Source of the DNA: Aureispira sp. CCB-E
Lineage (GTDB): Bacteria > Bacteroidota > Bacteroidia > Chitinophagales > Saprospiraceae
Assembly: GCF_031326345.1 (NCBI RefSeq)
Contig: NZ_CP133671.1
Coordinates: 5,456,001-5,520,000, forward strand
Direction of reading: 5' to 3'
Length of the DNA: 64,000 nt
In this document: positions 1 to 64,000 of the stretch, in pieces
Position numbering within the stretch: the first letter of the stretch is position 1
Layout: every line of letters begins with the position of its first letter
The notes under the pieces: model-generated
What the model was told of the DNA's origin: nothing
The model's database searches: none
Seen by the model: only the letters and a program-made list of their open reading frames with translations
Made by a program: the position numbers and the translations under genes

Positions 1-25
1 TATTAAAGACATAGAATAGTCTTTT

Positions 26-547
26 TTATTTGCCGAATCCGATAGAGTTTCCTTCACCTTCTAATTCAGAGCTTAGTCCCGCCATTCTTAGTGCAGTTAC
101 TGCAGCTTCGACTCCCTTGTTGCCATACTTCCCTCCTGCTCGGTCCAATGCTTGTTCCATGCTATTTGGTGTTAGTACTCCAAAAATAAAAGGCTTACTA
201 GTTGCTATTGCCATATTTTGTAACCCTTGAGCAACAGACATATTAATATATTCATTGTGGCTTGTTTCTCCTTTGATGACACAACCGATACAAATTGTAG
301 CATCAACCGTTCTATTTTTATTAAGAATACGGGCACCTTGAGGTAGTTCAAAGGTTCCTGGCACTTGAATGGTATGGATATTTTCAGCTTTCGCCCCATG
401 TTTTATCAAAGTATCGTAACACCCTTCGTACAAAGCGTGGGTAATTTTTTCGTTCCAATCGGCAACAACAATTCCAAATTTTAACTGCTCTGCGGATGGT
501 AAAGTACTCTCATCATAAGATGATAAATTTTTGTCTGCGCTACTCAT
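26..547 (-). CDS. ribH: 6,7-dimethyl-8-ribityllumazine synthase
   Basis: Penultimate enzyme of riboflavin synthesis: it condenses 5-amino-6-ribitylamino-uracil with 3,4-dihydroxy-2-butanone 4-phosphate in the cytosol. The 173-residue length fits the family with a short N-terminal extension. Visible signatures are the FGIVVADWN start of the fold, the VPGTFELP substrate loop, the GCVIKGETSHNEYI segment and the FGVLTPN segment before the catalytic-site helix. No other rib gene is nearby, so riboflavin genes are scattered here. The stop codon lies inside a weak AAAGAC/GTCTTT hairpin at 5-24 that could end transcription. The call is firm. Confidence 0.96.
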   Translation of the reverse strand: MSSADKNLSSYDESTLPSAEQLKFGIVVADWNEKITHALYEGCYDTLIKHGAKAENIHTIQVPGTFELPQGARILNKNRTVDATICIGCVIKGETSHNEYINMSVAQGLQNMAIATSKPFIFGVLTPNSMEQALDRAGGKYGNKGVEAAVTALRMAGLSSELEGEGNSIGFGK

Positions 548-597
548 TCTTAGGTATATTTTAATAGTTTAATACAACTGATTATTTTTAGTAATAG

Positions 598-614
598 TTA
601 GCTGCGCTGCTACT
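598..614 (-). repeat. Dispersed intergenic repeat, core copy
   Basis: The minus strand reads AGTAGCAGCGCAGCTAA. The same core, with small changes, occurs at 5128, 27760, 58119 and 58231. It lies in the non-coding gap upstream of ribH. Function unknown. Confidence 0.6.
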
Positions 615-704
615 ATTTTAGACAATAGTTTTATTTAGAATAAAATTGGCTACTGCTCAACAACTTTATCCCAACAAACCATCGCAATTCAAATAGCCCC
701 AAAT

Positions 705-752
705 AAAAAAGGTAAGATTAACACTAATTATAATAGCTAATCTTACCTTTTG
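705..752 (-). terminator. Rho-independent terminator of the TPR gene
   Basis: A 14-bp inverted repeat (707-720 with 738-751, core GGTAAGATTA/TAATCTTACC) has a T-rich tail on the minus strand. It sits about 40 bases after the stop of the minus-strand TPR gene. Confidence 0.75.
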
Positions 753-791
753 GTTCTATATTTTTCGAAATAGTACGATTAAATTAGCGAA

Positions 792-1478
792 CTATTTTAA
801 ACGAATCAAATCTTTATCTGCTCCCAATGTTTCTCCTATTTGTTGGTCAGCATTCATAATTTCTTGATAGAATTTTTTAGCCTCTTCTTTATTGCTTTGA
901 TGCTCCATCAAACGACCTGCTTTGTGCTTAGCATATAAAGCCAATGATAAGTTCTCTGTATTGCTAGCAGCTTGCTTATAATATCCCAAAGCAGCATCAA
1001 AATCATTCAATTCAGAAGCAGCATCTCCCATCATTGTGTATGCTTGTGTTTGAAGCAATTCTTCTCCACTAAAGTTAGAAAGATAATCTAAAGCCAATTG
1101 AGGCTGTCCAATTCTCAAAGAAGAAAGCCCAGCATAATAATGTGCTAAGTTAGCAGCAGGAGTACCACTATAATCTTGAATAATACCGACATAACCAATA
1201 AAGTTGTTGGCTTGACCAGGAACATTTCTTCCTTTTAGTGCAATCGTAAAAGAATCGCGCTTCATTTCTATATTTGCCTTGTATAGCTCCTCTTGTGCTG
1301 AAGCTTCACGAGGGTTCTTATATAATTGAGTATACACATAAAGCGCAACTATCAATATAAGCAGTCCGCCTATAACACCTACTATAAGTGTTTTATTTTC
1401 TTCAAAAACGTTATTTGCTTTTTCTTTTAACTGATCTGCTGTAAGATCCTGAATTTCAGTATATTCTTCGTTTGCCAT
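792..1478 (-). CDS. Membrane-anchored tetratricopeptide repeat protein
   Basis: A 228-residue protein beginning MANEEYTEIQDL. It has one transmembrane helix at about residues 32-52 (TLIVGVIGGLLILIVALYVY) after a short cytosolic N-terminus, then a helical TPR region with alternating small and aromatic residues (LAHYYAGLSSLRIGQPQLALDYL, AALGYYKQA). This topology resembles the YfgM-like family that links the membrane to periplasmic chaperones, but function is not established. An in-frame start 21 codons upstream exists. The later start is preferred because the upstream stretch would overlap a likely promoter at 1529-1536 and reads as non-coding. Confidence 0.8.
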   Translation of the reverse strand: MANEEYTEIQDLTADQLKEKANNVFEENKTLIVGVIGGLLILIVALYVYTQLYKNPREASAQEELYKANIEMKRDSFTIALKGRNVPGQANNFIGYVGIIQDYSGTPAANLAHYYAGLSSLRIGQPQLALDYLSNFSGEELLQTQAYTMMGDAASELNDFDAALGYYKQAASNTENLSLALYAKHKAGRLMEHQSNKEEAKKFYQEIMNADQQIGETLGADKDLIRLK

Positions 1479-1528
1479 AATCGTGTTACTGTATCTAAGT
1501 TCTCTTATTCTTAAATTAAATTTGTGTG

Positions 1529-1536
1529 CAAAGATA
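1529..1536 (-). promoter_or_regulatory. Putative -7 promoter box for the TPR gene
   Basis: The minus strand reads TATCTTTG, an exact match to the Bacteroidota -7 consensus TAnnTTTG, about 50 bases upstream of the chosen start. No clear -33 TTTG at ideal spacing was found. Confidence 0.45.
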
Positions 1537-1541
1537 AACAA

Positions 1542-1950
1542 AGTTTTGACCTATTGATTTTTTTTACCCCAAAATTTCCCCTTAATATTAAATTTTATTC
1601 CTTAAACTATATTTATGCATAATTACTCAAAGGCAAACAAAACAGACAAGTCTGCCTATTTTTTGCTTCTTTTACTACTTTTGCTTTATAAAGCATTCAA
1701 AAATCACACAAAATACTATTGAAACAGCAGCTGATCTCTTCTCTAAAAGAGAGTCTCAAAAAAATAGCCAATGTTTCTAACTTGGTTAAATCAACAGCCT
1801 TCTAAAATCCAACAGTTGTTAAATAAGCGCTAGTAGCACAGATAAGTTGTTCACAGAGTAACAGCAAAGCTAATCAACGAACTAATAACATTGATATTTC
1901 TAAACAAACATAGTGACTAGGATGAATTAGAACGTTCATAACTGCACACA
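1542..1950. other. Non-coding gap with a degenerate repeat copy
   Basis: No convincing open frame. At 1857-1889 there is a degraded copy of the dispersed repeat (AGTAACAGCAAAGCTAA, followed by CAACGAACTA as also seen at 58363). Otherwise AT-rich sequence. Confidence 0.5.
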
Positions 1951-1988
1951 ATAAAAAACCGATTGAGATTTAAACATCTCAATCGGTT
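1951..1988 (-). terminator. Rho-independent terminator of pdhA
   Basis: A 13-bp perfect stem (1957-1969 with 1976-1988, AACCGATTGAGAT) with a 6-base loop is followed on the minus strand by TTTTTTAT. It lies 46 bases after the pdhA stop. Confidence 0.88.
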
Positions 1989-2034
1989 CTCATGCTTTAT
2001 TATTTGCAAAAACTAAACAAATAGTAAGCGATGA

Positions 2035-3048
2035 TTAGTCAACAATGAATGGATAATCTTGTTGCTCATAATTATCGGTATAAATTTCTTCTGCGGGTGG
2101 AAATTCTGATTCCTCAGCAAATTTCACGGCAGCATCAATTTCTTCTTTTACTTTTGTTTTGATGTTATCAATATCCTCTGCTGTTGCGTGCTTTTTCTTC
2201 AACAAAGCTGCTTCGATAATATTGATAGGATCTTTGTCTTTGTACTCTTTTTCTTCCTCCTTTGTTCTATATTTAGCAGGGTCAGACATAGAGTGACCTT
2301 TGTAGCGATAAGTTCTAATTTCCAAGAATATTGGTCCTTTCCCAGAACGACAATGTTCTGCTGCTGCGGCAATTTCATTGTGTACAACTTCTACATTCAT
2401 ACCATCAATTTGCTTGCTTGGCATATCATACCCTAAGCCCAATTTATAGATGTCAGTAACGTTAGAAGTACGTTCTACTGAAGTTCCCATAGCGTAAAAG
2501 TTATTTTCACAAATAAACACAACAGGTAACTTCCAAGTCATTGCCATATTAAACGTTTCGTGCAAGATCCCTTGACGACAAGCACCGTCCCCAAACATAC
2601 AAAAAGTCACATTATCGTTTTCTTTGTACTTATCTGCAAAAGCAATCCCTGCTCCCAAACCAATTTGACCACCTACAATTCCGTGACCGCCATAAAAACG
2701 ATGTTCGGCAGAAAAGAAGTGCATTGAACCTCCTTTTCCTTTTACATTTCCTGTATATTTTCCATACAATTCAGCCATTGCAGAATTGCTATCAACACCT
2801 TTCGCCATTGCTGCTCCGTGTTGGCGGTAAGCCGTGATCCAAGCATCTGTTGGGCGAGTTGCTGTTTTCATACCAGCATATACGGCTTCTTGACCAATAC
2901 ATAGGTGCAAAAATCCTCTAATTTTCTTTTGGAAATACATCAAATTGGCACGTTCCTCAAATTTGCGAATGCGCAACATCAACTCATACCATTCTAAATA
3001 AGTTTCTTTTGAAAACGTTTTAGACTTAGTTGTTTTTCTTTTAGCCAT
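2035..3048 (-). CDS. pdhA: Pyruvate dehydrogenase E1 component, alpha subunit
   Basis: TPP-dependent decarboxylation of pyruvate in the pyruvate dehydrogenase complex, as an alpha/beta heterotetramer with PdhB. At 337 residues it has the usual length. The TPP/Mg motif starts at GDG 153-155 and runs to ENN near 181-183. The conserved alpha-subunit loop (YRYKGHSMSDPAKYR) lies at about 247-261, and the GQEA segment near 52-55 fits the family. The beta subunit and E2/E3 genes are not in the window, so pdhA is a stand-alone transcription unit here. Branched-chain 2-oxoacid E1 alpha is the main alternative, but the sequence reads as pyruvate type. Confidence 0.92.
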   Translation of the reverse strand: MAKRKTTKSKTFSKETYLEWYELMLRIRKFEERANLMYFQKKIRGFLHLCIGQEAVYAGMKTATRPTDAWITAYRQHGAAMAKGVDSNSAMAELYGKYTGNVKGKGGSMHFFSAEHRFYGGHGIVGGQIGLGAGIAFADKYKENDNVTFCMFGDGACRQGILHETFNMAMTWKLPVVFICENNFYAMGTSVERTSNVTDIYKLGLGYDMPSKQIDGMNVEVVHNEIAAAAEHCRSGKGPIFLEIRTYRYKGHSMSDPAKYRTKEEEKEYKDKDPINIIEAALLKKKHATAEDIDNIKTKVKEEIDAAVKFAEESEFPPAEEIYTDNYEQQDYPFIVD

Positions 3049-3092
3049 AGCTTAATGACAATTTATCTGATAAGTAGTTAGTTTTTGAGATA

Positions 3093-3115
3093 ACACTAAT
3101 ATAACAAATTAGTGT
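3093..3115. promoter_or_regulatory. Inverted repeat upstream of pdhA
   Basis: A perfect 8-bp inverted repeat, ACACTAAT-7-ATTAGTGT, lies 45-67 bases upstream of the pdhA start. Symmetry and position suit a regulator binding site; no regulator can be named. Confidence 0.35.
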
Positions 3116-3310
3116 GCGTTTTTTTGCGTGATCATCCGCCCAAGTCACCAAGTTAACAACAGTGTCAAACTTGTGTATAGACATTTTTAAGTAAGTGGAT
3201 TATCAGCTGCTAAGATATAGATTCTAATACAAAGACAAAACAACTCTCTGTTTTTTTCTGTAATAGTTTTTATTTTTCTTGTTGTAATCAACTCAATAGA
3301 GTTTCTACTG

Positions 3311-3338
3311 AAAAAGGTAGCTCTAAAAGAACTACCTA
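3311..3338 (-). terminator. Terminator of the scoAB operon
   Basis: The stem AGGTAG/CTACCT (3315-3320 with 3332-3337) is followed by five T on the minus strand, 15-40 bases after the scoB stop. Confidence 0.65.
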
Positions 3339-3351
3339 GTTATCTTTTCTT

Positions 3352-4014
3352 TTAATCAATATCCATTTCGGGTACGCCACCTTCTGGAATCACCAATTTT
3401 CCTTCTGTTTTTGCTTGAATTTCTTCTATCGAAACGCCAGGAGCACGTTCTAAAAGATGAAAGGCACCATCCTTGATTTCTAGCATTGCCAAATCAGTAA
3501 CTACTTTTTTGATACAATTAACCCCTGTCAAAGGCAAAGTACAAGACTTTAATAGTTTTGATTCTCCTTTTCTATTGGTATGTTGCATCGCAACGATAAT
3601 ATTGCGTGCTGCTGCTACCAAATCCATCGCTCCTCCCATTCCTTTCACCATTTTTCCAGGAATTTTCCAGTTTGCTATGTCTCCATTCTGAGCCACTTCC
3701 ATCGCTCCTAAAACCGTCAAATCTATATGTCCACCACGAATCATTTCAAAGCTCTGTGCAGAGCTAAACAAAGCTGCCCCAGGCAAAGTAGTCACGGTTT
3801 GTTTTCCTGCATTAATTAAATCTGCGTCCACGTTTTCTTCTGTTGGAAAAGGACCCATTCCCAACAAACCATTTTCAGATTGAAGAAACACTTGAATTCC
3901 TTCAGGGATATAATTGGCTACTAAAGTAGGAATGCCTATTCCTAAGTTTACATAGTAACCATCTTCTAATTCTTTTGCAATGCGCTTGGCAATGCCATTT
4001 TTATCTAAAGCCAT
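3352..4014 (-). CDS. scoB: Succinyl-CoA:3-ketoacid CoA-transferase, subunit B
   Basis: Moves CoA between succinyl-CoA and acetoacetate, opening the ketone body to thiolysis. The 220-residue length is typical of the small subunit. The family I CoA-transferase active-site glutamate is visible as E47 in [10 protein letters not shown]. The [14 protein letters not shown] segment near 22-35 and [12 protein letters not shown] are also typical. It follows scoA by 57 bases on the same strand and shares the operon terminator. Butyrate-acetoacetate or 3-oxoadipate transferases have the same two-subunit form, so substrate preference is inferred. Confidence 0.92.
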
Positions 4015-4071
4015 TTTTTTTTCGATTTGTCAATTTGAAAATCCAACTATTTTCATCCTATCTCAATTACA

Positions 4072-4764
4072 CTATCCTCTCACCGTACGCTGTTCAATAC
4101 GTTTTTCGTAGTTTTCACCTTTGAAGATTCGTTGTACATATACTCCAGGCACATGAATATAATTAGGATCCAATTCCCCTGGTTCTAACAACTCTTCCAC
4201 TTCTACAATCGTCACCTTTCCAGCTCTAGCCATCATAGGGTTAAAGTTCCGTGCCGTTCCTTTAAAAATTAGATTTCCATGAGTATCTCCTTTCCATGCT
4301 TTTACAATTGCAAAATCTGCATGTAGAGCTGTTTCCATGATATAAGGACGTCCATCAAAATACTTAACATCTTTTCCTTCGGCTACTTCTGTTCCAAAAC
4401 CAGTTGCTGTATAAAAAGCAGGAATACCCGCTCCACCAGCACGTATACGCTCTGCTAATGTTCCTTGAGGAATCAAATCGACCTCTAATTCTCCACTCAA
4501 CAATTGGCGTTCAAACTCTGCATTTTCACCAACATACGAGGACATCATTTTCTTAACTTGGCGTTGCTTCAGCATCAAGCCAATTCCAAAATCATCAACA
4601 CCAGCATTATTGGAGATACAAGTAAGTCCTTTTACGCCTGCTTTTACCAAAGCAGTAATGCAGTTTTCGGGAATACCACACAACCCAAAGCCTCCCAACA
4701 TTAAGGTCATATTATCCTCAATTCCTTGAATTGCTTCTTCGGCATTTGCCACTACTTTATTCAT
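4072..4764 (-). CDS. scoA: Succinyl-CoA:3-ketoacid CoA-transferase, subunit A
   Basis: Partner of ScoB in acetoacetate activation. The 230 residues match the usual subunit A length. The CoA-binding glycine-rich stretch [12 protein letters not shown] lies at about 24-35. The core [31 protein letters not shown] region and [26 protein letters not shown] near the end are characteristic. It is the first gene of the scoA-scoB operon. Its leader carries the 17-base block TACAATTAAAAACAAAA just before the start, which is repeated exactly before paaZ. Given the nearby paa-type genes, 3-oxoadipate:succinyl-CoA transferase is an alternative role. Confidence 0.92.
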
Positions 4765-4824
4765 CTGTTTTGTTTTTAATTGTATGTCTAAAACCTCATG
4801 ATATGGTTCTATATTAATAGTCGA

Positions 4825-5043
4825 ATGCTAAACTATAAATTTTTGAAGAAAAAACATAAGTTAATCCTATTTATAGCATTCCTATCTATTATTTTAAATT
4901 GCCTTATTTGGGCACAATCACACAACAAAAAACAGATTCCCCCCTTTAGGACACTGCCACAAAAGTTATTTTTGCTTTTTAAAAAGAATTTTATTTGTCA
5001 TCAAGGTTGCTCACAGTTGGGTAACCGCATTATTAGAACATGA
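4825..5043 (+). CDS. Possible small secreted peptide or gene remnant
   Basis: The only plus-strand open frame in the gap between two minus-strand genes. From the internal ATG it encodes 72 residues with a lysine-rich start, a hydrophobic core ([19 protein letters not shown]) that would pass as a Bacteroidota signal peptide ending in AQ, and a short basic tail with two cysteines. No family recognised. Coding status is doubtful: it may be a chance frame or the start of a decayed gene. The rest of the 4765-5231 gap shows only a dispersed-repeat copy at 5128. Confidence 0.22.
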
Positions 5044-5127
5044 ATGAAACAAATAGAATGGCTAAAAGACCTACTTAAATTTTAAAAACTGGGAATACAT
5101 TTATCGTTACTCGATACTCTATTTTAA

Positions 5128-5146
5128 CAGCGCAGCTAACTAAGCA
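5128..5146 (+). repeat. Dispersed intergenic repeat, partial copy
   Basis: CAGCGCAGCTAACTAAGCA is the same sequence as the central part of the 27752-27802 copy. Non-coding. Confidence 0.6.
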
Positions 5147-5231
5147 CTAGCAATTTTACGAAATCAATTGATACAAGATGATTTTTTTATAATTTTTCAT
5201 CTTCAGTATAGTGGTTGGTTTATTATAATAA

Positions 5232-6698
5232 TCAAAAATGATTGGCAATTTCTTTTAAAGAATTCAAGTAATGCACCTCAGCAACTGCTTTATTTTCCTT
5301 AATTAGCTGGTTAATAGAATGTGTCAAGGCTCTAATTCCTTGATAATCCTTTGCTTTGACCAACTTCAACAAATCTAAGAGTGAAACCTTCACTTCTTTT
5401 ATCATTTGGTCTTTTACAATAGCTCGGCTCGTCAGAAGTTCCTCACATTCTTCCAAGAAACCATACAACAAACAAAAACTAGCAACTGTCTCGTACATCC
5501 AAGTTAACTCCTCTCCTATTTTTGGCAAAAACCGTTGACAAAGTTTTATCAACCGATCTGGTTCAGAATGTTTGATAGTAGGATACCCCGACACATAATT
5601 AGCAGCTTCGTAGATAAAGTAAGGAATGTCTTCTTCAACAGCATTATTAGAAATTTGAAACTCTTTAATCATCTCAATATACTCCAGTGCTACCTCCGCT
5701 TCTTTGGCATACATACAACACAAGACAATATTATTTAATGTTCCTTCCATTGTTTTAAAATAAACATTCGGATTTTCCATTCTAATTTGTCGACTTTGTA
5801 AAATACAAGCAAAACTTTTTTTAGGTTTTTGCCGATTATACCAATACATGGCTTCCTGTAAGTAAGTAAAATCCAAATTGGCAAGCCTGTGGTGAGGCAC
5901 ATAAATATTCATCGGCATATTGGGGTACTGTTCTAGTAATTCCCGCAATTTGTTCAGATGGCGAGACAAAATATTGCTAATAGCAGCTGTTACCGCTCCC
6001 AATTGGCAGCCAATACAAAAAGCGGTGTAATGGTATATTAGTGTAAATCTGGGAAAATCTTTGAATGCCTTTGACTTTCTACGCATTTTATTCATCGTAG
6101 ATTTATAATAATCTTGCAATAATTTATCATCATTTACAGTATAATAATTCGCACTAAATCCAGTAATTTGATTCTGAAACCACTGTAAATTATAAAGTAA
6201 CTCTGCCGCCAAATCTGCCTTTTTTATATAATCCAAAATTTCTCTATTGCTAGGTTGATAAGCGTGCATAGCGCTTTTGATTAATCGAAACACCTCTGGC
6301 AACAACTCAAATAAATTATCGTCCCAACATTTTTGCTCTAGAACTTTTAACTTTTTCATGGCATCTTGGTGTTCATTTTTTAGAACTAATAACCGCAAAA
6401 ACGCCAACTCTTTTTCTTCCTTTGTTAAAGAATTGGGGTGGTCTTTTATTTGATTTAGCAAATATAAATGTAATTTGCTCCTTAATTTATAAAACCGATT
6501 GATTAAGACTTTATCATCAACAAGCTCCCGCTCCTCTTTATAAATTGTTGCAACGGCCTTTTGAGTAGATATTTTTTGGGAGCCTTCTAGCAAATCTAAG
6601 TACAGCAACATTTTGGGCGATTGCTGAAAATCAAGATAAACTTGTTTTTTGTTAGCGATAGGTAATTCAGTATAGAGGTGTTTAATTATGGTGTTCAT
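5232..6698 (-). CDS. Hypothetical all-helical protein, 488 residues
   Basis: No family recognised. The protein lacks a signal peptide and membrane segments. It is rich in leucine, lysine and tyrosine with heptad-like helices throughout, suggesting a cytosolic helical-repeat (TPR/ARM-like) scaffold. The N-terminus (about 1-110) contains short helices with LYLDLLEGSQ and a lysine/glutamate-rich stretch near 65-90. The middle contains HRLANLDFTYLQEAMYWYNRQKP, which looks like a helix-turn-helix hairpin of a solenoid. It stands alone on the minus strand. Its leader shares a 14-base block (TTGTTGAATAGCAA) with the leader of the beta-barrel gene at 8012-8863. Confidence 0.75.
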   Translation of the reverse strand: MNTIIKHLYTELPIANKKQVYLDFQQSPKMLLYLDLLEGSQKISTQKAVATIYKEERELVDDKVLINRFYKLRSKLHLYLLNQIKDHPNSLTKEEKELAFLRLLVLKNEHQDAMKKLKVLEQKCWDDNLFELLPEVFRLIKSAMHAYQPSNREILDYIKKADLAAELLYNLQWFQNQITGFSANYYTVNDDKLLQDYYKSTMNKMRRKSKAFKDFPRFTLIYHYTAFCIGCQLGAVTAAISNILSRHLNKLRELLEQYPNMPMNIYVPHHRLANLDFTYLQEAMYWYNRQKPKKSFACILQSRQIRMENPNVYFKTMEGTLNNIVLCCMYAKEAEVALEYIEMIKEFQISNNAVEEDIPYFIYEAANYVSGYPTIKHSEPDRLIKLCQRFLPKIGEELTWMYETVASFCLLYGFLEECEELLTSRAIVKDQMIKEVKVSLLDLLKLVKAKDYQGIRALTHSINQLIKENKAVAEVHYLNSLKEIANHF

Positions 6699-6901
6699 AT
6701 TTTAATTTTTTTAATTGCTATTCAACAATTGTGCCTACAAGAACACCAATAAAAAAAGTTGTTGAAGAAATTAATATTCTCCCCAACAACTTAAACGCCC
6801 CTTAATACTGTGTTTTGCACAAACTACTCTTGCTTTAAAATTGTTTATATTTTTGATAATCAATATTCTCAAGCAACGAAGTAGAGTCCAACTTTTCTTT
6901 G

Positions 6902-7849
6902 TTAAAAACGACTATTTCCGCGCACACTTTTTTTGCTCTTTTTTTCTGTTTTATTAACATTATCCCTGCTCTTTTGAGGCGTAGCCTGACCATTGGTATT
7001 AAAAAAGAACATTAAATAAATTGTTCCATCAAAATTATCAACGCCAGCCGTAACTTCATTTTTTGCAGCAATATAATTATGTTCAACAGCAACCTCCTGA
7101 TTAACAACATTGAAGTACTCTTCAGAAATTGTTGTCGCCAATGTATGCTGATACATTACTCCCCATCCAAACTCTGCTCCAATACAAACCTTGGGTGCAA
7201 CAAAATATTCGGCACCTACAAAACCTCTAAGTCCAACGCCAAAAGCATTCAATCCCGTATGAGCTATTGTTCTTTTGTTTCCATTTAAGTTGGTGCCCCA
7301 ATCATACGAGGTGGGAACAAGATTGGATAATGAGTAACCATTACCATATGTATAACGATAATCACTACTTTGATTATAAGTAAGACGAATATCGCCTCCC
7401 CAAAAACCTTGTAACCTGCCCTTGCCTTTTCGCATTTCATATCCCAATCCTAAGCTTGCTTGACTCCAGTTTAATGTACGACTATCTTTTACCATTGTAG
7501 AAGGATCGTTAGAGGCATCATCTTGTATATATTGTTCTTTGACAGAATGCCCCAAATTAATACCCCAAGCTAGTCTTAGTGCCGATTGATTTGTCAACAT
7601 GTATTTTCCAATCAGTACCGAATTGCCAAAAACTGCAAAAAATTTATCGTTGTTCGCGTAATTGTTATTAGCTGTTGAATTAAAAGAATTTCCAAGCCAA
7701 TAAAACACAGGAATCATATTCACTCCTAGGCCTATGTCACCTTTTTCGGGAACAATAACCTGTCCTTTATCATTTGTCAAAAGTTCGTCTTGAGCTTGAA
7801 GGTGAACAAAGCTAATGAAGAGTAATAGACATATAGTTGTTATTTTCAT
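6902..7849 (-). CDS. Outer-membrane beta-barrel protein, paralogue 1
   Basis: A 315-residue secreted protein. The signal peptide (MKITTICLLLFISFVHLQAQ) decides the start ten codons inside the longest frame. The body has alternating hydrophobic strands with aromatic ends and glycine/asparagine turns, as in small OmpW/OmpA-like barrels, for example LGLGYEMRKGKGRLQGFWGGDIRLTY. It ends with a lysine/arginine-rich tail after the last strand (YLMFFFN). It is a clear paralogue of the next gene upstream: both share GDIGLGVNMIP, FFxVFGNSVxxGKYML and VPTSYDWGTNxNGN. The basic C-terminal tail (about 30 residues) is absent from the paralogue. Function unknown. Confidence 0.8.
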   Translation of the reverse strand: MKITTICLLLFISFVHLQAQDELLTNDKGQVIVPEKGDIGLGVNMIPVFYWLGNSFNSTANNNYANNDKFFAVFGNSVLIGKYMLTNQSALRLAWGINLGHSVKEQYIQDDASNDPSTMVKDSRTLNWSQASLGLGYEMRKGKGRLQGFWGGDIRLTYNQSSDYRYTYGNGYSLSNLVPTSYDWGTNLNGNKRTIAHTGLNAFGVGLRGFVGAEYFVAPKVCIGAEFGWGVMYQHTLATTISEEYFNVVNQEVAVEHNYIAAKNEVTAGVDNFDGTIYLMFFFNTNGQATPQKSRDNVNKTEKKSKKSVRGNSRF

Positions 7850-7949
7850 TTTAATTTTTTTTGTTGCAATACATCTCATTATTGCATGGTATTGGGGAAT
7901 TAAGTGATCGAAAAAAAATGATTACTAAGAATTGAACTAGTAAATACAA

Positions 7950-7980
7950 AAAGAGGCTGCCCTTTTCAGACAGCCTCTTT
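7950..7980 (-). terminator. Terminator between the two beta-barrel genes
   Basis: A 10-bp perfect stem AAAGAGGCTG/CAGCCTCTTT (7950-7959 with 7971-7980), with T-rich sequence following on the minus strand, lies 31 bases after the stop of the 8012-8863 gene. Confidence 0.85.
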
Positions 7981-8011
7981 AGTTATGTTATTATAGTGTA
8001 TATATTCTTTA

Positions 8012-8863
8012 TTAGAAATAAAAGAACATAAATACAGCACCATTCATGTTGTCAACACCAGCAGAAAATGCAGTTGTTGCGCCAGTAGTAGTATTGTTGA
8101 TTCCTGCTTCACCTGTAGTAACATTAAAGTACTCAGAAGAAGTTGTTCTTTCAAATGTAGAGTTCAATGCAAGCCCCCATCCAAACTCTACTCCTAGAGA
8201 AAGTTTAGGTGCTACGAAGTATTCTACTCCTACAAAACCTCTAAGTCCAACGCCAAAAGTAGTGCTTGATCCATCAGTCAATACTCTTTCGTTACCATTG
8301 ATGTTTGTTCCCCAATCGTAAGATGTAGGAACAACGTTAGCGTTAGAATATCCATTACCATAAGAATAGATATATCCAGTAGATTGTTGTAATCTCAAAA
8401 TAAGATCAAGACCATAGTATCCTTGGATACGACCTTTACCTCTTCTCATTTCGTAACCCAATGCTAATGTATAGTGTCCGTTATCTGCTTTTCTAGAATC
8501 CAAAACCATATCCATTGGATTGTTAGAAGAATTATCTCTAACGTATTGGTTTTCTGTTACAGAACTCAAGTTAAAACCAAAGTGTACACGAGCAGCTGTT
8601 TTCTCTGACAACATGTATTTCCCCATAATAACAGAGTTTCCAAATACATTGAAAAACTTGTTAGAAGAAGCGTATAGGTTATTTGAATTATTGTTAAAAG
8701 AGTTTCCAAACCAGTTAAAGAAAGGAATCATGTTAACTCCCAATCCGATATCACCAGATTCAGGAAGAATTAGTTGTCCTTTTTTGCCTGTTAGTGGCTC
8801 GTCTTGTGCATTAGCACCAAAAAACAAGAAAGAACATACTACTAATAATAATACTTTTTTCAT
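8012..8863 (-). CDS. Outer-membrane beta-barrel protein, paralogue 2
   Basis: A 283-residue protein with signal peptide MKKVLLLVVCSFLFFGANAQ and a strand-rich body ending in an aromatic terminal strand (GAVFMFFYF), the usual outer-membrane insertion signal. Conserved blocks shared with the downstream gene (GDIGLGVNMIPFFNWFGNSF, KFFNVFGNSVIMGKYML, VGLRGFVGxEYFVAPK, LGVEFGWG) mark a tandem duplication. A strong terminator separates the copies, so each probably has its own promoter. Its role in the envelope is unknown; the strand pattern fits a non-specific or structural barrel. Confidence 0.82.
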   Translation of the reverse strand: MKKVLLLVVCSFLFFGANAQDEPLTGKKGQLILPESGDIGLGVNMIPFFNWFGNSFNNNSNNLYASSNKFFNVFGNSVIMGKYMLSEKTAARVHFGFNLSSVTENQYVRDNSSNNPMDMVLDSRKADNGHYTLALGYEMRRGKGRIQGYYGLDLILRLQQSTGYIYSYGNGYSNANVVPTSYDWGTNINGNERVLTDGSSTTFGVGLRGFVGVEYFVAPKLSLGVEFGWGLALNSTFERTTSSEYFNVTTGEAGINNTTTGATTAFSAGVDNMNGAVFMFFYF

Positions 8864-8978
8864 TACATAAGTTTTTTTGATAGTTTGTGTTTTTTATGAT
8901 CTTGCTATTCAACAAAACCAATAAAATGCGAAACAAAGTTTGCAACCTTGTTCTTTAACATAAACTAAAAGATTCTTT

Positions 8979-9488
8979 TTAATAGTTGTGTTCTTGGATA
9001 ATTACAGCACCATCCCAAACATTGATAGCCTCATCTCCTTTAGTGAAGATTTCAGTCTCTGTGATTACTTCATCGTTACCTGTTACCGTATTAAAACGCT
9101 CTCTTCTAACGTCCAATTCCAAATCTGGGAATTTAACATCTACATCGTAAGGAGTTCCGATAGCTGGCAACTCAACTACTACATTACCAGAAGCATCTAC
9201 AGTACCGTCATAAGTTAATTTGTCATAAGAATATCCAGCAACAGGATTCTCTTGTAATTTCTCAGAGTTTACCACAAATTTAACAACAGTTCCAGCAGGA
9301 ACGTTCTCATATTGAATCATTGTACTACCGTTGTAAGTAGTATCGTTTGTTTCATCTGTGTTGATACCTAAGTGAAGAGTTACCATTGCTGTTCCTGGCT
9401 CAGCTGGAGCAGTTTGAGTTTTTGTACAAGAAGTACCTAGTACTGCTATTACCATCATAACGATAGCAGCTAAAGTCAATTTCTTCAT
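8979..9488 (-). CDS. Secreted lipoprotein, 169 residues
   Basis: Lipoprotein signal peptide with lipobox near residues 18-21 (LGTSC), then a mature beta-rich acidic domain (AMVTLHLGINTDETNDTTYNG, YEIxVDVKFPDLELDVRRERF). One immunoglobulin-like or transthyretin-like sandwich is plausible but unproven. It lies upstream of the tandem beta-barrel genes on the same strand and may be co-expressed with them. A good -7 box (TACTTTTG on the minus strand) lies about 87 bases upstream. No named family is recognised. Confidence 0.78.
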   Translation of the reverse strand: MKKLTLAAIVMMVIAVLGTSCTKTQTAPAEPGTAMVTLHLGINTDETNDTTYNGSTMIQYENVPAGTVVKFVVNSEKLQENPVAGYSYDKLTYDGTVDASGNVVVELPAIGTPYDVDVKFPDLELDVRRERFNTVTGNDEVITETEIFTKGDEAINVWDGAVIIQEHNY

Positions 9489-9574
9489 AATTTTAGAAGT
9501 TTGTTGGTTAAATAAAATGAAGTTTTGGTTTCGTCTAAATGTTAACTTAGTATTACATTAACCTTAAGACAGCG

Positions 9575-9582
9575 CAAAAGTA
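9575..9582 (-). promoter_or_regulatory. Putative -7 promoter box of the lipoprotein gene
   Basis: The minus strand reads TACTTTTG, an exact TAnnTTTG match, leaving an untranslated leader of roughly 80 bases. No clear -33 element was seen. Confidence 0.45.
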
Positions 9583-10260
9583 CATCTTTTTTTGTTTAGA
9601 ATCCAGTATATTTTTAAACTACTACTCTACTTTAACTTATGAAACTTAGTACATATTTTCATGTAGTTTCTTTGCCTAATCCTATTTATCAAAAAAACAA
9701 ATAGATATAGACTTAATCTAACCAAAAAATCAAACTCACCATCTAAAACTAAGCTCTAAACTAAATTCCATTCAATTAATTATCAATAGATTACAACAAC
9801 CCAAAAAGCTATTCAAAAGCTTTTACTAAGAGGCTATTTAAAACATATAATTGCAAATTTTCGCTTTAAATCTTACTCATTTTTCTATTTTATCGTTCTT
9901 CTATTTTGTCACTGCAACAATGTGCTATATTAGTTTGTTTATAGGCAAATTTTAACTTTTTCCTAAGACTTTACGTGTTAACAAAAACTTATGAATCCGT
10001 GGTGCAACATGGAGGATTTTTTGTTAAAATACATTGCTACTTTTAACACAAATCTTTGACAAAGTGTTAATTATTTGCAAACAGTACTTAGTTCTCTAAG
10101 CAAATTACTTCTATTGCCTTTTTTTTATATTTTATAGATTTTTATACTTAGTAATGAGGTCATCTACTTCATAAAAAAAGCTAACCACTAATTGACTCTA
10201 TGTATCAAAAGAGGCAAGAAATTTAATATATTGATTTAATTACAAATCGTTATCTCCTTT
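9583..10260. other. Divergent intergenic region before the AraC-type gene
   Basis: No coding frame is supportable. The region is very AT-rich and holds the palindrome at 10043-10070 plus a looser TTAACAAAAA...TTTTTTGTTAA symmetry between about 9978 and 10027. It probably contains promoters of both flanking genes. Confidence 0.5.
10043..10070. promoter_or_regulatory. Palindrome upstream of the AraC-family gene
   Basis: TTAACAC and GTGTTAA enclose a nested CTTTG-A-CAAAG, giving a compact symmetric site about 190 bases upstream of the regulator. It could be an operator or a structured leader; no factor can be named. Confidence 0.3.
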
Positions 10261-11043
10261 ATGAATAAAATAAACTACGAAGTCAGCAATAAATTAAAGC
10301 CTTTTGTTAATTGTATTATGGAAGGAGAAAATAATGCTAAAAATGCTCATACACATATCCCCTTATATGCAGATGGTTACCCTGGTATCATGTTTCAACA
10401 ATCATCCAATGGCTTTTATTTACTTCCCAAAAAGAAAAAACTATCTGAATTGTTTTTATATGGTCAAACCATAGCCCCTGTTTCCTTAGATGTTCAAGGT
10501 CCATATAGATTTATCGTTCTTCAGCTCTACCCTTTTGCTTCTAAATACCTCCTAAACATTAACCCTCGTACCCTAAACGATGAATGTTATGACTTACTAT
10601 CTACCCAACAAGTAGATGCCTCTGTCTATTTACAACGCCTCAAAGCAACTAACAGCCTAAAAACTCAAAGTCAAATTTTGACTGAATTGGCAGCTGCATT
10701 AATTGATGCTCATGCCGTTCCTCCAAATGATAGCATCCAAAAAGCTATTAGTATTATTATTCAACAAAAAGGTCAAATTAAAATCAAAGATATTTTGCAC
10801 CAAGTTTATCTCACTGAACGGACTTTTGAGCGCCATTTTAGAACAGAAGTAGGGCTAAGTCCCAAACAATTTGCTCGGATTATACAATTCCAATGTTCCT
10901 TGAATCAGCTCCACACCTCAAATTTTGATAAACTAACAGAGGTTGGCTTAGATAGTGGCTTTGCCGATCAATCTCATTTTATTCGAACGTTTAAAAAATA
11001 CACTGGTCAAACCCCTTCTTTTTATCTAAAAAATCAATTCTAA
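10261..11043 (+). CDS. AraC-family transcriptional regulator
   Basis: A 260-residue regulator. The N-terminal half (1-160) is a small cupin-like ligand/sensing domain of the kind found in many Bacteroidota AraC proteins (YPGIMFQQSSNGFYLLPKKKKL). The C-terminal half carries the two helix-turn-helix units: IKIKDILHQVYLTERTFERHF near 175-196 and KLTEVGLDSGFADQSHFIRTF near 225-245, ending in the family's typical GQTPSFYL. It heads a plus-strand group with an NAD(P)-binding protein and a DUF1772 protein, which it plausibly controls. The inducer is unknown. Confidence 0.92.
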   Translation: MNKINYEVSNKLKPFVNCIMEGENNAKNAHTHIPLYADGYPGIMFQQSSNGFYLLPKKKKLSELFLYGQTIAPVSLDVQGPYRFIVLQLYPFASKYLLNINPRTLNDECYDLLSTQQVDASVYLQRLKATNSLKTQSQILTELAAALIDAHAVPPNDSIQKAISIIIQQKGQIKIKDILHQVYLTERTFERHFRTEVGLSPKQFARIIQFQCSLNQLHTSNFDKLTEVGLDSGFADQSHFIRTFKKYTGQTPSFYLKNQF

Positions 11044-11146
11044 TCTTCCCTTTATACTTTGTCGGTTTTGTTCTATTCTTTGGCATTTAGCCAGCCTACC
11101 TTTGTGTTATTAATTCACTTAAACACAATCATAAACAAAATTAGCC

Positions 11147-11779
11147 ATGAAAGTCATTATATTTGGAGCCTCAGGAACGGTTGGAAAGCATTTGATACAA
11201 CAAGCTTTAGAACAAGGGCATGAAGTCAGCACATTTAGTAGAGATATTAGCAAACTCAACGAGTTCGATCATCCCAAACTTTACAAAATACAAGGAGATG
11301 TTTTGCACAAAGAAGCGGTAGAAAAAGCCATCATAGGAAAAGAAGCTGTTATTGTTGTTCTAGGTGCTGGAGCTAATAGAAAAAGTGTTGTTCGCTCTAT
11401 CGGTACTCAACATATTATCCAAGCAATGGAAAAAACAGGGGTAAATCGCTTGATTTGCCAATCGACATTAGGGGCAGGAAATAGCTACAGCAATTTGAAT
11501 TTCTTTTGGAAATACATCATGTTTGGATGGTTTTTAAAACCTGTTTTTCTAGACCACCAACAACAAGAGCGTTTCGTCACTCAGAGCAACTTAAATTGGA
11601 CAATTGTACGACCAGGAGCGTTCACCGATGGTCCTCAAACCAAAAACTATCAACATGGTTTTTCTCCTTCCCATCGCTCTCTAAAGTTAAAAATTTCTAG
11701 AGCTGATATTGCTCATTTCATACTACAACAACTATACAGCAACCATTATCTCTTTAAATCCCCAGGTTTGTCCTATTAG
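11147..11779 (+). CDS. NAD(P)H-binding SDR-like protein
   Basis: A 210-residue atypical short-chain dehydrogenase. The N-terminus has the Rossmann motif GASGTVGKHLIQQAL (residues 7-21), followed by STFSRDISKL for phosphate recognition, GDV near 50 and VIVVLGAG at the end of a central strand. There is no YxxxK catalytic pair, so it belongs with NmrA/BVR-B-like proteins: redox sensing, quinone or flavin reduction are family roles. It lies 103 bases after the AraC gene on the same strand and before a DUF1772 gene, a combination often seen in Bacteroidota stress or detoxification operons. Confidence 0.88.
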   Translation: MKVIIFGASGTVGKHLIQQALEQGHEVSTFSRDISKLNEFDHPKLYKIQGDVLHKEAVEKAIIGKEAVIVVLGAGANRKSVVRSIGTQHIIQAMEKTGVNRLICQSTLGAGNSYSNLNFFWKYIMFGWFLKPVFLDHQQQERFVTQSNLNWTIVRPGAFTDGPQTKNYQHGFSPSHRSLKLKISRADIAHFILQQLYSNHYLFKSPGLSY

Positions 11780-11914
11780 TGTTTAGTTGCTTTTTATAAT
11801 TTTTTTCTTTCAAAATACTACCAGTCAATTCTCTCAAAGGCACTATTCATAAAGCTTTGGAGTAAAGCACCTTTACTTATTTTTCAAGCAAAATCTTAAT
11901 TCTAATACAAAACA

Positions 11915-12409
11915 ATGAAACTTTCATTACTATTATTGTTGCTAGCCGTACTTAGCACTGGCTTTATGGCAGGGATTTTTTTTACGTGGACCAATGCGGT
12001 TACACCAGGCATTGGCAAACTAAATTCTTTGGAATACCTCAAAGCATTGCAAGCCATGAATCGAGTCATTCTAAACCCTTTATTTTATATAGCATTTTTA
12101 GCTCCTATTGCAATGTTACTTTTAAGTATTGCCTTCAACTATGTAACAGCTCCTCCCAATATATTTAGATTGATTTTAAGTGCAGGAATTCTTTATTTTA
12201 TCGGGACGTTTTTGGTTACTATTCTAGGCAATATTCCTCTCAACAATATACTAGATCAAAGCCATTTAGAAATTCTATCGCCTGACGTCTTGGATGAATT
12301 AAGAATCCAAATCGAGCAGCCTTGGAATCAGTTCAATCTATATCGAACTTGGAGTTCTTTTAGTAGTTTTGTACTCTTGTTAATTGCTGTTTTTTTGTGG
12401 TTGAAATAA
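11915..12409 (+). CDS. DUF1772 (anthrone oxygenase-like) membrane protein
   Basis: 164 residues with four predicted transmembrane helices (about 3-24, 55-75, 82-104, 145-163). The family hallmark is the short soluble loop after helix 1 (FTWTNAVTPGIGKLNSLEYLKALQAMN) and the LGNIPLNNIL segment after helix 3. DUF1772 relates to fungal anthrone oxygenases, but the bacterial role is unknown. It is the last gene of the AraC/SDR/DUF1772 group and is closed by a strong terminator. Confidence 0.85.
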   Translation: MKLSLLLLLLAVLSTGFMAGIFFTWTNAVTPGIGKLNSLEYLKALQAMNRVILNPLFYIAFLAPIAMLLLSIAFNYVTAPPNIFRLILSAGILYFIGTFLVTILGNIPLNNILDQSHLEILSPDVLDELRIQIEQPWNQFNLYRTWSSFSSFVLLLIAVFLWLK

Positions 12410-12415
12410 TCAAAC

Positions 12416-12456
12416 AAGCCCCCTAACCAATTGAACATTTGCTAGGGGGCTTTTAA
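12416..12456 (+). terminator. Terminator between convergent genes
   Basis: A 10-bp GC-rich stem AAGCCCCCTA/TAGGGGGCTT (12416-12425 with 12443-12452) is followed by TTTT on the plus strand. It may also act on the converging crotonase transcript. Confidence 0.85.
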
Positions 12457-12472
12457 TATCATAACCAATCCG

Positions 12473-13255
12473 TTACTTTTGTTTTACTTTCGCCTTAAAA
12501 GTATTGATTGCTTCAACTGTAAAATCAGACAAAACCAATCGACCACTCATAGCGGCACGTTCAGACAACAAATCGTCCCATTGCTCCGTTCCTTCCCAAA
12601 ATACTTTTTTCAACAATTGCTGTGCTTCTGGGTTAGACTTAGCCAATGTGCTTGCTAACAAAGATATCTTTGTATCCATTTCCTCTACTGTTTCTGATAC
12701 GTCAGCATACAAGCCTTGCTGCTGTGCCCATTCTGGCGAGTACCAAGCTGTTGCATTGATTGCCATTTGAGAAAAAGCAGAAGTTCCAACTTTGCGTTCA
12801 ACCGCTGGACCAACAACAAAAGGACCAATTCCGATTGCCAATTCACTCAATTTTACAGCAGCATATCGAGTAGCATAACAATAATCTACAGCTGAGGCAA
12901 CGCCGACACCACCACCAACAGCTTTTCCATGTACCCGTCCTATAATAAGTTTAGGACATTTTCTACACGCATTGATAACATTAGCAAACCCCATAAAAAA
13001 GGCATGACCTGTCTCAAAATCTTTGATAGAAATCAACTCATCGAAACTAGCTCCTGCACAGAATGTACGTTCTCCGCTACTTTTTAGAATAATAACAACT
13101 ACTTCATCATCTTTTCCTACTTCGGTAATCGTATCTGCCAATTTTGCCAATAACTTACCAGGGAGAGAGTTGTGTGAAGGGTGAAAAAATTCAATAGTAG
13201 CCACCTTATTTTCAATGCTCACTTCTACAGAGCCTAATTCTCTTTTATCTTCCAT
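12473..13255 (-). CDS. Enoyl-CoA hydratase/isomerase (crotonase) family
   Basis: A 260-residue crotonase-fold enzyme acting on acyl-CoA. Oxyanion-hole segments are visible as TFCAGASFDEL near 64-74 and GKAVGGGVGVASAVDY near 108-123, followed by KLSELAIGIGPFVVGPAVERKVG. It sits 79 bases downstream of paaZ on the same strand, so a role in ring-opened phenylacetyl-CoA degradation (PaaF/PaaG type) is likely. The classical glutamate pair of hydratases is not clear at the expected places, so isomerase versus hydratase is left open. Confidence 0.87.
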   Translation of the reverse strand: MEDKRELGSVEVSIENKVATIEFFHPSHNSLPGKLLAKLADTITEVGKDDEVVVIILKSSGERTFCAGASFDELISIKDFETGHAFFMGFANVINACRKCPKLIIGRVHGKAVGGGVGVASAVDYCYATRYAAVKLSELAIGIGPFVVGPAVERKVGTSAFSQMAINATAWYSPEWAQQQGLYADVSETVEEMDTKISLLASTLAKSNPEAQQLLKKVFWEGTEQWDDLLSERAAMSGRLVLSDFTVEAINTFKAKVKQK

Positions 13256-13334
13256 TATTAATTATCTATTTATTCAACATTATTGCTCATAAAACTAATT
13301 TTATTACTTCTATACTAAGTTACAATAAAGAAGT

Positions 13335-15410
13335 TTAATCCACTGCAATCACTTCGCCATCTTGATCTAGTTTGCGTACCATCGTTAAAATGGTTGCTAA
13401 CGCACAAGTCTCTCCCGTTTCATCATAAACGTCCACCATAAATTTCACAATACCTTTGGCGATATCATCTTCACTTTTCTTTTCTTGATCTACTTTCTCT
13501 TTTACTGTAAATTTAACCCCAATTGTCATCCCAGGATACACTGGTTTTGTAAAACGACATTCATCCAAGCCATAATTTAACAAAACAGGACCTTTTTTTG
13601 CCTCTACAAACAAACCTGCTGCTTTTGCTAGTACCCAATAGCCATGCGCCACACGACCTTCAAAGATAGTTCCATCCAAAGAAGTTTCGTCTGTATGCGC
13701 ATAGAAATGGTCACCGCTAACATTGGCAAAGTTGACTATATCTGCTACGGTTACCGTATGTTTCGCTGTAATCCATTGCTCGCCTACCTTTAGTTCTTCA
13801 AAGTGCTTGCGGAATGGATGTACAGGATGCTCAATTCCTTTTGCTCCATACTGATAAACCCCTGTCAAATGCGTCAATGTAGTCGGTGTCCCTTGAATAG
13901 CAGTGCGTTGCAAATAATGTTTTACACCACGCAAACCACCCATTTCTTCACCTCCACCAGCACGACCAGGACCACCATGTGCCATCAAAGGCATCGGAGA
14001 ACCATGCCCCGTACTCTCTTTAGCAGATTCTCTGTTTAGTACCAGAATACGACCGTGATGCGTTGCTGCTCCTAAGACATATTGTCTAGCTATAGTATCA
14101 TCATAAGTAGCAATTGAGCTAACTAATGAACCTTTTCCCATATTGGCCAGCTCTACTGCTTCCTCTATGTTTTTGTAAGGCATAATGGTACTAATTGGAC
14201 CAAAAGCCTCAATGCTATGTACTTCTGTTTTTTGGAAAGGATTGTCATTTAAGAATAACATTGGAGCCAAGAAAGCCCCTTTGTTGACATCTGCACCAAT
14301 TACTTCAAAATCACGCTCAAAACTACCATAGACTAATTCGTTTTCTTGTGATAATAACTGAGCTGATTTTAATACTTCACTTAGCTGTTCATGACTTGCC
14401 AAAGAGCCCATTCTTACGCCTTCAGCCTGAGGATCTCCAATGGTTGTTTTTTTCAATCGAGCACTCAAAGCTAATTGCACGTCTTCCACCAAGTTTTCGG
14501 GGACAATAATACGGCGAATTGCAGTACACTTCTGCCCCGTCTTAACAGTCATTTCACGATGAACCTCTTTAATAAATAGTTGAAACTCTTCCGTATCTGG
14601 TGTTGTATCAGGTCCTAGTACAGAACAGTTTAATGAATCCGCTTCCATATTGAACGTAACAGCTTCATTAATAATATGTGGCAATGCCTTCAACATACGC
14701 CCAGTATGCGCAGATCCTGTAAAAGTAACAACATCTTGCGAATTGACCGTGTCTAAGATTCCAATTCCAGAACCACAAACCAATTGCAAGGCTCCTTCTG
14801 GCAAAATTCCAGAAGCAATGATATCTTTGACCATTGCTTGTGTCAAATAAGATGTTTGCTCAGCTGGCTTGACAACTGCTGGCATCCCTGCTAATAAATT
14901 AACCGCTAACTTTTCTAACATTCCCCAAATAGGAAAGTTAAATGCGTTGATGTGAACCGCAACGCCCGCTTTGGGAACCATAATATGATGCCCAACAAAA
15001 CTACCTTCCTTAGATAAACCCACCATTTCTCCATCTACATAATAAGGCTGGTCAGAAAACTTTTTTCTTAAACTTGCATAAGCAAATAAAGTTCCTATCC
15101 CGCCATCTATATCAATCCAACTATCTGTTTTAGTCGCACCTGACATATAACTAATAGGATAATATTCTTTGCGTTTTTTATGCAAGAACAAGGCTAACTT
15201 TTTAAGCATCAAACCACGCTCTAAGAAAGTCATGGTTCGCAAATTTCTATTTCCCACTTTTCGTCCGTAATCCAAAATGGCAGCAAAGTCCATTCCATCG
15301 CCATTCACTGCGGATATAGCAGCACCTGTTACTGCATTATGCTGTATAATTCCATCGCCATCATAAGGTGTCCATTGACCTAAGATGAAGTTATCTAATT
15401 TATTAGCCAT
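13335..15410 (-). CDS. paaZ: Phenylacetate degradation bifunctional protein PaaZ
   Basis: Two-domain enzyme that hydrolyses the oxepin-CoA ring and oxidises the resulting aldehyde in the aerobic phenylacetyl-CoA pathway. Residues 1-510 form an NAD(P)-dependent aldehyde dehydrogenase with E256 (FNMEADSLN) and nucleophile C295 ([10 protein letters not shown]). Residues 535-691 form a MaoC-like hot-dog hydratase with the D567/H572 pair in SGDHFYAH. The 691 length matches the E. coli enzyme closely, and both catalytic centres look intact. It is transcribed with the crotonase gene. The PaaABCDE ring epoxidase and paaK are not in this window. Confidence 0.95.
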
Positions 15411-15454
15411 ACTATATTTTGTTTTTAATTGTAAGTTCTATGTATATAAATAAT

Positions 15455-15609
15455 ACTTCGTGGATTAGCTTTGTTGCTACTACATAGTATTTTATAAGCA
15501 GCTCTTTTGTGCTGCTAGCACAAGCCCACTCGGCTATCGCTTAACTCTTTGCTTTGCTGTCCCAAAAACAAAAAACATCTTTGTATCAACTGTGCAGCAC
15601 TCACGAAGG
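15455..15609 (-). repeat. Dispersed repeat remnants upstream of paaZ
   Basis: 15455-15482 on the minus strand reads TAGTAGCAACAAAGCTAATC followed by CACGAAGT, a variant of the repeat core. On the plus strand, 15587-15608 (CAACTGTGCAGCACTCACGAAG) matches 58200-58221 with two differences. The rest of the 15411-15745 gap is non-coding. Confidence 0.5.
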
Positions 15610-15745
15610 ATTGCATCAAACAACCTTACTAGTTATTTGTGTTTGCCTACTCAAATATACTAGTAATCCTTACAAAGAAAAAAAGTATCTTGATAAAGGC
15701 AAAATTAATTAGTGTTCGATTCTTCTTTTTGATATAAAAAGAAAA

Positions 15746-15773
15746 AAGGTAGACACATTTAAGCATCTACCTT
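15746..15773 (-). terminator. Terminator after the 176-residue secreted protein gene
   Basis: The stem AAGGTAGA/TCTACCTT is followed by a T-rich tail on the minus strand, about 31 bases after the stop at 15804. Confidence 0.75.
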
Positions 15774-15803
15774 CTTCAAAAATATAGTATACAATTAATC
15801 GTC

Positions 15804-16334
15804 TTATTCGATACATTCTAAAGCATCCATCAACATTCCTGCGGCTCCCTCTCTAAGATGCACATCAAAAGTATTATTTTTCATCCCTACACGTATATCT
15901 GTAATTCTGTATTGTTTTAATAAAGCTATCGTAGATTCTTTTAGTACAAAATCGGTTGCATAACGAAACTCTACCTTATCCTCTACATTTCGCATCAGGT
16001 CAGCCAATGGTAATTTTATTTTTTCTTTATTTTCTAACAACAAAATTAGCTGATTCCGAGCATTGTTATCTGTAAACGTTGGAGACATAACCATTGTCAC
16101 AGGGAACTTTAAGACAAAGTATCGCTTCTCTCCAATTTGTCGAAATTGTGCCATTACCTTCCGCAGCGGCAAAGCGCCATCTCGTTTAACTTTTTGGGCA
16201 ATAACGATTGCTTCCGTCAATCGTTCTACTTTATTATCAAAAGCATCTACCTCATTTTTTTCATACAAGCAATCTTGTGCCACACTCTGCACAGAAAATA
16301 AACCTATAAGACCAGCAATTATTATATACTTCAT
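15804..16334 (-). CDS. Hypothetical secreted protein, 176 residues
   Basis: The start is set by the signal peptide MKYIIIAGLIGLFSVQSVAQ, 18 codons inside the longest frame. The mature part starts DCLYEKNEVDAFDNK and has alternating charged strands (KRYFVLKFPVTMVMSPTFTDNNARNQLILLLENKEKIKLPL). It also has two cysteines, one after the signal peptide and one next to the C-terminus (ALECIE), that could pair. Probably periplasmic. No family recognised; it lies between paaZ and the thiolase gene but shows no metabolic motif. Confidence 0.75.
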   Translation of the reverse strand: MKYIIIAGLIGLFSVQSVAQDCLYEKNEVDAFDNKVERLTEAIVIAQKVKRDGALPLRKVMAQFRQIGEKRYFVLKFPVTMVMSPTFTDNNARNQLILLLENKEKIKLPLADLMRNVEDKVEFRYATDFVLKESTIALLKQYRITDIRVGMKNNTFDVHLREGAAGMLMDALECIE

Positions 16335-16492
16335 TCTTTCTAATTTATGTTTGGAATAATTGATTGATAGTTTTATATCAAGATTCATACTAAAGTCGAA
16401 CAGTTTTTAGAAAACCACCAAATAAAAATAAAAATCCCCCAATTACCCCAAATCAATTGAGCAAGCAGATTCCCTTTTTTTATAAAAAACAA

Positions 16493-16529
16493 AAGTTGTA
16501 AGCCTAACGTCTTGTTAAACTTACAACTT
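16493..16529 (-). terminator. Terminator of the thiolase gene
   Basis: A perfect 10-bp stem AAGTTGTAAG/CTTACAACTT is followed on the minus strand by TTGTTTTTTATAAAAAAAG. It lies 42 bases after the stop. Confidence 0.82.
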
Positions 16530-16570
16530 GCCTATTTTGAATGCCCTAAAGCATTTTTTATCATAGCCTT

Positions 16571-17779
16571 TTAAGCCTTTTCAATGATGGTTGCATATCC
16601 TTGACCAACACCAATACACATGGTTACCAAGGCATAACGCTTACCTGTTTTTTGTAACTCTAAAGCTGCTGAGTGCATGATACGAGTTCCTGTAACTCCT
16701 AGCGGATGACCAATAGCAATGGCTCCACCATTTGGATTAATACGAGCATCATCATCTGCCAAACCTAAAGCACGTGTACAAGCCAAGCTTTGAGCAGCAA
16801 AGGCCTCATTCAATTCAATGATATCCATATCGTCTAAGGTCAAACCTGCTTTTTCCAATGCTTTTTGAGAGGCTTTGACAGGACCTATGCCCATAATTCT
16901 AGGCTCTACACCAACAACAGCAGAAGATACAATCCTTGCCAATGGTTTTAAATTGTATTGTTTTACAGCATCTTCAGAAGCGATAATTGTTGCAGCAGCA
17001 CCATCGTTTAATCCCGATGCATTGCCAGCCGTTACAGTTCCACCTTCTTTTTTAAACGCTGTACGTAATTTTCCTAGTACTTCCAAAGAAGTATTGGGCT
17101 TGATAAATTCGTCTTGATCAAAAATAATAGGATCTTTCTTTCTTTGAGGAATCGATACCGCTACAATTTCTTCTGCCAAACGACCACTTTCTTGAGCTTT
17201 TGTAGCTTTCATTTGTGACCAATAGGCAAACTTATCTTGGTCTATTCTATTGATATTATATAATTCTGCCAAATTTTCAGCCGTTACTCCCATTCCATCT
17301 ACCCCGTACAATTCTTTCATTTTGGGATTGACAAAACGCCATCCAAAACTAGAATCGTGCATTTGTGCATCTCTACCAAATGGCTTAGACACCTTAGAAA
17401 TCACCCATGGACCACGTGTCATATGCTCCACTCCACCTGAAATAAACAAATCACCATCACCAGCCTTGATAGCACGGTTGGCATGAATAATAGCCGACAT
17501 TCCAGACGAACAGAGTCGATTAACCGTCTCGCCAGGAACAGACCAAGGCAACCCTGCTAACAACAAACACATACGAGCTACATTTCGGTTGTCCTCCCCT
17601 GCCTGATTGGCACAGCCCATAATGACATCGTCATACGCTTCTAAAGGAATATTTGGATTTCTCTTAACGAGTTCTTTGATCACCAAAGCTCCTAAATCGT
17701 CTGTACGAATAGGTGCTAATGTTCCACAAAAATTTCCAATTGCCGTACGAATACCATCTACAATATATGCCTCTTTCAT
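16571..17779 (-). CDS. 3-oxoadipyl-CoA-type thiolase
   Basis: A 402-residue thiolase cleaving 3-oxoacyl-CoA to acetyl-CoA. The catalytic set is visible: nucleophile C90 (VNRLCSSGM), H358 (AIGHPLG) and C388 (MCIGVGQG). The stretch [20 protein letters not shown] is characteristic of 3-oxoadipyl-CoA / 3-oxo-5,6-dehydrosuberyl-CoA thiolases (PcaF/PaaJ). With paaZ two genes away it likely serves phenylacetate degradation; a housekeeping beta-oxidation or acetoacetyl-CoA role with scoAB is the alternative. It is transcribed alone, with its own terminator. Confidence 0.9.
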
Positions 17780-17994
17780 GTTTTTATTTTTTTATAATAA
17801 GAGCTCTTTGATAACTCATAGATTTTGGTAAAGTTTGAGTAATCAAAAAACGATAAATGAGAGCGTGTCTAAAAAATTTCATTGCGCTAAATTCCTAGCC
17901 CAAACAATTTCTCGCTATACTTTGTTTTGTTCTTCTTTGATTTTATGCCTTTTAATAATATAAAAGATACCATTAACATCTAGTCAAACAAGTC

Positions 17995-19374
17995 TTACAT
18001 TTCATTTGGGAAATACTCATTAAAAGACTCCAAGTCTACATCCATAGATGTAAAGCCAACTCCAAGTTCTTCCAATTCTTTCATAACAGGCTCATAAATT
18101 TCTGGGGTAATTGGAATTAACACACCTTTTGAGGTGATATTCCCTAGCAGAATATTCTTTACTCCAATTGCCAAAGGTAAACCAACCAACTTAGACATAG
18201 CCGTGTTAGAACTGTTTTCTCCATAGAAAATCAACGTAGACAAATGGCGTTTTTTCTGATGATCTAGTTCGTACTCTACCTCATGTTGCATCAAAATCAT
18301 ATCCTTATCTTCAGGCTCTAATTTCCATTTACGCTCTAATAATTCTTGCAAAATTTGCGCAGAAGTCGCTTCATCTAAAGGTATTTTTTCATCAGAAAAC
18401 AGCCCCAGCCACTCTAGTTTATCCAAAGCTTCGTCAGCCATATTCAAATCAAAAAGCGTGGCAATTTGAGTTCTCAATGTTCCGTACCCTACTCGTTCTA
18501 AAGTTGGTGACAAATAACTTCTCACCCATTGGCGATAGGTTAAGTCATCCGAATATTCCATTTTATAAGTATCATCTGTCAACCCTAAACGCACCAAAAT
18601 ATCCCACGCTTTGCAAAATCCTTTGTAGCGAAGTGTTCCACGCATAATAGTTGGAATGTCATCCAAACCATAAGAATCCTTGTATTTTAGAGATGTTCTA
18701 TTTGGATAAGCATCGTACCACCCCATTGTAGGAATATAAACTAAGTCCGATTTGCTAAACAATCTATGATAAGGAGTATGGCGATAACGATGTTCGTATA
18801 AATATTGAGAAACACCTTGTCCTGCCAAAACAACATTTCGAGGGTTCCAAGAAAATTTATAATGCCAAGGATTTGTATCACTTTCTGGAGCGACCAATCC
18901 CCCTGCATAAGAATAGAATGCGCTAATTTTGCCACCTTTGGCACGGATACTATTAATCATCTGCATAGCGGACATGTGGTCAATTCCAGGATCCAAACCA
19001 ATTTCATTCAAGAAAATTAGTCCTTTTCCCTTTACTTCTTCATGCAATTCTTTCAACTCAGGAGAAACATAAGAAGCTGTTGCCAAATCCTTGCCCAAAC
19101 GCAAGCAATCTTTTGCAACATGAATATGCAAATGTGCAGGCAACATAGAAACAACAAAATCTGCTGCTTCCAAATGAGGCAACCTTTCTTCGGCATCTAA
19201 AGCATTAAATGTCACTGCTGTTCCTTTATCATGTCCTTTTACCTTCTCTTCTGCCAAAGCTATGTCTGCATCTGCTACTGTAATTTCCCAATTATGTGCT
19301 GCTGCATGTTTTAGTAGGTATTGGATAAGAGATGTTGCAGAACGTCCTGCTCCAATAATCAATATCTTCTTCAT
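17995..19374 (-). CDS. Saccharopine dehydrogenase family protein
   Basis: A 459-residue NAD(P)-dependent enzyme. The N-terminal Rossmann motif is IIGAGRSATSLIQYLL (residues 6-21), followed by a typical second nucleotide-fold block FVVSMLPAHLHIHVAKDCLRLGK and the catalytic-domain signature GLDPGIDHMSAMQMI. The C-terminal region contains the long saccharopine-reductase helical insert and ends in the family's short tail. The likely reaction is L-glutamate-forming saccharopine dehydrogenase of the lysine degradation route, feeding acetyl-CoA/acetoacetyl-CoA metabolism. No lysine-ketoglutarate reductase gene is adjacent, so the direction of the pathway is inferred. Confidence 0.9.
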   Translation of the reverse strand: MKKILIIGAGRSATSLIQYLLKHAAAHNWEITVADADIALAEEKVKGHDKGTAVTFNALDAEERLPHLEAADFVVSMLPAHLHIHVAKDCLRLGKDLATASYVSPELKELHEEVKGKGLIFLNEIGLDPGIDHMSAMQMINSIRAKGGKISAFYSYAGGLVAPESDTNPWHYKFSWNPRNVVLAGQGVSQYLYEHRYRHTPYHRLFSKSDLVYIPTMGWYDAYPNRTSLKYKDSYGLDDIPTIMRGTLRYKGFCKAWDILVRLGLTDDTYKMEYSDDLTYRQWVRSYLSPTLERVGYGTLRTQIATLFDLNMADEALDKLEWLGLFSDEKIPLDEATSAQILQELLERKWKLEPEDKDMILMQHEVEYELDHQKKRHLSTLIFYGENSSNTAMSKLVGLPLAIGVKNILLGNITSKGVLIPITPEIYEPVMKELEELGVGFTSMDVDLESFNEYFPNEM

Positions 19375-19585
19375 TTTTATACTATTTTTATTATAAACTT
19401 TTGTAAGTTTATAGGCTATTGCTTTTATAAAAAGGGTTCTTGTCTGGTTAAAATTATCCGACTTGACTTCCCCAAAAGCTATTATTTTATTATTAGGACT
19501 GTTTTATACACAAATGTAGTTTTACTATTAAAAAAACCATAATTCCAAACGAATATTTTGCGATTCATTTGTAACATTCTAAGGA

Positions 19586-20083
19586 ATGAAAGAAATCAGT
19601 ATGAAAAAAATCACTTTGCAATCTGAAATAGAAGTTGCTAAATCTATTGCCGAATTGAGCGAGATAGATGCACAATTATTGGCTACAGCCAAAGAAGCGG
19701 CAAAAGGAGCTTATGCCCCTTATTCTAATTTTAAAGTAGGTGCAGCTGTTTTGATGGATAATGAGGCGATTGTAATTGGCAACAATCAAGAAAATGCCGC
19801 ATTTCCTGTCACCATGTGTGGCGAACGGAACGCTGTTTTTTCGGCGGCAGCACAATATCCCAATATTGCTATTAAGGCTGTTGCCATAACCATTATTAGT
19901 GCCAAAGGCAATATAGATCGACCAATTCCTCCTTGTGGCTCTTGTCGTCAAGTAATTTATGAAAATGAGACCAGACATCAATCTGATATTCGATTGATTT
20001 TGCAGGGTGACATTGGGGAGATTTATGTTGTACAAAGTGTGAAAGATATTTTACCCTTGTTGTTTGATGCTTCTTACTTATAA
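19586..20083 (+). CDS. cdd: Cytidine deaminase
   Basis: Deaminates cytidine and deoxycytidine to uridine in pyrimidine salvage. The zinc site of the small tetrameric type is complete: C78 and catalytic E80 in MCGERNAVF, and C117/C120 in PPCGSCRQ. The conserved AYAPYSNFKVGAAV substrate segment lies near 42-55. An internal ATG at 19601 (MKKITLQ) may be the true start, since there is no ribosome-binding signal to choose between them. Length 165 or 160 residues is somewhat longer than the 130-residue minimum because of an N-terminal helix. Confidence 0.94.
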   Translation: MKEISMKKITLQSEIEVAKSIAELSEIDAQLLATAKEAAKGAYAPYSNFKVGAAVLMDNEAIVIGNNQENAAFPVTMCGERNAVFSAAAQYPNIAIKAVAITIISAKGNIDRPIPPCGSCRQVIYENETRHQSDIRLILQGDIGEIYVVQSVKDILPLLFDASYL

Positions 20084-20167
20084 CTATCCCTCCATTATTT
20101 AACTAAGAGAATTACAAACAACAAATAAGAACGCCCCTATACATACTGCGAACTACGAATTGATATT

Positions 20168-20674
20168 ATGTTTATTATATTTTCACACGGCAAAGAAAGT
20201 GGACCGCATGGAGCTAAGATCCAATTGCTATCATCCATCGCTCAAAAGATGGGTTTTGAAACCTATTCTATGGATTATACCAACTGCAAAAATGTAAACG
20301 AACGGGTCAAACTGCTGCTTCAATTCATAGAAGGACAACCGACTCAAAACCTTATTTTAGTAGGTTCCAGTATGGGAGGTTATGTGGCTACTGTTGTTGC
20401 CCAAAAATGTACCGTTGACGCTCTATTTTTGATGTGTCCTGCACTTTATTTGCCCAACTACCCCATTCAAGACTATCATCCCACAACAACAAACATTGAA
20501 ATCATACATGGTTGGCAAGATACAATAGTTCCTTATTCACATTCTATTCGTTTTGGCAAACATACCAATGCAAAGGTACACTTAATTCAAGACAACCATC
20601 GCTTGAGTGAGCAACGCCCATTTCTTGCCGACACCTTTCAACAATTTTTAATTCGTTACCAACAAAATTATTGA
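20168..20674 (+). CDS. Small alpha/beta hydrolase
   Basis: 168 residues. The fold starts with FIIFSHGKESGPHGAK (strand plus oxyanion loop), followed by nucleophile elbow GSSMGG near 67-72, an acid in HGWQDTIVP and the histidine in DNHRLSEQ. The triad and small cap-less core match YqiA-like esterases, but the substrate is unknown. It follows cdd on the plus strand at 84 bases and may be co-transcribed. It converges with the next gene across 17 bases only, with no terminator visible between them. Confidence 0.85.
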   Translation: MFIIFSHGKESGPHGAKIQLLSSIAQKMGFETYSMDYTNCKNVNERVKLLLQFIEGQPTQNLILVGSSMGGYVATVVAQKCTVDALFLMCPALYLPNYPIQDYHPTTTNIEIIHGWQDTIVPYSHSIRFGKHTNAKVHLIQDNHRLSEQRPFLADTFQQFLIRYQQNY

Positions 20675-20691
20675 GGGTACAGTGGTGTATT

Positions 20692-22164
20692 TTACGGTAT
20701 TCTCAGACCATTTTTATAAGCAACAATTTTTGCTGTTGGAAACTGTTGCTTATAATTTACTAATGCCTCTTGGGCGGTCTTATAATCGGCATAATCTCCT
20801 ATCAAAAAAGCATAATGTTGCTCTTTTAATAAGTCAATAAAAATCACATCAAACTCATAAAACAAAAAGTGATTCGTAGATAAATCTCCTTTTTTGTCTA
20901 AGAGCTGAATTTTGTACCCATTGTATGCTGCACTCATTGTTTGAGGTTTCGAAGGCATAGAACGATGGTACAGTTCGGTCGTTGCTCCTCCTTCTGCATA
21001 CGCCTGATTGTTGGCTTCCAAAATTAAATCAAAATTGCGTTCTTGCATCATAGATGATAACGAACGCACCTGCATAGGATCTTCTGCTAAAATATCAATT
21101 ACGGTCAATTCCGTTCTTCGATTCTGTTGATACAATTCCTCAGTACACTCGACTCCGTCAACACAAGAGTTAACAGGTTGTGTTTCTCCATACCCCTTTG
21201 CCTCTATTTGATTTTTTTGAACAGGAACTTTTGCTTTGATATAGTTAACAACAGCATTTGCTCTACGCTGCGATAGTTCCATATTAGCTTGATTGTTTCC
21301 TCTAGAGTCTGTATGCGCACTTAGTTCTACTACAATTTGAGGATTGTCATACATCATTTGAGCCAACTCATCTAGCTGAGGTTTTGCCTCTGGACGCAAC
21401 GTTGCTTTTCCCAAATCGTAGTAAATATTTTCCATTTTCATCTTTTCATTCAAGACTACTTTTTTCATCATAACATTTGTCCCCAAAGTTCCCATAGTAT
21501 TCTCTTTGGTTAAGTTGTCTGTTACACTAGGCGTAACGGTACCAAAACCCTCCATACAGAGAATACATCCATTTACATTCACATTTGCTCTCATTCGCTT
21601 AGCATAATACCCCTCTTTTCTTAACAAGAAAATGTATTCATTCCCTTGCTCCAAATGGCACTGAATTCGATGGCTAGGATGCTTCGCAATATTAACCACC
21701 TCTTTTTGTAATGTATTGTTATAAATTTCGATGTGAGCCCCTTCTATCCCATATGCAGGTGCTCCAGGATTTGTTTCATCTACCAAATCAGTTAAAGTCA
21801 TATCTAATGTATACCCTGGCAACCTAGACAACTCCAACTTAGTAAATATTCCTTCATTGGCTCGACGTCCTTGAGTCGTAATGGTTGTTCTTCCTGTCTG
21901 AAAAGCTGATTTTTTAGCTTCTATTGTATACGTTCCATTTATAATTGGAATTTTCACTTCAAACTTTCCCTGTACATCAGTAATTGTTTTTAATTGATGC
22001 ACACTATCTTCAGAACTTATGGTTACTTTTACTTCATTGAGATAACCTCGGTTATTACTCTCATAAATATACCCAACTAAAACTGCGTTTGGAATATCTT
22101 GCCCTACAAGCATACTACAGCAGTACAAGAAAAAAAATAGGTTCAATATCGTTTTATTATACAT
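20692..22164 (-). CDS. OmpA-family protein with carboxypeptidase-like and SPOR-like domains
   Basis: 490 residues from the start MYNKTILNLF, which begins a signal peptide ending SMLVGQ. Order of domains: a carboxypeptidase-regulatory-like sandwich at about 20-110 (LVGYIYESNNRGYLNEVKVTI), a second PEGA-like beta region to about 215, an OmpA C-terminal peptidoglycan-binding domain at about 245-345 (YYDLGKATLRPEAKPQLDEL, HTDSRGNNQANMELSQRRA), and a final SPOR-like segment (AFLIGDYADYKTAQEALVNYKQQFP). It probably tethers the outer membrane to peptidoglycan. The start is ambiguous by one codon (22167 also possible). Confidence 0.85.
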   Translation of the reverse strand: MYNKTILNLFFFLYCCSMLVGQDIPNAVLVGYIYESNNRGYLNEVKVTISSEDSVHQLKTITDVQGKFEVKIPIINGTYTIEAKKSAFQTGRTTITTQGRRANEGIFTKLELSRLPGYTLDMTLTDLVDETNPGAPAYGIEGAHIEIYNNTLQKEVVNIAKHPSHRIQCHLEQGNEYIFLLRKEGYYAKRMRANVNVNGCILCMEGFGTVTPSVTDNLTKENTMGTLGTNVMMKKVVLNEKMKMENIYYDLGKATLRPEAKPQLDELAQMMYDNPQIVVELSAHTDSRGNNQANMELSQRRANAVVNYIKAKVPVQKNQIEAKGYGETQPVNSCVDGVECTEELYQQNRRTELTVIDILAEDPMQVRSLSSMMQERNFDLILEANNQAYAEGGATTELYHRSMPSKPQTMSAAYNGYKIQLLDKKGDLSTNHFLFYEFDVIFIDLLKEQHYAFLIGDYADYKTAQEALVNYKQQFPTAKIVAYKNGLRIP

Positions 22165-22351
22165 CATTTTTATTTGGTATATCTTCAATACAATCTAACA
22201 AAAGGTCACTTATAGAGAATTTTTAGTAAGAACAAATTGTTCCCACAGCTTGGCATAAAATTAGTAAATATTAATCTAATATACACAACAAGTTTCAGTA
22301 GCTAAGAGTTATCTTTAGCAAATTTTATGGCTCTTTATTAAGTTTTGAAAA

Positions 22352-22909
22352 ATGAACAACAAGCAAATCAATCTCCCAATTACTGCTGCTAAATATTTAT
22401 TATTAGGATTATGTTTATCCTTTTCTTTATCAATAACTGCCCAAGACTTTAAAGGCATTCCAACAGGAAATGAAAAAATCAGTTCCTCTAAAAATAGCTT
22501 TGAACAAGAGTTGCTAGCTTTGGTCAATAAAGAACGTGCCAAACGACACCGAAAACCATTAATATTAAATGAGCAACTTACCTATGCTGCTCGCTATCAC
22601 GCCATGGATATGGCTGTAGACAATTACTTTGACCATGAATCCAAAGATCGACGCACCAATGGGTCATATAAGAAAGTTTGTTCTGTTTTTGAACGAATGG
22701 ATCGTTTTCTAAAAGGAAGTCTTTTTTCAAGAGCAGAAAATATTGCTGTTGGCAATCAGTCCCCCGAACAAGTCATGCGTGATTGGATGTCTAGCAAAGG
22801 GCATCGTGCTAATATCCTAGATAAAGAAGCCAAATATATTGGCTTGGCATATATTTATGTCGAAGGTAGTGAATGGGGAGGTTATTGGGTTCAAAATTTT
22901 GGGTTATAA
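22352..22909 (+). CDS. Secreted CAP-domain (SCP/PR1-like) protein
   Basis: 185 residues with a signal peptide (to about ITAQ, residue 31) and one CAP domain from about 50 to the end. Visible CAP signatures are ALVNKERAKRHRKPLILNEQLTYAARYHAMDMA, YFDHESKD, RAENIAVGNQSPEQVMRDWMSSKGHRANIL and the closing GGYWVQNFG. The cavity histidine and glutamate positions (H in ARYHAMDM, E in AENI, H in GHRANI) are retained. The bacterial role is uncertain; family members are extracellular and stable. It converges with a T9SS-exported phosphatase gene. Confidence 0.92.
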   Translation: MNNKQINLPITAAKYLLLGLCLSFSLSITAQDFKGIPTGNEKISSSKNSFEQELLALVNKERAKRHRKPLILNEQLTYAARYHAMDMAVDNYFDHESKDRRTNGSYKKVCSVFERMDRFLKGSLFSRAENIAVGNQSPEQVMRDWMSSKGHRANILDKEAKYIGLAYIYVEGSEWGGYWVQNFGL

Positions 22910-22915
22910 CAAATA

Positions 22916-22972
22916 TCAATTGAAAATTTAAGGATTCATTCTCAGTGAAAAAATCTTTAAATTTTCAATTGA
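22916..22972. repeat. 16-bp perfect inverted repeat between convergent genes
   Basis: TCAATTGAAAATTTAA at 22916-22931 and its exact complement at 22957-22972, with a 25-base loop, lie between the CAP gene and the converging phosphatase gene. It could be a bidirectional terminator, although neither side has a clean T-run. Confidence 0.6.
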
Positions 22973-22986
22973 CTCAACCTATGGTT

Positions 22987-24849
22987 TTATTTTTTTACAA
23001 CAATACGCTGTTCTTTCTTTCCATTAATATCCAGCACCAAGACATAGCTTCCTGGTAGTAGATTATTTATACTAAAAGTCGTTCGTTGTATACCACTAGC
23101 AACATTTCCAAAGTCTTGCGTTGCCAACGATCTTCCTAAGGCATCAAACAAATACATTTTTACAGGACCATCTTTGGTAATCGTATATTGAATGGTAATT
23201 TGTTCTGTAAAAGGATTCGGGTAAATGCTTAACAAAACATTTTCGTACGTATCTTCAACATCAGCCGTAGAAGTAATACAATTTCTAGGATTATAAGGTG
23301 CAGGCGCTCCAATTTGGCTAGCACTTGGCAAAGCCGCAATCGTACCATTGCTCAAATGGCGAGTTCCATCATCTGTTTTCCAAGAAGCACCATAATTTTC
23401 TACTGAGCTAATTTGATCAATTCTATCCACATAGTACCAATCTGCTTGTGCACGTGTTTTGTTGACATCCAAAACATAATACCCTTTCTCTGCCAAATCA
23501 ATATACTTCATATGATCGTTTAAACTTTGCAAGACAGCTGCTCCAACACTTTGTGCCGCAGGTAACCCTGGAGATGTGACGCTGGTCACCACAAACTCTA
23601 CCCCTGCTGAGCCTGCCCCTGTAGAACCATTGTAAGTACTGGTAGGAAGGTCGTTTGCCCAAGAAGTATGAATATCTCCTGTCAAAACAACGACATTCTC
23701 AATATTATTGGCAAAAATAGAGTCGTACAAGCTAGTTCGTTCGATTTCGTAAGCATCCCATTGGTCATCGTTGCCATATTGTTGTCCAAAAGGAAATGGA
23801 TTAACATCAAAAGGAGCCATCATAACTTGTTGGCCTATAATTTGCCATTGTGCTGTTGAGGTATCCATATTATGACACAACCAATTAAATTGATCTGCCC
23901 CCAGTATAGTACGTCCAGGTGCATTAGCATTAGAAAACCCTTGTTCTTCTCTTCCTTGCAAACGAGTATCTAACATATGCAATTCTAAAAGATCACCATA
24001 ACGGAATTTTCTATAGATTCTTTGTGTATCAACTGCTGGATCAGGCATACGCAATGGCATCCATTCGTAGTAAGCTTTGATCGCTTCCGCTTTTCTATTG
24101 AACCAGTTTCCTTCTCCTGCATCGTGATTACCAGCTCCCCCATACCAAGAGTTATTGGCAGTCTCGTGATCATCCCAGACACAAATAAAAGGATATTGTT
24201 GATGCAAACGCATCAGTGAATTATCCAATCGGTAATGAGACAAGCGCATTCTATAGTCACTCAAATTAATAATCTCATTAGCAGGCTGATAAGTACGATC
24301 GCTTCCGTATTCACCATCTCCATATTCATAGTAATAATCCCCCAAATGCAAAATAGCAGACACATCATTGCGTTCTGTGATTCTATCGTATGCATTAAAA
24401 TACCCATGTGCATAAGAGGCGCACGAAACGACTGCAAACCTTAAACTATCTACATCTCCAACTGGTGCTGTTTTTGTTCTCCCTATAATAGACAACATGC
24501 CATCAGCTTCAAATTCATAATAATAAAATGTATTTGGCATTAGTCCTGTAACATCTACCTTCACTGTATAATCTATGGCATTAGAGGTTGTTACTGTTCC
24601 TGAATCAATAACATTCACCATTGCTGTATCTGTAGCCATGCGCCACTTGACTGTTTCTATCGTATCTGTTGTTGTTACTCTAGTCCATATAATAACAGCG
24701 TCACTAAGAGGATCTCCCGATGCAACCCCATGATAAAATGGAGCTAAACTTGAACGTGCTCCTGAGCGAGTGGTACTTTGGTTCGGATATTGGGCTTGTA
24801 TTGTCAGGCAAATTCCCAAAAATAAACTAATTGTTAGTGCTATTTTCAT
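22987..24849 (-). CDS. PhoD-like alkaline phosphatase with T9SS type A sorting domain
   Basis: 620 residues. After the signal peptide (ends IQAQ) comes a fibronectin-like N-terminal domain (HGVASGDPLSDAVIIWTRV) and the PhoD metallophosphatase core: SCASYAHGYFNAYDRI, LHLGDYYYEYGDGEYG, VWDDHETANNSWYGGAGNHD, LTGDIHTSWANDL. These supply the metal ligands of the family. The last 85 residues form a T9SS type A sorting domain (SIYPNPFTEQITI ... LPGSYVLVLDINGKKEQRIVVKK), so the enzyme should be surface-attached or released. The likely role is phosphate scavenging from extracellular esters or diesters. No pho-box-like element was recognised upstream. Confidence 0.93.
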   Translation of the reverse strand: MKIALTISLFLGICLTIQAQYPNQSTTRSGARSSLAPFYHGVASGDPLSDAVIIWTRVTTTDTIETVKWRMATDTAMVNVIDSGTVTTSNAIDYTVKVDVTGLMPNTFYYYEFEADGMLSIIGRTKTAPVGDVDSLRFAVVSCASYAHGYFNAYDRITERNDVSAILHLGDYYYEYGDGEYGSDRTYQPANEIINLSDYRMRLSHYRLDNSLMRLHQQYPFICVWDDHETANNSWYGGAGNHDAGEGNWFNRKAEAIKAYYEWMPLRMPDPAVDTQRIYRKFRYGDLLELHMLDTRLQGREEQGFSNANAPGRTILGADQFNWLCHNMDTSTAQWQIIGQQVMMAPFDVNPFPFGQQYGNDDQWDAYEIERTSLYDSIFANNIENVVVLTGDIHTSWANDLPTSTYNGSTGAGSAGVEFVVTSVTSPGLPAAQSVGAAVLQSLNDHMKYIDLAEKGYYVLDVNKTRAQADWYYVDRIDQISSVENYGASWKTDDGTRHLSNGTIAALPSASQIGAPAPYNPRNCITSTADVEDTYENVLLSIYPNPFTEQITIQYTITKDGPVKMYLFDALGRSLATQDFGNVASGIQRTTFSINNLLPGSYVLVLDINGKKEQRIVVKK

Positions 24850-25478
24850 AAATAAAAAAGAATGGATTGGTTTTATAAGAAGAATTGATTATTAACTTTT
24901 TGGTTAACTTAGTTACAAAGTGTTTTAGTGTATGAACCAAAAGAAATCATATCGTAAACTGTTTTTAGTTTTCTTACTATCAAGACAAAAAGCAGACTAG
25001 ACTATCTGATGCTTTTTTAATGATGGGTGCAAGTAAAAAAATAGTTATTGCCAACACGAAATCTTTTGGACAATTGCCCAAATTAGGCAGGGGGAGGTCT
25101 GCGAATATACAACTTTTTTATTAAAAAAAACAGCCTTTTTTTGTTAAACATTTGTAAGCTCAATGCTACTTATTTTCTTTATTTGCTCAAAAAAAGAGGC
25201 AGCATCAAAGTTGTAGTCTACTATCTACCAGATACTTATTTTTTTTTATCATAAAAATATTCCTCTTAACATACTAACTATAAAGTTGCGCCATGTATCA
25301 TTTCTCTTGACAATCCTTATCTAAGTATTTCTCAATATAGCTGCTTCACCTAAAAACTAATTAGGAATCTTTAACGAAAAACGATGGTTTCAGGAGCATT
25401 TTTAGCAGAATACTCAGCCCTCTATCTCATGACTCTAACAAGCCACAACGAGTAACAAAACCAACTTCATGGTACCAC
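24850..25478. other. Non-coding gap upstream of the phosphatase gene
   Basis: No supportable coding frame on either strand. A short symmetric TGCCCAAATTAGGCA followed by a purine-rich GGGGGAGG stretch lies at about 25075-25097. It is the only GC-rich patch in the gap and has no clear meaning. Confidence 0.4.
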
Positions 25479-25532
25479 AAAAAAAGCCAACAAATCCAAA
25501 AACTTCTCAAAAGCTTTTCAATTCATTGGCTT
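25479..25532 (-). terminator. Probable terminator downstream of the small membrane protein gene
   Basis: Stem AAGCCAA (25484-25490) with TTGGCTT (25526-25532). The loop contains a nested AAAGCTTTT hairpin, and seven T follow on the minus strand. It is about 150 bases beyond the stop at 25679, leaving a long 3' leader or a separate small transcript. Confidence 0.55.
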
Positions 25533-25678
25533 ATTAGAACATCTATTTCTTTCACGAAAAAACATTCTTTTATATGTAGAGAAGGTCTATTTAGCAGTGA
25601 ATAATATGTCTTAATTTCGAACTATTAAAAGAGTTATTGAAAGTTAAGTACTGCCTATATGCCGACCTATGTATTGTC

Positions 25679-25891
25679 TTATTTTTTGGTAATACCAATA
25701 ACTCCTCCAATCAAAAAGATGGCACCAGCTCCAAGCATTAAGTATCCTGTTGTTGATTCGCTATCTTTTTGGGCAGACAGCTCTAAATTCCCGATTTCCA
25801 AAGACTTAGTATTGTCATTTACTTGTGTATAACCAAAGATTCCTAGTCCGATTCCTATTACGATTAATCCTATTGAAATTACCTTATTCAT
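25679..25891 (-). CDS. Small two-helix membrane protein, 70 residues
   Basis: Two transmembrane helices, at about residues 4-22 (VISIGLIVIGIGLGIFGY) and 47-66 (TGYLMLGAGAIFLIGGVIGI), flank a short polar loop (NDNTKSLEIGNLELSAQKDSES). This resembles small DUF3185-like membrane proteins of Gram-negative bacteria; function unknown. The leader contains an A-rich block like that before scoA and paaZ and a hairpin at 25938-25965. The reading frame is the only one in the area with a sensible composition. Confidence 0.72.
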   Translation of the reverse strand: MNKVISIGLIVIGIGLGIFGYTQVNDNTKSLEIGNLELSAQKDSESTTGYLMLGAGAIFLIGGVIGITKK

Positions 25892-25937
25892 GTTTTTTTG
25901 TTTTTAAGTTAGAAAATTATTTACTACAATACCTAAC

Positions 25938-25965
25938 ATACAAGCATTAGGGTTACAGCTTGTAT
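25938..25965. promoter_or_regulatory. Hairpin upstream of the small membrane protein gene
   Basis: An 8-bp inverted repeat ATACAAGC-12-GCTTGTAT, 47-74 bases before the start. It could be an operator or a 5' leader stem. Apart from it the 25892-26202 gap shows nothing. Confidence 0.3.
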
Positions 25966-26202
25966 TGGGTAGCAATACAAGGAGTATAAAATATGTTGTG
26001 TATTTTTGATTTATATTGAGAGCGTTAATAGTTGTATATGTATAGTATATGAGTTGCTATTTTATAACTATTGCTCGATGTGCAACTTAATTATATAACA
26101 ATTCTAATATAAAAAAGATGTGAGAAATGACATTTTTTTGATTTTTTTCCTAATATTATTGAAGGAACAAACCTAGAATGCGTACAATTTCTGTCCTGCT
26201 TA

Positions 26203-26853
26203 TCATGCTCCAAAGCGTCCATTCTGTATAAAATTATGTACCTGCCTGGCTGTAATGCTTTCTTTGTGAATTTGAGTATGAACGTAATTTAACGTTATAA
26301 AATCTGTCATAATAGAAGGTTCCAATTTGGTAGCGTCCACTTCTACTCGACCATCGTTAGGCTGCTTTAAAAAACTCCCCGTAATTAATCGATGATTCGT
26401 CCCTGCTATAATCCCAATATTAGGAATAGGGATATTTAACGGCAAGTCAATTGCCACAGATTTTGAGTGCAAAGCTATTATCGGTTTTAATAATCTTGGC
26501 AACAAAGGAATTTTAAGACCAATGTCTGCTAAACGAGTTCCTTTATTGGGAGTACCAATAAACACACAACGTCCTAAGTTGGGCACGACCTGTTTTGATA
26601 GATAGTATCGAATAATCAAACCACCCATGCTATGCCCTACCATATGAATGTTGGAATAAGATGCCGTATTGATCTTGGAAAGTTCTATTTTAAAGACTTC
26701 GTAGATGGTTTCTAGTCGCTCAAATGTTGTTGGTAGGTTTACTAGATGCGTATGATACCCCCACTGGCTGAGATGCTCTTGGAGGGGTTCCATGTCTTTG
26801 TAATTTTTGAAGAAACCATGAACTAATAAAATTAAAGAATTGTTATGATTCAT
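26203..26853 (-). CDS. Lipase-like alpha/beta hydrolase
   Basis: A 216-residue cytosolic-looking hydrolase without signal peptide. LILLVHGFFKNYKDMEPLQ gives the oxyanion strand, GHSMGG (near residue 73) the nucleophile, and FIGTPNKGTRLAD a segment typical of PGAP1/triacylglycerol-lipase-like enzymes. The histidine is probably that in YVHTQIHKES. The substrate is probably an ester or lipid but is unproven. The gene is divergent from a secreted protein gene at 27074. Confidence 0.85.
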   Translation of the reverse strand: MNHNNSLILLVHGFFKNYKDMEPLQEHLSQWGYHTHLVNLPTTFERLETIYEVFKIELSKINTASYSNIHMVGHSMGGLIIRYYLSKQVVPNLGRCVFIGTPNKGTRLADIGLKIPLLPRLLKPIIALHSKSVAIDLPLNIPIPNIGIIAGTNHRLITGSFLKQPNDGRVEVDATKLEPSIMTDFITLNYVHTQIHKESITARQVHNFIQNGRFGA

Positions 26854-27073
26854 AACTTTGTATTAAGGCTAAATGTTATTTCTATTAAATTATAAATTAT
26901 TTTATATAACACTTATAATTTTAAGTAAATTCGCCTTTCAAATTAAGTTTTAGTTAAAAAATAATTTATTGGAAATACAGTGTATTTTTACTAACTTTAC
27001 TTCCTTGTTCACCTATTTATCCTTGTCCTTCATTTATTATATATTTTTTAATTCTAATAATTATATTCTAACA

Positions 27074-27643
27074 ATGTTAAAATCATTACTCTTCTCCATT
27101 CTCTTTTTTTCTTTCACAATTTATTCTTTTGCACAAGATAATCTAATTAAAAATGGTCAATTTGCAGATGGAACCAATAATTGGGAAGTTCTGCTACTCA
27201 ATAAAGACGAACCGATTAAGGCACATATTGAGCATTCTGATGGATACAAAGAATATGGCTTGGCAGATAATTTTGTAGGGACAAATTTCGTAGAACTAGA
27301 TCAAAAGTCAGCCATTCAACAAGTTATTCCAACTCGAAAAAATGGAATTTATACACTTGCTTTTGCTTTTGCTCCACGTCCTAACGCTGGTACCAAACAA
27401 CTCATTGTAACAGCTGGTAAAAAAGTAATTTATACCACTACGCTCAATAATTCAGACGATAAAGGGGTATTTATTTACAAAACCGTCAACTTTACAGCTA
27501 CTGAAAACTATACTAAAATTGGCTTCCACGCTGTTTCTATCTTGAGTAATGAAGATGACAAAGGTATTCTATTAACAGATATTTTATGCAATCTTTCTTC
27601 TACAGTAGACGTAAATAGAATCTCTTCAGACAAAAAATTCTAA
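27074..27643 (+). CDS. Secreted DUF642/CBM-like domain protein
   Basis: 189 residues. The internal ATG at 27074 is preferred because it begins a clean signal peptide (MLKSLLFSILFFSFTIYSFAQ). The mature protein is a single beta-sandwich with LIKNGQFADGTNNWEV at its start, then FVELDQKSAIQQVIPT and YTLAFAFAPRP. These are the hallmarks of carbohydrate-binding-module or DUF642-like sandwiches in which a sugar or matrix polymer is bound. No catalytic domain and no sorting domain is present. It is followed by a strong hairpin and lies at the left border of the accessory stretch. Confidence 0.75.
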   Translation: MLKSLLFSILFFSFTIYSFAQDNLIKNGQFADGTNNWEVLLLNKDEPIKAHIEHSDGYKEYGLADNFVGTNFVELDQKSAIQQVIPTRKNGIYTLAFAFAPRPNAGTKQLIVTAGKKVIYTTTLNNSDDKGVFIYKTVNFTATENYTKIGFHAVSILSNEDDKGILLTDILCNLSSTVDVNRISSDKKF

Positions 27644-27657
27644 ACGCCGTTCTTTCG

Positions 27658-27696
27658 TTTTATTAAGGCTAGAGCTTATTACTAGCCTTAATAAAA
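27658..27696 (+). terminator. Hairpin terminator after the secreted DUF642-like gene
   Basis: A 15-bp perfect stem (27658-27672 with 27682-27696, TTTTATTAAGGCTAG) and a 9-base loop, starting 14 bases after the stop. No separate T-run follows. Confidence 0.65.
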
Positions 27697-28019
27697 TGTC
27701 TTAATTCAAAGCCTTGCTAAGGCACAAGTAATCGCCCAGAAAAATTCTATAAACCACGAAGTAGTAGCGCAGCTAACTAAGCAATATGATCTCACGAAGT
27801 AAACAACCTTCTCCCCTATATCTGCACAGAATTACACAATTAGTTTTTTAATCCTGTAGGCATTTATTTATTGGAAATAGCCACAATAGACTATTGTATT
27901 TAGTGAGTAGTTGTGTAGAATTCAACTTCACTCAAAAATTCTTTCAGTATCATTAAATTCAATAAGATTTGTATATTGATGTATAATTGTCATAACATTG
28001 AGTAGAAAATACAAAACCG
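27697..28019. repeat. Gap with a full copy of the dispersed repeat
   Basis: 27752-27802 carries AACCACGAAGTAGTAGCGCA, then GCTAACTAAGCAATATGATC and TCACGAAGTAA: the longest copy of the dispersed family. The remainder up to 28019 holds no supportable gene. This gap marks the left edge of the accessory region. Confidence 0.55.
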
Positions 28020-28560
28020 ATGAATAAAGAGATTCCAAAATTTCATAAAACCTTCAATCCGATTTTAGATATTTTAAGTAATGGGAAAATTCTTCATACA
28101 AGAGAAATGCAAAGACTTGTCATTGAAAAATATTACCCGAAACTCACCAAAGAAGTTGAAGAGGATACTAATATTCTAAACTTTTATACTGAAGAAAACA
28201 AAAAGGTAAAAGGCGTAGCTACAAGCGACATTTAACTCTCCTCTCCTCAAGATTTAATTGATGAAGGTTTTAGACAAATCGAGTCCTCCATAAAAGAAGA
28301 ATTACTTGAAAGACTAAAGGCAATATATCCATACTATTTTGAAAAAGTTATACTCATTCTTCTAAAAAAATAGGCTATGGAGATTTTATCGAAACTCCAA
28401 AATCCTCAGATGGAGGCATTGATGGTATCATAAATGAAGATAAACTTGGATTAGATAAAATCTACATCTAGGCAAAAAGATTTTCTAAAAATAAAGTTCG
28501 AGAAAAGACATCAGAAACTTTATCGGTGCAATGAATGGGACGGTGAACGTATGGCTTGGG
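28020..28560 (+). pseudogene. Decayed Mrr-type restriction endonuclease
   Basis: Translation in pieces recovers an Mrr-like protein: an N-terminal domain start (MNKEIPKFHKTFNPILDILS), then after a stop at 28233 the segment SSPQDLIDEGFRQIESSIKE...YPYYFEKVILILLKK. One frame to the left at 28370 follows IGYGDFIETPKSSDGGIDGI...LGLDKIYI. The catalytic QAK motif of the family reads stop-AK at 28471 (TAG where CAG is expected). A further shift near 28506 gives DIRNFIGAMNG, after which homology ends. About 60 residues of the winged helix and linker are missing. With two stops, two one-base losses in A-runs and a missing C-terminus, it cannot encode an active nuclease. Confidence 0.85.
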
Positions 28561-28563
28561 AGC

Positions 28564-28626
28564 GCAAAATCACAGATTTTGCTACTAGTCCGAAAACAAG
28601 TTTACTATCAAAATCTGTGATTTTGC
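28564..28626. repeat. Palindromic repeat pair (CAAAATCACAGATTTTG family)
   Basis: GCAAAATCACAGATTTTGC at 28564-28582 is itself palindromic (8-bp arms, 3-base loop). It is repeated inverted at 28609-28626 (CAAAATCTGTGATTTTGC). Single copies occur at 29423 and, diverged, at 32161. It lies at the broken 3' end of the Mrr pseudogene. Confidence 0.8.
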
Positions 28627-28647
28627 TTGCGAATGTCTTAAATTAGG

Positions 28648-28722
28648 TATGTAGCATGGCGCGCCACGCCGCAGACATGACCGTTAGTTAACTTTCATTA
28701 AATAACCAATTTTAGATTAAGT
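28648..28722. other. GC-rich cassette-like boundary
   Basis: A GC-rich patch with CATGGCGCGCCACGCCGCAG is followed by ACCGTTAGTTAAC and an AT leader just before the next gene. GTTAG next to a gene start resembles the right end of an integron attC site. This is an inference from a short motif. Confidence 0.3.
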
Positions 28723-29346
28723 ATGAACAACTGGATAGAAGAATTATATATGCCTATTTATCAGCCCATAGAAGCAAATAAAAAACTCTACGTTGAAGCC
28801 GTCATCTATAATGAAGTAAAATCCCAATATACAGAGAAAGAAAGTGAGTTCATAAAAGCCAATGGACTTGAAACTTTATACAGCAGTTTGACCGAACTTA
28901 GACTACACTGGAAACATCGAGATAAAAGAGAGATTCAGGGAACTTTTCATTTTTATCCCGTTAATAGGCTGATGATAAATTGGGATGAAGATTTTGGCGG
29001 TCATGATTGGGCCCCCAATATGAAAGGTTTTCGTCCGCTAGATATGTTTTATGAATCCAATGGTTGCGTAGGTTTCTTTGTGGATAGACCCGATAAGACA
29101 GGACTGTATTTACATGCCTTCGAAAGCAATGTTGAACCTCTGAATGTAGATTTGGAAGGCTATTTAAAGTTATTAATTGTGTCCAAAGGATTTAGTTGGT
29201 GGCAAATTGTATTAGTAAGTCACATTAAAGGAACTCACGAAGCTGGTTTAACGCAATTTCGAGAAAGCATGCCTGAGCTTTTTTCTAATTTTGATTTTGA
29301 TAAATTTATAGAACTATACGAATCAGTTAGAATTGATAAAAAATAA
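28723..29346 (+). CDS. Hypothetical protein, possibly SUKH/SMI1-KNR4-like
   Basis: A 207-residue cytosolic protein, acidic and tryptophan-rich (NWDEDFGGHDWAPNMKGFRPLDMFYESNGCVGFFVDRPDKTG). The C-terminal half, with a strand pair followed by LDLEGYLKLLIVSKGFSWWQ-type helix, recalls SUKH (SMI1/KNR4) proteins that act as toxin immunity proteins, but the match is weak. It is flanked on the left by a GTTAG half-site and on the right by GCTAACAAC directly after the stop, suggesting a cassette-like unit. No adjacent toxin gene is seen. Confidence 0.65.
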   Translation: MNNWIEELYMPIYQPIEANKKLYVEAVIYNEVKSQYTEKESEFIKANGLETLYSSLTELRLHWKHRDKREIQGTFHFYPVNRLMINWDEDFGGHDWAPNMKGFRPLDMFYESNGCVGFFVDRPDKTGLYLHAFESNVEPLNVDLEGYLKLLIVSKGFSWWQIVLVSHIKGTHEAGLTQFRESMPELFSNFDFDKFIELYESVRIDKK

Positions 29347-29349
29347 CGA

Positions 29350-29440
29350 AAAGCTAACAACATGCATATGATCATGGGAAGTGTCAGTAACCGCTTAACA
29401 ACATCCTCCGCCCTTGGAGTCACAAAATCACAGATTTTGC
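29350..29440. repeat. CTAACAAC half-site and single palindromic repeat
   Basis: GCTAACAACATGCATATG begins four bases after the preceding gene, as in attC-type cassette ends. At 29423-29440 lies CAAAATCACAGATTTTGC, an exact copy of the palindrome found at 28565. It sits about 40 bases before a truncated DUF2199 gene. Confidence 0.6.
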
Positions 29441-29480
29441 TATATTGTAACGCTGAAGGAAAGACCTCCACTCTTTAGAC

Positions 29481-29783
29481 TTGAATTATAGATTCTGGGT
29501 TTCATTAAGTGAAAAAAGCTATTTGGATTATCGAGAAAACTTTAATAATAAAAACCACGTTACTAAGTATTTTGGATGGTTATGTAATATGATTCCAGAA
29601 TATGAAGACACCTTAGCTATTCCAACCACAGTATATACTAGAAAAGGAAATTTAAGACCTTTAATCATTCCTCACAAAAATTTTGATCATCCTTTCGTAA
29701 AAGATTACTATGAAGGTATTTCAAAAAAAGAAGCAGAAAACAGAATCAATAACATGCTCAATACCAATAATGAGTCTCCATAA
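29481..29783 (+). pseudogene. DUF2199 family protein, 5'-truncated
   Basis: The frame encodes only the C-terminal part of a DUF2199 protein: FWVSLSEKSYLDYRENFNN, YFGWLCNMIPEYEDTL, then NLRPLIIPHKNFDHPFVKDYYEGIS. These blocks occupy the second half of complete family members, whose N-terminal cysteine-containing half is absent here. The only available start is a TTG at the truncation point. The break falls about 40 bases after a palindromic repeat copy. The 3' end is intact and overlaps the start of the next gene by 14 bases. A short functional product is possible but unlikely. Confidence 0.7.
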
Positions 29784-30417
29784 ACTTGGCTTCATTAGAA
29801 AAATTATATCTCTATCAATTTTAAATTTGGTACTCCTAAACTCTTCTTTCGGCTGTAGTTGCGACTCAATCCCCTTTAATATAGCCATAGATGAATCAAC
29901 TGAAATATTTTATGGCAAGGTCATTAAAATCCATGAAATTGACCAGCACCTTCCAACTAAAATTGATGGCTTTTCTCATAGCTCAACAAAAACTTGGTGC
30001 ACAACTTTTGAAGTTATAAAGAAATGGAAAGGCAGTTCAAAAAAAGTAGTAGAAATATACCAAGAAGGCACTAGTTGTGATGTGTTTTTTGATTTTGGAC
30101 AAGGTTATATAGTTTATGCAAAAAATCAAAAATCTGTCAGTACACAAGAAAATTCTATCAAACTGTGGACTTGGCTCTGCTCAAGAACTCACCCTCCCTT
30201 TAATGATAATTACAATGGAGGCTGGGATGACCGAAAAAGATTAGATCAAACATTTCCCAATCACATAAAAACTTCAAAAACTTTAAATTTTTTCGAGGAT
30301 TACATTTTAAAGTTCTTAGTTCTTATAAGTCTATTTTTTGCAGGAATACTGTTTGAAAAGAAAAGACAAAAACTCTTGACAACTCTATGTATATACTTAT
30401 GGGAGATCACACCATAG
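29770..30417 (+). CDS. Secreted TIMP/netrin-like domain protein with C-terminal membrane anchor
   Basis: 215 residues from the ATG at 29770. The signal peptide ends near LLNSSFGC, and the mature protein starts CSCDSIPFNIAIDESTEIFYGKV. The pattern of an N-terminal CxC followed by a beta-barrel with TFEVIKKWKGSSKKVVEIYQ, GTSCDVFFDFGQGYIVYAK and a later C in WLCSRTH matches the TIMP/netrin-like (OB-fold) domain. A transmembrane helix near residues 180-198 (FLVLISLFFAGILF) and a basic tail anchor it. Function in bacteria unknown. Start codon and preceding stop overlap. Confidence 0.72.
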   Translation: MSLHKLGFIRKIISLSILNLVLLNSSFGCSCDSIPFNIAIDESTEIFYGKVIKIHEIDQHLPTKIDGFSHSSTKTWCTTFEVIKKWKGSSKKVVEIYQEGTSCDVFFDFGQGYIVYAKNQKSVSTQENSIKLWTWLCSRTHPPFNDNYNGGWDDRKRLDQTFPNHIKTSKTLNFFEDYILKFLVLISLFFAGILFEKKRQKLLTTLCIYLWEITP

Positions 30418-30521
30418 ATATCAGCATTAAAGGCCATAAGAAAGCAAAAAAATAAACCAAATTGGAACTTATAAAAATCAATTGCGATTATATAGTCATT
30501 ATCAAAAACTAAAATATATAA

Positions 30522-31366
30522 ATGATATTAGAACTGGCAATTGGAGATGCTTATGGTGCTGGCTTTGAATATGTGGAAAGAGAAATTATTCATAGGTACA
30601 ATAATCTTAATTACAGACAACATCCTAAACATTTGGGAACTAAGCCTGGCATGTATACAGATGATACCCAAATGAGTTTGGGTATTGCTGAATTAATTCT
30701 TGAAAATAAAGATTGGACAGATTTAAATATTGCAAATAAATTTGTTGAGGTCTTTAAAAGAGATGAAAGAGAAGGGTACGCTCAAGGATTCTACCACTTC
30801 TTGAGAAAGATTAAAAGTGGTGAAGAGTTTTTAGAAAAAATAAATCCCACCAGTGAAAAGAGTGGTGCAGCTATGAGGGCACCAGTAATTGGTATTTTTA
30901 AAGACAAAAAAGAAGTCCTTGAAAAAGCTGAAATTCAAGCCGCCATTACTCACAATACTAAGGATGGAATAAATGCTGCTAAAGCATCCGCCTTAATTCC
31001 TCATTTCTTCATCTGGGAAAATGGAAAGAAAAAAGACTTGGCTAAATTCATTAAATCAAATGTAAAAGGCGATTGGTTAAATAGTTGGGCAGGTAAAGTC
31101 CGCTCTAAAGGGTGGATGAGTGTTAGAGCTGCCATCACAGCTATTCAAGAAACTAACAGCATGACTGATTTATTAAAAAATGTATTTCTTATACAGGTGA
31201 TGTTGACACCGTTGCAGCTATTGCATTGGCTGGGGGAAAAGTCTGTAAAGAAATTAAAAATGACCTACCGAGGGGATTATATTCAAATCTTGAAGATGGT
31301 AAGTATGGGAGAGTTTATATTGAAAAAATTGATAAAAATCTGAAAGAAAAACTGAAAAACTCCTAA
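30522..31366 (+). pseudogene. ADP-ribosylglycohydrolase, split by a -1 frameshift
   Basis: Residues 1-218 match the ADP-ribosylglycohydrolase (DraG) family: LELAIGDAYGAGFEY, YTDDTQMSLGIAELIL (metal-binding TDD), and EKSGAAMRAPVIGIF. The C-terminal metal site DVDTVAAIALAGGKVCKEI is encoded one frame to the left and continues to a stop at 31364. The switch falls at A6T (31175-31181); with one more A, or a -1 slip, a complete protein of about 281 residues results. Without it the product has an unrelated tail ending at 31343 and lacks the second metal site. It may be a pseudogene, a slippage-expressed gene or a base-calling error. Confidence 0.8.
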
Positions 31367-31433
31367 GAAATGCGGTCTATAACAGGTCGTATATGACCAT
31401 TGGAGCTACGAGAGGCTAAAACCATTAATAGAT
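31367..31433. other. Cassette-end-like spacer
   Basis: The spacer after the DraG-like gene contains GGTCTATAACAGGTCGTATA followed by TGACCATTGGAGC. A TATAAC core inside short symmetries resembles other cassette boundaries in this stretch; weak evidence. Confidence 0.25.
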
Positions 31434-32099
31434 TTGAAGAATCAAGATTTAATCAACGAAATAACGGATCATAAAAAAAACTTTAAAAACTGGCTAAAGG
31501 CTAATTATAGTTATGATGATATTATAAATGAAAAGTATGATGACACTGGCTACCCCAAATGGGCTGAAGTTGAAAATACATTTGAAAAAGCCTTTAAAGA
31601 ACTGGATTTTTCGAAGCTAAAAGATGAAGTGCTCGAAGCAATAGGCTACTTACTTGCAAGACAATGGGATGTAGGGATTATTTTTCCATATTTCAAAGAA
31701 GAAATTAGTCAAATAGGAATGTCTGAAAATCAATTGTTAATACTTTCTAAATTCGGTCTTAAATCAAATGAATGGAGCTTCAAACAACAATGTGCTTCTT
31801 CATTACGAAAGGTTAAAAATGATATTCCAAAGGCTATTAAAATTGCCTTAAACTACTTCGATGACGAAGACGTAGATATAAAAAGACACTCCTTGAAATC
31901 ACTTCACTATCTAGGATTGAAAAATTTATCCCCTCTTCTTGAAAAAGCATGGAAACTAAACGATGAGTTATTAAAAATAGTTTGTCTTAACCTATGGAAA
32001 GAAATAAACCAAGCCAAATTTAAAGAAAAACTTCTTGAAGCTAAATTAGACTCTAGAGAAATCATAAAAAAATATATCAACGAATTGAAAATAGAATAA
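31434..32099 (+). CDS. HEAT-repeat-like helical protein
   Basis: A 221-residue soluble helical protein. The C-terminal half shows paired helices typical of HEAT repeats (SFKQQCASSLRKVKNDIPKAIKIALNYFDDEDVDIKRHSLKSLHYLG). The N-terminal part is a lysine/aspartate-rich helical region. No catalytic motif. The start codon is TTG because no ATG is available in frame before the conserved-looking region; it directly follows a cassette-like spacer. Function unknown. Such short HEAT proteins are common in mobile or accessory DNA. Confidence 0.65.
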   Translation: MKNQDLINEITDHKKNFKNWLKANYSYDDIINEKYDDTGYPKWAEVENTFEKAFKELDFSKLKDEVLEAIGYLLARQWDVGIIFPYFKEEISQIGMSENQLLILSKFGLKSNEWSFKQQCASSLRKVKNDIPKAIKIALNYFDDEDVDIKRHSLKSLHYLGLKNLSPLLEKAWKLNDELLKIVCLNLWKEINQAKFKEKLLEAKLDSREIIKKYINELKIE

Positions 32100-32160
32100 T
32101 ATATATACCAAGGCAGGAATTTCGAGAAAAGTTCGAAAATTGTCTGCATGCAATAACTCA

Positions 32161-32179
32161 GTAAAATCTGTAATTTTAC
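32161..32179. repeat. Diverged palindromic repeat copy
   Basis: GTAAAATCTGTAATTTTAC is a palindrome with the same layout as CAAAATCTGTGATTTTG at 28609, with compensating changes at the stem ends. Non-coding. The spacer also has TATAACCAGACG at about 32216. Confidence 0.6.
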
Positions 32180-32279
32180 TCACAAAATTAGCTATATTTA
32201 TTATCACAATGTAGTATATAACCAGACGATATTAATAAGCTTTAAGAAACCTTTTTAGCAAAAATAATCAAAAACATGA

Positions 32280-32924
32280 GTGAGAACCTTAAAGATGCAG
32301 GATTGTATTGATCATGATAAAAAGTTACTTGTGGAAAAGCAAACCGAAGTTAATCGTCTCAAGAAAGTTCCTAACTGGGAATCTAAACCTACTATCAAAA
32401 CAGAAGTTGAAAAACTAGAAAAAGAAATTGAAACTGAGAAGAAAAAATTAAAAGAGCAAGAAGATAAATTGGCTGCTTTGCCTGAAGAGTGTATCCAACC
32501 TGTTACTTTAGAAATTACTTTTGAGAGAATGAATAATACCATTTCTGGAAAAGATGATAATCAACTTAAAAAAATAGCTCAATTTCTAAAAGATAACCCT
32601 TCTGTAAAAATTCAACTTATAGGTAATACTGCTATGACAAAAGGAGCATCTCAAAATGCCATTCCATCCGAAAAAGTAATTGAAACAATAGAAACAAGCC
32701 ATACTATGCCAGATGATTCTTTACCCAAAAGCTTATCTGCGGATGAAATTAAAGAAATTAGAAATAGAAAAACGACAACAAAAGACTTAATGATGATTAG
32801 AGCAGAAAGAGTAAAGCAACTATTTCTAACTTTAAAAGTTCCTTCAGATCAAATCCAAACAAAAGCTGGTAAAAATTTGGGTGCACCATCTGATAATCAA
32901 AAAGTAATCTTAGAATTCTTTTAG
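32280..32924 (+). CDS. Coiled-coil protein with OmpA-like C-terminal domain
   Basis: 214 residues, starting at GTG 32280 or ATG 32295. An out-of-frame ATG at 32276 opens only an 11-codon frame. Residues 10-70 form a charged coiled coil (EKLEKEIETEKKKLKEQEDKLAAL). The remainder resembles an OmpA-like fold: LEITFERMNNTISGKDDNQLKKIAQFLKDNPSVKIQLIGNTAM, then RAERVKQLFLTLKVPSDQIQTKAG. The usual NxxLSxxRA loop is altered. No signal peptide is visible, unusual for an OmpA-type domain, so it may be cytosolic or have lost its leader. One base separates it from the next gene. Confidence 0.68.
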   Translation: MRTLKMQDCIDHDKKLLVEKQTEVNRLKKVPNWESKPTIKTEVEKLEKEIETEKKKLKEQEDKLAALPEECIQPVTLEITFERMNNTISGKDDNQLKKIAQFLKDNPSVKIQLIGNTAMTKGASQNAIPSEKVIETIETSHTMPDDSLPKSLSADEIKEIRNRKTTTKDLMMIRAERVKQLFLTLKVPSDQIQTKAGKNLGAPSDNQKVILEFF

Positions 32925-32925
32925 T

Positions 32926-33390
32926 ATGAAAAATCTATACCTACTTATTTTTTTGATATCCATTTCGTGTTTCTCGTGCAAAAGAAGTGGCATCTCTCCT
33001 ACAGAATACAAGATAATTCAAGACATTACTCAGAAAGAGACCAAGTTAAAAAATATATCTATCAATAATTGTGCTTGGACTTTAATTCAGCCTTTTTTGT
33101 CAGAAGGTGTAGGAGATATTTACCTTAATTTTTGTTTAGACGAGTTAGATTCTATTAAAAAGTTGAACGAAAATACGTTACTCTTAGTATTTAATAATTG
33201 TCATGGAGTTACTATACAAAAAATAGAATGGACCGATAAGAATATTAGTTCAGAAGAAAAAAATAAAATAAAAGCTAATTCTTGTAAAGAAATCTATATG
33301 TATTTTTCCGACTCATTGCATTTAATTCAAATGAATAATATTTTAACAAAATCCGCAAATAACTGTGGCGCATCCATTGCTCATAATTAA
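32926..33390 (+). CDS. Small lipoprotein, 154 residues
   Basis: The signal peptide has lipobox ISCFSC (cysteine 18). The mature part is cysteine-rich with paired cysteines (NNCAW, FCLDEL, NNCHG, NSCKE, NNCGAS) and short beta segments. No family recognised. It starts one base after the coiled-coil gene, so the two form an operon. Directly after its stop the sequence reads GCCTAACAA, which equals the left core of a classical attC site, although no matching right half was found in the following 230 bases. Confidence 0.68.
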   Translation: MKNLYLLIFLISISCFSCKRSGISPTEYKIIQDITQKETKLKNISINNCAWTLIQPFLSEGVGDIYLNFCLDELDSIKKLNENTLLLVFNNCHGVTIQKIEWTDKNISSEEKNKIKANSCKEIYMYFSDSLHLIQMNNILTKSANNCGASIAHN

Positions 33391-33619
33391 GCCTAACAAT
33401 ATATAACCTCTATAGTTTGCTATTATAGAAATCAGAATATAGCAAGCTTTCTTTCTTTGCAACATCTTTTACCACCTGTGATAAGCTTTAGGGCACTTGT
33501 CTATAAATTCGGTATCATAATGATAGTATGCCTATTTTTTGTTCCTTTTATAATAACACTAACTTACATTTTTTCATTAATTTAATATCTCGTTTTTTTG
33601 AATCAACTTAAACACAACT

Positions 33620-33970
33620 ATGCTAAATCAAAGTGAATTAAAGACTAAGGGTATAAAAAATTACAAATTTCTAAGTCAAATGTACCTCGACTCCTATTTT
33701 CCAAAATCTCCAGTAGATAAGGTTAAAAATGTATTGCTCGAAGTTTGTTTTGAAATTGAAAGTACTCCTCCTAAAGACTTAAAAGAATTATATGCCATTA
33801 CTCATAGAGCTACAGAAAAAATTAACGACTTGCAAAATGATTTTTACGACAATGGAAGCGAAATAGAGACCGTGGCTAGAGAAACGATTTCTTTAGATTT
33901 TGAGTTCATTGCAAAATCATATGGATTTGAAGCTGATTTAGAAACGCTCGTTGCTCCTAGAGATTGGTAG
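33620..33970 (+). CDS. DUF5713 family protein
   Basis: A 116-residue soluble protein matching the DUF5713 pattern along its whole length: FLSQMYLDSYFPKSPVDKVKNVLLEVC, YAITHRATEKINDLQNDF, NGSEIETVARETISLDFEFIAKSYGF and the closing APRDW. It is all-helical; function unknown. Found widely and sporadically, often in mobile or cassette-like settings. Followed by an unrelated small membrane-anchored protein whose longest frame overlaps its end by 7 bases. Confidence 0.8.
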   Translation: MLNQSELKTKGIKNYKFLSQMYLDSYFPKSPVDKVKNVLLEVCFEIESTPPKDLKELYAITHRATEKINDLQNDFYDNGSEIETVARETISLDFEFIAKSYGFEADLETLVAPRDW

Positions 33971-33990
33971 ATGGAATAAAGCCTTCTCTC

Positions 33991-34440
33991 ATGAAAAAAT
34001 ATTTATTAGGATTCGGAATCCTCAGTATTTTCGTTTTGTATTCTTCTATCTCTTACATTACTAAACCATATAGAAATACAGATACCATTTTAGGACGCAT
34101 TTCAAATATTGTCAATGAAAATAATTCTCTAAATCTCATTTGTGTAAATTTTCCTAAAACAGAGGTAAATATCCTTTGGGAATATGAGTTTAGTAGTAGA
34201 AAAATAGTTAAAAATGGCAATAAAATAAGCTCCATTGGGAATAAATATGGAAAGAATAAGTTTATTATAAAAGTAGGAAATATTTTTGAGGAATCATTAT
34301 TACACTACAAAAGTAACAACTGGCATAGTTATGACTACGAAATAAAGATATCAAAAGTAAACTCAAACCTTTATAGAATAAATTTCTCAGCCAAAGGACC
34401 AAACTCAATCAATGAAAAAATTGAAGTAGTTCTAAACTAA
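33991..34440 (+). CDS. Hypothetical membrane-anchored protein, 149 residues
   Basis: The ATG at 33991 is chosen because it starts a signal/anchor helix (MKKYLLGFGILSIFVLYSSISYI). The remainder is a strand-rich domain (LNLICVNFPKTEVNILWEYEFSSRKIV, LYRINFSAKGPNS) without cysteine pairs. No family recognised. The protein is very lysine/asparagine/isoleucine-rich, in line with the AT-rich accessory stretch. Confidence 0.6.
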   Translation: MKKYLLGFGILSIFVLYSSISYITKPYRNTDTILGRISNIVNENNSLNLICVNFPKTEVNILWEYEFSSRKIVKNGNKISSIGNKYGKNKFIIKVGNIFEESLLHYKSNNWHSYDYEIKISKVNSNLYRINFSAKGPNSINEKIEVVLN

Positions 34441-34478
34441 GTTTAAGAAACCTCTCCCAATTCTAAACAAAATTTATT

Positions 34479-35048
34479 ATGCTCAAATTCATTAGTTTGC
34501 TACTGTTTTTTGCTTTTTTAGTAAATTCTTGTTATCGTACAACTTGGGAAAAAAAAGCCATAAAAAGAGGCTTTTGGTTAGATAAATCTGAAGTCAATTG
34601 CCCAGATTTTAAAATTGAAACAGCTAACGTCCCTTTTTACGATGCCATAGAAGATAAATGGAAAAATGGTTCGATGGCGGAAACTCTTATTATTGAAAAA
34701 ATTGAAAACAAGATATCTTTAAAGGATAGTAAATGCGAAAATCCAACGAAATTCTCCTTCCTCTTTGGTACTTACTATATCACCTCTTATGATTCATTAA
34801 ACAATAGTTTCTCTCTAGTTAAACCATGGTATATCCATTACTACTTGAAAAAAGGCAAAAACCGACTGCCTAAACATTGGAAATGGTCATTCCAACCTCC
34901 GAAATATAAAGAAAACAGAACTTTGCTCCTATCTAGAATAAACAAAGATTCTATTTCATGTATACTAAAAATACAACCTGATATTGACAAAGGTTTTGTA
35001 TATAAAAGTAGTGGAATTATTTCTTATTGGGGTGAAACAAAAAACTAA
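34479..35048 (+). CDS. Hypothetical lipoprotein, 189 residues
   Basis: Lipoprotein signal with cysteine 18 (LVNSCYRTTW). The mature part has scattered strands with tryptophan and tyrosine (KPWYIHYYLKKGKNRLPKHWKWSF) and no motif of a known enzyme. It stands 38 bases after the preceding gene on the same strand. Unknown function; probably anchored facing the periplasm or outside. Confidence 0.65.
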   Translation: MLKFISLLLFFAFLVNSCYRTTWEKKAIKRGFWLDKSEVNCPDFKIETANVPFYDAIEDKWKNGSMAETLIIEKIENKISLKDSKCENPTKFSFLFGTYYITSYDSLNNSFSLVKPWYIHYYLKKGKNRLPKHWKWSFQPPKYKENRTLLLSRINKDSISCILKIQPDIDKGFVYKSSGIISYWGETKN

Positions 35049-35161
35049 CTCAATGAAAAAAAGCCATAAATAACAGCACTCAATATATCAATGAAGATGG
35101 AGAAAACTGCTTTTTGTCAAACAACATATATTCTTAAAAAAATAACTCCCTCATCTCAAAC

Positions 35162-36175
35162 ATGAACCAATACTTAATAGTTTTCAATCTATTCTTTCTA
35201 ATGCTCTGCAATCAAAGTTGCCAGCCTAGTAACTCTTCAAAAAAACAAGATCAAACGAAACTAAATATTGACACATCAACAATAGAAAATCACTGGAAAC
35301 AGGTAAAAAAACACTTAATTGGTTTAGATAGCATTCAAGCGTGGCATTTCATATGGAACAGCAATATCTTACTTCATGAAGGTTATGATTACACAGATAT
35401 TCACGAAATAGTAATCACAAAGAAAGACCTAAACTCTGATAAAAGAGAAGAATATTTTCTCACTATAAACCAAGTTCGTTCCTTCTATTGTCAAGAAAAC
35501 ACTAAAAATAAATGGGAAATTATTTGGTCTGGATACGAAGATGGTGGTCATCCACCTAAATTAGTAGAATCCAAATCTAATTGGATAAAAAGCTATCATT
35601 TTATGTCTTGCTCCAATTGTTCTAGTGATGGTGTTACATTTCATAAAATATGCGCAAATCGTGTAGACGATCTTATATATATTGCTTGGGGATATAATTT
35701 TGATTATGAGACAAAATCTGGTAAAGCTGAAATTTATGAACAAGCTAACAGTTCATTTGAATTAAGAGGAGATTCTATTATTGCAGATTTTGATATCGAA
35801 TTTCACTTACTAGGAAGTGAAGCTAAATTTCTAAAAGATTCAACTGTTCAAATCATTTATGAGTTAGATGAAAAAACTGATAGCCTAAAGATATTAAACG
35901 TTTCGCCATCAATTCTTAACCCATACTTTCTTAAATGGCTGCAAATAGAAAAAGAGCATTATAAAAAACATAACACTTTTAACCATGTACATCACTCAAA
36001 CAGTATTACACTACTCGCCTTCCTTGATATGAAAAAATCATTTCTTATTCAACTAAAACGAGATCCTAAGTTCAAAAAAGATATTGAAGCGATTGAAAAG
36101 GAATACAACCTAACATGGGATAAATTTATTGCAAACTGGCTTGAATCAAGTTGGGCAAGTCGAGACCTAGAATAA
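35162..36175 (+). CDS. Hypothetical lipoprotein, 337 residues
   Basis: The lipobox cysteine is near residue 20 (NQSCQPSN). The mature protein begins with a polar linker, then a mixed alpha/beta domain carrying a CSNCSSDG cysteine pair near residue 155 (possible metal or disulfide site). A C-terminal helical segment (FLDMKKSFLIQLKRDPKFKKDIEAIEKEYNLTWDKFIANWLE) closes it. No family recognised. The 113-base gap before it contains no further gene. Confidence 0.66.
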   Translation: MNQYLIVFNLFFLMLCNQSCQPSNSSKKQDQTKLNIDTSTIENHWKQVKKHLIGLDSIQAWHFIWNSNILLHEGYDYTDIHEIVITKKDLNSDKREEYFLTINQVRSFYCQENTKNKWEIIWSGYEDGGHPPKLVESKSNWIKSYHFMSCSNCSSDGVTFHKICANRVDDLIYIAWGYNFDYETKSGKAEIYEQANSSFELRGDSIIADFDIEFHLLGSEAKFLKDSTVQIIYELDEKTDSLKILNVSPSILNPYFLKWLQIEKEHYKKHNTFNHVHHSNSITLLAFLDMKKSFLIQLKRDPKFKKDIEAIEKEYNLTWDKFIANWLESSWASRDLE

Positions 36176-36272
36176 AATACAGAGCAGTAAGTCAACAAAA
36201 TCTATATGTCTAGTCTAAATCTTAGGGCTAAAGCTATAAATTGTTCCTCCATAAAACTCTTAAAAATTAAAA

Positions 36273-37355
36273 ATGACAGTACATTTAATTAAAATAATCC
36301 TCCTAATTACTCTTTCAAATAGCTTTTTGGCTTGTAACAGGCAAGGGACATCTAACTCTAAACAAACTGAAACAAAGGTCTCGAAATTGGGTAAGTTAGT
36401 TTCAACACTAGATCATCAAATTTGGACCATATTTCAAGATAGTAAAGGAAATTTTTGGTTTGGAAGTAATGGAAACGGCATCTATCACTTCAACGGAAAA
36501 GCACTCACGCAGATTACCTCAACGGATGGATTAGTGAATAATATGATTCGTGGAATACAGGAAGATGAGAAAGGTAATATTTACATTGAAACGCCTGAAG
36601 GTGTAAGTCAATTTGATGGAACCCAATTTACAACTCTAAAGGTTATAAAATCAGCAAACAGCCAATGGAAACTCACTCCAAATGACTTGTGGTTCAATTG
36701 CAATGGAAATGCTAATAATGTTTATCGCTATGATGGTGAGAATCTTTATGAACTAGAACTCCCCAAGCAAGATATTCAAAAAAATCTTGGAATTGATGAG
36801 ACCCAAATTTCGTATAGTCCATATACCGTTTTTGGAGTCAATAAAGATAAGAGTGGAAATCTTTGGTTGGGAACTGTACTAGCAGGTGCCTTTCGTTTTG
36901 ATGGACATTCATTTCTGTGGGTTGGAGAAAAAGAACTCTCAAGACTCCCTGATGGGCGAGAACCAGGTGTTCGCTCTATTCTGGAGGATAATGATGGACA
37001 TATTTGGTTGAGTAATTTTAAAAGCAAGTATAGCATCAAACCCAATTTACCCAAAGGCTATGAGCAACAAACAGCCGTAGAACTTTCTAGAGAAACTGGA
37101 AGGGATAAAATACTTTATTTCAATTCTGGACTTGCAGATGATAAAGGTCATTTATGGATGACAACCTATGGTGGCGGAGTTTGGAAATATGATGGGAAAT
37201 CACTCTCCAATATTGAAATCAAAAATGGAACTAAAGATGTTCTCCTAATTTCTATTTATCAAGACAACAATGGAGTAATTTGGCTTGGGACAAACAATGA
37301 TGGCGTATACAAACAAAATGGGATGACATTTGAAAAGTTTAAACCGAATCTATAA
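36273..37355 (+). CDS. Beta-propeller lipoprotein (two-component-regulator propeller repeats)
   Basis: 360 residues with lipobox SFLACN (cysteine 21). The rest is a propeller of Reg_prop-type repeats, each with D-x-x-G-N-x-W-x-G-T: QDSKGNFWFGSNGNGIYHF, NKDKSGNLWLGTVLAGAFRF, EDNDGHIWLSN, ADDKGHLWMTTYGGGVWKY and QDNNGVIWLGTNNDGVYK. Such propellers usually form the periplasmic sensor of hybrid histidine kinases, but here no kinase domain follows, so it is a free outer-face lipoprotein. It is the last plus-strand gene of the accessory stretch. Confidence 0.82.
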   Translation: MTVHLIKIILLITLSNSFLACNRQGTSNSKQTETKVSKLGKLVSTLDHQIWTIFQDSKGNFWFGSNGNGIYHFNGKALTQITSTDGLVNNMIRGIQEDEKGNIYIETPEGVSQFDGTQFTTLKVIKSANSQWKLTPNDLWFNCNGNANNVYRYDGENLYELELPKQDIQKNLGIDETQISYSPYTVFGVNKDKSGNLWLGTVLAGAFRFDGHSFLWVGEKELSRLPDGREPGVRSILEDNDGHIWLSNFKSKYSIKPNLPKGYEQQTAVELSRETGRDKILYFNSGLADDKGHLWMTTYGGGVWKYDGKSLSNIEIKNGTKDVLLISIYQDNNGVIWLGTNNDGVYKQNGMTFEKFKPNL

Positions 37356-37410
37356 AATGCTGTTCCCTGCAATGGAACTTACATAATACTACTGACGGGG
37401 CATTTACGAA

Positions 37411-37437
37411 AAAAAGCGTTACCCTATAGAGCAACGC
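37411..37437 (-). terminator. Terminator of the PfpI-like gene
   Basis: The stem GGCGTTGC...GGTAACGC on the minus strand (GCGTT/AACGC core) is followed by seven T, about 25 bases after the stop at 37460. Confidence 0.65.
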
Positions 37438-37459
37438 CATATACTTGTCGTACCTTGTT

Positions 37460-38140
37460 TTAGTTCAACTTTGCCAACAGTAGCTCTGCTACTAATTCTG
37501 AAGAAGCAGGATTTTGCCCTGTAATGAGCAAGCCATCTTCTAAGGCATAAGGTTTCCAATCTTCTTTTTTAGAATATTGCCCCCCATTTTTTTCTAGCAT
37601 TTCCTCTACTAAGAAAGGCACTACCTCTGTCAATTCAACTGCTTTTTCTTCTGAATTGCTAAAGCCTGTTACTTTTTTTCCTTTTACTAGTGGTTCTCCT
37701 GCTTCGTTCTGTGTATGTTTAAAAACAGCAGGAGCATGACAAACTGCTGCTACTGGCTTATTATTATTATAAAATGCTTCAATCAAAGCAATTGAGTTCT
37801 TGTTTTCAGCCAAATCCCACAATGGACCATGTCCTCCAGGAAAAAATACAGCATCATAATCTTTTTGGTCAATTGTTTCTAGCTTCAAGGTATTTGCCAA
37901 TGCTTCTTGCGTTTGAGAATCCTCATTAAAACGTTTGGTAGCAGAAGTTTGGGCACTTGGTTCTTTGCTTTTGGGGTCAATTGGAGGTTGTCCTCCCTTT
38001 GGCGAAGCCAATGTTATTTCTACTCCCTTATCTTTCAAAAAGTAGTATGGGCTAGCAAACTCCTCTACCCAAAAACCCGTTTTTTTGCCTGTATCCCCTA
38101 GTTCATCGTGACTTGTTAGAATGAATAATACTTTTTTCAT
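37460..38140 (-). CDS. DJ-1/PfpI (Hsp31-like) family protein
   Basis: A 226-residue class I glutamine amidotransferase-like protein. The nucleophile elbow is AAVCHAP (C134, H135); an acidic residue in TGFWVEEFASPYYF near 26-27 and the FFPGGHGPLWDL loop near 99-110 complete the Hsp31/glyoxalase III-type site. Known family roles are chaperone, deglycase or glyoxalase; which applies is unknown. It stands alone on the minus strand between the accessory region and the T9SS locus. Confidence 0.9.
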   Translation of the reverse strand: MKKVLFILTSHDELGDTGKKTGFWVEEFASPYYFLKDKGVEITLASPKGGQPPIDPKSKEPSAQTSATKRFNEDSQTQEALANTLKLETIDQKDYDAVFFPGGHGPLWDLAENKNSIALIEAFYNNNKPVAAVCHAPAVFKHTQNEAGEPLVKGKKVTGFSNSEEKAVELTEVVPFLVEEMLEKNGGQYSKKEDWKPYALEDGLLITGQNPASSELVAELLLAKLN

Positions 38141-38264
38141 TTTGATTGTTTTCTATTTTATTAGTGATTTATGAATGATTACTTATATAACAGATTTTCC
38201 ACAGACTTGTTTTAATAAAACACCAAAGGCATTACGATTACTAGCTTCAATTCTTTGTCAAAAG

Positions 38265-38292
38265 AAAAAGGAGATGCCCAAAAGACATCTCC
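38265..38292 (-). terminator. Terminator of the 1486-residue T9SS protein gene
   Basis: The stem GGAGATG/CATCTCC (38270-38276 with 38286-38292) is followed by TTTTTCTTTT on the minus strand, about 43 bases after the stop. Confidence 0.8.
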
Positions 38293-38334
38293 CATTTTAA
38301 TTTATTTTGATCTAGTGTTTGGTTATACCACCAA

Positions 38335-41300
38335 TTATTCCACTATAATCTTTTCTGTAATAACCTTGTTGTCTATCACAAATCTTGCTAAGTACACTCC
38401 TGAAGGATAATCCGTCATGTCAATCTCGTAGTTTTGCTCCAAACTTTCTTGGGGCTCAAAGGATTGTAATACTTGACCTGTAATACTCATGATACTCAAT
38501 TGTACATCTGTTGTTTCTGCCAACACTAAGTTAACAAATACACGCCCTTCTGTTGGGTTTGGATACAATTTGAATAAATCCAATGCTGGAATTGTATTGA
38601 CAAAATCAGGCAATTGATAAGGAACTACTATTCCTGTTACAACTTGCTGACAACCTGTGCTAGCATCTGTTATCGTCACATCGTATGTTCCTGCTACCAA
38701 TCCACTAATGTCCTCTGTTGTTGCTCCTGTATTCCATACATATTGGAAAGTACCACTACCTCCAGTTGCTGTAATATCTACTCCTCCTGCTATCGCCATA
38801 ATTTCCGCATAAATCGTATCTATGGTAACATTAATTGGTGTTGTTGCTGCGATGGTTGCGGTTTCTGTTATTTGACAACCGTTCGCATCAGTGATAGACA
38901 CCGTGTGCGTCCCTGCTGGGGCATTGCTCAAATCTTCCGTAGTCGCAGAAGTAGACCAATTGTAACTATAGTTTGGTGTTCCTCCTTGTACAGTAATATC
39001 TACAGTACCGTCATTTCCATTACAAGCCACACCCGTTGTATTCACATTTACAGATAAAGCTGCTGGCTCTGTTATTTGGAAGCTCGTCACGTAAGCACAG
39101 TTAGAAGCCGTTCCATTATCCGTAACTGTTACATTGTAAGTTCCTCCAGAAACACCCGTCAAATTAGATGCAGTTGTCGTATTACTCCACTCGTAAGTAT
39201 AAGGACCTGTTCCACCAGATACGGCTAAATTGATCGCACCATCTGCCGCACCACCACAAGATACATTCGTTATTGTCTCTGCGATAGTTGGAATTGGAGA
39301 TACTGTTAAATCAATTGTATCAGTATCTGTACAACCATTCGCATTCACTACAGTTGCCCAATATTGTCCTGCCACAGTAGGATTCAAAAATGCTGACTGT
39401 GAACCATCTGACCAAATCAGAGAAGTAGCTGTTGAAACCGTGATTGTTGGTGTAATGGTAGCCGCAGAGCCTCCACAAATAGTTTGATCTGCTCCCAAAT
39501 CAATGTTAATTCCGTTCGTATCAACATCAATTGTTGCCATTGCTCTTGGAGAATTACACCCTTGTATTGCTGCATAATACATCACTGCTGAATCCAATGG
39601 TGCTGTTGTAAAGGTTGGTCCAATATGAACTAGGTTACCACCTGTTGGAGCATCGTACCATAAAATAGTAGCTGGTGCATAACTTGCTGTTGCTGCAACA
39701 ACACCTCTTCTATTCTCACAAACGATATTGTCTCCAGTCATTGTCAAGGCAACTTGATTACTTGGTAAAATAGTTGTTGAAACTAGCAATGTATCGTTTG
39801 TTGGGTTGCTATCTACAGAAGAGGATACAATAATTTCAAAGTTAAATGTACCTCCTGCGTTAGTATTTAATGCTCCTACATTTATTTGAGCTGTCGTTCC
39901 TGATACAATTAGTGGTTGTGTAAAACTAAAAGTTGCCGTTGCTGCTCCTGATACATTTACAGTAATTGGTGTACTAACAAGGTCGTTAGAACCTAAATTT
40001 GCAATTTGAATGATAACATCTGCACTCAAGCTACCACAGCCTTTAGGTTCTAATAAACCTACCGCCATAGCATCATTAGCAATAACAATATGCTCATCTG
40101 CTCCGATATCTGGTGTTGGTCCCATTGGGCGCATTTCACCATCAAAATCTACAGTAACAGGGAAAGACAATGCAGGGTCGGCTGCATCAACAGGCAAAGC
40201 ACTCGTTACGTGTAATCCATTTACAAAACCAGGGTTTCCTGAAACACTATTAGCATCATACCCCAATGGTGCCGCTTGCCAATCTGCTAAGGTAGTATAG
40301 GTATTGGTACCAAATCGAACAGCATTTCCAGAACCACTGATATAATACATATTATGGTCCATTGCTGCTAAACTTACAGGGTCAAATGTAAAGAAACACT
40401 CTCCTGAAGAAGTAACCATGATATTATTACGTATATCAATATTGATATGATTATCCAAAAAGAACGTACGATTACCAGACAAATTATTGTGATAAACTTG
40501 TATCAATCGAGCATCTCTAAGGTAAAGTGCCTCGTCATTTGACTCTACCATATTGTTGACAATAACTCCATTTCTACAAGGATCGTTAAAACCACCAAAA
40601 ATAGCAATACCATAATCATTAGAGGTTACTTCATTTCCCATCACCTCATAATTAGAAATATCAAACAACATCATTGCATCGCTACCACTACCTGTGATAT
40701 CGTATACTTTGTTTCCATTCACAACAAGACTATCTTGCTCATCTACATAAATTCCATAATCTTCCGCATCGTGAATTCTATTTCCAATAATTTTATTTCC
40801 GATGTTCAACGAATCACGCTCTCCTCCTTCTAGGATAATTCCTGCAACCCCTCCAGCAATATCATTATTTTGGATGGTATTCCAGTTAGCATTATTTCCT
40901 TCTGTTGAGACACCTGTACTACTAGAGTAACTAGCAGAAGCCAAAACAGCCACTACATTTGTCAACCCAGCATTTGTAGATACATAGATATTATTTTCTT
41001 CTATTGTATTGTATTGAGCATTGTTGGTCAATAAAACACCGTATGCAGCATTGGCACCAGTATTCTCAATAGTAAAGTTTTTCATTGTGAAATATTCTGC
41101 TCCATCCAAAAGAAGAGTTGCTGCTCTATTAAACCCTAATCCATCGTGTGTCAAGATAGCACTAGAAGCATCTAATCCATCAAACGTTACCGTGTTGGCG
41201 GCACTTGTTCCTGGAATTTTATTAATAGTCCATGGACCAGTATACGTTCCTGGTTGGAATTCCATAGTAACAGGACCTCCTACTCCACAATTCATCAATG

Positions 41301-42795
41301 CACTCATAGCATCTGTTATAGTAGGGAAATCAGATGTTGGATGTCCAACAGAATATGTTCCCGATAATCCAGAGCAAAGATCAAGATCTAAGGTATCATT
41401 TGTAAACGCCTCATCAATCTGACCATTCGGCATGGTTGTCCAAAACTTCAAATCTAATGCAGAAGAAGGCAAGTTTAAATTTGCCAATAATACATTAGCA
41501 TTGTCTCCTGGTGCAATAGAAGCTCCTGTATAAGCTACAGAAGGCTGTGCAACACCTGCTATTTCCCACTCTACGGTAAAGGAATTCAAAGGATCAAGAC
41601 CAAAGTTTGTTACCTCTACTTCTACAGGCGTAAAACCTCCTGAATGAGGAATAATAGGTTGAACCAATGCGCTCACACCAGCATCATTAATGGTAGGATG
41701 TTCGATCATAACATCGTCAATGTACAAAATCCAGCCATCCAAACCTCCGTTAGGAATATGGAATGCAATAAAAGCATTTCCAGTAAATGCCGATAAATCA
41801 AGCACAACTTCTTCGTAAGCAGTAGCAGAGGAAGTATCTACTAAAATAACATTGGTAAAATCAGCTGGTGCAATTCCAGTTGTTGATACTAAAACTCTAA
41901 AATCATTCGGTTCGAAAGTAGAGTTACAACGATGTTTAAATCTTAACCTTTCTCCACCTGTCAAAGTAATTTGTGGAGATATTAAATAATCATCATTATT
42001 ACCATTATTAAAATCTGTTCGGATTATAGCACACTCATCTCCCTCAAAAGGATTAAAGGTGTAATCCATATCCCATTCATCACCATCTCCATTGTTATCA
42101 ATTACTGTCCAACAATTTTGTGTTGGTGAATTAGAATTAAATCCTTCCCAGAATGGAAAAACAGTAACAGGCAAACATAATGTAGAAAAAGTTGCAGGTC
42201 CTGTCTGTAAACTTGTATCTCCTGAACTACAGATACTAGATACATAAAAATCATAAGTAGAACCTGGTGTAAGACCTGTTAAAGGCAACGGATTGGTTGC
42301 AGTAGTAATCGAGGTTCCTGTACCTGGCGAGAAGCCAGTCAAGCCATACTCAATAATCCAATTGGTAGGATTTCCTCCTGCGGGTGTCCATCCAACATCT
42401 ACGGTTGTCGCTGTGATATTGGTCGTTGTCAGGTTTCCAGCAGGGTCGCAACCACCACACTGATGTGTGAAAGCAAGACCTACAAATGGGTTGGGGCCAT
42501 CTGCAAACAATTGTGCACCACTACTCGAAATTTGATAGGTAACCTCACCATCAAACGTCCCCGAATTGTAGGTGAAAGTGACCACATCTAAATTGTTAGC
42601 ATTAAAAGTGACTTGACTTGAAGAACCGTTGGGCAAGGTGTAATTAGCAAAGAAGGTACCATTAATGTCCACATCTAAGCTTGCACCATTCCACCCATCA
42701 CCAAAAGAATCTTGCAAATCAATCACATAAGTACACTGACTTGATGCTGCATAAGAAAAACTCAACAACAAAAGTAAACTGAAAATGTATTTCAT
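38335..42795 (-). CDS. Large multi-domain T9SS type A cargo protein
   Basis: 1486 residues. Signal peptide MKYIFSLLLLLSFSYAASSQ, then a DSFGDGWNG-type beta domain to about 115, one fibronectin III domain (about 115-205), a jelly-roll/MAM-like domain (about 210-370) and a CARDB-like sandwich. A right-handed parallel beta-helix follows (about 480-900: NTIQNNDIAGG, IIGNRIHDAEDYGIYV), then a second CARDB-like domain, an Ig-like domain, and three SprB-type repeats (about 1180-1390: NVSCGGAADGAINLAVSGGT). The type A sorting domain (LYPNPTEGRVFVNL ... PSGVYLARFVIDNKVITEKI) closes it. Likely a surface adhesin or glycan-binding protein; no catalytic residues were recognised in the helix. Confidence 0.93.
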   Translation of the reverse strand: MKYIFSLLLLLSFSYAASSQCTYVIDLQDSFGDGWNGASLDVDINGTFFANYTLPNGSSSQVTFNANNLDVVTFTYNSGTFDGEVTYQISSSGAQLFADGPNPFVGLAFTHQCGGCDPAGNLTTTNITATTVDVGWTPAGGNPTNWIIEYGLTGFSPGTGTSITTATNPLPLTGLTPGSTYDFYVSSICSSGDTSLQTGPATFSTLCLPVTVFPFWEGFNSNSPTQNCWTVIDNNGDGDEWDMDYTFNPFEGDECAIIRTDFNNGNNDDYLISPQITLTGGERLRFKHRCNSTFEPNDFRVLVSTTGIAPADFTNVILVDTSSATAYEEVVLDLSAFTGNAFIAFHIPNGGLDGWILYIDDVMIEHPTINDAGVSALVQPIIPHSGGFTPVEVEVTNFGLDPLNSFTVEWEIAGVAQPSVAYTGASIAPGDNANVLLANLNLPSSALDLKFWTTMPNGQIDEAFTNDTLDLDLCSGLSGTYSVGHPTSDFPTITDAMSALMNCGVGGPVTMEFQPGTYTGPWTINKIPGTSAANTVTFDGLDASSAILTHDGLGFNRAATLLLDGAEYFTMKNFTIENTGANAAYGVLLTNNAQYNTIEENNIYVSTNAGLTNVVAVLASASYSSSTGVSTEGNNANWNTIQNNDIAGGVAGIILEGGERDSLNIGNKIIGNRIHDAEDYGIYVDEQDSLVVNGNKVYDITGSGSDAMMLFDISNYEVMGNEVTSNDYGIAIFGGFNDPCRNGVIVNNMVESNDEALYLRDARLIQVYHNNLSGNRTFFLDNHINIDIRNNIMVTSSGECFFTFDPVSLAAMDHNMYYISGSGNAVRFGTNTYTTLADWQAAPLGYDANSVSGNPGFVNGLHVTSALPVDAADPALSFPVTVDFDGEMRPMGPTPDIGADEHIVIANDAMAVGLLEPKGCGSLSADVIIQIANLGSNDLVSTPITVNVSGAATATFSFTQPLIVSGTTAQINVGALNTNAGGTFNFEIIVSSSVDSNPTNDTLLVSTTILPSNQVALTMTGDNIVCENRRGVVAATASYAPATILWYDAPTGGNLVHIGPTFTTAPLDSAVMYYAAIQGCNSPRAMATIDVDTNGINIDLGADQTICGGSAATITPTITVSTATSLIWSDGSQSAFLNPTVAGQYWATVVNANGCTDTDTIDLTVSPIPTIAETITNVSCGGAADGAINLAVSGGTGPYTYEWSNTTTASNLTGVSGGTYNVTVTDNGTASNCAYVTSFQITEPAALSVNVNTTGVACNGNDGTVDITVQGGTPNYSYNWSTSATTEDLSNAPAGTHTVSITDANGCQITETATIAATTPINVTIDTIYAEIMAIAGGVDITATGGSGTFQYVWNTGATTEDISGLVAGTYDVTITDASTGCQQVVTGIVVPYQLPDFVNTIPALDLFKLYPNPTEGRVFVNLVLAETTDVQLSIMSITGQVLQSFEPQESLEQNYEIDMTDYPSGVYLARFVIDNKVITEKIIVE

Positions 42796-43102
42796 GATTA
42801 AACGTTTTGATACAGTCGTTTATAGACTGAAGGGGTAAAAATTTGCTGTAATAAAATATGATTAAAATGATTAAAATTTCAGATTTAAAATCTGAGTTTT
42901 TTTATTGATTTTGGTGACTTTGTAAAAGTAGCCGTTTTTTATTTTCTGACCAAATTAAAGCTAACTTTACATGAATACTATTTCATATATTCATACAAAA
43001 CTCATAATAATTTGTTGTTTAACTCCCATATTCTCAAAAAAACGAATACGATTTAGAGGCTTTACAAAATAAAATTCTAAATCCCCTATACACTAACACG
43101 AC
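42796..43102. other. Intergenic region before the type A cargo gene
   Basis: AT-rich, no gene supported on either strand. Presumably holds the promoter of the 1486-residue protein. A plus-strand hairpin with T-run follows at 43103. Confidence 0.4.
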
Positions 43103-43145
43103 AACAGTCCATTGCAAGAAGTTGCAATGGACTGTTATTTTTTTA
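43103..43145 (+). terminator. Strong hairpin with plus-strand T-run
   Basis: A perfect 15-bp stem AACAGTCCATTGCAA / TTGCAATGGACTGTT with GAAG loop is followed by ATTTTTTTT on the plus strand. The flanking genes are on the minus strand, so the polarity is unexpected. It may still stop the OmpA-gene transcript, whose stop is at 43166. Confidence 0.7.
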
Positions 43146-43165
43146 CAATTATCTAACAATAATTT

Positions 43166-45286
43166 TTACTGCCGAACCAATACCGAGATTTCTGCTTTTC
43201 GTTCTTGAGACGCTGCTACACTATAAATAGAATTGGCAGGATCTTTATGATCATCACTAACTCCTTTAGGTACAAGTGATTCTCCTAACATAGCTTCTTT
43301 TATAATAAGATCCTTTTGGTTAACATATTTTTTAAAAGCACCATTTTTATAACCCATCATAAAATTTCGCAAACTAGAAACACGACGGTTTGCCAATGCT
43401 ATATTGTATTTTTTTTCTGCTTTAGGGCTTGTATACCCCCTTATATAAAGCTTTAACTTCGCTCCTTTTTCTAACACCTCTAACAAGCGGTCAAAGAATT
43501 CTTGCGTACGATTATACTCGCCTCGAACCTTATCATCAAAAAATTGCTGTACAACTCCTTGTTCCGCTGCGGCACGCTCTGGACCAAATTGCTGGCTATA
43601 CTCTCTTTTATACTCCTCTATCAAACTAGTATAATAAGCATAACTCTCTTCATAAGGAGTATTGGTAAATTTTACTGTAACATTAGAGTCTGGTTCATCA
43701 TTGTGAAAATACAAACTCAGAGGTAATAAGTCATCCAATTCTTGTACCACATCTGGTGTAGGTTCTGACACAGGAGGAACTTCAACGGGTACTTCTACAA
43801 TATCAGGCGTATCAACAGGCACAGTGACTACATCTGGTGTATCTACTGGAGGCGGTACAATCACAACATCTGGTGTATCTACTTTTGGAGTATCCACTTT
43901 AACAATATCAGGAATCGTATCTGGTGGAGAAGCTTTTAAATAAGCATAGTGATAAATATCATTACAACAAGCTTCTTTTGTTAAGGAGCGTGAGCCATCT
44001 CGATTACTGGCAATGTATCCTGTTGTATCATTGGCATTGCGAACATAGTACAAATCGTTTGCTGCCGAATTATAAGGAATTCCAAGATTAACAGGAACTG
44101 ACCACTCATTATTAGAGTTATAATCACTAGAAAAAATATCATAACCACCCAAACCTAAATGCCAACGAGAAGCAAAATAAAGGCGATTTTCTTTGGTACT
44201 AAAATAAGGTGTTACTTCTGCATCTATAGAGTTAACCACAGCGCCTAAATTATAAGGTTCAGAACTCGATAAATCATCTTTTAACTCAACCCGCCAAATA
44301 TCCATTCCTCCTTGCCCACCAGCTCTATCAGAAGAAAAATACAGCCATTCGGATTGCGTCGTTTGATCCCAAGCCAAATTAGGATGTGTTGTTGTTGAAC
44401 TGTTTGAATTAATTGGATTCGGTAACCGTTCTGGTGCAGACCATTTTCCATCTGCTAATTTTTCACTTCTATAAATTTCACAACGCAAACTATCAGAACG
44501 TTTGCCAGAGCATCTCGTAAAATAAAGGTAGTTGCCATCGTGACTCAAAGCTGAATTAGCAGAATGTTCTGAAGGCAAGTTTAAATCTTTTTGTTCTTTT
44601 CCTTTCTCTTTTGTGTGATCAGGTGTAGTCAGTATTTTAGAAATGAGAGGCTTATTCAAATCCTTGTCTTTCTTCTCACCTTTTTCTCTTTTTCGATCAA
44701 ATCGCAACGAAGAATAATACAACACGCTATCTATTTCGTGTGCTCCAAAATCAGAATACTTGGTATTAACATGCTCACTAAGATGCGTAAACTCCAACTC
44801 ACTTTCAGGAATTGGTTGTTGAACAAGCTTTTTGGCAAAGTCACAAGATTTCATTTCCTGTTCTGCTTTAGCTTTATAAAAGTTATCTTTTTTATAACGA
44901 TCTAAAAAGTATTTAAAAGCCCGTTTTGCCTCAGAGTATTTTGCATTGTGCTTGAGTGTTACCCCATAGTAATACTCTACCATTGGATAACGGCTTTTAT
45001 CCTTGCTATCAATTACCTTTTTGTAGGCTTCTTCTGCCACATCATAGGCATAAGACAATCGACAAGCCTCTGCATATTTGTAATAAACACCTGGTGTTTT
45101 TTTTGATCTCAAAACAATATCATAATAATGCATTGCATTATAATATTCTTTCTTAGCAAAAGCATCATCTGCGGCTTTCTCATACGCTTTTAGATTTTGT
45201 GCTTGTAGAGAAACAAAGGGTAATAGTAATAAACATACAACTGTCAAACAAGATAGGGATGCGAATAAATTTGAGCGATTTTCCAT
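43166..45286 (-). CDS. TPR/beta-propeller/OmpA envelope protein, PorE-like
   Basis: 706 residues from the internal ATG that starts a signal peptide (MENRSNLFASL ... LLPFVSLQAQ). Order: a TPR region at about 30-150 (AYEKAADDAFAKKEYYNAMHYYDIVL), a WD40-like PD40 propeller at about 170-440 (NGNYLYFTRC, WLYFSSDRAGGQGGMDIW, NRLYFASRWHLGLGGYDIF), and a proline/aspartate-valine repeat linker at about 450-530 (VDTPDVV repeated). An OmpA-type C-terminal domain ends it (YIRGYTSPKAEKKYNIALANRR). The design matches PorE-like proteins that tether T9SS parts to peptidoglycan. It lies 34 bases downstream of a PorP/SprF gene; the pair is typical. Confidence 0.88.
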   Translation of the reverse strand: MENRSNLFASLSCLTVVCLLLLPFVSLQAQNLKAYEKAADDAFAKKEYYNAMHYYDIVLRSKKTPGVYYKYAEACRLSYAYDVAEEAYKKVIDSKDKSRYPMVEYYYGVTLKHNAKYSEAKRAFKYFLDRYKKDNFYKAKAEQEMKSCDFAKKLVQQPIPESELEFTHLSEHVNTKYSDFGAHEIDSVLYYSSLRFDRKREKGEKKDKDLNKPLISKILTTPDHTKEKGKEQKDLNLPSEHSANSALSHDGNYLYFTRCSGKRSDSLRCEIYRSEKLADGKWSAPERLPNPINSNSSTTTHPNLAWDQTTQSEWLYFSSDRAGGQGGMDIWRVELKDDLSSSEPYNLGAVVNSIDAEVTPYFSTKENRLYFASRWHLGLGGYDIFSSDYNSNNEWSVPVNLGIPYNSAANDLYYVRNANDTTGYIASNRDGSRSLTKEACCNDIYHYAYLKASPPDTIPDIVKVDTPKVDTPDVVIVPPPVDTPDVVTVPVDTPDIVEVPVEVPPVSEPTPDVVQELDDLLPLSLYFHNDEPDSNVTVKFTNTPYEESYAYYTSLIEEYKREYSQQFGPERAAAEQGVVQQFFDDKVRGEYNRTQEFFDRLLEVLEKGAKLKLYIRGYTSPKAEKKYNIALANRRVSSLRNFMMGYKNGAFKKYVNQKDLIIKEAMLGESLVPKGVSDDHKDPANSIYSVAASQERKAEISVLVRQ

Positions 45287-45320
45287 GTAAAATTCTCTTA
45301 ACGTTCTGAGTTTAATTTTT

Positions 45321-46334
45321 CTAAAAAATTGGACAGGTTTTGACTGATCCCAATGAAGGTACTTTACTCCAAATATATACAACAGATAATTCATAGCCAC
45401 CGTTATTTCTAGTAGCAGCTTCAAATCCTGATACATTGATATCATAACTTAGCCCGACATGCCATTGCTGGTAAGCAAACCCAATTCGCGCAATGATCGC
45501 ATCGTCCCAACGGTGCATGATACCTATTTCACCTGACGTTTCTCGTCCAGGATTTACATTAAAGTGATAACGCAAACTTGCTCCATATACAATTTCTTGA
45601 TAATTAAGTTGGCGTTGAAAAATAACACTTGGCATAATATCAATACGCTGAGATACCTGAATGGAAGCATTAGCCATAACATTCCAACGAATTGGCAATA
45701 AAACGCCATCTACTCCGAGGAAAGACATATTGGGTCGAGTCAAGTGAAAAACGCCTCCACCTAAGTTTACCCACATTCGGTTACTAGATTGATATCGAAA
45801 GTTTAACCCCGCATTAATATCAAAATAGTTGATGTTTGTTTTTCCTGCAAATTTAGTTTGATCATACGAAACCAAATTAGGATCGTAAACATCGCCGTTA
45901 AATTGATCGTTGAATGTTAGCTTTTGTAGATTATAACGACGGTTGTTGTACCCTAACTGTACCCCTGCACCAATGAAAAAATGCTTTGTAATTCGTTTGG
46001 TATAAGCGGTTGACAGCATGACATTTAACAAACTCAATTGTCCATCCCCTGCTTGATCGTGGTTAAAAGTGAGTCCAACTCCCCATACATCATTCTCCAA
46101 TTGATAAGGCAACAAATGTGCATCAAAGGTTAAAGAAACTGTTCGGTAACTTACAGGCACATCAAACCATTGGCTTCTGTAATTTCCCACTAAACGATAA
46201 TCTCCATTAAACAAACCCGTGTGTGCGGCATTAAGATTCAACGGGGCATACTCAAATTGAGACCAATGAATATCTTGTGCAGATAAAGATGGACCGATGA
46301 GAATTGCCAAAATAAATAAATAAATGTGCTTCAT
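45321..46334 (-). CDS. PorP/SprF family type IX secretion membrane protein
   Basis: 337 residues with a signal peptide (MKHIYLFILAILIGPSLSAQ) and a beta-barrel body. Family blocks are visible: DIHWSQFEYAPLNLNAAHTGLFNGDYRLVGNYRSQW at the start of the mature chain, and the later WVNLGGGVFHLTRPN and VGLSYDINVSG strands. PorP/SprF-like proteins bind type B sorting domains and help place or hold their cargo on the cell surface. The neighbouring large type B cargo and the CTD-like small protein upstream make this its probable cognate partner. An alternative start is one codon earlier. Confidence 0.93.
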   Translation of the reverse strand: MKHIYLFILAILIGPSLSAQDIHWSQFEYAPLNLNAAHTGLFNGDYRLVGNYRSQWFDVPVSYRTVSLTFDAHLLPYQLENDVWGVGLTFNHDQAGDGQLSLLNVMLSTAYTKRITKHFFIGAGVQLGYNNRRYNLQKLTFNDQFNGDVYDPNLVSYDQTKFAGKTNINYFDINAGLNFRYQSSNRMWVNLGGGVFHLTRPNMSFLGVDGVLLPIRWNVMANASIQVSQRIDIMPSVIFQRQLNYQEIVYGASLRYHFNVNPGRETSGEIGIMHRWDDAIIARIGFAYQQWHVGLSYDINVSGFEAATRNNGGYELSVVYIWSKVPSLGSVKTCPIF

Positions 46335-46494
46335 CATGTTATAGTTTTTATCAACAGTTTCAACAAATAGATATAGATACACTTTTCCTATCGCACCAAC
46401 TGTAGTATTGACTGTTATTATTCAGACGAACTAAAGAGCCTCTTTCAGCCTTTCTTTTCATCGAATGTTCTGTTTACACTCAACAAATTCATTC

Positions 46495-46893
46495 TTATGA
46501 CTTTACAGTCAGAACAATTTGACCTGTTTTGTGAATTATGCTTTTATCTACACACTGCGCTTCTATGGTATAAACATACAAACCTGCTCTTAAGGTTTTT
46601 CCCAGTTTAGTTCCATCCCAACCTGTATCTAACATTTTTATTGTTTCGTTAGAAGCTCCCAAAACAGAAGAACTAGATTCAAAAATTTTTGTTCCTCGAC
46701 GGGTGTATAGTAATAATTTTAACTCTTTAATTCCTGTCGTTTCTAAGACCAATGTTTTCGGTTCTTCCAATCCAGCATTAGATTCCCAATTAGTAGGCAT
46801 ATTGATTGCCTCTTCTGTACATTGTGCTTTTAAGACATTGGTTAATGTAAGTAATACAACAACTAAAAATAAATGACTTACGTTTCTTCTCAT
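46495..46893 (-). CDS. Small secreted protein resembling a free-standing type B sorting domain
   Basis: 132 residues. After the signal peptide (ends NVLKAQ) the whole mature chain aligns by eye with a T9SS type B (gliding-motility-associated) C-terminal domain: IKELKLLLYTRRGTKIFES corresponds to the FEMKIFNRWGEKVFES block, LDTGWDGTKLGKTLRAGLYVYTIEAQC to GWDGxxKGxxxPxGVYVYxL, and the end HKTGQIVLTVKS to KKGNITLxR. The NAFSPDGDGYND opening is replaced by a different sequence. There is no passenger domain. It is positioned between the giant type B cargo gene and its PorP/SprF-like partner on the same strand. A chaperone, decoy or cap role is speculative. Confidence 0.78.
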   Translation of the reverse strand: MRRNVSHLFLVVVLLTLTNVLKAQCTEEAINMPTNWESNAGLEEPKTLVLETTGIKELKLLLYTRRGTKIFESSSSVLGASNETIKMLDTGWDGTKLGKTLRAGLYVYTIEAQCVDKSIIHKTGQIVLTVKS

Positions 46894-47017
46894 GTTAAAA
46901 CTGATTCAGGCTTATTTTGTTTTATAAAATTAAGTGGATACTTTTTGCTAATAATTTATTTTGAAGTTTTATAGAGCCGATTATTAATCTAATACGATTT
47001 TTCAGCAAACGAATATA

Positions 47018-50000
47018 TTATCTCAATAAAGTTATATTTCCTTTTTTTATCAATTCATTACCATCCAAACATCGACACCGCATATAATACCCGTATACAT
47101 CTGGCGGACAATCTTTTCCTTTAAACTTGCCATTCCACCCCATATTTTTATCCGTGGACTCAAAAACTTGTTCCCCCCAACGATTATATATCATAAAACG
47201 TATCTCCGTAATTATATTTCCTTCGACATAAATAACATCATTATAACCATCGCCATCTGGTGAAAAAGCATTTGGAACAAATATATTAGGTTCCTCACAA
47301 ATTGGCAAAGCAACATGGATAATTATAGAATCTTTTGTCCGACATCCTAAAGCATCTGTTACCGTCAAATAATACGTTGTTGTTTCTTCTGGTGTTGCAA
47401 TTGGATTAAAAATAGTATCTCCACTCAACGTAGGATGGCTATTCCAACTATACGTATATCCTGCTTGTTGTGTTGCTAGTAACTGCACTGCGCTTCCTGA
47501 GGGTATGGTGTCCTGATTTGCAATAATAGAAAGTGCAGGGTTGCTTGATGCAACATTAACTATAGTTTGAGCAGTAGTAATACAGCCGTACTGATTTTGA
47601 GCGGCAACAAAATAACTGGTCGTACTAGTTGGAGCCACCCAAATATTATCTGTTCCTTGTCCCGAAACAATCGTGCCAGTAGGTGTCCATTGATAGGTCA
47701 AACTGTCATTTAAATTTAAATTGATCACTGTAAGCTGTACTGGTACCGTTTCACAAATTAATGCTGCGGAATCCAACAATACCTCCACAGGATAATATTC
47801 TACTTGTACAGAATCCATACGCACACATCCTAATGTATCTTCTACCTGTACATAGTAAACGTGTTGATTGTTCACAACGTTGGTCTGCAAATTTGGATTT
47901 TGCGATAGAATGTTGTTAAAAGTAGCATCATCAGCCCAAGTATATTGTGCCGTTCGGCTAGCATTGGCAGTTAAGGTAATATTGGGTTGGCATAAGATTG
48001 TGTCCAAAGGCACACTTAATCCCAAAGGAGATACGATATGAATCGTTGTTTCCGCAGAATCTATACAACCGAACTGATTCGTCCCTACCACCTTCAAACT
48101 AGTTGCGGTATTGCTTTCAACAAGCACACTATCCGTTCCTTGTCCCGCAAGAATTATATTGTTGGGTGTCCAAATATAGGTTAATGTATCCCCCAAATTA
48201 TTACTCAACACTTGCAAAGCAAGAGAATCTGCACCACAATTGGCATATATCGAATCCAAATCTAAAGCAACCGCCCTACGACTAACAACAATAGAATCTA
48301 CACCACGACACCCAAAACTATCCTGTACTTGCACATAAAAACTATTGTATACATCAACCAAACTTGCCGTCAATAAAGCATCGTTGTCTACAATAGTCTG
48401 AAAATTTCTACTTGTTGACCAAGCATAATTTATCATTTGAGAACTGCTTGCTACTAAATTAATACTAGTATCACAAGATATGGTATCACCCTGAATTTGA
48501 ACGGTAGGGGCAGGTTGAAGTGCTACAAAAATAGAATCTTCTTGCCAACAAGTATCCAATACCCCACCAAAATTGGAGTACCCATACACTCGAACAGTAT
48601 AAGTCGTATTTGTTGTTGGCAAAACCGTAGGATTAGCAACTGTAGAATCGGACAGTCCTGCACTTGGCGACCAAACATAGATCAAATTAGGTTTTGTTTG
48701 AATGTTCAGCACAATAGAATCATTCCCACATGTCGCCACGCTATTATTAGGAACATCTAAAACAGGAATTTGTGCGGTCAATTGTTTGCTTATTCGTCCT
48801 GTACAGTTTCCTATTATTTGAATTTGTAAATCAATGTTATAAGTAGAATCTATAAAATAAGTTGCGATAGGATTTTGCACCGTAGATGTTTGCCCATTCC
48901 CTAAATTCCAATTCCAATTAGTAATAAGTGTGTCTCCAGATATGTCTTGAAATTGAACAACCAATGAATCGCCACAATTTACAGGCGTCATGCTAAAGTC
49001 AATGGGAATATCATTTCCTCTATAATTAACAAAGACAGAGTCGAACGCCTCACAACCAAAACCATTTTCTCCTCGCACATAGAACCACCTAGCATCATTT
49101 ATATTTGTCACCAATGTCGCTCCTACTCCTATAATTGCATTAAAATTTCGATCCAACGCCCATTCAACAACAGTAGCACTAGGAGCATTGACACTCAATT
49201 CCACCTGATTCAAACACAAAACAGTATCTCCCATTACATCAAAAATAAAACTATCGACACCAACAACAACAGTATGAGTCAACACACAAGTATCTAAATC
49301 GTTAATTCCTGTTACCGTTACTGTATAGGCAGTTGTCGTTGTGGGGCGAGCAATCGGACTCGGTATGGTAGGATTATTCAAACTTGTTGCGGGAGCCCAT
49401 TGATAAATCAAATTCGGATTTCCTCCAATATTCAACTGTACGGAATCTACATTACACAAACCAATACTATCGCTGGAGTTGATAATAGGCAAATTATAAT
49501 TTAAGGTATCAACAAACGTTCCTGTACAACCGTTGGTTGCTGTTGCCGTTAAACGAACAATGTGCGTTCCACTAGAAGGATACTGAGCCAAGCCATTCGT
49601 TGTATAGGCTGTTGATCCATTTCCAAAATTCCAAACATAACCTTGCAATTGAGTTCCTGCAGGAAAAGTAGTTGTATTAATAAACGAAACGTCTAAGGTA
49701 TCGTCACAATCATTTATTTGTGTTATAAAACTTGTTGGAATTGGTATGTTTCGCCGATATATTTTAGCGGTATCTTCTGCAGTGCACCCATATTGATCCG
49801 TAGCTCGAACATAGATCAATAAGTTAAATGGTGGATTGGGCAAGCCCACAAAAAAATTGGTGGTGTTTGAAAGTGCTATCGGATTAAAGGTAGGCGAAAA
49901 AGACCAATCTACCTGAGTAGCATTATCAATTGTCGCCATCACATTAAACACACTTCCACAAACTACGGTATCTTTTGGAACCGCTATGTTAATTGGTGGC

Positions 50001-53000
50001 GCTTGAATGACGGTCACATCATGAATTGCAAAACAGGTATCTATTGAACTATAGCCTGTGACACTTACCGTATAGGTAAAAGGGGTACTAGGAACACTTG
50101 CTATTGGCGAAGCGTCGCTCGTACTGGACAAGAATGCCGCAGGCGACCATTGGTAATCTAAGTTAGGATTGCCTCCCGGATTAAGAACTAAGGTAGAATC
50201 GCCATTGCACAAAACGACCGTAGAGTCGGTTGTCAAAGAAGCAATATTTAAGGTCAATGTATCTTCCAAGCTTCCACTACAACCATTTGCTAAGGTAACC
50301 TCAAGACGAACAGTTGTCAATTGACTTTGTGTAAAGACAAATGTTGGATGTTGTTGCGTAGAGCTCTGACCATCTGAAGTTGTCCATAACCAACTCACAA
50401 TCGGACTCACGATTGTGTCTGCTGTCAGGTCTGTAAATTGCAAGGCAATGGTATCTGAACAGCCCAAGGATTGATAAGCAAAATTCACATTGACAGGAAC
50501 TTGATTTTGTTCTACTAGAGCAAATGCTGTTGCTGTACATCCATAAGGATCTGTTGCTCGAACATAGTATCCTGCATAAGGAAATGTCGTTGGCGTTGCC
50601 GTATAAGGATTTCCTGTACCTATAATTGTACCAAAACTAGGGTCACCTGCCCATTCATAAAAAATTGCTGTAGGACTAGAAGCTACTAAATCAACTGTAT
50701 TTCCACAATATACGGTCAACGGTGGAACGGTTACGGTTACAGGGGGCGGAAAGTTAACATGTACTTGTTCTATATTGACACAGGTATCGCTGCCATTTAT
50801 GGCTGTAATAGTTACGGTATAAGTTGTTGGGATAACGGGTGTTGCAATAGGACTAACAGCTGTGGCACTACTCAGTGTTGCCGCTGGTGACCATAGATAC
50901 TGCAAACTAGCATCTCCATTGGGGTTCAGTTGCACAGAACTATTGCCTTGACAAATCCCAACCGTATCGCCATTGGTTAACTGAGGAATTGTTACATTAA
51001 CAACATCCTCAAAACGTCCAATACAACCATCTATTGTCACAACATCTAATGCAACAATATAACTTCCTGACTGTTGATAGTTATGTACAGGGTTTTGCTG
51101 GGCACTCCCATTAGAATCTCCAAAATCCCACGACCAACTGGCAAGACTCCCTCCTGACAAATCTGTTGTTTGATCAACAAATTGTACGGTAAAAGTAGAA
51201 TCGCAAGTTAACAAACTATATGCCCAATCTACTGTAATCGGGGTATTCCTTTTGATAATATCAACCGTATCAATAATAGAACAGCCTGCAAAATCAGTGG
51301 CACGTACTAAAATCCGTGTCACCGTTGTAACAGGAATTCGAATACTATCTCCTGTAAATAAAATCGTATTAAATGCAGGGTCTGTCGTCCATTCAATTAT
51401 TTGAGCATTATTACTAACTGCCACAATTGAAATAGAATCTTGGCAGGTAATCGTATCTCGAATCACATCTAGTGTAATCGGAGGAGGTAAGACAACCGTA
51501 ATGCTACGTTCCAAGACACAGGTATCTATGCCATTGGGTACTGCAACGGTAACAAAATAAGTCGTTGGTCCCGATGGACTAGCAATAGGACTCGCTACGG
51601 TTGTACTACTCAAGCCTGCTGCTGGTGACCATTGATAGACGTGATTGGGATTGCCCCCTGGATTTAAAACAACAGAACTATTCCCATCACAAATTCCTAC
51701 CGTATCGGCACTAAAAACAACTGGCAAATCAAGCGTTATGGTATCTGCATAGCTCGCTGTACAGCCATTGGCAGCCAAAACATTCAAGTTAATAATATAG
51801 GTCCCTGACGTATCATAAACGGTCGAAGGATAAGGAATGGTGTCGGTATCGCCATTTCCAAAATCCCAATCCCATTGCACAATACTGCTGATGCTATCAA
51901 TTGTTAGATCAGTAATATCCAAAAAGAAGGAATCTGTACAATTAGCTGTTGTTATATCAAAATCGGCATCAATAGATTCGTATTGCAAATAAATTTCTTG
52001 GGTAGAGGTATCGGCACACAAAGTTCCAGGATCAGCAATCAAAGTAACCGTATATCGTCCAGTATCTGGATAAATATAAGCGGGATTAGAAAAAGTAGAA
52101 GTTGCATTGTTGTCCCCAAACGACCAAACAAAGCCTGTCCCTAAAGAAGCACTGTTGTTTTGAAAATTAACAACCAAAGAATTATCACATTGAATATCTG
52201 GTGCAAAAAATGCTGAGGATACCAAACGTCCACATACACCTACGACATATTGAAAGTCACGCCGAGTAGTAGATATTAAAACACCATTTCTATATTCGCT
52301 GGCACAAACACCAACCACAAAAACGCCCAATACATCTGGTGTTCCAGTCAATAATCCTGTCGAAGGGTCTATTTTTAAAGAATCTGGTCCTCCCAACATA
52401 TTGTTGACACTGTAAGGAGGCTGCCAAATAACTGGATTATACGGTGGATTATTGGGAGGCTGTGGCATTGACTGACTTGGCGTAGCTCCTGTAAAAGGGG
52501 TACACAGTTCATATACAATAGAATCTCCATCGGGGTCAAAAGCAGAATGGTTATACACAATTGGTACTCCTGCACAAATATACACTGGAGGCCATTCTAT
52601 GAATCGAGCGCTACTATTACACGTTAACAAGGCTTCTTCTGATACATAAGAGGAATAGGTGGCTCCTGTCGACGTTGGTGCTACAATATTGACAATATCT
52701 TGATTTCGGCAACAACGCTGGTAAACAATTTGATAACCACCAACTCGAAAAGGTAGGGTAATCGTGTCTAAATATGTTGTCGTGTGAATGCAAACATTGG
52801 GTGGGGCTACCAAACAGGGATCTGTTAAATTCAAATCCAAAGTATCATTGTTTCTTAACTGTAATCGTAAATCATAAATTAAAGAGTCGTTGATGTCAAA
52901 TACACCTATCGAAGCAGGATTATCAAACCATGGAACCCCTGTATCACAATCTCGAAATACGGTAACCATAATTTCATATTGATCATTTCCTAGGCAACGA

Positions 53001-53104
53001 TAATTTATTTCTCCACCGACCATATGTGTTGCCAAAACTTTAGACGATAAGCAATTCAAAAGAAATAAATAGACAAAAACGATATGGAAGTATTTTCTAT
53101 TCAT
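47018..53104 (-). CDS. Giant SprB-like PKD/Ig-repeat adhesin with type B sorting domain
   Basis: 2028 residues. Signal peptide to about residue 26 (KVLA), then a cysteine-rich N-terminal region to about 300 (THMVGGEINYRCLGNDQYEIMVTVFRDC, RCCRN) found in many gliding-associated proteins. About five tandem units of roughly 210 residues follow. Each unit is a PKD domain (WxWDFGNG...) plus an Ig-like domain with QWSPAAGLSS...SPIAxPxxxTTYxVTV and a third domain ending YVRATDxYGC; two variant units (WTPxxxxxxGQGTD) come last. The C-terminus is a canonical type B domain (FVPNAFSPDGDGYNDV ... GNITLLR). Probably a surface filament or adhesin exported by T9SS. Confidence 0.94.
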   Translation of the reverse strand: MNRKYFHIVFVYLFLLNCLSSKVLATHMVGGEINYRCLGNDQYEIMVTVFRDCDTGVPWFDNPASIGVFDINDSLIYDLRLQLRNNDTLDLNLTDPCLVAPPNVCIHTTTYLDTITLPFRVGGYQIVYQRCCRNQDIVNIVAPTSTGATYSSYVSEEALLTCNSSARFIEWPPVYICAGVPIVYNHSAFDPDGDSIVYELCTPFTGATPSQSMPQPPNNPPYNPVIWQPPYSVNNMLGGPDSLKIDPSTGLLTGTPDVLGVFVVGVCASEYRNGVLISTTRRDFQYVVGVCGRLVSSAFFAPDIQCDNSLVVNFQNNSASLGTGFVWSFGDNNATSTFSNPAYIYPDTGRYTVTLIADPGTLCADTSTQEIYLQYESIDADFDITTANCTDSFFLDITDLTIDSISSIVQWDWDFGNGDTDTIPYPSTVYDTSGTYIINLNVLAANGCTASYADTITLDLPVVFSADTVGICDGNSSVVLNPGGNPNHVYQWSPAAGLSSTTVASPIASPSGPTTYFVTVAVPNGIDTCVLERSITVVLPPPITLDVIRDTITCQDSISIVAVSNNAQIIEWTTDPAFNTILFTGDSIRIPVTTVTRILVRATDFAGCSIIDTVDIIKRNTPITVDWAYSLLTCDSTFTVQFVDQTTDLSGGSLASWSWDFGDSNGSAQQNPVHNYQQSGSYIVALDVVTIDGCIGRFEDVVNVTIPQLTNGDTVGICQGNSSVQLNPNGDASLQYLWSPAATLSSATAVSPIATPVIPTTYTVTITAINGSDTCVNIEQVHVNFPPPVTVTVPPLTVYCGNTVDLVASSPTAIFYEWAGDPSFGTIIGTGNPYTATPTTFPYAGYYVRATDPYGCTATAFALVEQNQVPVNVNFAYQSLGCSDTIALQFTDLTADTIVSPIVSWLWTTSDGQSSTQQHPTFVFTQSQLTTVRLEVTLANGCSGSLEDTLTLNIASLTTDSTVVLCNGDSTLVLNPGGNPNLDYQWSPAAFLSSTSDASPIASVPSTPFTYTVSVTGYSSIDTCFAIHDVTVIQAPPINIAVPKDTVVCGSVFNVMATIDNATQVDWSFSPTFNPIALSNTTNFFVGLPNPPFNLLIYVRATDQYGCTAEDTAKIYRRNIPIPTSFITQINDCDDTLDVSFINTTTFPAGTQLQGYVWNFGNGSTAYTTNGLAQYPSSGTHIVRLTATATNGCTGTFVDTLNYNLPIINSSDSIGLCNVDSVQLNIGGNPNLIYQWAPATSLNNPTIPSPIARPTTTTAYTVTVTGINDLDTCVLTHTVVVGVDSFIFDVMGDTVLCLNQVELSVNAPSATVVEWALDRNFNAIIGVGATLVTNINDARWFYVRGENGFGCEAFDSVFVNYRGNDIPIDFSMTPVNCGDSLVVQFQDISGDTLITNWNWNLGNGQTSTVQNPIATYFIDSTYNIDLQIQIIGNCTGRISKQLTAQIPVLDVPNNSVATCGNDSIVLNIQTKPNLIYVWSPSAGLSDSTVANPTVLPTTNTTYTVRVYGYSNFGGVLDTCWQEDSIFVALQPAPTVQIQGDTISCDTSINLVASSSQMINYAWSTSRNFQTIVDNDALLTASLVDVYNSFYVQVQDSFGCRGVDSIVVSRRAVALDLDSIYANCGADSLALQVLSNNLGDTLTYIWTPNNIILAGQGTDSVLVESNTATSLKVVGTNQFGCIDSAETTIHIVSPLGLSVPLDTILCQPNITLTANASRTAQYTWADDATFNNILSQNPNLQTNVVNNQHVYYVQVEDTLGCVRMDSVQVEYYPVEVLLDSAALICETVPVQLTVINLNLNDSLTYQWTPTGTIVSGQGTDNIWVAPTSTTSYFVAAQNQYGCITTAQTIVNVASSNPALSIIANQDTIPSGSAVQLLATQQAGYTYSWNSHPTLSGDTIFNPIATPEETTTYYLTVTDALGCRTKDSIIIHVALPICEEPNIFVPNAFSPDGDGYNDVIYVEGNIITEIRFMIYNRWGEQVFESTDKNMGWNGKFKGKDCPPDVYGYYMRCRCLDGNELIKKGNITLLR

Positions 53105-53423
53105 CAACAACAAAGGGAAAATTTGGATTGTGTGTATCTATCCGTTTCATCTTTAAAAGACAACACTAAGCACACTTTGAAGTAAACTTTAAGATAGCAT
53201 TTTTTTAGGAAGTTCCCTATATCTTGAATTACAATTTATCAATAAATGACAATATACAAGTCTTTGGTTTTGTGTTTAAATTGTTAATACTCCGTTGATT
53301 TTTTAATAATTTTCAACGCCCCCCCCTTTTTTTAGAGGATTACATGATGAAAAGGTAGCGTATATGAGGGAAATGATTAGATGTAGTTAGTGTGTTCCAT
53401 ATACCCCCTACAAAATGGGTATA
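53105..53423. other. Intergenic region with C8T7 tract and hairpins
   Basis: No gene. It holds an inverted repeat CGTTGA...TCAACG at about 53293-53318, a run of eight C then seven T at 53319-53333, and an 8-bp stem ATATACCC/GGGTATAT (53399-53406 with 53417-53424) overlapping the stop of the kinase gene. The last may serve as its terminator, though it has no T-run. Confidence 0.45.
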
Positions 53424-55670
53424 TCATTTATATGTTTTAAGTTCCTGTTTTAAGACTTTAATCTCTTGGTTAATTTCCGTCAACTCATCTTCTTTATCCT
53501 GAATTTCAATTTCTAGTTTTTGAATACTTTTGAGGAGTTTTCTAAAGCTAGTATCCATTAAGTTAGCATCTATCTTAGTTCGTTCACGCATGGTGTCAAC
53601 CGACTCTTTTACCAAGTCCTCTATTCGAATTTTGTATTCGTTCGCATTGCCCAATAAATCAGCGTGTTTCTTATCAAAGGTTGTTTTGATCTCTTTCAAT
53701 TTTTCATTCAATTCTATCTCTAATGCCTTCAACTCTTGAATCGTTGTAGGGATGTCGAGAGAATCCTTAGGGGCATTCAGTTGATTGGGACCATTGAGGA
53801 GTTGTTGAGCATTTAATTGCTGGTTTAGGAAAGCTATTTTTTGAGCAGCTGATTTGCCTTGCAATGTAGCATAAACAGGATGTTTTTCTAAGATTTTGGT
53901 ATAATCTAGTCGAGCCTGTTTCAAGGCAGCAGCTTCTTCCTCCATCAATAATTTGGCTTTTTTGTCTTGTGCTTGAATAGCCTTTTTTTCTTCGTTCAGT
54001 TGAGAAGAAATATCCCGATTAGAAGCAAGAATAGTTGCCGTGTTTTTTCGAAAAAAGTCTTTTTCTTTGTCTACTTTAACCTTCGACCAAACAATTAATT
54101 CGTTGCGAATTTCTCTTAAACGTTGCTTAATTTTTGAACGCTGATTGTACAACGTATATTGCAATTCTTCTAAGCTTCTCTGTTTTTGCCCCTCTGTAAA
54201 CGATAACTTGCCAATTAGATTTTTTCGAGTTTGTTGTGTTCTATCTTTTAAAACAGACGAAAATTTTGGAAAACTGGCTACTAAAAATGGGAGTAACAAC
54301 AACAAAAATAACAAGCCCGACCCACCTATATCCAAAATTAACCCTAAAATAAAGCCAAAAATACTACCAACCGACATAATTGCATATCCAATATCACTCA
54401 AAGGGCCACCTGTTAAGACGGTAACAATCAGAAACAAAGCAAATACTACTGCCAAAACCTGAAAGGTATATTTAAAAACCTGTCCAATTACTCGACCTAC
54501 CTTCTTATAATTCTCCATCGCCTCTTTCCAAACGGCTTCAAAAGAATAGGTCATTTGAGGTGCTGCAACTGTGGATTGCTTTTGGGATGGAGCTAATAAA
54601 TTTTGCTCCTTTAGAGCCTTTTCTAAAGCCATTACGAACCAATTATTTTCATTGATTTTATTTAATTCCAATGTTTTAGAAGGTAGTGGTCGATTGGTAA
54701 GTAACAAAGGATTATTGGCTAAAGTTCGCCCCCATTCCTCGGCAGTTGGTCGCAATTTGGGATTTTCATAACCACTGACAAAAGCGCCCATAAATAGTTT
54801 TCTTAAATCCCGATCAATCTTGGCAAATCGTCGATGAGGCGGCGGCACAACGGTAAATTGTTGTGACAATTTAGGATCATGCACAAACAACCCATGCTTA
54901 ATTTTATCACCCAAAGCATTTACATTATCATAAGGGGCTTTGGAGGTTGCCGCATAAGGATGCACCCCAAACAACAAGCGGTAATAAATTACAGCCAAAC
55001 TAAAATTATCCCAAGAAGGATCTATCAAAACTTTTCCTGGCTTTGTTCCTGTGTAATATTCATTAGGGGTGTATTCTGGGGTCGCAACAGTAGCAGGGAA
55101 AAGAGTCATACCATTTTCCACTACTTCTATAGAATCAGTGTCTACAATAGAAACAACTCCGTTGCTTTTAATCAAAATATTGTCTGGCTTTAAATCCACC
55201 AAAACATATTTTCCCGTTGCATGCACCATCCTTAACGCTACCGCCAAATTATAACAAACTTTTAAGCGCAAACGTAAGGCTTCATCACCTCCTAACTTAA
55301 AGCGTTTCCATTCTTTCCCTAAATGTTTGGGTAATTTAGGAGATGTCAAAATTTCCAACTTCTCTCCTGTTGCCTTCGGCATAACAAACCCTGCAAAATC
55401 GCCTTGGGCATCATACAACATGTGCTTGACCCAAACAATCGGCTGTTCGTTTAAAGCACCTTCAAAAAAGGGAGGATTCTCTAATAAGTACTCAATTTTC
55501 GCTTCTTTTTGTGCATCTCGTTTATTCAAATGAAAAACTTTGGCTACACAATTGCTCAACTCCAACGGTTGCAAGATTTTAAACAACTCTCCCTCTCCTC
55601 CTGAAGCAAATGGATTATCTTCTATGATAACCGCTTGATTGATGGATTTTATGTACAGTTGTTTTGGCAC
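53424..55670 (-). CDS. Membrane-spanning Ser/Thr protein kinase with coiled-coil tail
   Basis: 748 residues. The kinase domain covers about 15-320: glycine loop ASGGEGELF (22-30), VAK lysine K44, catalytic VLVDLKPDN (D159, K161, N164; the HRD histidine and arginine are replaced), and DTD in place of DFG (D177). A polar linker follows, then two or three transmembrane helices between about 400 and 467, and a long charged coiled coil (about 480-748). It is the last gene of a kinase/PP2C/TerY-like vWA triad on one strand, the TerY-P arrangement. The kinase faces the cytosol; the coiled coil probably does too. The family role is stress-linked phosphosignalling; the target is unknown. Confidence 0.88.
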   Translation of the reverse strand: MPKQLYIKSINQAVIIEDNPFASGGEGELFKILQPLELSNCVAKVFHLNKRDAQKEAKIEYLLENPPFFEGALNEQPIVWVKHMLYDAQGDFAGFVMPKATGEKLEILTSPKLPKHLGKEWKRFKLGGDEALRLRLKVCYNLAVALRMVHATGKYVLVDLKPDNILIKSNGVVSIVDTDSIEVVENGMTLFPATVATPEYTPNEYYTGTKPGKVLIDPSWDNFSLAVIYYRLLFGVHPYAATSKAPYDNVNALGDKIKHGLFVHDPKLSQQFTVVPPPHRRFAKIDRDLRKLFMGAFVSGYENPKLRPTAEEWGRTLANNPLLLTNRPLPSKTLELNKINENNWFVMALEKALKEQNLLAPSQKQSTVAAPQMTYSFEAVWKEAMENYKKVGRVIGQVFKYTFQVLAVVFALFLIVTVLTGGPLSDIGYAIMSVGSIFGFILGLILDIGGSGLLFLLLLLPFLVASFPKFSSVLKDRTQQTRKNLIGKLSFTEGQKQRSLEELQYTLYNQRSKIKQRLREIRNELIVWSKVKVDKEKDFFRKNTATILASNRDISSQLNEEKKAIQAQDKKAKLLMEEEAAALKQARLDYTKILEKHPVYATLQGKSAAQKIAFLNQQLNAQQLLNGPNQLNAPKDSLDIPTTIQELKALEIELNEKLKEIKTTFDKKHADLLGNANEYKIRIEDLVKESVDTMRERTKIDANLMDTSFRKLLKSIQKLEIEIQDKEDELTEINQEIKVLKQELKTYK

Positions 55671-55713
55671 GTTAGGAGTTGATAAGTTTTAATGGGAAAT
55701 TAGTCGCTCAATG

Positions 55714-56613
55714 CTAGAGATTTTCTTCTTTTTTGGGTTGAATGTTTTTTTCGACTATAGGCGCATAAACACCTAAAATCATTGTTTTATCATCTGTTTC
55801 GTGCTTAAATTGCTTGCTGCCATCTTTTAGAAAGCCCCCCCAAATAGCATTAATTTCTTCCTGTGATTTTCGCTCTTTTTTAAGCTGTAACATTCCATTT
55901 AAGTTCGGTTCAAAAAACTTATTGTATGGACGGTTGGGGTCATGGTACTTCTGTTTTTCTTCGTCCCAGACATTGACTTCAAAAGAGCCATTTTCACAAC
56001 CATCGCTCAACAACGCAAAGGCTCGAATATCGTTCTTAATAACTCCCGTTTCGATGTATAAATCCACACCGTCTGTTGTCCAGATATTAGAGGTGATAAA
56101 AACAGTCTCATTTACCTCGCTTCCCCTAAACGGCTCTATCAATGCTTCCCATTTGCCTGGCTCGACCGAATAAGCAGCTCGACCATCTCCAATATGCGTG
56201 GTTAAAATGCCAAAAGGAGCATACAAAACAGCCAATACAGTACATGCCAAATCTGGTATTTTATAAGCCTTGGCAGTAGCAAATTGTTCCAAACGTTGTC
56301 GAACGATTTGCAATCCTTTTAATGCTTCTACTCTCCAAACTTCTTCAGAAGGCATTTTCTCTGCGCTATCCCAACCATTTCTTTGAACAATTTCTTCCAG
56401 ACAATGCGCCATATTTCGGGCTACAAAATCCGATCCTATATCTGAATGCTTAGCAGATCCTGCACCATCTGCAACGACAGCTACTCCCCACGTTTCGTTG
56501 ATTCGTTGATGGGCACAACTGTCTTGACAGGGCAAATTCATCAAAACATGCCCATTTCCAATTACAGAAGCATAAGCGACAACCCAATTTGTATTCTTAT
56601 TATTGCTAGACAT
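55714..56613 (-). CDS. PP2C-family Ser/Thr phosphatase
   Basis: A 299-residue metal-dependent phosphatase. Motifs in order: SVIGNGHVLMNLPCQDS with D31, GVAVVADGAGSAKHSDIGS (metal ligand D49 and G50), TTHIGDGRAAY, and ALLSDGCENGSFE. The final metal aspartate is probably in HETDDKTMIL. It lies 43 bases upstream of the kinase gene and is transcribed in the same direction, so it is the natural counter-enzyme of that kinase. The TerY-like vWA gene precedes it. Activity should reverse kinase autophosphorylation or its substrates, an inference from the triad. Confidence 0.92.
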   Translation of the reverse strand: MSSNNKNTNWVVAYASVIGNGHVLMNLPCQDSCAHQRINETWGVAVVADGAGSAKHSDIGSDFVARNMAHCLEEIVQRNGWDSAEKMPSEEVWRVEALKGLQIVRQRLEQFATAKAYKIPDLACTVLAVLYAPFGILTTHIGDGRAAYSVEPGKWEALIEPFRGSEVNETVFITSNIWTTDGVDLYIETGVIKNDIRAFALLSDGCENGSFEVNVWDEEKQKYHDPNRPYNKFFEPNLNGMLQLKKERKSQEEINAIWGGFLKDGSKQFKHETDDKTMILGVYAPIVEKNIQPKKEENL

Positions 56614-56767
56614 TTTTTTGTTGTTAACAGTTTGTTTTCAATCAGTATCAAGTAGTAGTTGGCAGCGTTGCTAACTACTTATCAAGAACAAACTAATGCA
56701 AAAACCAAAAGGATAATGATGCGACAGGGCTTCACTATCCAATTGTTTCTATTTTTTTAGGCGTTCC

Positions 56768-57436
56768 CTAGAATTTCATTTGAGCCCAGTCACTTACTGG
56801 TGGCAACTCAATGCTATCTCCTTCTTTGGATTTGGTAATAATTCCAATACTATTACTCAACCACTTGAAGAATTCTGCAAATTTATATCCAGCTAATGGA
56901 ATTGCTGGGGCAGAATTCGGACAAATCTCATTCAATACATGTTGATTAAATCCTTTTACCCCTAGTCCCCAAAAAGTAAACTTTTTGGAATCTACAGCAC
57001 TTTGAATTTCACTAGACAAACCTTTTACATCCTGATCTCTGTCTGGTTCACCATCCGTAATCAAAACAATAATCGGTCGATAATATGGCTGCCCTGTTTC
57101 TTTATACCACTGCTTGCGTTGTTCTGTTTTACGCATCGCTTCCCGAACAGCATCTACCAAACGAGTAGTCCCTGCTACTGTTAGCGTTGGCATATCAAAA
57201 TTATCAATCAACGCAGGATCTTGGATTGTTTTAATACTACTACCAAATGTAATAATTCCAACCTCTAAACGATTGGCGGCAATCAGATCTTCTTCTATCG
57301 CTGCATAAAATTCTTGTAAGCCTCGATTTAGCTCTCGAATCGCTGCACCACTCATAGATCCAGAAGTATCTAGAACTAAAGTACACAGACATTTTTGCTC
57401 GTAATTGTCAGGGGTTTCTCCTTGAAAGTAACTCAT
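56768..57436 (-). CDS. TerY-like von Willebrand factor A protein
   Basis: 222 residues, one vWA domain filling the protein. The MIDAS metal site is intact: D23-TSGS in VLDTSGSMSG, the T of VAGTTRLVDAV near 95, and D in LITDGEPDRD near 128. The C-terminal extension (FAEFFKWLSNSIGIITKSKEGDS) matches TerY-type proteins of tellurite/stress clusters. It is the first gene of the kinase/phosphatase triad. No TerC or TerD gene is visible within the window. A vWA scaffold assembling the kinase and phosphatase is the usual interpretation. Confidence 0.92.
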   Translation of the reverse strand: MSYFQGETPDNYEQKCLCTLVLDTSGSMSGAAIRELNRGLQEFYAAIEEDLIAANRLEVGIITFGSSIKTIQDPALIDNFDMPTLTVAGTTRLVDAVREAMRKTEQRKQWYKETGQPYYRPIIVLITDGEPDRDQDVKGLSSEIQSAVDSKKFTFWGLGVKGFNQHVLNEICPNSAPAIPLAGYKFAEFFKWLSNSIGIITKSKEGDSIELPPVSDWAQMKF

Positions 57437-58108
57437 TCTTATTTAATTTTCTTGTATAGATTGGATCAACTTCTGATTAGAAACTGATTGGATTTTTTTC
57501 AAAACTTTCACTTAATAGTATTATTATCATATACAATAGCAATACTATCTAAAAAGTTCCTTAAAACCAACAAAAATTTTGGCTCTTAACAAATATACAA
57601 TATTCAATAAGGAATCAAAATAGGAGCGGCTTCTTGTTTAAATTTTAATACGAATATATGCCGCTTTAACACATTCTTCCCAGAGCTTTTTGAAAATCAT
57701 CCTTTCGTTTATTTGAAATTCACAAATTAGGCTATTTCGAATAATTATAAAAAATATGTTACGATATACTTAAAGTTATTCTTATTGTATTTTATCCAAA
57801 TATATTATCCTATCTTGATAATGTTAATACTTCGTTGAAAAAGTAACGGAGAATGACGTTATTAAAAAGATTTTAATAACGGCTCAACTTCTCGATCCAT
57901 GCTCCCCCGATTCAAGTGAACTCATACAGAGTTGATTGTCTAATGAATTAATATTACCTGCTCTAGCTTCAAGGTCTTGCCCCTCTATGCATTTCCTTGT
58001 TAGTTAGTTTTCTGATGAAGTAATATTTTGCAATGCTTCGTGAAAAGCATACTAATTCATTTCACGAAGTACAAATTTTGATCACACACAAATTACAATA
58101 GTTCGTTG

Positions 58109-58252
58109 AAACCACGCAGTAGCAGCGCAGCTAAACTTTATTAGCTTAATAATCAGCAAATTGCACCTTTGTTGCGTTTTATATTAAAATTTTGATTATC
58201 AACTGCGCAGCACTCATGAAGTACCACGAAGTAGCAGCGAAGCTAAACTAAT
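58109..58252 (+). repeat. Dispersed intergenic repeats, two copies
   Basis: 58109-58136 reads AAACCACGCAGTAGCAGCGC followed by AGCTAAAC. 58216-58252 reads TGAAGTACCACGAAGTAGCA followed by GCGAAGCTAAACTAATA. The preceding CAACTGCGCAGCACTCATGA matches 15587 with two changes. Confidence 0.65.
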
Positions 58253-58280
58253 ATAAATGTGCTTTTTTATCTTTTTGGTA

Positions 58281-58361
58281 ACTAAGCTTGCGATCTCACG
58301 AGCGCAGCGAGCTAAAAAAGTAAAAAACTAAGCTTGCGCCCTCATGAGCGTAGCGAACTAA
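58281..58361 (+). repeat. Tandem 35-base repeat before the rhodanese gene
   Basis: Two 35-base units (58281-58315 and 58327-58361) start ACTAAGCTTGCG and end GCGAGCTAA or GCGAACTAA, identical at 30 of 35 positions, 11 bases apart. They relate to the dispersed family through the AGCGCAGC/AGCTAA motif. Confidence 0.7.
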
Positions 58362-58387
58362 TCAACGAACTACTAAAATTAATACCA

Positions 58388-59356
58388 ATGACCAAATTTA
58401 ATTGTAAATGTTGTTTGGTGGTGGCATGGGTTGCTGTTCTGTTCTCTTGTACTTCTCCTGCCGAAAAAAAGACAGCAACAGAGCTGCCCATCCCTATCAC
58501 AGATAGTACAACAGTAGTAGAAACAACTTATTCCCTAAATCAAAATATCATCAACTATCAACAACTTGCTACATGGCAAAAAGATACAACGACATCTGTT
58601 GTTATTATAGATGTACGACCAGATAGTTTATATCAAAAAGGACACATTAAAGGTGCCGTGCAACTCTGGAGACCCGATATTGAAAGTGTTCATTACCCGT
58701 ACAAAGGAATGATGCTAGAAAAAGAAGATGTAGAGGCACTTATGGGGACATTGGGAGCGACAGCAGATAGTAAAATCGTTCTTTATGATGATAATGGCAA
58801 TGTAGATGCTGCTCGTTTGTGGTGGATATTGACCACTTATGGTCACCTCAATAGTTATTTGTTAAATGGAGGCATTCAAAATGCTTCCAAAATGTTTGTC
58901 TCCCAAGCTTCAACCTCTCTTATTCCTCAGGTATTCCATTTTTCGTCTAGCGAACAACCCCACTTAAAAGCAACTAAGCAAGATCTTCTTCATGCTTTAA
59001 CGGATACCAATACGCTCATCCTTGACTGTCGTACTACAGAAGAATTTATTGGCAAAATAATAAAGAAAAATGCTTTTCGAGCAGGGCATATTCCTCAAGC
59101 CATACACCTCAATTATACCCATACGATTGCTTACGAAAACAAATATTGCTTTAAAAGCAACAAAGACTTAGCAAAACTGTTTAAACATATCTCAAAGCAT
59201 AAAAAAATTATCGTTTACTGCCAATCTGGCGTTCGGTCGGCACATACTACTTTTGTATTATACAAACTGTTAGGCTTTCCTAATGTTGCTAACTATGATG
59301 GCTCTTGGATAGAATGGAGTTATGACCAAACATTACCGATCGCAAAAGAGGTATGA
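58388..59356 (+). CDS. Rhodanese-family sulfurtransferase lipoprotein
   Basis: 322 residues from the ATG at 58388; an upstream in-frame TTG lies inside the 35-base repeat and is rejected. Lipoprotein signal with cysteine near 22 (VLFSCTS). Two rhodanese domains: the first (about 65-180, VIIDVRPDSLYQKGHIKGAVQL) lacks a catalytic cysteine (VLYDDNGNVDAARLWW). The second (about 200-315) has the active-site loop CQSGVRS. This is the normal layout of thiosulfate/mercaptopyruvate sulfurtransferases (SseA type), here exported and membrane-anchored. Confidence 0.9.
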   Translation: MTKFNCKCCLVVAWVAVLFSCTSPAEKKTATELPIPITDSTTVVETTYSLNQNIINYQQLATWQKDTTTSVVIIDVRPDSLYQKGHIKGAVQLWRPDIESVHYPYKGMMLEKEDVEALMGTLGATADSKIVLYDDNGNVDAARLWWILTTYGHLNSYLLNGGIQNASKMFVSQASTSLIPQVFHFSSSEQPHLKATKQDLLHALTDTNTLILDCRTTEEFIGKIIKKNAFRAGHIPQAIHLNYTHTIAYENKYCFKSNKDLAKLFKHISKHKKIIVYCQSGVRSAHTTFVLYKLLGFPNVANYDGSWIEWSYDQTLPIAKEV

Positions 59357-59565
59357 GTTTTTTATATGTCGATAGTAGAGCCTTATTAATTTCAATTAGA
59401 AGAAGTAAGTAATCGTTCAAAAAAATAATCCCATTGTTTGTTCTTATTTTTTCTGACCTCTTACTTACTATGATTGAAAAATGACAAATTCTTTAACTTA
59501 TTTTCGTTACTTTTAAGCATCATTTTTTGTCTAATGATGTGTTTGATCATATTAACACCAATACC

Positions 59566-60603
59566 ATGAGTGACTATTTACAAATACTTAAAGAAGCCTA
59601 TGCTAGTTACTACCATTTTTTAGTCAGTGAAATAACACTAAGTTATGACTATAAACCTTTGTGGCAAAACTACTTTTATCTTTTAATTCTAATATCGCTC
59701 GTTTTTTTTGGGTTAGAATTGCTGACACCTTGGCGCAAAAATCAGCCTAAATTCAGAAAGGATTTTTGGTTAGATGCCTTCTATATGTTTTTCAACTTCT
59801 TTATTTTTTCTTTAATTATTTTTCATGCAGCATCTGATGTTGTCGTTAATTTATTTACCGATGCATTGGCAGCTATTGGTATTAATAATTTAGTAGCAAT
59901 AGAAGTCCAAGCCATGCCTATTTGGGCTCATTTGGTCTTAGGCTTTTTTGTCCGTGATTTTGTTCAATGGTGGGTCCATCGACTTTTGCATAGAAGTTCT
60001 TTTTTATGGGAGTTTCACAAAGTTCATCATTCAGTGGAACAAATGGGTTTTGCCGCCCACTTGCGCTATCACTGGATGGAAAATGTTGTTTACAAAACAC
60101 TAGAATATCTTCCCTTAGCTTTGATAGGTATTGGCTTAAATGATTTTTTTATCATTCATATTTTCACACTCATTGTAGGACATTACAACCACGCTAATGC
60201 TAAGTTTCCTGAATGGGTCAAAGGCATTGGTTTTGGCACCCTTATAGGACTCTTTGCTGCTTTTTTTGCTTTTGAAGCAACAGGCTTGGGCATTCTTCTA
60301 ATTGTAGGTATTTCGGCAGGTCTTGGATTTATCCTTAGTCCTGTTATCAAATATATTTTTAACAGTCCCGAAATGCACATTTGGCACCACGCTTACGACT
60401 TGCCAGCAGATAAGCCCTATGGGGTCAATTTTGGATTGACATTGAGTTGTTGGGATTATATCTTTGGCACCAATCATATCCCCTATTCAGGTCGTGACAT
60501 TCGCTTAGGTTTTCCAGGTGTAGAGGAATTTCCAGAACGTTTTGACGAACAATTAGTACATGGTTGCTTGCCTACGCACAAGACCACTCAAACAAACTCC
60601 TAA
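59566..60603 (+). CDS. Sterol desaturase / fatty acid hydroxylase family membrane protein
   Basis: 345 residues from the ATG at 59566. It has several transmembrane helices (about 37-55, 80-100, 125-150, 195-215, 235-265). The di-iron histidine boxes are present: HRLLH, HKVHH and HIWHH, with HYNHAN between. This membrane-bound oxygenase family hydroxylates or desaturates lipids such as sterols, carotenoids or sphingolipids; the substrate here is unknown. A GxxxG-rich hydrophobic hairpin between the second and third boxes is longer than in the simplest members. No partner reductase gene is adjacent. Confidence 0.92.
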   Translation: MSDYLQILKEAYASYYHFLVSEITLSYDYKPLWQNYFYLLILISLVFFGLELLTPWRKNQPKFRKDFWLDAFYMFFNFFIFSLIIFHAASDVVVNLFTDALAAIGINNLVAIEVQAMPIWAHLVLGFFVRDFVQWWVHRLLHRSSFLWEFHKVHHSVEQMGFAAHLRYHWMENVVYKTLEYLPLALIGIGLNDFFIIHIFTLIVGHYNHANAKFPEWVKGIGFGTLIGLFAAFFAFEATGLGILLIVGISAGLGFILSPVIKYIFNSPEMHIWHHAYDLPADKPYGVNFGLTLSCWDYIFGTNHIPYSGRDIRLGFPGVEEFPERFDEQLVHGCLPTHKTTQTNS

Positions 60604-60669
60604 ATCTTGATTATTTTTAGCCGATCAATCATAATTGCTACTACATCGCTTCAACGAATTATTGAATCA

Positions 60670-61059
60670 ATGAAATTACTTTTACTTTGTTTTTTGCTCT
60701 TTTCCTTCCAGTACACGCTTGCTCAAAATATAGAGTTGGCTGAAATGGATATTAATGACGAGGGATACACCCTGCTAGATTTTGGTATTCTCAAAGCGAA
60801 AAAAATCACTAAAAGAACCTTGATTTTAATAAACACAGGCGATCAAGATTTGGTAATTTCTAAATTGGAAGAGGGCTGCCATTGTACGACAATTAAAATC
60901 AAAAAAAAGGTACTCAAACCTAATGAACAAACTAAAATCTGCCTCAAGTGGCGTCCTATTGATGATAGCGAATTCAATTCTAGTGTCATGATTCATAGTA
61001 ATGCTAAAAACTACCCTCAATTATGGATACAAATGGAAGGTAATGTAGAACAAGATTAG
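60670..61059 (+). CDS. DUF1573 family secreted protein
   Basis: 129 residues from the ATG at 60670, which starts a signal peptide (MKLLLLCFLLFSFQYTLAQ). The mature chain is a single Ig-like/ASPM-SPD-2-Hydin-type sandwich: FGILKAKKITKRTLILINTGDQDLVISKLEEGCHCTTI, LKPNEQTKICLKW and a closing strand. This is the DUF1573 pattern, including the GCHCT motif. The role is unknown. It lies between the desaturase and the MoxR/CoxE pair on the plus strand. Confidence 0.88.
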   Translation: MKLLLLCFLLFSFQYTLAQNIELAEMDINDEGYTLLDFGILKAKKITKRTLILINTGDQDLVISKLEEGCHCTTIKIKKKVLKPNEQTKICLKWRPIDDSEFNSSVMIHSNAKNYPQLWIQMEGNVEQD

Positions 61060-61133
61060 TCCTTATCAAGACTCCTTTTAAAACTAAAATACTATCTTCG
61101 TGTTTTATATTTAACAACTAGTCATCCATTCAC

Positions 61134-61958
61134 ATGAAATTTACAGGAACTGACCATTATATAGCCTCCAAAGATTTGCAATTAGCCGTTAATGCTTCCA
61201 TTGCTATGGAGAAACCGTTATTAATTAAAGGAGAACCAGGAACAGGAAAAACATTATTGGCACACGAAATTGCTAAAGGATTGAATAAACAACTCTTTAC
61301 TTGGCACATCAAATCGACTACCAAAGCACAACAAGGTTTGTACGACTATGATGCCGTGTCTAGGTTGAGGGATTCTCAATTGGGAGACGAAAAAGTACAT
61401 GACATTTCCAACTACATTATCAAAGGAAAACTATGGGAGGCTTTTGAAGCAGACGAGCGAGTTGTTTTATTAATTGACGAAATCGACAAGGCGGATATTG
61501 AGTTCCCCAACGACTTACTACTAGAGTTGGATAAAATGGAGTTCTTCTGCTATGAACTCAACAAGACCATTAAAGCCAAGCATCGCCCAATTGTTATTAT
61601 CTCATCGAATAACGAAAAAGAACTGCCAGATGCTTTTTTAAGACGTTGTTTTTTCCATTATATCTCCTTTCCTGATCGAGCTACTTTGAGTCAAATCATT
61701 GAGGTACACTATCCCAATTTGGAACAGCGTTTGGTTCACGAAGCAATGGAGCAATTCTATGCCATCCGAAACATCCGAGGTTTAAAAAAGAAACCGTCTA
61801 CGAGTGAGTTATTGGATTGGATTAAGTTGTTAATGGTTGGCAACATTAATGCAGATGGTTTAAAAGAAGCACAACAACAAGGTCGTATTCCATTGGTTGG
61901 GGCTATCATTAAAAATGAACAAGACTTGGCATTGTTAAAACATTTGCAAAAAAATTAA
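61134..61958 (+). CDS. MoxR-type AAA+ ATPase
   Basis: A 274-residue AAA+ ATPase. Walker A is GEPGTGKT (residues 33-40), Walker B LLIDE (112-116) with IDKAD following, sensor 1 IISSNNEKELPDAFLRRC with an arginine-finger pair. MoxR ATPases work with vWA proteins as chaperone/insertase systems that mature cofactor-bearing enzymes or complexes. The vWA gene follows after one base, confirming a CoxD/CoxE-like pair. No oxidase or dehydrogenase target gene is adjacent. Confidence 0.94.
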   Translation: MKFTGTDHYIASKDLQLAVNASIAMEKPLLIKGEPGTGKTLLAHEIAKGLNKQLFTWHIKSTTKAQQGLYDYDAVSRLRDSQLGDEKVHDISNYIIKGKLWEAFEADERVVLLIDEIDKADIEFPNDLLLELDKMEFFCYELNKTIKAKHRPIVIISSNNEKELPDAFLRRCFFHYISFPDRATLSQIIEVHYPNLEQRLVHEAMEQFYAIRNIRGLKKKPSTSELLDWIKLLMVGNINADGLKEAQQQGRIPLVGAIIKNEQDLALLKHLQKN

Positions 61959-61959
61959 G

Positions 61960-63138
61960 ATGTTTTTAGATTTTTTCTTACTCCTAAAACATCAAGGCAT
62001 TCCTGTTAGTTTGGTGGAGTACTTGTCCTTATTAGAAGCCCTCAATAAAGGTGTTATAAAAAAAAGTGTTGACGAGTTTTATTACTTGTGCCGCATTTCT
62101 CTTGTTAAAAATGAAAAGCATTTAGACGATTTTGATCGACTATTTGGATTATATTTTAAAGGTATTGAAACAATTACAGATGAAGCGTTATTCGAAATCC
62201 CTGAAAACTGGCTTACGCAAAACGGAGAACGATTGTTCTCCCAAGAAGAAATGGACAAAATCAAAGCCATGGGTGGACTCCAAAAATTGCTTGAGCGCAT
62301 CCAAGAGCTTTTCAAAGAACAAAACGAACGACACCAAGGAGGAAACAAATGGATAGGTACTGGTGGTACTTCTCCTTTTGGGGCTTATGGTTATAACCCA
62401 GAAGGCATTCGTATTGGTCAACACGAATCTAGGCATCGTCGTGCGGTCAAGGTTTGGGACAAACGCAATTTTGAAAATCTCAAAGACGATGTAGAGTTAG
62501 AGACTCGAAATATGAAACTGGCATTAAAACGCTTGCGCAAAATTACCCGTGAGGGAACAGAGGAAGAATTAGACCTGCAACAAACCATCAAAAAAACTTC
62601 TGAAAATGCGGGAATGCTGGAGCTAAAAATGTTGCCCAAAAAGAAAAATACGGTTAAAGTTTTGCTGTTATTAGATATTGGAGGTTCTATGGATGACCAT
62701 ATTGAACTTTGTTCGCAGCTTTTTTCGGCGGCTAAATATGAATTCAAAAATCTAGAATTCTATTATTTTCATAATTGTGTTTACGAAATGCTATGGAAAG
62801 ATAGTACTCGGCGTTGGGGAGAATACATTTCTACCTATGATGTTCTCAACAAATATAATAGTGACTACAAAGTCATTTTTGTAGGTGATGCGGCTATGTC
62901 TCCTTATGAAATTATGATGAAGCATGGCAGTGTAGAACATTATAATGAAGAAGCAGGAATTGTATGGCTCGATCGTTTTAAACAAAAATTCAAAAACTTG
63001 GTCTGGTTAAATCCGTTGCCTCAAAACGAATGGCAATGGACTCGCTCTATTCAAATGCTTCAAGAATTCACTGAGCAAAAAATGTTTCCTCTGACCATTC
63101 GTGGGATTGGAGAAGCTGTGGATGCTCTAAAAGATTAA
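61960..63138 (+). CDS. CoxE-like vWA-domain protein
   Basis: 392 residues. The N-terminal helical region (1-130) and a glycine/arginine-rich linker precede a vWA domain from about 230. The MIDAS start reads LLLDIGGSMDDH (D239-x-G-G-S243) instead of DxSxS, as is usual in the CoxE family. FVGDAAMSPYEIM supplies a later metal-site segment. It is paired with the MoxR ATPase gene one base upstream, so both act as one complex, probably in the cytosol. It is unrelated to the TerY-like vWA gene 5 kb upstream except by domain. Confidence 0.9.
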   Translation: MFLDFFLLLKHQGIPVSLVEYLSLLEALNKGVIKKSVDEFYYLCRISLVKNEKHLDDFDRLFGLYFKGIETITDEALFEIPENWLTQNGERLFSQEEMDKIKAMGGLQKLLERIQELFKEQNERHQGGNKWIGTGGTSPFGAYGYNPEGIRIGQHESRHRRAVKVWDKRNFENLKDDVELETRNMKLALKRLRKITREGTEEELDLQQTIKKTSENAGMLELKMLPKKKNTVKVLLLLDIGGSMDDHIELCSQLFSAAKYEFKNLEFYYFHNCVYEMLWKDSTRRWGEYISTYDVLNKYNSDYKVIFVGDAAMSPYEIMMKHGSVEHYNEEAGIVWLDRFKQKFKNLVWLNPLPQNEWQWTRSIQMLQEFTEQKMFPLTIRGIGEAVDALKD

Positions 63139-63207
63139 AAATTGCTACGTTGTGTCAATGCGTTGTACTACTATTTTTTGAGGAAGCTAAAGACAAGTAT
63201 TGATCAC

Positions 63208-63621
63208 TTATAAATGGCGATCAATAATACCTTCCTCCATCAAAACAATCATCAAAATAGGGGCAGGAATATCGCCATCCCAATTGTACAAAATATCGCC
63301 TTCTACTTCCTCGCCCATCCTCAACAAACCATTGGGCCAGTTGCAAATGACATTATTAGAGGGCGAACTACCTTCTACTAATTTATTGTTGTGAAAGTTG
63401 TAAATAATATCGCCCGATTTCTGGTTGCCAACACGCAGATTTGTTCCATCCCAATTGTACAATACTTTATTGAACTGCGAATTCCCTTCTCGAATGGCAG
63501 CACCGTCAAAATTATACGCTACTTCTCCATACGGAGCGTTTCCAATAATTAGCTTTTTCCCATTCCAATTGTAGATGACTTTGGCTGTATCGGCACTACC
63601 TTTTTTTATTTTAGGATTCAT
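63208..63621 (-). CDS. Protein built of 19-residue repeats
   Basis: A 137-residue cytosolic-looking protein whose body consists of about six units of 19 residues with the pattern hhYNhpGxxhRxGxxxxxx: VIYNWNGKKLIIGNAPYGE, VAYNFDGAAIREGNSQFNK, VLYNWDGTNLRVGNQKSGD, IIYNFHNNKLVEGSSPSNN, VICNWPNGLLRMGEEVEGD, then a final partial unit ILYNWDGDIPAPI. Each unit looks like a beta hairpin, so the chain may be a solenoid or small sheet-like array. No family is certain. It converges with the CoxE-like gene. Confidence 0.72.
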   Translation of the reverse strand: MNPKIKKGSADTAKVIYNWNGKKLIIGNAPYGEVAYNFDGAAIREGNSQFNKVLYNWDGTNLRVGNQKSGDIIYNFHNNKLVEGSSPSNNVICNWPNGLLRMGEEVEGDILYNWDGDIPAPILMIVLMEEGIIDRHL

Positions 63622-63751
63622 CTTTATTTTTTTAATTTCTTGATGTCTGAGTACTCAGGTTACTTTACTAAGTGCTTTTCTATCTCTTATAATTCATCGT
63701 TACCCCATCACTTTGTTCCTGCCTTTGGACTAAAAAACACTAAAATCTAGT

Positions 63752-64000
63752 TTAGGGAATTGCCAAGAAGTCTGCTTTAAATTGAGTAAAAAGGTATTTA
63801 TAAAACACTTCTTTATCAACATCTACAGCAATTTTCACTCGTCTACTATTGGGAGAATTGCTCAACAATGTCTGCCCTGCATTAGGAGGGCGAACCACAA
63901 CTTCTGCTTGAACGTCTTCTACTACAAAATAATGCTCTAAGGCAACATAACTTGTTGCTAGAATATCCCACATATAATAAATATAGTGATAACTTGGGAT
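63752..64000 (-). CDS. Hypothetical protein, C-terminal part (runs off window)
   Basis: The frame is open through the right window edge on the minus strand, so the true start lies outside. The visible 82 or so residues include SYHYIYYMWDILATSYVALEHYF-type aromatic sequence, then an acidic beta-strand region (VEDVQAEVVVRPPNAGQ, RRVKIAVDVDKEVFYKYLF) and end FLAIP. No family recognised. Confidence 0.55.
   Translation of the reverse strand: MPSYHYIYYMWDILATSYVALEHYFVVEDVQAEVVVRPPNAGQTLLSNSPNSRRVKIAVDVDKEVFYKYLFTQFKADFLAIP

Follow-up and report, generated by a model that had tools for sequence, protein, structure and literature searches.

A likely Bacteroidota version of the YegL-PphC-YegI phospho-switch in Aureispira and a vWA-PP2C pair that may serve several kinases

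Three neighbouring genes of Aureispira sp. CCB-E, encoding a vWA-domain protein, a PP2C phosphatase and a Ser/Thr kinase, likely represent a Bacteroidota version of the YegL-PphC-YegI phospho-switch, in which the vWA-PP2C pair probably also serves seven kinases of the same family encoded elsewhere in the genome. By sequence comparison the triad is a distant Bacteroidota homologue of E. coli YegL-PphC-YegI, nearer to this set than to the TerY-P triad. Taken alone, the locus is homologous to a known system, and only the Bacteroidota variant and the one-to-many copy numbers are new here. The features of the triad, at positions of the window (the whole 64,000-nucleotide stretch analysed), are:

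56768-57436, minus strand: YegL-like vWA-domain protein, 222 aa, intact MIDAS (Pfam VWA, E=1e-9)
55714-56613, minus strand: PphC/YegK-like PP2C phosphatase, 299 aa, metal-site motifs kept (Pfam PP2C_2, E=6e-34)
53424-55670, minus strand: YegI-like Ser/Thr kinase, 748 aa, GTG start (Pfam Pkinase, E=1e-11)
54711-55670, minus strand: kinase domain, residues 1-320 (alignment invariants over 35 kinases, motif table)
54273-54542, minus strand: hydrophobic segment of the triad kinase, residues 377-466 (hydropathy and model helices)
53427-54269, minus strand: C-terminal helical tail of the triad kinase, residues 468-748 (AlphaFold model and heptad test)

The triad and its relatives

Transcription runs in the order vWA, PP2C, kinase, and all three Pfam domains score above cut-off; open reading frames and Pfam thus bear out the earlier note, which had seen three same-strand genes of these types. 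The vWA and PP2C genes are separated by 154 nt, the PP2C and kinase genes by 43 nt. Promoter and terminator scans between the genes came out near chance, with no signal clearly above it, and an Rfam scan around the triad found no RNA. The neighbourhood contains a PKD/T9SS protein, a rhodanese, a fatty acid hydroxylase and an AAA-CoxE-vWA pair. The PKD protein, directly downstream of the kinase (47018-53113), is 2031 aa long, with PKD/Ig repeats and a CHU_C type IX secretion signal. The pair (61134-63138) consists of an AAA ATPase and, after it, a CoxE-like vWA protein, and lies on the other strand, upstream of the triad by about 3.7 kb; it is a vWA system distinct from the triad and is syntenic in the congener G021.

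Each of the three proteins has its homologue in E. coli, with identities of 28-37% across the members in BLASTP: the vWA protein matches YegL (E=6e-36, 37%), the phosphatase PphC (YegK; E=2e-25, 28%) and the kinase YegI (E=5e-20, 29%, over the kinase domain only). The gene order of E. coli K-12, yegL-pphC-(yegJ)-yegI (b2073-b2072-b2070), is also that of Aureispira, on one strand, although yegJ has no place in the Aureispira triad. The vWA protein has an intact MIDAS, as had been claimed, with D23-S25-S27, T91 and D128 invariant in an alignment of six homologues. The metal ligands noted earlier in the phosphatase are likewise there, in the motifs DGAGS (D49), SDG (D204) and DDK (D274/D275), which are invariant in the aligned homologues.

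How common is this arrangement? A neighbourhood survey had been proposed in the earlier note, and adjacency indeed turned out to be frequent. In a vWA-alignment scan with one genome per species, we kept the best 80 of at least 181 relatives; among these 80 loci a PP2C gene is adjacent to the vWA gene in 70, and 54 contain the contiguous vWA-PP2C-kinase set (62 if both partners may lie anywhere in the stretch). In some of these best 80 loci the kinase is located further along by a few kilobases, and several contigs stop early. The 80 loci come from Bacteroidota, Verrucomicrobiota, Cyanobacteriota, Chloroflexota, Armatimonadota, Acidobacteriota, Planctomycetota, Nitrospirota, Pseudomonadota, Bacillota and others. 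Past the triad of one related Bacteroidota locus (L049, 1217-10885, genome G281) lie a gene for an FtsK/EccC-like ATPase, several small ORFs and a gene for a protein containing an ADP-ribosyltransferase domain; these suggest that a type VII-like secretion cassette is attached to this triad. A secretion link for the Aureispira triad was considered and rejected, as this ATPase has no counterpart in the Aureispira genome.

The earlier note had called the locus a TerY-P triad. With TerY-P defined as in PMC11090510, the vWA-PP2C-kinase arrangement and its order stand, but membership in the strict sense fails in the tree, zinc-ribbon and ter-gene tests. The alternative would be a true TerY-P triad of the Ter, CoCoNuT or defence type that has lost its ter partners and works as a stress or anti-phage switch that senses metals or nucleic acids. 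It would explain the identical three domain types in one operon and in identical order; stand-alone anti-phage TerY-P-like modules are described in the same paper, and the FtsK/EccC-like ATPase past the triad of L049 recalls some TerY-P clusters. In a maximum-likelihood vWA tree, however, the 11 TerY sequences all split off from the 44 YegL-like ones with support of 99, and the Aureispira vWA protein sits on the YegL side, within an eight-member Bacteroidota branch (support 100), apart from both plasmid and Bacteroidota TerY. The kinase contains two cysteines only, Cys41 and Cys139, with no Cys pairs, and therefore has no zinc ribbon; its tail is helical, with no OB-fold seen. The absence of ter genes nearby, already remarked upon, extends to the whole genome, which contains no TerD-family gene, and no restriction or nuclease genes were found among the tested genes flanking the triad. 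TerY-P triads proper (TerY, PP2C and a kinase-zinc ribbon protein, in the annotated reference plasmid R478 and in L178 and L179) differ in their separate vWA clade, in the ribbon and in their TerD/TerC genes, the last two of which the Aureispira triad lacks. Their kinases also have an unlike catalytic loop (CHSDLSYKNVL / IIDVDG). True triads exist in the same family and look different: those of G049, G018 and G015 are Ter-linked, with TerY vWAs, kinases carrying a cysteine ribbon (CPFC) and short proteins whose N-terminal sequences look TerD-type. PADLOC was uninformative: its hits in the Aureispira triad amount to generic kinase similarity, and at a stricter cut-off it gives none for a genuine TerY-P set or for the one of E. 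coli. On these results the Aureispira triad falls outside TerY-P in the strict sense, and we regard the lost-partner alternative, which the tree disfavours, as improbable.

The kinase domain, membrane segment and tail

The kinase carries a GGEG loop, K44, VLVD(159)LKPDN(164), D177-T-D179, E204, D221 and R307. The HRD site thus reads VLVD (residues 156-159) and the DFG site DTD (residues 177-179), and a hydrophobic segment follows the kinase domain. These departures from textbook kinases had been pointed out before and are real, but they are standard for the YegI branch. K44, D159, D177, D179, S180, E204, D221 and R307 are invariant in an alignment of 35 kinases from many phyla, and YegI itself reads VVGD at the HRD site and DSD at the DFG site; since D159, D177, D179 and S180 never vary and YegI is likewise altered, VLVD/DTD follows a rule of the YegI-like family (xxxD, DxDS). 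The AlphaFold model, built with the 35-sequence alignment, is confident over residues 1-320 (pLDDT mostly 80-98), and Foldseek matches it to Hanks kinases including PknB with probability 1.00. Pfam, alignment and Foldseek together identify a Hanks-type kinase, with the kinase fold and the catalytic Lys, Asp, Asn and Asp. Three unannotated human-gut phage records (MT836238.1, MT835511.1 and MT837596.1) contain stretches that resemble kinases and share about 30% identity with the Aureispira kinase.

Could the protein be a pseudokinase scaffold? HRD and DFG each keep only their D, the other residues being replaced, and the alpha-C segment lacks the conserved Glu, having the invariant Lys K58 there instead. 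On the other hand, the beta-3 Lys, the catalytic Asp, the Lys and Asn of the catalytic loop and the metal-binding Asp are all retained. YegI, with fewer canonical residues (GDVNQNS, compared with LVDLKPDN in Aureispira, which keeps Lys161 and Asn164), is reported to be active as a kinase (PMC13232886). A scaffold role is therefore very improbable, and with the essential Lys, Asp, Asn and Asp in place the Aureispira kinase should be active, as reported for YegI. Across the 35-kinase alignment a Glu in the glycine loop (E26) is also invariant, along with K58 at the alpha-C position where Glu is usual; the family may be marked by a rearranged salt bridge.

Past residue 320 the model continues with a disordered linker, hydrophobic helices at 377-419, 428-447 and 452-466, and further helices up to the C-terminus, this tail being modelled at lower confidence than the kinase domain. 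Two or three membrane helices had been proposed here from the outset; hydropathy and model agree on hydrophobic helices, and the kinase is predicted to cross the membrane with two or three of them. A coiled coil of about 270 residues, also proposed, stood only in part, as a crude heptad test finds clear periodicity for residues 641-747 and not for the rest of the tail. Residues 466-486, just past the last hydrophobic helix, contain five K/R against one D/E, and by the positive-inside rule this favours a tail that is probably cytoplasmic.

Like E. coli YegI, the kinase has altered HRD/DFG sites that keep the catalytic Asp residues, and membrane helices and a C-terminal tail after its kinase domain; its helical tail is longer, and both the CPWC motif and the helix-hairpin-helix region of YegI are missing. 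CPWC follows the kinase domain in nearly all YegI-type kinases and is absent from the Aureispira kinase and from two Bacteroidota relatives, L069 and L070; since the Cys pair is gone in the latter two as well, its absence is a trait of this Bacteroidota branch. CPWC and the helix-hairpin-helix are common but not universal in the family, and we did not treat them as triad-defining. Profile comparison of the Aureispira tail with YegI-type tails gave no match, and nothing credible for a helix-hairpin-helix remnant. Tails differ across the YegI-like family, with WD40 repeats in 4 of the 35 kinases. In some cyanobacterial kinases of the family (L108, 9361-11520, and L110, 12123-14234) six or seven membrane helices are predicted to follow the kinase domain, compared with the usual one or two. 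PknB and StkP are transmembrane Hanks kinases with an extracellular PASTA sensor and PP2C partners; the Aureispira kinase resembles them in fold, membrane anchoring and paired PP2C, but differs in lacking the PASTA sensor, in its motifs, in the third, vWA partner and in the probably cytoplasmic tail.

One vWA-PP2C pair and eight kinases

The less expected point is the kinase copy number. The Aureispira genome (7.39 Mb, 2 contigs) encodes one YegL-like vWA protein, the sole match, one close PP2C with two more distant PP2C genes, and eight YegI-like kinases, of which the seven outside the triad are 36-52% identical to the triad kinase:

Orphan YegI-like kinases: L059, L060, L061, L062, L063 (two in tandem) and L064

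These orphans have no vWA or PP2C neighbours, and no common theme emerged among the neighbours tested. Their tails are diverged, long and helical, and in six of the seven the kinase domain leads into a hydrophobic segment, which hydropathy does not detect in L061. Among 61 genomes of the family, five have close vWA proteins (E below 1e-100), and exactly these five have close kinases (best E no higher than 1e-100); the chance of this coincidence is 1.7e-7 if genomes were independent, which they are not, as the five may be one clade. The congener G021 keeps the syntenic neighbourhood with vWA (89%) and PP2C (77%) but no kinase after them, and has two orphan kinases on another contig, while in G099 and G173 the vWA, PP2C and kinase genes are dispersed.

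Given these copy numbers, the dispersed genes of G099 and G173 and a G021 pair that lacks an adjacent kinase, it is simplest to suppose that the pair serves kinases whose genes lie elsewhere. Some of the same facts would also fit three neighbours that each act on their own, with the kinase as one of eight paralogues whose functions are unrelated: 154 nt separate the vWA and PP2C genes, the G021 site has no kinase and the genes are scattered in two genomes. Nevertheless, the order is kept across many phyla, an enzyme-substrate relation of PphC and YegI is reported for E. coli (PMC13232886), and vWA and kinase co-occur exactly in the family, so independence is unlikely. The argument for sharing consists of copy number and five genomes that are maybe one clade, with phylogenetically non-independent co-occurrence. 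The orphans could instead be regulated by other phosphatases, two distant PP2C genes being present, and G139 (91% complete) has a YegI-like kinase but no detected vWA or PP2C, which also speaks against sharing. We therefore propose only tentatively that the pair is a shared control hub for eight diverged, mostly membrane-anchored kinases with different helical tails.

Proposed mechanism and meaning

An adaptor role for the vWA protein is suggested by general knowledge of vWA domains, and a possible analogy is the archaeal ArnA-ArnB complex, in which ArnB is a vWA protein. That complex is described as loose when unphosphorylated and tight when phosphorylated (PMC12852372). In E. coli, YegI autophosphorylation is reported to be reversed by PphC, with PphC and YegI as enzyme and substrate (PMC13232886), and by homology to this biochemistry we infer the enzyme activities of the Aureispira kinase and PP2C and their action as a reversible switch. 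The membrane-anchored kinase would phosphorylate itself and other targets, the PP2C would remove these phosphates, and the vWA protein, via its metal-binding face, would be the adaptor that joins kinase, phosphatase and/or target; the same pair would probably also serve the seven unlinked kinases. That the vWA protein assembles kinase and phosphatase into a membrane-linked switch is plausible, and an envelope signal is possible.

The YegL-PphC-YegI triad is spread widely over bacterial phyla; the literature searched gives no inducing signal or downstream target for it, and contained no description of one-to-many wiring. If the hub is true, several inputs or targets would be handled through one phosphatase and one adaptor. 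The Bacteroidota branch is a natural experiment, in which a single adaptor-phosphatase pair coexists with many kinases and a congener has the pair but not the adjacent kinase; the partner relations of the triad are therefore directly testable.
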